From positions 1-24,945 of IMG/VR virus record IMGVR_UViG_3300042923_000764: a stretch of 24,945 nucleotides of DNA; one strand, written 5' to 3'. Source of the stretch: a virus. Within the stretch, counting starts at the first letter, position 1. Each line of letters opens with the position of its first letter. The position numbers were made by a program, and so were the translations under genes. Shown one piece after another: positions 1 to 24,945 of this stretch. The notes beneath the pieces were generated by a model. It made no database searches and was not told the DNA's origin. It worked only from the letters and a program-made list of their open reading frames with translations.

Positions 1-21
1 GTGTCTATTACCTATAAAAAC

Positions 22-51
22 AAAAAAGGTTTCCCTCGTAAAAGGGAAACC
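22..51 (-). terminator. Rho-independent terminator of rpmE2 (host side)
   Basis: A 9-bp perfect stem (GGTTTCCCT at 28-36 and AGGGAAACC at 43-51) with a 6-nt loop is followed, on the minus strand, by a run of six T (A-run at 22-27). It lies about 40 nt beyond the stop codon of the rpmE2 remnant, so it most likely ends rpmE2 transcription in the unlysogenised chromosome. Confidence 0.8.
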
Positions 52-90
52 TCAGAAATGTTATCGAAACAACATTTACATTTATTTGTC

Positions 91-126
91 TTATTCTGCA
101 GCGTTGTTGTCTTTGAGACCGTATTT
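91..126 (-). pseudogene. rpmE2: 3' end of rpmE2 (50S ribosomal protein L31 type B), displaced by prophage insertion
   Basis: Read on the minus strand, this segment encodes KYGLKDNNAAE followed by TAA at 93-91. That matches my recollection of the C-terminus of type B L31 in lactic acid bacteria, which ends in a ...RFNKKYGLKD... motif. The frame closes upstream: a TAA stop lies only a few codons before it, so this is not a complete gene. The simplest reading is that a phage recombined into the 3' end of rpmE2, carried its own copy of the last codons to restore the gene at the other end of the prophage, and left this duplicate here. The rpmE2 terminator (22-51) stays attached to this fragment. 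Identification of the gene from eleven residues is an inference from memory. Confidence 0.65.
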
Positions 127-129
127 CAT
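91..129. other. Prophage attachment site (attL/attR core) in rpmE2
   Basis: Host-type sequence (rpmE2 end plus terminator) lies to the left and phage-type sequence to the right of roughly 120-130. The core duplicated at both prophage ends must lie within the last rpmE2 codons. Its exact limits cannot be set without the other junction. The lysis-end genes are nearest, so this is the end distal to the integrase. Confidence 0.6.
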
Positions 130-328
130 ATCCTTAAATTATTTAATAAGGTCTAGTATTTCTCAAATAGCTTAAATTAAGCTTTTTTAGTATTGCAACA
201 TACTCTATAAATTCTCTTGATTTCTTTTCGGGGTATTCAAGGGGTAGTCAATCCGCCAGCATGAAACGAAACAATATACATAGTTATCAAAGCCTATACT
301 AGACTTTTTTATTTAATTAATTTTTACT
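130..328. other. Non-coding prophage end, probable attachment arm region
   Basis: I see no supported gene here. The stretch contains an imperfect inverted repeat at 132-151 (CCTTA / TAAGG arms) and a palindrome AGCTTAAATTAAGCT at 169-183 followed by a T-run to 188 (weak plus-strand terminator-like). On the minus strand there are short open stretches of about 35 codons without an ATG, GTG or good ribosome binding site. Arm-type integrase or IHF-like sites could lie here, but I cannot recognise any. Confidence 0.35.
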
Positions 329-334
329 GTTCGC

Positions 335-363
335 TTTACAGAGCGAACGTTAGTTCGTATAAT
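335..363 (+). promoter_or_regulatory. Sigma-70 promoter with LexA/DinR box in the spacer
   Basis: The -35 is TTTACA (335-340) and the -10 is TATAAT (358-363), with an exact 17-bp spacer. The end of that spacer is CGAACGTTAGTTCG (344-357), which fits the Gram-positive LexA (DinR) box CGAAC-N4-GTTCG. A further GTTCG half-site at 329-333 (within GTTCGC 329-334) pairs with the same CGAAC in overlapping fashion (GTTCGC-N8-GCGAAC). LexA bound here would cover both promoter elements. Transcription should start near 370, leaving a leader of only about 14 nt that begins at the ribosome binding site (AAGGAG, 370-375). The operon below is therefore predicted to be induced by DNA damage, together with prophage excision. 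Confidence 0.85.
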
Positions 364-383
364 TCTTGCAAGGAGTGATTGAT

Positions 384-674
384 ATGCAAATACCACTTGC
401 GCACCAACGGACATATGCTTTCGAACGATACTACTATGAGTTTATTGAAAGAATGGGTCCAGCACACTTACTTTACGATCAGTTTGTTCGGACGATGGAG
501 AATTTCGGGAAAGCCTACTTTACGGTACCCTGCAGCTACAGCGGATATCCGGAAGAGCTAGCGTTTGTATTCAAGGTAGAGGGCGAAAATTATTTGTTTG
601 ATCATGTCAGAACACAAGATAAGATACTTCGAAAATATGATTCTAGCATTAAGTATAAGCCCGGCGGTAACTGA
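384..674 (+). CDS. Small unknown protein, first gene of the SOS-type operon
   Basis: A 96-aa protein beginning MQIPLAHQRTYAFERYYYEF. ATG 384 is chosen because AAGGAG (370-375) sits 8 nt upstream; the in-frame TTG at 366 lacks any such site. No signal peptide or membrane segment is visible. The protein is rich in aromatic residues near the N-terminus, with a central LLYDQFVRTMENFGKAYFTVP block. This block recalls small enterococcal and streptococcal proteins (DUF5960-type) often found beside Y-family polymerase operons, but that is a weak memory-based match. It is the first gene under the LexA-box promoter and its stop is 1 nt from the next start, so the genes are translationally coupled. Function is unknown; a role in the damage response or prophage induction is inferred only from the promoter. 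Confidence 0.75.
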   Translation: MQIPLAHQRTYAFERYYYEFIERMGPAHLLYDQFVRTMENFGKAYFTVPCSYSGYPEELAFVFKVEGENYLFDHVRTQDKILRKYDSSIKYKPGGN

Positions 675-675
675 T

Positions 676-942
676 ATGAACATAATCAGTCAATTTGAGC
701 AGGGGTACCTATCTTTCTCTGAGTTTATAAATGATTTTCCGTACAGTATTTCTGAGTCACAGGAAGCTTTATACGGCTCAAAATGTGTCGAGTTCTATGT
801 TGCTGTCACTTTGGGTAAAACGGATTGTTGCTATTATGTACAAGCTTACGGAGGCGATCAATGTGAAAACGATGAAAGGTGTAGTTTCGAAGATACGAGT
901 GTTGAAAATGTCGAGGACCCCTTTAGTTCGGTTCTCGCTTAA
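676..942 (+). CDS. Small acidic unknown protein, second gene of the SOS-type operon
   Basis: An 88-aa protein beginning MNIISQFEQGYLSFSEFI. ATG 676 is chosen because it follows the stop of the upstream gene by 1 nt (TGATATG), a typical coupled start; upstream in-frame starts at 598, 604 and 637 have no ribosome binding site and overlap the first gene. It has two adjacent cysteines (DCCYYVQ) and an acidic tail (FEDTSVENVEDPF). Its last 80 nt overlap the third gene in another frame, which is long for a coupled pair. A frameshift that altered the C-terminus cannot be excluded. I do not recognise a family. Confidence 0.55.
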   Translation: MNIISQFEQGYLSFSEFINDFPYSISESQEALYGSKCVEFYVAVTLGKTDCCYYVQAYGGDQCENDERCSFEDTSVENVEDPFSSVLA

Positions 943-1120
943 CGAAGTTAACTGCTTGATTGCTGCACACAGTTTGAACTTCTTAGCCGATGTGGATGAG
1001 GGAATGCAAATTGTGGTTGCTGGTGAGTATAACGATCGCAAACAGTTTGTTGTGAAGAAGTATTCGGTGATTGGCAAGACAAAGATTATGATTGAATTTG
1101 AAAATATCAATGTTCGATAA
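863..1120 (+). CDS. Small protein, possible OB-fold nucleic-acid binder, third gene of the SOS-type operon
   Basis: An 85-aa protein read from GTG 863, preceded by GGAGG (850-854) at 8-nt spacing; longer in-frame extensions upstream of this lack a comparable site. It carries a strand-rich pattern: GVVSKIRVLK, then LVRFSLNEVNCLIA, then DEGMQIVVAGEYNDRKQFVV. This resembles the order of strands in OB-fold domains such as the N-terminal domain of exonuclease VII large subunit (a FSL..., then a DGM.V.V.G...Y..R..Y.L pattern). An OB fold that binds single-stranded DNA would suit an SOS operon, but this is inference from pattern alone. Overlaps the preceding gene by 80 nt. The operon ends at the terminator 71 nt downstream. 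Confidence 0.7.
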   Translation: MKTMKGVVSKIRVLKMSRTPLVRFSLNEVNCLIAAHSLNFLADVDEGMQIVVAGEYNDRKQFVVKKYSVIGKTKIMIEFENINVR

Positions 1121-1190
1121 TCTTTTTGCTTTTCCTATTCAGTAAATTACTATATGATGATTGATATGATGACGGAACATAGTTCCACTG

Positions 1191-1223
1191 GCACGGCATA
1201 TGAGAATATGCTGTGCTTTTTTT
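1191..1223 (+). terminator. Terminator of the SOS-type operon
   Basis: Stem GCACGGCATAT (1191-1201) with ATATGCTGTGC (1206-1216), 11 pairs including one G-U, GAGA loop, then seven T (1217-1223). It is a strong intrinsic terminator on the plus strand, 70 nt after the third gene. Confidence 0.9.
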
Positions 1224-1255
1224 ACACAAAAATAACCACTCCCGGGGAGGAGTGG
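1224..1255 (-). terminator. Possible minus-strand terminator after a small ORF
   Basis: Stem CCACTCC (1236-1242) with GGAGTGG (1249-1255) and a 6-nt loop. On the minus strand it is followed by TTATTTTTGTG. It starts 6 nt after the stop of the 1261-1458 ORF, which is the main reason to keep that ORF. Confidence 0.5.
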
Positions 1256-1260
1256 CACAA

Positions 1261-1458
1261 TTAGATGAAAAAGTTTTTATAAGGTAATTTAATTATATGA
1301 GCTATTTCCAAATCGTTCAAACAATTTGCACGAAAAGAGCCACTCAGCACAAGAATGGCTACACAGAAAAAATTAGAGATTTTAGCCTCGGATAAGGCTA
1401 TGAATACTATTCTAAAATCTTTCACGAAGTAATTCAAGATATTTACTTTTTTAGGCAA
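1261..1458 (-). CDS. Doubtful small hydrophobic protein
   Basis: A 65-aa ORF from a TTG start with TTGGAG about 6 nt upstream, ending just before a minus-strand hairpin (1224-1255). The centre is hydrophobic (ISNFFCVAILVLSGSF), long enough for one membrane span. No family is recognised. There is no clear promoter and the surrounding DNA looks degenerate, so it may be spurious or a remnant. The 3' flank shares a diverged repeat with the 3' flank of the 2490-2768 gene. Confidence 0.25.
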   Translation of the reverse strand: MPKKVNILNYFVKDFRIVFIALSEAKISNFFCVAILVLSGSFRANCLNDLEIAHIIKLPYKNFFI

Positions 1459-1516
1459 AATTCTCCAAGCTTTATTTATATCTATTTGAATTTTTTAGTG
1501 CTACAATCAAAATCGG

Positions 1517-1559
1517 GCAATGGTCAAAAGAAGACTTCCCCAAGCCGCTTTTCCATTGC
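1517..1559. ncRNA. Hairpin with C4 apical loop, copy 1
   Basis: Outer stem GCAATGG (1517-1523) with CCATTGC (1553-1559), a 2-nt bulge, then AAAAG (1526-1530) with CTTTT (1548-1552). An internal loop follows, then inner stem CTT (1535-1537) with AAG (1542-1544) closed by CCCC (1538-1541). The same architecture recurs at 1670-1718 and 2965-3013. Strand of transcription unknown. Confidence 0.5.
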
Positions 1560-1669
1560 TCTATGTGTTACAGAGAGATCATACTTTAATGGTATAGTTT
1601 TTATGATAGTATTTCAATTAAGTAGCTCTCCTAACAGGATATTCTATATTTTTATATATAATAAATAGA

Positions 1670-1718
1670 AGAGTACTAGGCCAAGTCTCGAAATTCCCCA
1701 ATTTCTGCCTAGTACTCT
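1670..1718. ncRNA. Hairpin with C4 apical loop, copy 2
   Basis: A perfect 12-bp outer stem, AGAGTACTAGGC (1670-1681) with GCCTAGTACTCT (1707-1718). Inside it is an asymmetric internal loop, then a 6-bp inner stem GAAATT (1690-1695) with AATTTC (1700-1705) closed by CCCC (1696-1699). There is no proper T-run on either side, so a simple terminator is less likely than a structured RNA or DNA element. Confidence 0.6.
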
Positions 1719-1773
1719 ATTTTAGTGCATCAGCACCAATAATATAATATTCGATTAATAATTTTTTTTCAAT

Positions 1774-1804
1774 AAAAAAAGCCACCCTAGTTATGTTAGA
1801 GTGG
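1774..1804 (-). terminator. Orphan minus-strand terminator
   Basis: Minus-strand stem CCACTCTA with TAGGGTGG (8 pairs with one G-U that only forms on this strand), 7-nt loop, then seven T (A-run 1774-1780). No minus-strand gene precedes it, since the next gene to the right is on the plus strand. It implies a short untranslated transcript. Confidence 0.7.
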
Positions 1805-1844
1805 ATCAAAAGAAGTATAACAAAAAATTTTAATTGGTTGGTTA
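1774..1844 (-). ncRNA. Predicted small RNA upstream of the lipoprotein gene
   Basis: A minus-strand promoter, TTGATT (1878-1873) and TACGAT (1855-1850) with a 17-bp spacer, would start an RNA near 1844. The strong terminator at 1774-1804 would end it, giving about 70 nt. The RNA lacks an ORF with a ribosome binding site. A 6-bp inverted repeat (GGTTAT 1840-1845, ATAACC 1855-1860) overlaps the -10 and could be an operator. Transcription is not shown by sequence alone. Confidence 0.35.
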
Positions 1845-1849
1845 TTTAC

Positions 1850-1878
1850 ATCGTATAACCTTTTTCAAATATAATCAA
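1850..1878 (-). promoter_or_regulatory. Candidate promoter of the orphan minus transcript
   Basis: TTGATT at 1873-1878 and TACGAT at 1850-1855 (minus strand) with a 17-bp spacer. Both hexamers match consensus in four of six positions or better. In AT-rich DNA this can arise by chance; the downstream terminator is what makes it worth listing. Confidence 0.35.
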
Positions 1879-1924
1879 CCTTTTTAAAATTTTCTTTTTT
1901 TCAAACTTATTTAAAATAATTTTC

Positions 1925-1933
1925 TGATATACT
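1925..1933 (+). promoter_or_regulatory. Extended -10 promoter of the lipoprotein gene
   Basis: TGATATACT is a TGn-TATACT extended -10 element. No good -35 is seen at the usual distance. Transcription should start near 1940, giving a leader of about 19 nt with AGAGGA (1948-1953) as ribosome binding site. Confidence 0.5.
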
Positions 1934-1958
1934 GCAAAAAAAAGAAAAGAGGATTGTC

Positions 1959-2372
1959 ATGAAAAAAATTTTAAGTGGATTATTTTTACTATTAGTTTTA
2001 AGTGGTTGTGCGTCAACCGGTAAAAATTCTGATTCGAATAATATTGATGAAGTTCATTTTAAAATTACGAACGGAAGTATCTATCAATTTGAAGACATAG
2101 ATAAGAAAAGTTCAGATCAAGAAATAATTTCAAAGGTTCAAGATATGATCTCCGAACTTGAGCTTCCGGATAAGAACAAAGTAAAAGATTACGATGGACT
2201 TGTTGGAGCTAATACTTATACGCTAGATTTATCTGAAAATGATAAGATAATTACTAGATATACTTTTTATGGAAATTTTGTCACAGTAAAAACCGATGAT
2301 GCAGAGAGCATCTTTGAATTGGATAATATGAAAGGTGTAGAAAATCTTATTAATTTTTTACAAAAGATCTAA
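1959..2372 (+). CDS. Small secreted lipoprotein
   Basis: A 137-aa protein with a classic lipoprotein signal: positive n-region MKK, hydrophobic core ILSGLFLLLVL, and lipobox LSGC with the lipidated cysteine at residue 17. The mature part is hydrophilic and acidic (about 120 aa), with no domain I recognise, and would be anchored on the outer face of the membrane. AGAGGA lies 5 nt before the ATG, and a terminator (2394-2416) follows, so it is a single-gene unit. Position between the lysis genes and the attachment site is typical of lysogenic conversion genes expressed from the prophage. Superinfection exclusion, as known for lipoprotein Ltp of a streptococcal phage, is one possible role; nothing in the sequence proves it. 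Residues 9-16 (FLLLVLSG) resemble enterococcal sex pheromones. Confidence 0.85.
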   Translation: MKKILSGLFLLLVLSGCASTGKNSDSNNIDEVHFKITNGSIYQFEDIDKKSSDQEIISKVQDMISELELPDKNKVKDYDGLVGANTYTLDLSENDKIITRYTFYGNFVTVKTDDAESIFELDNMKGVENLINFLQKI

Positions 2373-2393
2373 CGGTTAACTAAATATTTTACA

Positions 2394-2420
2394 AGCCCGC
2401 AGAAGCGGGCTATTTATTTA
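2394..2420 (+). terminator. Terminator of the lipoprotein gene
   Basis: A perfect 7-bp GC-rich stem, AGCCCGC (2394-2400) with GCGGGCT (2405-2411), AGAA loop, then ATTTATTTA. Located 22 nt after the stop codon. Confidence 0.85.
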
Positions 2421-2489
2421 TAAAAACCAACAATCTTCATGGAGGAGTAACATAATTAATTGAAAAACTTTTTTAATGAATATTGTTTT

Positions 2490-2768
2490 TCAAATTTCAT
2501 GCTGGTTAAAAAACGCTGTATACTTCTCTAAAAGTTTAAAGTCCTGCTCGAAGTTTTTTCTGATCAATATTTTATCTCCCAAAAACGACTTTCGAGATGT
2601 ACGTGCTAATTTATGATAAACATCATTTTTAATTAAATAGTCTAATTCCTCATTAATTGTCTCTAGGTTGCTTTGATCAGACAATGACTGAAAGTATCTT
2701 ATCGCATTATACTCTAGGTGTTTTGCACTATTAATTACTTTTCTATAATGTAATTTATCGACTTTCAT
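2490..2768 (-). CDS. Small basic unknown protein
   Basis: A 92-aa protein (MKVDKLHYRKVINSAKHLEY...) with a good ribosome binding site (AGAGGTGAT) just before the ATG and its own candidate promoter at 2787-2815. It looks fully helical and charged, with no signal peptide or membrane span, so it is probably cytoplasmic. It is convergent with the lipoprotein gene. I do not recognise a family. An accessory role in the lysogen is inferred from its own promoter, which is set apart from the late operon. A short AT-rich hairpin (2460-2493) overlaps the stop codon. Confidence 0.7.
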   Translation of the reverse strand: MKVDKLHYRKVINSAKHLEYNAIRYFQSLSDQSNLETINEELDYLIKNDVYHKLARTSRKSFLGDKILIRKNFEQDFKLLEKYTAFFNQHEI

Positions 2769-2786
2769 AGAATCACCTCTAATACA

Positions 2787-2815
2787 AATCTAACGCATCT
2801 TTAACTTTTTATCAA
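2787..2815 (-). promoter_or_regulatory. Promoter of the 2490-2768 gene
   Basis: On the minus strand, TTGATA (2815-2810) and TAGATT (2792-2787) are spaced by exactly 17 bp. The start site would lie about 10 nt before the ribosome binding site. A perfect 12-bp palindrome TTACTATAGTAA at 2846-2857 lies upstream and may be a regulator site. Confidence 0.6.
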
Positions 2816-3083
2816 TTTTTTAGATTCGATAAAATAATAATTTCGTTACTATAGTAATATCCATGGTCAGATTCTTTGATAGTTATTGAAGTTAAGCAAA
2901 CAAACTAGACGGATTTCTAAACAATAATATCTATCAAGAAAGAACAATGATAAAATAAAGATACGAAGAGTATCTGGCACACTTCCCCAAGTAATTTTCG
3001 CCGGATACTCTTCATTAGTAATGCATGTTGCAAGAAAAAGTCTAATGTATTAATCTGTTTTATTCAAATTAAATGATTCTATA
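2816..3083. other. Non-coding gap between accessory genes and late operon
   Basis: No gene is supported. The stretch contains the palindrome at 2846-2857 and the third C4-loop hairpin (2965-3013), preceded by a weak -10-like TAAAAT (2951-2956) that could start an RNA at the hairpin. The rest is AT-rich sequence in which I see nothing. Confidence 0.5.
2965..3013. ncRNA. Hairpin with C4 apical loop, copy 3
   Basis: A 14-pair outer stem, GAAGAGTATCTGGC (2965-2978) with GCCGGATACTCTTC (3000-3013), one pair being a wobble. An internal loop follows, then inner stem ACTT (2981-2984) with AAGT (2989-2992) closed by CCCC (2985-2988). It shares AGAGTA...GGC and TTCCCCAA with copy 2 while the stem bases differ in a paired manner. 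Confidence 0.6.
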
Positions 3084-3115
3084 AAAAAGCCTTACTCCAA
3101 TGAGCAAGGCTTTTT
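3084..3115 (-). terminator. Bidirectional terminator at the end of the late operon
   Basis: Stem AAAAAGCCTT (3084-3093) with AAGGCTTTTT (3106-3115), extended by CTC/GAG pairs around a CAAT loop. The T-rich arms work on both strands. It starts 12 nt after the lysin A stop and should end the minus-strand late transcript. Confidence 0.85.
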
Positions 3116-3126
3116 GTTCATAAAAT

Positions 3127-4461
3127 CTATTGGACTGTCACTGCACCTTTTCGAATATAGCCAATCCATGTATCTCCATCGTAGATTGAGTAATAAGTAG
3201 CGTCATTTCCAAGTAAGTAAGAGTATTTCGCTGTAACAACTTTCCCGACAAATTTAACATCTGTATTCTTACCAGCTGATGTACTCCAATAAAAATCTTT
3301 CCAGATGTTATAGACATTAGGGCCGCCGTTGATCTTCACTTTCTTATTAAAAGAAGCCGCATTCATCACACGCATAGCATTGGCGTTGATGTAACCTTTC
3401 CAAGAATCACCACGGTATAAGGAGTAGTAAGTCCGACCATTTCCGATCGTGTACTTGTACTTAGCTTTGTAAACAATCCCGTCGCTAATTTTAGACGTAT
3501 TGCCTAGCTTTTCTTTCCAATACAAGTCTCCCCAAATATTATAAGTAGCATTGATCGCAGTTACATAAATGTCGTCAGTTGATACTGCTGGTACTTCCAT
3601 CGTTGCATTCGTATTCAGATACCCCATCCATTCATCTTTTTGATAGAGTGAGTAATACGATACGCCATCACCTAAAGTATATTTGTATTTTGCTCGGTAA
3701 ACTAATCCATCTTCAAACTTACTGGTATTCCCTTTTTTCTCTGTAAAATAGAAATTCCCCCAGATATTATAGTTTGGACTTTTTGCTGATACATAGATAT
3801 CCCCTGCGGATACTGCCTTCAATTCTTTAGCACCGTCAACATTCAGATAACCAGCGAATTTTCCGTCTGAATATAGATCGTAATACTTACTTCCGTGCGC
3901 TGTGAAAATTGATTTTGCTTTGTAAACAGAACCTAATTTTGTGACACCTAATTTTGAACCATAATCCAAATCTGCCCATCGTGTCCAATCAGCTTTAATG
4001 ACTGTTACATTTTTGTCAAATGGAGTGGAAGGATACTTGTCGGCACCTTTCAATCGATAAAAATAAACAGGCAATCCGCTATAGTCTCCCATCCATCCTT
4101 CTGCTGGAGTAGTTGCAATTCCGTTTTTAGTGTAGTTACAATGGATTATATTTTGGTTATCCAAGAAAACACCTGTATGACCTGCAGCACCACCTGAACT
4201 ACCCTTGTAACCTGCTACAAAAATGTCTCCACGCTTGACTGAGCTACGAGATACAGCTGTTAATAAACTTCCTTCTAAAGCAAAAAGTGAATCTGTATTT
4301 CCAATCCCTGTTCCAGAAGGTAAGAAACCTCCTGCAATCAATGAGAAATACACAGCCGAACTACAGTCATAACTATTTGGTCCTAATCGAGAATTCATTG
4401 AATAAGTTACTTTACCTTCTCGATCCTTAAACCATTTGATCATATTTTCAATACTAGCCAA
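3127..4461 (-). CDS. Endolysin A: Amidase_5 domain plus four GW/SH3-like wall-binding repeats
   Basis: Peptidoglycan hydrolase released through the holin to lyse the host. Residues 1-140 match the Amidase_5 (NlpC/P60-like) domain of the pneumococcal phage Dp-1 lysin Pal: SYDCSSA with catalytic Cys33, GHTG with His95, and IIHC with His107. Residues about 150-444 hold four related 65-75-residue modules, each with a YNIW.DFYW-like block (less clear in the first), an AKYKYTLG..YYSLY block, and a W.GY(I/L) ending. They recall GW/SH3 modules that bind wall polymers or teichoic acid. I chose TTG 4461 (444 aa) because AAAGGGGAAG lies about 9 nt upstream and it aligns with the start of lysin B. ATG 4497 (456 aa) has only a poor site. 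The catalytic domain is a close paralogue of lysin B upstream. Confidence 0.9.
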   Translation of the reverse strand: MASIENMIKWFKDREGKVTYSMNSRLGPNSYDCSSAVYFSLIAGGFLPSGTGIGNTDSLFALEGSLLTAVSRSSVKRGDIFVAGYKGSSGGAAGHTGVFLDNQNIIHCNYTKNGIATTPAEGWMGDYSGLPVYFYRLKGADKYPSTPFDKNVTVIKADWTRWADLDYGSKLGVTKLGSVYKAKSIFTAHGSKYYDLYSDGKFAGYLNVDGAKELKAVSAGDIYVSAKSPNYNIWGNFYFTEKKGNTSKFEDGLVYRAKYKYTLGDGVSYYSLYQKDEWMGYLNTNATMEVPAVSTDDIYVTAINATYNIWGDLYWKEKLGNTSKISDGIVYKAKYKYTIGNGRTYYSLYRGDSWKGYINANAMRVMNAASFNKKVKINGGPNVYNIWKDFYWSTSAGKNTDVKFVGKVVTAKYSYLLGNDATYYSIYDGDTWIGYIRKGAVTVQ

Positions 4462-4550
4462 TTCTATCTTCCCCTTTCTTTTCAACCATGCGTCCATGGT
4501 GAACGTACGTCCTTAATTAAAGGATAAACCATAAGAGGTATTGAAAGAGG

Positions 4551-4931
4551 TCAAACCGATAACCAACCTAATCTTTTTGCGATTTCATTAATGAATTCCG
4601 CATCTCTTCTCTTTATAGTAGATTCGCTTAGAAAAGTTTCCGCAGATACAACCGCTATACATTTCTTAGAATGGCCGTTGTAATACTTCACGTAAAATAT
4701 ATCTCTAACATCAAGTGTTGAATCTTCTAAGACACCATTAACTACTCTTAAAAATGATTTGTAAAATAAAATTTGATTCATTGTCCAACTTGGATTTTCT
4801 TCACCTAATGGGTATTCCATATAAGGGTTCCTATCTGTTGCAATAATATCCGAGAATTCTTTAAACGTTTTTTCGATCTTTTTATATTGCCATAGTATAC
4901 TGCGAATGTGTGCTCTGGTTTCATTAGTCAT
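4551..4931 (-). CDS. RinA/ArpU-like phage transcriptional regulator
   Basis: A 126-aa protein whose C-terminal 45 residues look like a sigma-region-4/LuxR-type helix-turn-helix (AETFLSESTIKRRDAEFINEIAKRLG). This resembles the end of RinA of staphylococcal phages (...ISDRTAHRIKRKIISRLAEELG). The centre has an IFYVKYYNG segment where RinA has EYYFNKK. RinA/ArpU proteins activate late transcription and are normally encoded just before the terminase genes. Here the gene sits inside the lysis cassette between two lysins. ATG 4931 is chosen since GGAG lies 8 nt upstream; TTG 4949 overlaps that site. It could instead be a local control gene for lysis. Family assignment is from pattern only. Confidence 0.6.
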   Translation of the reverse strand: MTNETRAHIRSILWQYKKIEKTFKEFSDIIATDRNPYMEYPLGEENPSWTMNQILFYKSFLRVVNGVLEDSTLDVRDIFYVKYYNGHSKKCIAVVSAETFLSESTIKRRDAEFINEIAKRLGWLSV

Positions 4932-4976
4932 TCTGACAACTCCTATCAATGGTTTGCAATTATTTGCGAAATTGGT

Positions 4977-5759
4977 TTAAGGTAATTTGTTGTTGTTCAA
5001 TGCTTTCTGTAAAGCAGAAACCATGCTCGAAACAGGACTAATAATACCGTCTGGCATAGTACCCAATCGTTTTTGGAATGCTTTGATTGTCGCTTGGCCC
5101 ATTAGACCATCTACTGTTACGCCCAAATACTTTTGCAATGCCACAACAACATTTGATCCAATCAAAGAATTATCGAATTGAGCAGCATAAATGTTCTGAT
5201 TAAATTTTTGCTTGTATTGGTGGCTTATAATGCCATCTTTACCCGCAGTATCAAAGTATTCTTGCAAGCGTCTCGCCGTAGCATTGCCGAATTGCCCATC
5301 GATTGCTAATTGAATCATCTGTGGATTGTTTTCGGTAGGTTTAACATCACCAGATGCAACAATTCGATAAAAATGATGCGTTAACCGGGTACTCATGTAT
5401 GAATCATGACTATCTGTATGGATTCCATTCCAATAATACGAACAATGAATGAAACTCTTATTGCTTAGGAAAATACCTGTATGTCCCCCTGATCCGTTGG
5501 ATTGACCAGGAGTACCAGCAACAAAAATATCTCCACGTTTCACTTCTGATCGACTGATTTTTTTCAGTTTAGTACCTGACATTGCAAACAATGTTTCAGT
5601 GTTACCCATCGATCCACTAGGCAGAAATCCACCAGCGATCATGGAAAAGAACACAGCAGAAGAACAGTCGTAGCTTTTGGGTCCTAAGCGACTTGTCATT
5701 GAGTAGGTTACTTTACCTTCACGATCAGTCATCCATTTAATCATTTGTTCAATGTTCAT
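4977..5759 (-). CDS. Endolysin B: Amidase_5 domain plus peptidoglycan-binding-like repeats
   Basis: A 260-aa lysin with the same catalytic domain as lysin A. Both share the (I/E)..MIKW..DREGKVTYSM start and SYDCSSAV (Cys32 here), GHTG (His93) and IHC (His105). The C-terminal half (about 145-260) is unrelated to that of lysin A. It holds two copies of a DG..G..T...LQ pattern and a DGIIS motif, typical of PG_binding_1-like wall-binding domains of enterococcal phage lysins. I start at ATG 5759, with AAAGG 9 nt upstream; ATG 5768 overlaps that site. It follows the holin as expected for the main lysin. Confidence 0.9.
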   Translation of the reverse strand: MNIEQMIKWMTDREGKVTYSMTSRLGPKSYDCSSAVFFSMIAGGFLPSGSMGNTETLFAMSGTKLKKISRSEVKRGDIFVAGTPGQSNGSGGHTGIFLSNKSFIHCSYYWNGIHTDSHDSYMSTRLTHHFYRIVASGDVKPTENNPQMIQLAIDGQFGNATARRLQEYFDTAGKDGIISHQYKQKFNQNIYAAQFDNSLIGSNVVVALQKYLGVTVDGLMGQATIKAFQKRLGTMPDGIISPVSSMVSALQKALNNNKLP

Positions 5760-5773
5760 GTTGATCATCCTTT

Positions 5774-5805
5774 CAAATTAAAATAGTAGCTAACAGCTAC
5801 TATTT
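5774..5805 (-). terminator. Terminator-like hairpin between holin and lysin B
   Basis: A perfect 11-bp stem, AAATAGTAGCT (5781-5791) with AGCTACTATTT (5795-5805), 3-nt loop, overlapping the holin stop. It is followed on the minus strand by TTAATTTG. AT-rich, so probably a weak attenuator or an mRNA 3' protector. Confidence 0.5.
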
Positions 5806-6042
5806 CTTGTCGGTAAACTCCTGCCCATCACCGTAATCTGGTTTTTGCTCATATTGATACTGGCTGCTAGCGATATTCAAAAACACACCAGCTAAAGTTG
5901 CGGTAGCCGTGATCGTTCCAACAATGATTTCTGTCGAGAATCCATATAAACCACCTAAAGTCACGATAAACGCCGTGATTCCTGGCACCCCAACGGTTAA
6001 AACTTTTTTTGCTAAATCGTACTGTTTATTTGTTAACTTCAT
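5800..6042 (-). CDS. Holin, Dp-1 family
   Basis: An 80-aa membrane protein that forms lesions in the cytoplasmic membrane at the end of the lytic cycle, letting the lysins reach the wall. MKLTNKQYD start, membrane segments at about 14-35 and 39-59, and a charged tail (YQYEQKPDYGDG...DKK). The start, length and topology match the holin of pneumococcal phage Dp-1, whose partner lysin also has an Amidase_5 domain. A strong ribosome binding site (AGGAGG) precedes the ATG. Tandem TAG stops lie in a hairpin. Confidence 0.88.
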   Translation of the reverse strand: MKLTNKQYDLAKKVLTVGVPGITAFIVTLGGLYGFSTEIIVGTITATATLAGVFLNIASSQYQYEQKPDYGDGQEFTDKK

Positions 6043-6053
6043 GATATTTCCTC

Positions 6054-6518
6054 CTAATGTTCATCGATTTCTTTTTGTTGTAAAATCCCTTCATCACGTA
6101 CACTTAAATTAGATACCTTGGCACGCAATGTGTCGCCTGTTCCATTTCCACCGAGATTCTTATATGCTTCAAACAAATAATCAAAGTTGTTCAGCTCCCC
6201 AACAGTGACGTACCCACGCTTGATGTACTCATCTGCTTTATTCCATATTTGATTGTGAAGTGATGCCTTCTCGGCTTTAACGATTTTCTGGCTTCTGACT
6301 TCAGCCATCGCCTGATAATCCTCTACATTTTTAAGGCGTTTATCTTGTTCCGTATTTGCCGTTTCTAAGGCGGTGATTGTTTGTTCCCTAAGATCGTTTT
6401 CAGCCCTTTTGGCTTTAACTAACTTAGTGACCCATGTTCCCACCCTCCACAGAGTAGCCAATAAACCACTTCCAAAAGCGGCTGCCCAAAAACTATTGAT
6501 TTCCAAAAACTCTTTCAT
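6054..6518 (-). CDS. Membrane-anchored coiled-coil protein, holin accessory
   Basis: A 154-aa protein with one N-terminal hydrophobic segment (about 10-32, WAAAFGSGLLATLWRVGTWV). A charged heptad-like region follows (about 35-85, KAKRAENDLREQTITALE...), and then a conserved-looking C-terminal motif (LFEAYKNLGGNGTGD). Similar proteins precede Dp-1-type holins and are often annotated as holins or XhlA-like accessory proteins. ATG 6518 is chosen because GGGGGAAA lies just upstream; the in-frame start at 6575 sits in a terminator hairpin. Role in membrane lesion formation is inferred from context. Confidence 0.7.
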   Translation of the reverse strand: MKEFLEINSFWAAAFGSGLLATLWRVGTWVTKLVKAKRAENDLREQTITALETANTEQDKRLKNVEDYQAMAEVRSQKIVKAEKASLHNQIWNKADEYIKRGYVTVGELNNFDYLFEAYKNLGGNGTGDTLRAKVSNLSVRDEGILQQKEIDEH

Positions 6519-6560
6519 TTTAATTTCCCCCAACTGAACATATGCCACCTGCTTTCTACT

Positions 6561-6594
6561 AAAATAAAAGAGCAACCTATTCTGGCTGCTCTTT
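6561..6594 (-). terminator. Intrinsic terminator before the lysis module
   Basis: Minus-strand stem AAAGAGCAGCC with GGTTGCTCTTT (11 pairs, one G-U), 6-nt loop, then TTTTATTTTAG. It overlaps the stop of the 67-aa gene and separates tail genes from lysis genes. Lysis genes must be expressed by read-through or from a promoter I cannot see. Confidence 0.7.
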
Positions 6595-6780
6595 CGTCAA
6601 CATATTTACAATCTTATTTTCTGCAACTACTAAAACTTCACTTAAATCAAGTGTATCTGCTGAAATAATTAATTGTCCCGTAATTGATTCGTTATTCTTA
6701 TTTTGACTATCAACTGAAACATAATACTTAGTAATCTTCCCGTCTTGATCATACTCGGGTGTAATGCTTGTCCATCGCAT
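6577..6780 (-). CDS. Small conserved-type phage protein of unknown function
   Basis: A 67-aa protein (MRWTSITPEYDQDGKITKYY...) with GGAGGAATATTC before the ATG. It looks like a small alternating strand/helix domain with no signal or membrane segment. It lies directly after the tail fibre gene, where siphophages often encode small structural or fibre-chaperone proteins. No family recognised. Confidence 0.75.
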   Translation of the reverse strand: MRWTSITPEYDQDGKITKYYVSVDSQNKNNESITGQLIISADTLDLSEVLVVAENKIVNMLTKEQPE

Positions 6781-6796
6781 GAATATTCCTCCGTTT

Positions 6797-9700
6797 CTAT
6801 GGTATGTCGTATGTTAAAGCAGATATATCAACGTATTGAGAATTTCCAACAACCTTAATTTGTATAGAATTCCCGATACTTGGCTGCGCTGTCCCCAACA
6901 TAGCGACACGAACTGTTTGCAATTCTGTTGCGTCTCCTGCCGCTAGCTTAAATGTGTTTCCAGTCGGCCTGATAGAAGCTGGAACGGTACCTATTCCAAA
7001 AGGATAAGTTGTCCCTGTCATAGCACCACTTGTTCGCTCAACCTGCCCTCTGAATGTAATTGTTCTCTTCCCCTTCATGTTATATGAGATCTGATACTGG
7101 CAGGGATTATTTTCAGAAGTCCTGAAACCAGCCGCATAAGACAAGTTAATCCATGGTGTATCAGTTAGTTGTCTCGCATGTATCATTCCAGAAAAGCCAT
7201 TTGCTCTATCATTTAAAGTCAAAGTATCAAAAGAAAGTGAAGCAGATGCGATCAACTCATTTTGATCTCCTGCAGCTGACCCGCTATACCTAGCCATCGA
7301 CACGAACTGGTGACTAAATATAGTCTCGTATGATTGGGTCACTGCCCCTTGAGAGTTCTTAATTACCCCTGAGTTATAAAGTTCAGCAGATCCAATTCTT
7401 TGGGTACCCTGTGCAAAAGTCCCATCATTGTAGGATCTTGTGTAAGGATTTATAAACTCAGATCCAACAATCTCGGCCCCTTCTAACCTTTTGAACACCC
7501 CATTCTCAGAAAGAATGTTGGTAGCAAGTAAGTTATCAATAGGCATCCCCCACATACTCCAAGCAGTGCCGTCAAATACTTTAATGATCTGAGGAACAAC
7601 GCTGCTATCTTGCCATAAAGTTCCTTTTGTTGGATTGGCAGGTGCTGTATCAGAGATAATGATCGCATCTTTGCCTTGTTGAGCGACAAGATAGAAATAA
7701 GCACTATAAGTATTGTCCGTATATATGAATCTGGTACGTGTCCACATATACCAGCCCGCTTTAGGTGTGGGTCTTGTCCCTGACCATCCAGACGTTGGCG
7801 GATTTGTTCCATCTTGAGAAATAGCATAGCTGATTTCTTCGGCAGCAACCCCTTTGCCGGGGTTCCCTGTTGCCCCTTGTAAAGATAGAGCGTAAGAAAA
7901 CTGCTTCGTGAATGTTTTGCCATCAGCTGTGATTGTGATCGGTACAGTACCGCTTTTTGATACTAATGCAGTTGTAGCTGTTAATGTGATTATTGATCCA
8001 CTTACGCTAGAGGATAGTCCTGTCGGCTTAGTTCCTACAGTAATGCTAGTAGGCGTAATTTTATTGATGCCTTTATATACGATCACTTCTGTTGTTGTTG
8101 ATCCAGCCAATGCTGCAGTTGTTGATCCCGCAAAGGTGTAGGATTCGTTCGTAAGAAACACAGTATAAGCATCTGCGCCAGGAGGTCCTTCTCCACCGTC
8201 TTTGATTCTAGAAATGGTAAATACATCGCTCACAGTCGCATCTGCCGCCTTGATGGTGAATGTATCAAATGTCGCAGTAACTGGATTAATCGTAACCGTA
8301 TTACCTGATCGTGTGACTCCTGTCGGAACAGCTGAACCAAAATTCCCACCGTTTAGACTATACGTCCAATTTGATATAGCGGTATTCACTGCAGTTCCGT
8401 TCACCGCAAAACTAGAAGCTGGAGTGATCTTTCCATCCTTATCAACCGTGATGGCTTGAGTTGCTCCTGATAAAGAAATGAGTGGTGCTGAATCTCCTTT
8501 GGGGCCTTGTCCCCCTTGTGGTCCCATAAATGGTGTCCATGGTTTGTAATCGTCTGGATTGGTTGAATGCACTTGGCTCGTATCCGAATAGAAACCTTCA
8601 TACTTGGGATATGCATTTTCGTAGTCATCTAGTGGAGAAGGTGTCCAATAAGTAGCTGTGGTCTCACTTTCCTCGATCTTAGGACGCCACAATATGAAAT
8701 CTTGTACATCTGAAGCATTTATACGATAGAGAACAAATTGTTTAGAGGCATTTCCAGTAGCATTTCCTGCTGGATTAAATATAACTCGTTTAGTCTCACC
8801 TGGATCTACATCGATAGCCTGAGATAAGTTATTATTTAATCTTATTTTGGTTGTTCCTTGATTTTTTATATATACACTATGCACATATTTAACATTAGCT
8901 TTAACTAACACACCTGTAGCCATTACAGCAGCAACCGTACCGCCAGTACCGCCAGAAATCACGTGCCTAATAGCATCAGTTGCACCCCATTCAGGTACAG
9001 ATACACCTTCCGTCCTGCTAACAGTCGACCCTTGATAAGCAAAGAATTTAGATTGAGCAATACGCAAATCGTTAGTGTTAGGAACCTGATTCACAAGTGT
9101 ACCATCAGCCATCAAATATCCACGATGTGGGTAGTATGTTTCGCCTTCTTTTCCATCTTTTACCTTTACAATACTCAGTGTGTCGCTTAAATTATCCAAA
9201 GTTGCGGTAATTGCGATCAGCGTCCAATCTTTGTTTGTCCACTGCGAACTTGTCAAAGTTCTTGTGTTGCCAGTTCCACCAAGAGTGATTGCTGTTTGAG
9301 CAGTGTTACCAATGTAGGGAATAGCCGTAAATGTTGCTGTTCCTGTGACGTTTTGAAGTTTTGCCGATATGTTGATTGTCTGAGTTGTCTTCGGAGTATC
9401 ATCGGCATTGAAAGCCATATTCTCAGCTGAAGCTGTAAGATAGAGCAACTTAGCATTCGCACCATCTGCACCCATCTTCCCTACCGAATAAGCATCCGTT
9501 TTTGAATCATCCGTGTAAACGATTGTTGTTCTAGTCCAAAGATATTGGTTTGCAGAAACAATAGGAATTGTTACTTGCCATCCGCTTGAAGGTGGTGTAT
9601 TTCCGCTTGTTCCCACAGCATAACTAATTGATTTATCTCTGATACCTAAACCTGAAGGCCCATCAGCACCCATTAATGTAGGAGTCTGAGTTTCAGAAGT

Positions 9701-11212
9701 TGTGTTATCGGTATAAGTGGTAACGATTCTAGTCCACAAGTACTCCCCGGGTTCTACATTTGGTCTTGTCGATGACCATGTTGTCGGAGGAATTGTTCCA
9801 TCTTTAGACTTCGCAAAGGTAGAAATGGGAGATCCTAAAATCCCTCGACCGTCCGATCCTTTTGACAGATTCCATGTGTAAACACTTGGATCACTCGGCT
9901 GCTGATTCACTAAACTAACCGTTAAACCAGTATATTTCTTCCCTTGAGGATTCAGACTAAAACCAGTCCCTTTATCATCATCTGCATAAGCATAGAAGAT
10001 GAAGTTGCTTACTCCATCTTTTCCTTTAAGCTTGTCTGCCATTGCTTGAATTTGTTCAGCGATTCCACTATCACGAATCAGATAATCTCCTAAAGTAATT
10101 TCAAATGTATCGTTACTCCTACTACGATCCGTTTTAAGAATGCGTCCTTCTAGGTAAAGTTCATCTTTATCGTTGACGATCGAAACATAATCACCAGCTT
10201 TTAAGGTACGTGGAGCATCAATAACATCGACCTCGTAATTTACCTCTGGATAACCTGTCTTCTTTAACTGAAGAATGGTTTCGTTGGCCAAAGCATTCTG
10301 TGTTGTTGCTTCGCTGTTATAGATACCTGTGTAGTATCCCTCATCTTCGCCTTGTTCGTAGGGATTAAGATAGCGACTGTACTTAGCATTTGATTCGGTA
10401 TCTTTCAAAATATTTCCACTCAGAACAAATCTTGCTTTGCCGGTTTCAGGATTAATTTCTTTTTGTGCGGTGGTCAGAGAGTAGCCGTTTAAAGTTATTG
10501 GATTTTCTTTTCCCTCAGGTGTTGCACCGTAACATCGATAAGCGTTAAACATGTTTGCTCGACTGCGCTTCATTCGGATATTTTTCACTTCACGATTCAT
10601 CCGAAGCTCAATACCTGTATCGTTTCCTCGTTTCTTTAGGATATCGATATACTTGTGTTTTAACTCAAGTGTGTTTTCATCAATATCAAAGCGAAATTGT
10701 AATTCTGCGTTGTCAAATTGCGTAAAAATCGACTGCAGTCGATTTAACCCAGTCGCTTCTCCATCCCACTCCAACGTTCGAGTCAGATTAGGAATCTCAT
10801 TAATTCCGATTTCAAATCCCGAGTCTGCTGCTGCTCGTTCGATATAATAAACGATCGGTTTAGCACTACCCGGCGATCCCCACGCTGGGAGCATCTCATT
10901 AATAAGATCCATACCCGCATCTTCACCATAAAAGTAGTGAAACATTGCTTCTTCATCTGATTCATCATCAATGACAGACCATAGTCTTCCATGGCCTTCC
11001 TGATCAGCAGTGACAAAATACGTTGCTTCCTGACCATATGCTCGCACAATATTTCGATTGTCTTCGTCAAATCCCACATAGACTTCAAAAGTCGAAGTGC
11101 CAGTTTCGACATCTTCGACTTCGTGATCATCATAGTAAGTAACTCCTTTAGGCAGTTTTGCTGAGGCTTTTCCAAGAGGGTTCCAGAAACGATCGAAAAA
11201 AAAGATAATCAT
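6797..11212 (-). CDS. Tail tip protein (Tal/Prophage_tail) fused to receptor-binding fibre
   Basis: A 1471-aa protein at the tip of the tail that contacts the host surface. Residues about 1-400 match the siphophage minor structural N-terminal module (Prophage_tail/TIGR01665-like), which forms the tip below Dit. Then come fibre modules joined by collagen-like GxY links (GKDG, GADGPSG, GPQGGQGPKGD, GEGPPGAD). Three copies of a G.YLWTR...YTD module lie near residues 489, 556 and 1156. A jelly-roll-like carbohydrate-binding segment lies at about 740-870 (ending ...TYWTPSPLDD), and Ig-like segments at about 900-1120. The last 230 residues form a distinct head, probably receptor-binding. It overlaps the Dit gene by 4 nt (ATGA). 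Host range would be set mainly here and by Dit. No peptidase motif is evident. Confidence 0.88.
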   Translation of the reverse strand: MIIFFFDRFWNPLGKASAKLPKGVTYYDDHEVEDVETGTSTFEVYVGFDEDNRNIVRAYGQEATYFVTADQEGHGRLWSVIDDESDEEAMFHYFYGEDAGMDLINEMLPAWGSPGSAKPIVYYIERAAADSGFEIGINEIPNLTRTLEWDGEATGLNRLQSIFTQFDNAELQFRFDIDENTLELKHKYIDILKKRGNDTGIELRMNREVKNIRMKRSRANMFNAYRCYGATPEGKENPITLNGYSLTTAQKEINPETGKARFVLSGNILKDTESNAKYSRYLNPYEQGEDEGYYTGIYNSEATTQNALANETILQLKKTGYPEVNYEVDVIDAPRTLKAGDYVSIVNDKDELYLEGRILKTDRSRSNDTFEITLGDYLIRDSGIAEQIQAMADKLKGKDGVSNFIFYAYADDDKGTGFSLNPQGKKYTGLTVSLVNQQPSDPSVYTWNLSKGSDGRGILGSPISTFAKSKDGTIPPTTWSSTRPNVEPGEYLWTRIVTTYTDNTTSETQTPTLMGADGPSGLGIRDKSISYAVGTSGNTPPSSGWQVTIPIVSANQYLWTRTTIVYTDDSKTDAYSVGKMGADGANAKLLYLTASAENMAFNADDTPKTTQTINISAKLQNVTGTATFTAIPYIGNTAQTAITLGGTGNTRTLTSSQWTNKDWTLIAITATLDNLSDTLSIVKVKDGKEGETYYPHRGYLMADGTLVNQVPNTNDLRIAQSKFFAYQGSTVSRTEGVSVPEWGATDAIRHVISGGTGGTVAAVMATGVLVKANVKYVHSVYIKNQGTTKIRLNNNLSQAIDVDPGETKRVIFNPAGNATGNASKQFVLYRINASDVQDFILWRPKIEESETTATYWTPSPLDDYENAYPKYEGFYSDTSQVHSTNPDDYKPWTPFMGPQGGQGPKGDSAPLISLSGATQAITVDKDGKITPASSFAVNGTAVNTAISNWTYSLNGGNFGSAVPTGVTRSGNTVTINPVTATFDTFTIKAADATVSDVFTISRIKDGGEGPPGADAYTVFLTNESYTFAGSTTAALAGSTTTEVIVYKGINKITPTSITVGTKPTGLSSSVSGSIITLTATTALVSKSGTVPITITADGKTFTKQFSYALSLQGATGNPGKGVAAEEISYAISQDGTNPPTSGWSGTRPTPKAGWYMWTRTRFIYTDNTYSAYFYLVAQQGKDAIIISDTAPANPTKGTLWQDSSVVPQIIKVFDGTAWSMWGMPIDNLLATNILSENGVFKRLEGAEIVGSEFINPYTRSYNDGTFAQGTQRIGSAELYNSGVIKNSQGAVTQSYETIFSHQFVSMARYSGSAAGDQNELIASASLSFDTLTLNDRANGFSGMIHARQLTDTPWINLSYAAGFRTSENNPCQYQISYNMKGKRTITFRGQVERTSGAMTGTTYPFGIGTVPASIRPTGNTFKLAAGDATELQTVRVAMLGTAQPSIGNSIQIKVVGNSQYVDISALTYDIP

Positions 11213-12714
11213 AAGTATGCCTCCTGATTGTAAAGTTTAAAACTTGGCGCTTGTGCCCAAGAAGAATAAATACACTCGATTTGATTGATCCCAGGTTCTA
11301 AAAAGAATTCTTCCCAGTCATTCCCTAAACTACCCAAGCCTTTTTGCTCGATTCCGTTTAGTGTGACAATTCCCGTACTACAATCTGCTCGCAGAACATC
11401 AGCTTCCCCAAAAAGATTCTTCACATCTCGAACCTTCTCAACTTTATCTTTTCGAAATGTGGAATGAGTGAGTTTCATATGTGATAGCGGTGTGCCATTT
11501 ACAGGAACTCCCATATAATAAACAACATCGGTCACTTCAACGTCTTTCAATTCATCTAATCGAATGGAATGGATAAAGCCGCCGTTGGCGACTCCCCCAA
11601 CATGGAATCTCAACAAGTTCCCTTCTTTCACAATCGAAAACTCTCTGCCTTTTTTGGTATAGAAATTCCATGCAGTCGGTTGAAAGGACCATTCTTTCCA
11701 ATTACCTTTTACATTGATTCGAATCTTCGCATTATTATTTGAAGAAGAAAGCTTATAAAAAGTCACTGAGCACACCGCTTTACCTGAAGCATCACGCAGT
11801 TCCACAAGATAGATACCCGTTTGTCGGATATTTCCAGTTTCAAACCACACGCCATGACGAGACTCAAAATCTTTTGCCCCGACATGTCCTTGTGAATCAG
11901 GCGACACCTTACGACCATACGTGATACCTTTGAAGCCTTGTGTGCCAGTTCCGTAAGAATCCGGCGTTACAAATCCGTAGCCGCCATCTGATCCAAACTT
12001 CCTAGTACCGTTAGCATTTAGTTTTTCCGTTCCATTCCACAAACCGTCAAACTGGTATCCATTTGTTTTCCATCCCCGGCTTGCTTCAGCAGAAGCAATC
12101 ATGACCGTATCCCAAATGACACGATCTGATTCAGTGTAACCAACTCCATCAGCTTCATCGGGATTACCAAATTGCAAGATTTTACCTCTATTGTTGATAA
12201 AAGCAACCACGCCATTGTCTCCTGGCATCGTTGCTTCTAAGATTGGATATGATTTGTATGTCCCTTTATTATTGACGGTGAATGTATCTGATTGAGTGGT
12301 ATAGATATCAGTCTTTGTAGCATGTGCGATTCCTTCTGGCACATAAAATGAAAGACTAATCCTTACTTGATTCTTATCATCCATTTCTCTGACAAACGAT
12401 GATGAGCCATCAATAATAGCATTCCAATACCGATCTTTAAAAATGGAAATTTGCAACTGTTGGGGTGTTTCCTGATTCAGAATCAGGGCTAGAGCATCAC
12501 GATCAGCAATATAATCTTCGGAAGCCATCAGGAAGCTAAGAGGGATAGATTTCCCTTGATTTCGTTTGTACTTAAATTTTTTACCATCATTTTTGGTTTG
12601 ATCCTCATAGACATTCTCAACGTCCGGAAGTATGCCCCAATCAGGAGCTTCATCTAAGTCCATTTTTTCTGTTAAAATTGATCCACTATAGATTATAGTT
12701 ACATCTGATATCAA
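11209..12714 (-). CDS. Distal tail protein (Dit), enlarged form
   Basis: A 501-aa protein that forms the hub between tail tube and tip. The N-terminal region (about 1-130) fits Sipho_tail Dit, with FLMASEDYIADRDAL followed by ...ISIFKDRYWNAIIDG and a strand-rich segment to ...YVPEGIAHA. Classical Dit proteins are about 250 aa. This one carries an extra strand-rich domain of about 200 residues (about 210-420: SDSQGHVGAKDFESRHG... with W and G rich strands), like the evolved Dit proteins of lactobacillus and lactococcus phages that bind carbohydrate. The C-terminus (STGIVTLNGIEQKG...LGNDWEEFFLEPGIN) is again Dit-like. Start is TTG 12714, overlapping the tape measure stop (TTGA), with AAGGGGGATAAGAGG ahead. 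Confidence 0.85.
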   Translation of the reverse strand: MISDVTIIYSGSILTEKMDLDEAPDWGILPDVENVYEDQTKNDGKKFKYKRNQGKSIPLSFLMASEDYIADRDALALILNQETPQQLQISIFKDRYWNAIIDGSSSFVREMDDKNQVRISLSFYVPEGIAHATKTDIYTTQSDTFTVNNKGTYKSYPILEATMPGDNGVVAFINNRGKILQFGNPDEADGVGYTESDRVIWDTVMIASAEASRGWKTNGYQFDGLWNGTEKLNANGTRKFGSDGGYGFVTPDSYGTGTQGFKGITYGRKVSPDSQGHVGAKDFESRHGVWFETGNIRQTGIYLVELRDASGKAVCSVTFYKLSSSNNNAKIRINVKGNWKEWSFQPTAWNFYTKKGREFSIVKEGNLLRFHVGGVANGGFIHSIRLDELKDVEVTDVVYYMGVPVNGTPLSHMKLTHSTFRKDKVEKVRDVKNLFGEADVLRADCSTGIVTLNGIEQKGLGSLGNDWEEFFLEPGINQIECIYSSWAQAPSFKLYNQEAYL

Positions 12715-15700
12715 CCTCTTATCCCCCTTCCTCTGCTTTGTGTTCGTTCTCTTCGATTAGACTCCTCTATAATCACATCGCCTAAAACTCTACGATTCAG
12801 TTCAAATTTCACGTTTCGGAGATCCTTTCCAAAGGAAGACATTATGGCAATCAATTGATCAAGTTTGTCCGAATAGTCTTGCGTATTAACAATCGTAGTT
12901 GATGTTGGCTCTACAGATGGACTCATACTTCTCAAGTTCCGAACCAATGAGGAATCTTCCGGAATACCCACGCCGTCAGCATACTTTGGAATGCCCAAGC
13001 GCCGCATGATCGATTTGGTGATACTAGCTCGAGCAACTTTCGTTCCTGCAGGAGCATTGGGAATATACACATTTCTACCTTGAGGTATAAATGGAGCCTG
13101 ACCAGGGAACTGAACCAACTCTTTGTATAATGGTCCTGATTGATCATTTACGATCATATCTCCACCCGGGTGGTAATTTGTTCCTTTGGCATTTGGAATA
13201 GCTGTTTGTCCTGTTCTTCTCCCACGATACTCAACATCGATTACCACATTTTTGCTATATACTTGAGCAATTTCGTTCTTTGCTTGTGTAACCTGTGAAT
13301 AGTCTGCTGTTGCATGTAAATGTTTCGCACCAACGCCAGTAGTATTGTAATCATTGATTTTGCTCTTAGAGTTTGCCAATATGCTATTTACATTTGTATT
13401 GTCTCCCAATAATCTTTTTAGTTCTGGAGAAACACTGTTATATGTTTCTAGCATTTTCTTAGATTGACTAACCGTTAAAGTTGCTGGATCTTCTGCTATC
13501 AATCTTTTAACTTCTGGATCTAGTGCGTTATACTCGTTTAATGAAGTTTTCGAAAAGCTTAATGCATTTAAGAGATCATAATTTTCAGCATTCAAATTTT
13601 TAATCTGTGGTTGAAATTGCTCCCACATCCCCAAATTAAGCATTGTTTCTGCCATGACTTCAGGAGTATTGGAGTAAAGGAATGCTTTTTTCTCATCAAA
13701 TGACATCTCTGCCCATTTTCCCGAGTCTTCTAATGCTTTGTACATTGTTATCGAAAATTCGTCCTGTAGTATTGCTTTTTTATCGGACCAAGCCATACCG
13801 TCCCACCAACCATTAGCAATTGCAGCTTCACCGATAACGTCTTTTGCATTACTATCTAAGTCGGCATCATGGACTACTAGCTTCAAATTATTCCACGTTA
13901 GAGAATCCTTAGTAGCTTCTGTAACGACCTCTGCAACATTGGATTTAACTTCTCCGGTCTTTTCATCAAAAACTAAATCATTCCAAGTTTGAGCTGCTTT
14001 CTTACCAGCCTTACTTGATTCTGATGCAGTCCAAGAGATTTTTTCCGCATTCTTTTCTGCATTTGATGCCAATTCTCTTGATAAGTCAGAAGCGCTCTTT
14101 AGGATTTTTTCGTTTTCTGCAATTGCACTATCAGCATAATCACCCATACTTGAAATTAGTTGCCCGTTTGCAAGAGAGACCTCATTTTGTAATTCAGGAT
14201 ATTTTTTAAGAATCGTTTCCATTTGAGAATCAAAACCTTTTACAGTCGTTGAATTTATCTCATCCCAAGCCGCCAGAAATTTCTTAGCGAACTCACCATC
14301 TAAGTTGTATCCCAAATCTTGTAGGTACTTTTCTTTTTCTTGTCTACTTAAAGTTGCATTTTGCTGGGCTATCTGCCTTTGCTTACCTAAAGATTGCAAC
14401 CACAATTTCGCTTCTTCCTCTGTTGCATTTGCTACATCTGCGTTCATGGCTGCAAGTATTTTTTTCTTCTCGTTTGCAGAAACATCTAAAGTTTCAACAT
14501 ATGCTTGAGTTGTATTTTTCGCCAGATCTTGAATAATTTTTGCTTCAGATACACTAATCTCTCGATTGCTATTACTAGCTGCTTTCTTTATCTCTGTGAT
14601 TCTTGCGGTATTCTCTTGAACTGTTTGTAATGCAGATTCCGCCTTAACTTTTTCGTCTTCTACCATTTCACTGACAGAAGAATTAACAGATTCAGGAAGT
14701 TCTTTTATTAATTTATCCAAGCCCTCGACTTTCTTCACAAGGCTGTCTTCAATGGTCTGACCTATTTTCTCAAAATTTGAGATCATAGAGTCAGAGTTAG
14801 TGGCAAATCCATCTGCCATTAAACCGAATTGCCCTGATGCTGTTTGCGTATTATCCTGCACTTTTGTTAAGGTGCCATCAACGGCTTCTCCAACATCAGT
14901 TCCCCATCGTTGAACACGTTGACTAGAATTCCAAGCTTCTTCACCGAATAATTTCCATGCACCATACCCGACTGCAAGCGCACCACCAACACCAACGATA
15001 CCAAGAATAAGCGGACCTAATGGACCGAGCGCAGCCGACATAGCTCCTATGCCTCCAGATCCTGCCGCCCCACTGGCTGCAGCTCCAAATTGTGTCATGG
15101 TACCTGACCCACCTGCTAAAGTTTTTAGAAAGTCATTGGCGGAAATATCTCCATCAATAAATGATTTTTTAACCTCATCGATAGCTTTTTTCTTGGCCAT
15201 GTTTGCACTTAGATCAATAAAGGATTTTCCTAACCCTCCAATTGTGCCGCTTAATTTTCCGGTAATTGATAACAAAGGGCCAGCGGCCGCAGTAGCAGCT
15301 ATCAATTTTACGATCATCTGTTGGGTTTTAGGATCTGCATTGCTAAACGCCTCAGCTAGATTACCGATTTGTTTGATTAGAGGTTTGCTCGATTCTAATC
15401 CATCTCTCAATGCATCAACAAAAGGACCTCCCAAATCAATAGCAGCATTCACTGCCTCATTTCTAAGCATTTTTAGTTTGGATTCCGTTGTTTCGTAACG
15501 CTTGCCAGCTTCTTCAGCAAGTGCAGTATTTTCTCCGAATGCTTTGTTACCCATTTCTACCGCCCCAGCAAATACTCCGCTGGCATTAGCTGCACGCAGC
15601 AAACTGTCTCTTAACCGAACTTCAGTTATACCCATGTCATCCAACACACTAATTGCAGACGAACCTTGTTCTTCGGCTTTCCCTAATCCTTCGACAAATT

Positions 15701-17036
15701 TCATAATTGCTGCAGATGGATTAGATTTGAACATTTCAGCAAATTTGTCACCAGTCATTCCGGCAACATCAGCAAACTGTTCCAAGCTAGTTTTCGAATT
15801 GTCAGCTTCTTTATACATCTTTTTAAGTTCTGCAGATGTAAATCCCATTTCTTTGGAAACACCAGTTAGTTCTTTGCCACCATTTCGCACCGCTGTTACT
15901 AATCTTTCCCAAGAAACGCCTTGATCCTCGGCATGTGCTTTCAACTCGTCAAATGAGCCCGCTCCTTTTTCAACAGCTAATTGCATATTAACCATCACTT
16001 TAGAGAAGGCAGACCCACCAGCTTCCGCTTCAATACCAACAGAACTTAATGCTGCTGCAAATCCCAAAATGTCGCCTTCGGACATACCAATTTGAGCACC
16101 TGCACCTGCTAACCGTAATGCCATCGCCGATATTTCAGATTCTGTTGTTGCAAAGTTATTACCTAAGTCAACCAATGCAGAACCTAAGTTGCTAAATTTA
16201 TCTTGCGACATTTGAGTAATATTAGCAAAACGAGCCAACTCAGTAGCAGCTGTTTCAGCGCTCATGTTTGTTGACTCGCCTAGATCGATCATTACTTTAG
16301 TAAATGCAGAAACATTGTCTGTTTGGATCCCCAGCTGCCCTGCAGCTTCGGCAACAGCAGCTATTTCACTATGGGTTGACGGTAGTTCATTTGCAAGATT
16401 TCTTAAACTCGCTTCAAGATCATCGTATGAATAAACAACATTACCATTGCTATCCACCACTTCGTCTGATGTTTTCTTTACACCAGCAAATGCTGATTCC
16501 CAATTAATAGCAGCGGCAGTCACAGCTGTCACGCCAGCCGCAATAGGTACAGTTAAGCCTTTTGTCAAACTAGACCCTATGTCCCCTAGTCTTTTGCCGT
16601 TGCTTATTAAAACATCGCTTGCTTTATTGATAGAACCAGTTAAACCTTCATTTCTGATTTGATAATCAGCAATCGCTCCTGCGGTATTTTGTAGCTGTAA
16701 TTTATAGTTTGCCAATTTACCGTTAGCATCTTGTAATTGGTTGGCTAGCCGCTTAGTGGAGTCTGTAGCTTTACCGTCAACAAATGAACCATCATAAGCT
16801 TTCTTGAGGGCGGACACTTGGTTTTCTTGTGCTTTGATAATCTGTGTTAAACCATCGTATCGAGTACCTAATTTGCCAAGTTTGTTTCCTGCCAAATCAG
16901 CTACTTTCATATTTGCTTGCATTTCTTTCGCTAGGTATTGTACTTGCTTTTTAGAATTAGCAACGCCTTTCCCAAAATCAGCATCATCCAAACCTAGCTT
17001 TATGACCATATTTCCTAATGGAGTTGCACCAGCCAA
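12711..17036 (-). CDS. Tail tape measure protein (TP901 family)
   Basis: A 1441-aa protein that sets tail length and is probably injected with the DNA. Residues 1-150 are a coiled coil (KKQVQYLAKEMQANMK...). Residues about 190-560 are the TP901 core (WESAFAGVKKTSDEVVD..., LPSTHSEIAAVAEAAGQLGI, TEISAMALRLAGAG). A hydrophobic glycine-rich stretch lies at about 660-695 (PLGPLILGIVGVGGALAVG). A long helical tail follows, with degenerate repeats at about 1040-1230 and a basic C-terminus. Start is TTG 17036; AAAGGGGG lies about 9 nt ahead and it overlaps the end of the GT frameshift reading frame. At about 1.5 A per residue the tail should be near 210 nm. Confidence 0.93.
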   Translation of the reverse strand: MAGATPLGNMVIKLGLDDADFGKGVANSKKQVQYLAKEMQANMKVADLAGNKLGKLGTRYDGLTQIIKAQENQVSALKKAYDGSFVDGKATDSTKRLANQLQDANGKLANYKLQLQNTAGAIADYQIRNEGLTGSINKASDVLISNGKRLGDIGSSLTKGLTVPIAAGVTAVTAAAINWESAFAGVKKTSDEVVDSNGNVVYSYDDLEASLRNLANELPSTHSEIAAVAEAAGQLGIQTDNVSAFTKVMIDLGESTNMSAETAATELARFANITQMSQDKFSNLGSALVDLGNNFATTESEISAMALRLAGAGAQIGMSEGDILGFAAALSSVGIEAEAGGSAFSKVMVNMQLAVEKGAGSFDELKAHAEDQGVSWERLVTAVRNGGKELTGVSKEMGFTSAELKKMYKEADNSKTSLEQFADVAGMTGDKFAEMFKSNPSAAIMKFVEGLGKAEEQGSSAISVLDDMGITEVRLRDSLLRAANASGVFAGAVEMGNKAFGENTALAEEAGKRYETTESKLKMLRNEAVNAAIDLGGPFVDALRDGLESSKPLIKQIGNLAEAFSNADPKTQQMIVKLIAATAAAGPLLSITGKLSGTIGGLGKSFIDLSANMAKKKAIDEVKKSFIDGDISANDFLKTLAGGSGTMTQFGAAASGAAGSGGIGAMSAALGPLGPLILGIVGVGGALAVGYGAWKLFGEEAWNSSQRVQRWGTDVGEAVDGTLTKVQDNTQTASGQFGLMADGFATNSDSMISNFEKIGQTIEDSLVKKVEGLDKLIKELPESVNSSVSEMVEDEKVKAESALQTVQENTARITEIKKAASNSNREISVSEAKIIQDLAKNTTQAYVETLDVSANEKKKILAAMNADVANATEEEAKLWLQSLGKQRQIAQQNATLSRQEKEKYLQDLGYNLDGEFAKKFLAAWDEINSTTVKGFDSQMETILKKYPELQNEVSLANGQLISSMGDYADSAIAENEKILKSASDLSRELASNAEKNAEKISWTASESSKAGKKAAQTWNDLVFDEKTGEVKSNVAEVVTEATKDSLTWNNLKLVVHDADLDSNAKDVIGEAAIANGWWDGMAWSDKKAILQDEFSITMYKALEDSGKWAEMSFDEKKAFLYSNTPEVMAETMLNLGMWEQFQPQIKNLNAENYDLLNALSFSKTSLNEYNALDPEVKRLIAEDPATLTVSQSKKMLETYNSVSPELKRLLGDNTNVNSILANSKSKINDYNTTGVGAKHLHATADYSQVTQAKNEIAQVYSKNVVIDVEYRGRRTGQTAIPNAKGTNYHPGGDMIVNDQSGPLYKELVQFPGQAPFIPQGRNVYIPNAPAGTKVARASITKSIMRRLGIPKYADGVGIPEDSSLVRNLRSMSPSVEPTSTTIVNTQDYSDKLDQLIAIMSSFGKDLRNVKFELNRRVLGDVIIEESNRRERTQSRGRGIRG

Positions 17037-17037
17037 A

Positions 17038-17618
17038 TCATCCGCCCCCTTTCACTAAATCAGCCAATGGCTTAATTTCTTTACGTTTCTTGTTTTTCTT
17101 TCCTTTTGGCGTTTGTTTAAACATAATTTCATAAAGGTACAGCGTATCTGTATTCAGAACGTCATTGATAGTCCAACTGGGATAAATCCTCAATATCGAT
17201 CTGACAACATCTACCTGTAACTCATGATGATCGGACGAACTTATTTTCCGTCCTTTTTTCCTTTTGGGTCTTTCTTATCTGTTTGATCTGATTCTTCCAC
17301 GTCTTTCTCGTAACCTAAGACACGACACATAATGATTTCCATGATCAAATCTCTGTCCCATGCATCGATACCATCTAAAAGGACAGTTCCGGTTAAATCT
17401 TTATCATCAAACAAGCCGGCTACAAAATCAGCACGGAATTCAGTAAGCTCTCTAGCTGGAGGAGCAATTTCATTTCCTTCGTCATCCTTCTTAAAAAGTT
17501 TTGCTTCACCATCCGTGTAATCCAAAGCTTTTGAATAAGGCACGTGGCTTTGTGTGAAGGTCTTTCTTGTTCCATTGATCATTAGATCCAATCTGATTTC
17601 TTTTCCAATTTCTGACAT
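17038..17618 (-). CDS. Tail assembly chaperone GT, made by -1 ribosomal frameshift
   Basis: A predicted 193-aa product: 122 codons of the G gene, then a -1 shift at A_AAA_AAG (17259-17253) into a frame that stays open for 71 codons to TGA at 17040-17038. The extension reads GRKISSSDHHELQVDVV... and ends ...IKPLADLVKGGG. It has no good start of its own, fills the otherwise empty 200-nt gap before the tape measure, and ends overlapping that gene's start region. Lambda gpG/gpGT and their Gram-positive analogues use exactly this device: the extension binds the tail tube protein while the G part binds the tape measure. Confidence 0.88.
17241..17618 (-). CDS. Tail assembly chaperone G
   Basis: A 125-aa protein (MSEIGKEIRLDLMINGTRKT...) that ends in a lysine-rich tail KKDPKGKKDGK. 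ATG 17618 has GGAGG 8 nt upstream; a start at 17633 overlaps that site. It follows the major tail protein and precedes the tape measure, as gpG does. The zero-frame stop comes only four codons after the slippery site. It coats the tape measure during tail assembly and is absent from the virion, from knowledge of the family. Confidence 0.88.
   Translation of the reverse strand: MSEIGKEIRLDLMINGTRKTFTQSHVPYSKALDYTDGEAKLFKKDDEGNEIAPPARELTEFRADFVAGLFDDKDLTGTVLLDGIDAWDRDLIMEIIMCRVLGYEKDVEESDQTDKKDPKGKKDGK
17253..17259 (-). promoter_or_regulatory. Programmed -1 frameshift site A_AAA_AAG
   Basis: The heptamer AAAAAAG is in the correct phase (gga aaa aag in the zero frame), the most slippery -1 site known in bacteria. 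A purine-rich GGAAAAAAGGA context and the stop a few codons downstream may help. Confidence 0.9.
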
Positions 17619-17636
17619 GTATAATTCCTCCAATTA

Positions 17637-17674
17637 ATCAAAAAATAAAAAGGCTAGTCTTTCGACTAACCTTT
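17637..17674 (-). terminator. Terminator after the major tail protein gene
   Basis: Minus-strand stem AAAGGTTAGTC with GACTAGCCTTT (11 pairs with one G-U), GAAA loop, then TTTATTTTTTG. It lies 7 nt after the major tail protein stop. It would let most transcripts end here, so that the tube protein is made in excess over the chaperones and tape measure. Confidence 0.85.
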
Positions 17675-17680
17675 GTCATA

Positions 17681-18292
17681 TTACTGTCCGCCACCACTTG
17701 GAGGTGTAACAGCACCACCAAGAACGGCAGTTTTTAGTTGAGCGACTGCGGCCGTCCCAAATGCACGTAAGACTTTAACAGTTTTATCATTTTCACCAAT
17801 AGTAATTTTTCGAGAGATTGCGTTGTAAACATACTCGCCCGCTTCAGGTGTAAAATTTTCATCGTTTTTCGTAGCCAATGAAAATCCATCACGATTAAAC
17901 GAACCTGCTACCATAGCAAAAGCAACTGGTTCACCATATAAATCTTCTGCTTCAGCGACTGCAGCCATATAAGGAGGATCCGTTTCATCACCGAAACCGT
18001 CAATACCTTCCGCCATTTTGATCAATCCTAAGATTTCTTGTTCAACTTCAACAGGTACATCCAGTAAACCAAAGTTTGCAGCTACTGATCCGGTACCTTT
18101 TTTTGACAAGTAATACTCAACGTTACCGGCAAATACTTTCACCGCTTCTTTGGATAGCCCTGTTAAGTCGAAGGCAGTTGGTCCACCTTCTTTTTGCTTA
18201 CCTTCTAAAATGTGAATTTTCGCTGTTGTATCTGGTTCCAATGCTGTGGTAAGTTTTCGAACCGATAATTTATCAAAGCCATAAGTTTCCAT
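17681..18292 (-). CDS. Major tail (tube) protein
   Basis: A 203-aa protein that polymerises into the tail tube. METYGFDKLSVRKLTT start, glycine-rich and strand-rich middle, AFAMVAGSFNRDGFSLATKNDE, and YVYNAISRKITIG near the end. These fit the phi13-type major tail protein family. A short Pro/Gly C-terminal tail (TPPSGGGQ) follows. It has a good AGGAGG site and is bracketed by hairpins at 18317-18339 and 17637-17674, as expected of a highly expressed gene. Confidence 0.88.
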   Translation of the reverse strand: METYGFDKLSVRKLTTALEPDTTAKIHILEGKQKEGGPTAFDLTGLSKEAVKVFAGNVEYYLSKKGTGSVAANFGLLDVPVEVEQEILGLIKMAEGIDGFGDETDPPYMAAVAEAEDLYGEPVAFAMVAGSFNRDGFSLATKNDENFTPEAGEYVYNAISRKITIGENDKTVKVLRAFGTAAVAQLKTAVLGGAVTPPSGGGQ

Positions 18293-18316
18293 TTATAAAT
18301 TCCTCCTAATAGAATA

Positions 18317-18339
18317 GACACCGATTAATAATCAGTGTC
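18317..18339 (-). other. Hairpin at the 5' side of the major tail gene
   Basis: Arms GACACCGATTA (18317-18327) and TAATCAGTGTC (18329-18339), 10-11 pairs with a wobble on the minus strand, spanning the stop of the preceding gene. No T-run follows, so it is a candidate RNA processing or stabilising element rather than a terminator. Confidence 0.5.
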
Positions 18340-18744
18340 GTGAATTTGTGTATTTTTTCGATACCGCCTTGCATCCACAAAGCGTTTTGTTTCTGAGAAA
18401 TATTCGTCAAGCCCACCATTTAACTGGGCATAACCAAAATCCCACATCGCAGCTTTCACTGCTTTAGCAATTTCTTTCGTCAAAATCCTTGATTGAGTTT
18501 CAACGTTAATTTGATAACTGAACGTTTGCGACATCTCTTTATTGGCAGCATAGTAAGCACTAGTTGGCGGTCCAAGTGGTGTATCGATGATAATAAATGG
18601 TTTGGTCGAATCCAAAGATTCTGGTACTTCGTAAAACTTAATACGATAATCAGTTTTGCCATCAGCATTGACAAAACTGGTTTTTGCTTGAATCAGAGGA
18701 TTTCCGATTAATTGATTATAGACTTCCATCATCATATCTTTCAT
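18325..18744 (-). CDS. Tail terminator/completion protein, DUF806-like
   Basis: A 139-aa protein with PFIIIDTPLGPPTSAYYAANKE in the middle and MWDFGYAQLNGGLDEYFSET near the end, then ...KRFVDARRYRK. I recognise this as the DUF806 pattern of siphophage tail components. It sits between the gp10-like protein and the tube protein, the slot for the tail terminator that caps the tube and joins it to the head. It overlaps the upstream gene by 4 nt (ATGA). Confidence 0.8.
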   Translation of the reverse strand: MKDMMMEVYNQLIGNPLIQAKTSFVNADGKTDYRIKFYEVPESLDSTKPFIIIDTPLGPPTSAYYAANKEMSQTFSYQINVETQSRILTKEIAKAVKAAMWDFGYAQLNGGLDEYFSETKRFVDARRYRKNTQIHDTDY

Positions 18745-19139
18745 CGTGCTAACTCCTCCAATTCTGACCGCATCTCTTCAAATGCATATCCTTCTGTTTT
18801 ATCAACCACACCTTGTAATTTCCCCATTCCTCTAGGGCTGACATATCTACCAAAACGAGTATAGCCAAATTCATTTAAATGAACTAAGCGCCATCTTGAA
18901 CCTTGACCCCAACCAACTTCGATTGTTTTAGGCGGTCCTTTTTTCACTCCGGAAACAATAACTGTATCATGCGTTTCACCAGTATCCATGTAACTGGATA
19001 CCGCCTCTTGCACATCTCGCTGCAGTTTTTGCCCATAGTTCTTAAGCGACTTATTTACGATTCGATTGGTTCTTGCAGGACCAAGCTTGGCTTCGAGATT
19101 CTTTAGAATCTCATCCACGCCTTTAACTGAAACGCTCAT
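18741..19139 (-). CDS. HK97 gp10-like head-tail connector/tail component
   Basis: A 132-aa protein: MSVSVKGVDEILKNLEAKLG start, KSLKNYGQKLQRDVQEAV helix, TGETHDTV, GWGQGSRWRLVHLNEFGYTRFGR, and an ending VDKTEGYAFEEMRSELEEL. This is the HK97 gp10 pattern (helix, ..TG.L..S, and a VHLNEFG.. block). It works at the head-tail junction. It overlaps both neighbours by 4 nt, so translation is coupled. Confidence 0.88.
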   Translation of the reverse strand: MSVSVKGVDEILKNLEAKLGPARTNRIVNKSLKNYGQKLQRDVQEAVSSYMDTGETHDTVIVSGVKKGPPKTIEVGWGQGSRWRLVHLNEFGYTRFGRYVSPRGMGKLQGVVDKTEGYAFEEMRSELEELAR

Positions 19140-19516
19140 GAAGTCACCCCCAAGATTATTTTAAGAAAATCGTTATTCTCAACATCTGGCGCAAAATCTA
19201 CAATATCCCATAAATCATCTTTGTATCGGAAATCATCCAAGACTACTTTATGCGCATTGTTTGGCAAATAATCTGTGAATGGATCTCGAATCTTGATTGT
19301 GACAGCTTTCTTTGTTCCTTTGCCACTTAGAATATCCCTATCTTTAGAAGAAGGATTGTAGACTAAGCAGGTGCAGTAATACAATTTCTTGTGGTCTTGT
19401 TCACCCGGTTCAGGTCCATCGTTTGGTTTTACTTCAAAAAAAGTAACCGGCGTATTTAAATCACCGGCTACAATTTCAGGTCTTTCATATTTTGTTTTAA
19501 TCGGCAACTTGATCAC
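19136..19516 (-). CDS. Head closure protein
   Basis: A 126-aa strand-rich protein (DLNTPVTFFEVKPNDGPEPGEQ..., ...KKAVTIKIRDPFTDYLPNNAHKVVLDDFRYKDDLWDIVD) typical of SPP1 gp16/phi-type head closure proteins, which sit under the connector and plug the head. It overlaps the upstream connector gene by 20 nt and the next gene by 4 nt. Confidence 0.82.
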   Translation of the reverse strand: MIKLPIKTKYERPEIVAGDLNTPVTFFEVKPNDGPEPGEQDHKKLYYCTCLVYNPSSKDRDILSGKGTKKAVTIKIRDPFTDYLPNNAHKVVLDDFRYKDDLWDIVDFAPDVENNDFLKIILGVTS

Positions 19517-19775
19517 CTACCAAGTCAATTGAAGCATCCATGATCATCACTTGGAAATTGTCATAAAAGTATTCGAGTGCCTCGTTTCTTAAATAACGAG
19601 TACGCTCATAGACCAACTCTTTGCCCTTTTCATACTTTGAAGGATCGAACTCTCCAATGATCGATTTGATATCGGCAAGCCCACTTTCCAGTTGCTTGCC
19701 AATACTTTCATCTTCGGACGAATGAAAAATACGAAAACGTTCCTTGAATTCATCAATAAACACTTGATCGTTCAT
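19497..19775 (-). CDS. Head-tail connector (gp6-like)
   Basis: A 92-aa helical protein (MNDQVFIDEFKERFRIFHSS...) with four predicted helices and RTRYLRNEALEYFYDNFQ, the pattern of phage gp6/gp15-like connectors that add a ring to the portal. GGAGGG of the upstream HeH gene end is its ribosome binding site. Confidence 0.85.
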   Translation of the reverse strand: MNDQVFIDEFKERFRIFHSSEDESIGKQLESGLADIKSIIGEFDPSKYEKGKELVYERTRYLRNEALEYFYDNFQVMIMDASIDLVGDQVAD

Positions 19776-19778
19776 TCA

Positions 19779-19901
19779 TCATCCCTCCAATAGATCAATC
19801 AAATCTTGCTTCTTAGCGTTGCTTGCATAATCAATTGCACGCTCGTCTAACAACGCTTTTAGTTCTGGAACCGTAAGGCTAGAATAGTCTACAGTCGCCA
19901 T
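19779..19901 (-). CDS. Small HeH/LEM-domain protein
   Basis: A 40-aa ORF from ATG 19901 to TGA 19779. The sequence SLTVPELKALLDERAIDYAS then NAKKQDLIDLLEG matches the HeH/LEM (SAP-like) helix-extended-helix pattern. Such domains are common as short genes or C-terminal tails between the major capsid and connector genes of Gram-positive siphophages. No clear ribosome binding site precedes it, only the end of the capsid gene 18 nt upstream, so expression may depend on coupling. It fills the gap exactly and its end supplies the connector's ribosome binding site. A role in capsid or DNA binding is inferred. Confidence 0.75.
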   Translation of the reverse strand: MATVDYSSLTVPELKALLDERAIDYASNAKKQDLIDLLEG

Positions 19902-19918
19902 ACGAGCGTTAGGCGTTG

Positions 19919-21094
19919 TTACTCCCCCGAGCCACCTTGTGCTGGCGTAAAGTCTAAATCATAGACTTGAGCAGCATCGTTGTTCGTTGGGTAGCCATTA
20001 CCCAACATATCAATTGCGTAAAGAGTTGCACGTTTCATCGCAAAAGTTTCTTTGTAAACATACACTTTTTCTGGACGAGATTGCGTTGCCTCATATTCGC
20101 CGCCAACAAATGCGATCAATTTATTTTCTGGTACATCAACAGACTCAATAATATGATCAACATTGATGAACGGCATGTTTGAACCGTATACGTTGTTAAG
20201 GTTCGCAAAAGTTACTGCAGAAATAATATCGTAGTAGTTGACTGGATTAACAATCAAATATACATTCCCAGATACTTTTCGGTATTCAGTAGTTCCAGCA
20301 TCGTTTTTATCGATTTTATAAGTGTACTTAGACAATTTCTTCATTACGCCAGCAAGTTCGGTAACAATGGTATTTTTTGCAAATGTCAAAGTTCCGGCTG
20401 CTGCCTTATCAGGATATTCACCACCAGTCACTGCACCGTCAAGATCTTTAAGCAAGCCTACAGGTTCATCGTTTCCTGTACCAGTGATAACTTTTTCTGC
20501 CCAAATATCACGAACAGCTTCGGTTAAAGAAATGTTGATGAAACGATCAATCCAACGTGGACCCAAGTCAAGTGTGTCGTTCGAAATTAAGAAAAATGCA
20601 GTTAATGCAAGTTGAACAAATTCAGCAGCGCCAAACTTAGCGTCCAATTGTCCTTCTAAATCTTTGTGTAATGGCCCGAATACCGCAACACCTGATCGAC
20701 GAGCACGAAGTACTTTGACCCGACCAACAGTAGGCGTAAAGTTGATGATACCTAAAATAGGATGATCTTTTTGCAAGTTTTCAAAGACACGTTCCAAAAT
20801 AGTTTCTGGCCAAACCAGATCAGAATCAAACCCGCCAGTTTTAACTGCTTCGTTATAGAATTTTGTTTCTTCTGCAGTTAAGGTCGGAATGCCGCGTGCT
20901 TCTAAGACACGATTATCAGTAACGTTCTTTAATTCATTATATTCTTCCCGCACTTGTTTTCCTGCATCTTCTGCAATAGCAGTGACATAAGCTTCTAAAG
21001 CATCGTTTACTTGTTCAGGTGTTGCATCTTCTTTTGCAGAAATAGCGTTAAAGACTTTCTTCGCATCTGCAGTTTTGTCTGTAATTTTTAACAT
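19919..21094 (-). CDS. Major capsid protein, HK97 fold
   Basis: A 391-aa protein. Residues 1-90 are charged and helical, with LTAEETKFYNEAVK near 75-90. They form a delta/scaffold domain likely removed by the upstream-encoded protease. Then comes the HK97-fold core: LVWPETILERVFENLQKDHPIL, VLRARRSGVAVFGPLHKDLEG, FFLISNDTLDLGPRWIDRFI, and GNVYLIVNPVNYYDIISA. The order protease then capsid is canonical. It forms the icosahedral shell. Confidence 0.93.
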   Translation of the reverse strand: MLKITDKTADAKKVFNAISAKEDATPEQVNDALEAYVTAIAEDAGKQVREEYNELKNVTDNRVLEARGIPTLTAEETKFYNEAVKTGGFDSDLVWPETILERVFENLQKDHPILGIINFTPTVGRVKVLRARRSGVAVFGPLHKDLEGQLDAKFGAAEFVQLALTAFFLISNDTLDLGPRWIDRFINISLTEAVRDIWAEKVITGTGNDEPVGLLKDLDGAVTGGEYPDKAAAGTLTFAKNTIVTELAGVMKKLSKYTYKIDKNDAGTTEYRKVSGNVYLIVNPVNYYDIISAVTFANLNNVYGSNMPFINVDHIIESVDVPENKLIAFVGGEYEATQSRPEKVYVYKETFAMKRATLYAIDMLGNGYPTNNDAAQVYDLDFTPAQGGSGE

Positions 21095-21097
21095 AAT

Positions 21098-21802
21098 TTA
21101 TTCTCCTTTTCGCAATCGTGCGATTAATGATTTTTGTTTAGGTTCTTGTTCCACTTGATTTGTTACAGGTTGTTGGATATTAGCCATTGCAACTGCAACG
21201 GCATTTTGAATCATTGATGCAATATCCTGCGGTTCTTCTTGAGGTTCGGCACGTTTTACAGAATCAGCAAATCCAAACTCTACAGCTTCATCTGCTGTGA
21301 ACCATTTTTCTTCATTCATCCATTCACGCAGTTGATCGGCTGATTGACCGGTTTTATCTGAATAAATTGCCAGAATTGAATCATCAATAGTTTCTAAAGC
21401 GTTCAGCGTTTTTTGGATATCCTGTTTATTACCCCAAGCAAAGGTAGAAGCTTCGTGAATCATCAATGAAGTTCCAACGTTCATAATCACTTCGTCAGCG
21501 CCAGCAATGATAAAAGTTGCGGCGCTTGCTGCTAAACCAGTAACTTCGACAGTGACGTTGGACGGATGATCTTTCAAATAGTTATAAATTTCAATCCCTT
21601 CGAACACGTCGCCACCAGGACTATTCAGTTTGATCACGATGTCATCTGTGACAGTATCTAATGTTTCACGAATGTCTTTCGCGTTGATAACATCATCATC
21701 CCGCCAGCATTTCTTTTGGACATTTCCACTCAAGGTGAGAATGTGTTTACCATTTTGAATCTCATTGGTAAATTGAAACGGTACTTTTTTAACTTTCGGC
21801 AT
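21098..21802 (-). CDS. ClpP-like prohead protease
   Basis: A 234-aa serine protease of the ClpP/S14 type that cleaves scaffold domains during head maturation. LNSPGGDVFEGIEIYNYL (about 60-77), TGLAASAATFI with catalytic Ser93, MIHEAST with His116, and a third Asp probably within 165-175. A Gln/Glu-rich tail follows. I chose ATG 21802 (GGTGAGG just before); GTG 21814 is 4 codons longer but overlaps that site. It overlaps the portal gene's 3' end. Confidence 0.92.
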   Translation of the reverse strand: MPKVKKVPFQFTNEIQNGKHILTLSGNVQKKCWRDDDVINAKDIRETLDTVTDDIVIKLNSPGGDVFEGIEIYNYLKDHPSNVTVEVTGLAASAATFIIAGADEVIMNVGTSLMIHEASTFAWGNKQDIQKTLNALETIDDSILAIYSDKTGQSADQLREWMNEEKWFTADEAVEFGFADSVKRAEPQEEPQDIASMIQNAVAVAMANIQQPVTNQVEQEPKQKSLIARLRKGE

Positions 21803-22961
21803 TTTCTTCCTCACCCCCTTTCAATACTTTTTCATAGTTCTTGGTCATAATCAGTTGCTGACCTTCACCATTAGGCAACGGATCGTAATCGGTCACTTCA
21901 CGCACTTCATCACGCAAGAACGTCCCAGAAGAAACGATTTTGTCAATTTGAGTTGCATTTTCTAGAATGCCGACTGGTAGAACCTTAGAAACCTTGATAC
22001 GTTCGCCTTTTTTGTACTCTTGTTTCGTAATAATCTTGGCCATTAGTTCGTCTTGTAGCTTTTTCATTAAAGGCGCGATACAAAGTTTACGAAAAGCATC
22101 TAGATTAGAATCAAGGTCAGCTTTTTCACCATAAATAAGCGCCGTAGGAACTCCTATGGCGTTGGCTACATCATCGATCAATGATGTTTTCATCTTATTC
22201 AATTCGTCGAGCGACTGATTGGAAACTCCTTGTTTGTTAGTGTACTCCTCGTACTCAAACCCTTTGATTTTTGCTACAATCGCTACGGATTTTGTTTTGA
22301 ATGCATTGTAGACCTTGTCAATATACTCTTGTAATCTTTGACTTCGTGTCTTGCCGTCTTTTCCTTTTTCTTCGTTAATACTTCCGGTCGAATCGATAGA
22401 CACCGATCCACGAATTTGATTGTTTCGCATTGCAATTTCAATGATTCGTCCAAATAACTCGGAATAGTCTTCGAACAAGCCCTTTGTAAAACGATCAAGT
22501 TTATCATTGTTGTATTCAATGTAGATCACATCTGACATATTGAAGTTTTTTTGAAATACATAGTTCTTTACTGTTACGCCAGTGAACACATCATCATAAA
22601 CGGCATATTCCGTACGAGAAAAATCATCAGCTATCAGCAATTGGTTATCTTCAGTAAAAATGACCAGTACTTCGTTGTCGTCCATAAGTCGGTAGAAGAA
22701 CTTTTCCCAGAATGTTGCAGCCGACATATCATTGTTAGGTCGAACATTCAAAATGTATTCCCAATCAGCGGTGCCATCTTTGTTTTTGAACTTTACTTCC
22801 AGTGTAGACATTGTTCTTGCAACAAAATCAAGCACTGTATTCTTGGCCATGATTTTCAGATATGCTCGAGCGGATTCATCGTCACCATAGACAAGATCAG
22901 GAATCCAGTCTGAAGGTTCTTCATTACGTATGGACTGCTTAAAGACATCAAATAAACTCAC
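21789..22961 (-). CDS. Portal protein, HK97 family
   Basis: A 390-aa portal subunit, the dodecameric channel through which DNA enters and leaves. It shows ARAYLKIMAKNTVLDFVARTM, PNNDMSAATFWEKFFYRLM, DVIYIEYNNDK, and DVANAIGVPTALIYGEKADLDSN, with the helical C-terminus. These are hallmarks of the HK97 portal family. Start is GTG 22961 after AAAGGTGG. It overlaps the protease gene in another frame. Confidence 0.92.
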   Translation of the reverse strand: MSLFDVFKQSIRNEEPSDWIPDLVYGDDESARAYLKIMAKNTVLDFVARTMSTLEVKFKNKDGTADWEYILNVRPNNDMSAATFWEKFFYRLMDDNEVLVIFTEDNQLLIADDFSRTEYAVYDDVFTGVTVKNYVFQKNFNMSDVIYIEYNNDKLDRFTKGLFEDYSELFGRIIEIAMRNNQIRGSVSIDSTGSINEEKGKDGKTRSQRLQEYIDKVYNAFKTKSVAIVAKIKGFEYEEYTNKQGVSNQSLDELNKMKTSLIDDVANAIGVPTALIYGEKADLDSNLDAFRKLCIAPLMKKLQDELMAKIITKQEYKKGERIKVSKVLPVGILENATQIDKIVSSGTFLRDEVREVTDYDPLPNGEGQQLIMTKNYEKVLKGGEEENAES

Positions 22962-23005
22962 ATATTTTCACCACCTTTCAATTGGATTAGATATATGGAT
23001 CACCT

Positions 23006-23167
23006 TCACTTTCCGGCAAATCGCCTACCTGATTTTTTTTGGATCTGTTCAGGTGGTTTCTTCTTGTATCCCAAAGGTGTTGAAGTTACTTTTGTGAAAT
23101 AGACTGTATTACCAGCCATTACATTATTTTTTACACGCTCTACATTAAGATATTGAGGTTTATACAT
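23006..23167 (-). CDS. Small protein between terminase and portal
   Basis: A 53-aa basic protein (MYKPQYLNVERVKNN...GYKKKPPEQIQKKSGRRFAGK) from ATG 23167, 17 nt after the terminase stop. The longer reading frame to 23335 lies inside the terminase gene and is not used. A small gene often lies here in related siphophages. The basic tail suggests nucleic-acid contact, but the function is unknown. Its ribosome binding site is weak (GCGAGTGATC). Confidence 0.6.
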   Translation of the reverse strand: MYKPQYLNVERVKNNVMAGNTVYFTKVTSTPLGYKKKPPEQIQKKSGRRFAGK

Positions 23168-23183
23168 AATGATCACTCGCTTT

Positions 23184-24866
23184 CTAAAATTCAATTTCAT
23201 CCAACATGTCAAAGGCATCATCATAGTCGTAGTCAATGATTTCATCAGCACGCCATAGACAGTATTCAAAAGCCTTGAAGCCGTCTGTCTTACGACGAAC
23301 CTCTTCTTTCTTCTTGTATGATTTATTCCCATCACCGTTAGTCTTAACTAGTACATTGTTTGTGTACCAGCGCATCAATGGATTATCACCAAAGATAATA
23401 TGATTATTGGCGAAAGCATCTTCAATCCTTGGCGCCAGTAAATTATCTGCAGCAGTTGGGTTTCTGATCACTTCAATTTCAAATCCTTCCTCCAAAAACA
23501 ATGGTCGCAATAAATCCATCCGGAAATTATCGGCTACTATTTTAGTTATACCGTATTTTTCACGTTGCTCAACAAACCAGCCGACAACTGTTTTAGGATC
23601 GATTGTGGGCCCATCTATGACCGTCAGCAACCCTTTTTCTTCCCATTCTCTTATTGGTGCAAATTTTTCTTTTGTAGTCTCAGAAGCTTTACGGGAATAC
23701 CCGTAGTAAATGTCCACAAATTGCTTTCTAACGAATGAATGGGTCTTGAATACATAATCATCCCCATCACGAAACAAAAGCCCACAAGCGGCGAAATCAC
23801 GCAGACTGGCATAGTCTAAACCGCCAATGGCTTGTTTACCGATTAGGTTTGTTGGGAATGGTCTGTTTGTTGCCAGAATCTCTTCACGACTAGCCACCGA
23901 TCGCTCTAAGTCTGTGACAGGTAAATTCATACGTTTAGTCATGAACTCTTCTCGGTTGCTTGGATCGTCTTCCAAATCCTCGTATTCTTCCATAACAGTT
24001 TCGTAAAGATTGTCCGCATACTCAGATAGTGGCTGATGAAACATAGGGTTTGCCAACTCCCAATTGTCAGGATCATTGACCTGGTCTTCTGAATCAAGTT
24101 TGCAAATGAAAGGAAAAAGAGCATTGAAACGGACTGAACCGCTCAACACTCTTTTCGCTTTTTCTTTCATGTTGTCCAAGAATCCCTCACGAACATAACC
24201 GTCAGTACCCACATAAAACTCCCTCGGATTCGGACGTTTACCAAGCCCACTAATATGGACTTTTACATCTTTGTTCGATTCGTACCGATGGATTTCATCA
24301 AAAGCTACTGCTCCATCACGCAATCCATCTTTTGTATCGCCATTACTTGTACGGAATTTTATTTTACTTCCAGTCTTTTTGCTGGTGATCACAGACTTGC
24401 CATATTCGAAAGCTTTTTGTAACGTCTTATTCCGCTTGATTGTATTGTATATCTCTTCGAATGATGTTTTCGCTTGATCCTCACTATTAGCAACGATCGA
24501 AACATTGTAGTCCATGATGCCGTGCATTTCGGTTTGTAGAAAGTTTAGGACTACAGACAGCAGCCCGTTTTTACCTCCACCTCGACCAAACATCCAAAGA
24601 AACTTACGATAAACATTCCGGTCATTCTTTTTGAAATAAAAAAAGATGAATGCGATTAAGAACTTCTGGAATGGCTGCATCGGGAAATACCATTTCTCAC
24701 CATAAGCAATGCACTTATCAATCATCACATCATCGAAGTAAACATCATCCCGGCTAAGAACATCACGTTCTAAATACTCAATTAGATTTGCTCGCTCTTT
24801 ATTAAACTTTATTTTCCCTGATTTGAATTGTTCGATATAGTAATCAACGTGTTTTTGATGAATCAT
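23184..24866 (-). CDS. terL: Terminase large subunit
   Basis: A 560-aa packaging motor and nuclease. The ATPase domain has Walker A-like GRGGGKN (94-100) and Walker B AVAFDEIH (186-193, Asp190/Glu191). An adenine/arginine region lies upstream at MQPFQKFLIAFIF. The RNaseH-like nuclease has GGLDYA (Asp351) and VADNF (Asp446), and an acidic cluster near the C-terminus. Pattern and length fit the Terminase_1 (HK97-like, cos or P27-associated) family. It overlaps the small subunit gene by 4 nt (ATGA). It docks on the portal, so it acts in the cytoplasm at the prohead. Confidence 0.94.
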   Translation of the reverse strand: MIHQKHVDYYIEQFKSGKIKFNKERANLIEYLERDVLSRDDVYFDDVMIDKCIAYGEKWYFPMQPFQKFLIAFIFFYFKKNDRNVYRKFLWMFGRGGGKNGLLSVVLNFLQTEMHGIMDYNVSIVANSEDQAKTSFEEIYNTIKRNKTLQKAFEYGKSVITSKKTGSKIKFRTSNGDTKDGLRDGAVAFDEIHRYESNKDVKVHISGLGKRPNPREFYVGTDGYVREGFLDNMKEKAKRVLSGSVRFNALFPFICKLDSEDQVNDPDNWELANPMFHQPLSEYADNLYETVMEEYEDLEDDPSNREEFMTKRMNLPVTDLERSVASREEILATNRPFPTNLIGKQAIGGLDYASLRDFAACGLLFRDGDDYVFKTHSFVRKQFVDIYYGYSRKASETTKEKFAPIREWEEKGLLTVIDGPTIDPKTVVGWFVEQREKYGITKIVADNFRMDLLRPLFLEEGFEIEVIRNPTAADNLLAPRIEDAFANNHIIFGDNPLMRWYTNNVLVKTNGDGNKSYKKKEEVRRKTDGFKAFEYCLWRADEIIDYDYDDAFDMLDEIEF

Positions 24867-24945
24867 GTTAGATCACTCTCATCGTAATCATCTTGATTAT
24901 CAGTGACTACTTTACCGTTCAAATCATCAAGGTTAAGGTCTTTAC
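24863..24945 (-). CDS. terS: Terminase small subunit, C-terminal end (partial)
   Basis: The last 26 codons run off the right edge: KDLNLDDLNGKVVTDNQDDY then DESDLT and a TGA that overlaps the terL start (ATGA). The acidic tail and position immediately before terL identify it as the small terminase, probably P27 family. It recognises the packaging start on phage DNA. Only the C-terminus is visible. Confidence 0.75.
   Translation of the reverse strand, partial: KDLNLDDLNGKVVTDNQDDYDESDLT

Follow-up and report, generated by a model that had tools for sequence, protein, structure and literature searches.

A conserved SOS-type cassette of small genes, lacking a polymerase, in a temperate Enterococcus prophage

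At one end of a temperate Enterococcus prophage lies an operon of the DNA-damage type, i.e., a promoter with a LexA-type box in its spacer, followed by three small genes (g1, g2 and g3) and a terminator, and the question it raises is what such a module may serve when Pfam finds no Y-family polymerase among its genes. The window, by which is meant the whole stretch of DNA analysed, corresponds to a single virus record of 24,945 bases. A sequence-only reading had described a promoter with a perfect box in its spacer, three genes and a strong terminator, all of which were confirmed (Table 1), and had viewed the module as a relative of the polymerase operons of lactic acid bacteria from which the polymerase is missing.

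Table 1. Features of the module and of the adjoining host DNA, in window coordinates.
Feature	Positions	Strand	Basis or remark
Host DNA: rpmE 3' end (ribosomal protein L31 type B) and attachment site	1-126	-	Genome comparison
Third half-site GTTCG, optional	329-333	+	At that position in 24/77 contexts only
-35 hexamer TTTACA	335-340	+	Promoter scan; conserved register
SOS (LexA-type) box CGAAC-N4-GTTCG, CGAACGTTAGTTCG, inside promoter spacer	344-357	+	Exact match; register kept in 77 contexts
-10 hexamer TATAAT	358-363	+	Promoter scan
g1, DUF5960 protein, 96 aa	384-674	+	Pfam PF19385; model with pLDDT 88
g2, 88 aa, very acidic (pI 4.1), no Pfam family	676-942	+	Homologue in polymerase operon L100
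g3, 85 aa, basic (pI 9.8), predicted SSB/PriB-like OB fold	863-1120	+	GTG start; SD GGAGG at 850-854
Intrinsic terminator, 12-bp stem then T run	1190-1217	+	-18.2 kcal/mol, z -5.0

As regards the setting, an E. casseliflavus genome matches the window over positions 1-126 at 94% before a sharp break, which places the start of the prophage at about 127, and a prophage copy in E. innesii matches positions 1-295. The minus-strand ORF at 1-126, which we take to be L31 type B, adjoins a rho-like ORF. In the corresponding E. innesii prophage the module stands at one end and the integrase at the other, in keeping with the distal position initially proposed; this integrase-distal end is also the one next to the attachment site. 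In EG-TP1 and phiEG37K, two E. gallinarum phages whose records are titled complete genome, the module genes lie between the integrase and the lysis genes, which indicates that they travel with the phage. Of note, the same prophage carries two Amidase_5 lysin genes on the minus strand (3127-4497 and 4977-5768), sharing 57% identity over the catalytic domain and differing in their C-terminal parts, with a small ORF (4551-4949) in between. A further minus-strand ORF of 92 aa without family (2490-2768; MKVDKLHYRKVIN...) has 38% identity to the E. casseliflavus gene (L253) that lies just downstream of a UvrX-type polymerase with an SOS box, and homologues near the module in loci L021 and L057.

The promoter, TTTACA-17-TATAAT (335-363), ranks first among promoter-like sites of the first 3 kb, with 11 matches out of 12, and its perfect box conforms to the Bacillus-type LexA consensus and overlaps the promoter. 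The motif GAAC-N4-GTTC occurs once in 24.9 kb against 0.28 expected, a count which taken alone is not significant. Across related loci, though, 77 distinct contexts place the box exactly one base ahead of a TATAAT-like -10 hexamer, and 55 of them have a TTTAC(A/T) -35 hexamer at the same offset; likewise, a box is present within 700 bp upstream in 22 of 30 genome loci of g3 (control bins, mean 0.14/30). Both counts overstate the number of events since related loci are not independent, and the loci in the box counts span many Enterococcus species as well as Tetragenococcus. Because the same register recurs in the 77 contexts and the gene order is kept in many prophage loci, the promoter and its box are not due to chance. 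The third half-site that had also been pointed out does exist, but as it occupies its place in only a minority of these contexts it is not essential. In E. casseliflavus, the strict promoter has four copies, heading a UvrX-type polymerase, DUF5960 alone, YolD-g2-g3 and g1-g2-g3, respectively, while the reversed control pattern has no match; as such, a recognised SOS-type gene, i.e., the UvrX-type polymerase, is found under the very same promoter. The conserved register supports placing the module under LexA (SOS)-type control, with LexA expected to bind the box and DNA damage expected to induce the genes. The leader had been deemed near-leaderless and unusual, which goes too far: g1 has an AAGGAG SD 8 nt ahead of its ATG, and across the promoter set the start codon commonly follows the -10 hexamer at 15-20 nt.

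Downstream, the three genes overlap or abut and are followed by the strong terminator, and 22 distinct full-length loci from IMG/VR all keep the same order and spacing. Purifying selection is seen on g1 (median dN/dS 0.064/1.37), on g2 before the overlap (0.106/0.563) and on g3 after the overlap (0.051/0.777). In the 80 nt where g2 and g3 overlap in different frames (~862-942), the g3 frame is the conserved one, dN and dS being 0.160 and 0.779 when read as g3 versus 0.252 and 0.190 when read as g2. As the overlap changes faster as g2 than as g3, the acidic tail of g2 is probably overprinted rather than selected. A likeness by eye of this tail to an SSB tip was also considered and is disfavoured by the same faster change in the g2 frame. 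The search for DUF5960 that had been suggested bore fruit, g1 matching PF19385 above the gathering score (E=3.9e-9, 37.2 bits vs 24.1), and its confident predicted model has an alpha-alpha-beta4 arrangement with no clear match in the PDB. Neither NCBIfam nor PADLOC gave a match for g1, g2 or g3, a comparison of the window with Rfam returned no RNA, and the literature search found no mention of DUF5960. The genes are not inseparable: g1 occurs without g2 in phages L002, L011 and L026, g2-g3 occur without g1 in L001, L057 and L072, and the presence of g2 and g3 varies among related loci. Since g1 stands on its own in some phages, the module does not have to function as a three-protein unit.

The most telling of the three products is that of g3, in which an OB-fold-like pattern had been noticed. 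Its AlphaFold model is indeed an OB fold (pLDDT 93.9; a predicted rather than experimental structure), and its nearest folds in the VIA search are almost all SSB or PriB, with Z of about 10 and rmsd of 1.4-3 over some 70 residues. At the sequence level, g3 of the window has no match to Pfam SSB over the cut-off; the best of its relatives reaches 24.6 bits for a cut-off of 26, distant Lactobacillales relatives falling just under, and profile comparison connects g3 with one distant relative that nearly matches this family. A PDB sequence search with the g3 profile returned a chance-level match only. Unlike SSB and PriB, whose fold it is predicted to share, g3 is only 85 aa long, lacks an acidic C-terminal tail and appears to be SOS-controlled. 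Among 20 distant loci sampled from lactic acid bacteria, 8 have uvrC immediately downstream of the g3 relative, and this OB-fold family may possibly be tied to nucleotide excision repair. The Lactobacillales loci where a g3 relative and uvrC lie together are L194, L195, L196, L203, L206, L207, L209 and L211. SOS polymerase operons, solo SOS genes and uvrC make up three repair contexts for g3, which points to DNA repair. From the predicted model, g3 would be expected to bind ssDNA, bearing in mind that an OB fold alone is no proof of ssDNA binding.

The missing polymerase is best considered in the light of related loci, where the survey of neighbouring genes that had been advised brought to light polymerase, YolD-like, DUF5960 and SRAP genes in sister cassettes. 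In prophage L072, with an integrase and the same promoter and box, a Y-family polymerase (PF00817, E=1.3e-27) occupies the position of g1 and is followed by g2 and g3. The longer operon of L100 comprises a polymerase, a YolD-like gene, DUF5960, SRAP, g2 and g3, and the more distant relative L210 shows the box, a polymerase, a YolD-like gene and g3. The accessory genes and promoter of the module are thus common to all three polymerase-bearing relatives, and the kinship with polymerase operons proposed from the start holds; the guess of a module without polymerase is essentially right, and related loci such as L072 and L100 account for the absence. Elsewhere, the place of g1 is taken by a YolD-like gene (L001, L057 and L105), YolD-likeness being assigned from a common N-terminal motif together with sub-threshold Pfam matches, whereas in the window no YolD-family subunit is found in the module and g1 encodes DUF5960 instead. 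Other cassettes open with an 86-aa gene and DUF5960 (L021 and L017), with DUF5960 alone or with g3 alone. A Y-family polymerase is absent from 20 of 22 module-bearing phage records, of which those from IMG/VR may be fragments; two GenBank records titled complete genome are among these 20. All 12 host genomes, for their part, encode at least two Y-family polymerases.

It had also been suggested that the module could be new to lysogens, which finds no support, as these gene families and this promoter are also encountered in enterococcal chromosomes, at loci with no evident prophage adjoining; g3 is also found on enterococcal megaplasmids. Some additional small genes deserve mention. In L100, two small genes without Pfam family (L100:360-1074) separate the Y-family polymerase from a box at 356, and the 147-aa one of them resembles, by eye, the first gene of E. 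pallens L110. DUF7694 (PF24746) occurs in the same SOS cassettes, clearly in L076 (3640-3981) and weakly in L107 (5052-5402).

Several other explanations can be put forward for a small LexA-type-controlled operon in a prophage. The module could be the induction switch itself, with g1 (or g2) acting as an antirepressor which inactivates the phage repressor after damage. Tum of phage 186 is a LexA-controlled antirepressor. The box, the prophage location and the small first gene would all suit such a role, for which the LexA-controlled prophage antirepressors of Gifsy provide a precedent (PMC3121763). A switch of this kind, however, sits poorly with three observations: these families and this promoter also occur in chromosomes and in polymerase/SRAP operons, related phages have a YolD-like or polymerase gene in place of the first gene, and g3 relatives lie beside uvrC. 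Contrary to Gifsy and Tum, with which it shares a small prophage gene under LexA-type control, the module belongs to a family also found in non-phage repair contexts and shows no link to a repressor, so that this explanation is considered quite unlikely. A replication helper, in which SSB/PriB-like g3 would, once the prophage is induced, chiefly serve the replication of phage DNA and contribute little to damage tolerance of the host, is unlikely as well: the predicted fold fits, as does the presence of the module in phage genomes, where it is expected to be switched on at induction, but the chromosomal SOS copies without evident phage and the linkage of g3 to Y-family polymerase and uvrC do not.

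More improbable still is an SOS-induced toxin-antitoxin or host-takeover pair, with g1 as a RelE/ParE-like toxin and the acidic g2, encoded directly after it, as the antidote. The weak likeness of the g1 model to HigB/RelE (best Z 3.3, rmsd 3.8 over 68 residues) lies under the noise level stated for the VIA tool, which gave no trustworthy fold for g1, and Foldseek returned no match at E <= 0.001; besides, the partners are not always together, g1 without g2 being forbidden by an antidote model and g2-g3 also occurring without g1. No anti-phage module was recognised by PADLOC either, and the toxin, antirepressor and anti-phage readings are all weaker than that of an SOS accessory cassette. Finally, the missing polymerase and the variable presence of g2 and g3 could be taken as signs of a decaying leftover of a UvrX operon with no present function, which must be regarded as very improbable given the strong purifying selection on g1 and g3, the unvarying spacing in more than 20 distinct loci and the intact promoter and box.

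The explanation we consider probable is that the module is a form of the Gram-positive UvrX/YolD (UmuC-type) SOS operon which lacks the polymerase and is repressed by LexA, borne as an accessory cassette by a temperate Enterococcus phage and aiding lesion bypass or ssDNA handling alongside a host polymerase. Like UvrX-YolD and YqjW-YqjX SOS operons (PMC6511836; PMC12926913), the module has a LexA-type box in its promoter, occurs in prophages and, in its sister loci, shows a small accessory gene adjoining a Y-family polymerase; unlike those operons, the module has no polymerase, begins with DUF5960 rather than YolD and includes the extra genes g2 and g3. With SRAP/ImuB-C SOS operons (PMC3765255), the connection is through the polymerase-bearing relative L100, where SRAP lies between DUF5960 and g2, whereas the module of the window has no SRAP. 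LexA bound between the -35 and -10 hexamers would block RNA polymerase, and DNA damage, through RecA and LexA self-cleavage, would free the promoter so that g1, g2 and g3 are made at once, in the lysogen as well as in the induced cell. The host would supply the Y-family polymerase and the cassette the small accessory proteins, among which g3 would bind at gaps, either to ssDNA itself or to a complex of ssDNA and protein, g1 would hold the slot of the YolD-like subunit or polymerase of sister cassettes, and acidic g2 would travel with g3. It is solely its position that assigns g1 to the YolD slot, and its binding to a polymerase is hypothetical. Overall, the cassette would be expected to assist lesion bypass or the repair of gaps, both in host DNA and in phage DNA under replication. 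In this scheme, the promoter with its box, the operon and the kinship with polymerase operons are supported by sequence comparison, while we infer LexA binding, induction, ssDNA binding, cooperation with host UvrX and any benefit. The module is thus real and conserved, an SOS-type variant without polymerase of a known kind of operon, and the function attributed to it is a prediction.

UvrX-YolD-RecA has been proposed as the Gram-positive counterpart of Pol V, with interchangeable small subunits (PMC6511836; PMC12926913). Extending this, temperate enterococcal phages could carry exchangeable small SOS subunits, namely DUF5960, YolD-like, g2 and g3 proteins, plugging into the UvrX-RecA mutasome of the host and retuning its activity in lysogeny and upon induction while the polymerase stays in the host, a possibility we put forward tentatively and with some doubt. 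The cassettes further offer a ready test set, with one promoter and interchangeable first genes. Gene context connects three small families, DUF5960, g2 and the OB-fold family of g3, with both error-prone and nucleotide excision repair, and suggests that prophages carrying no polymerase of their own may still alter the rate at which enterococci mutate or their survival of damage.
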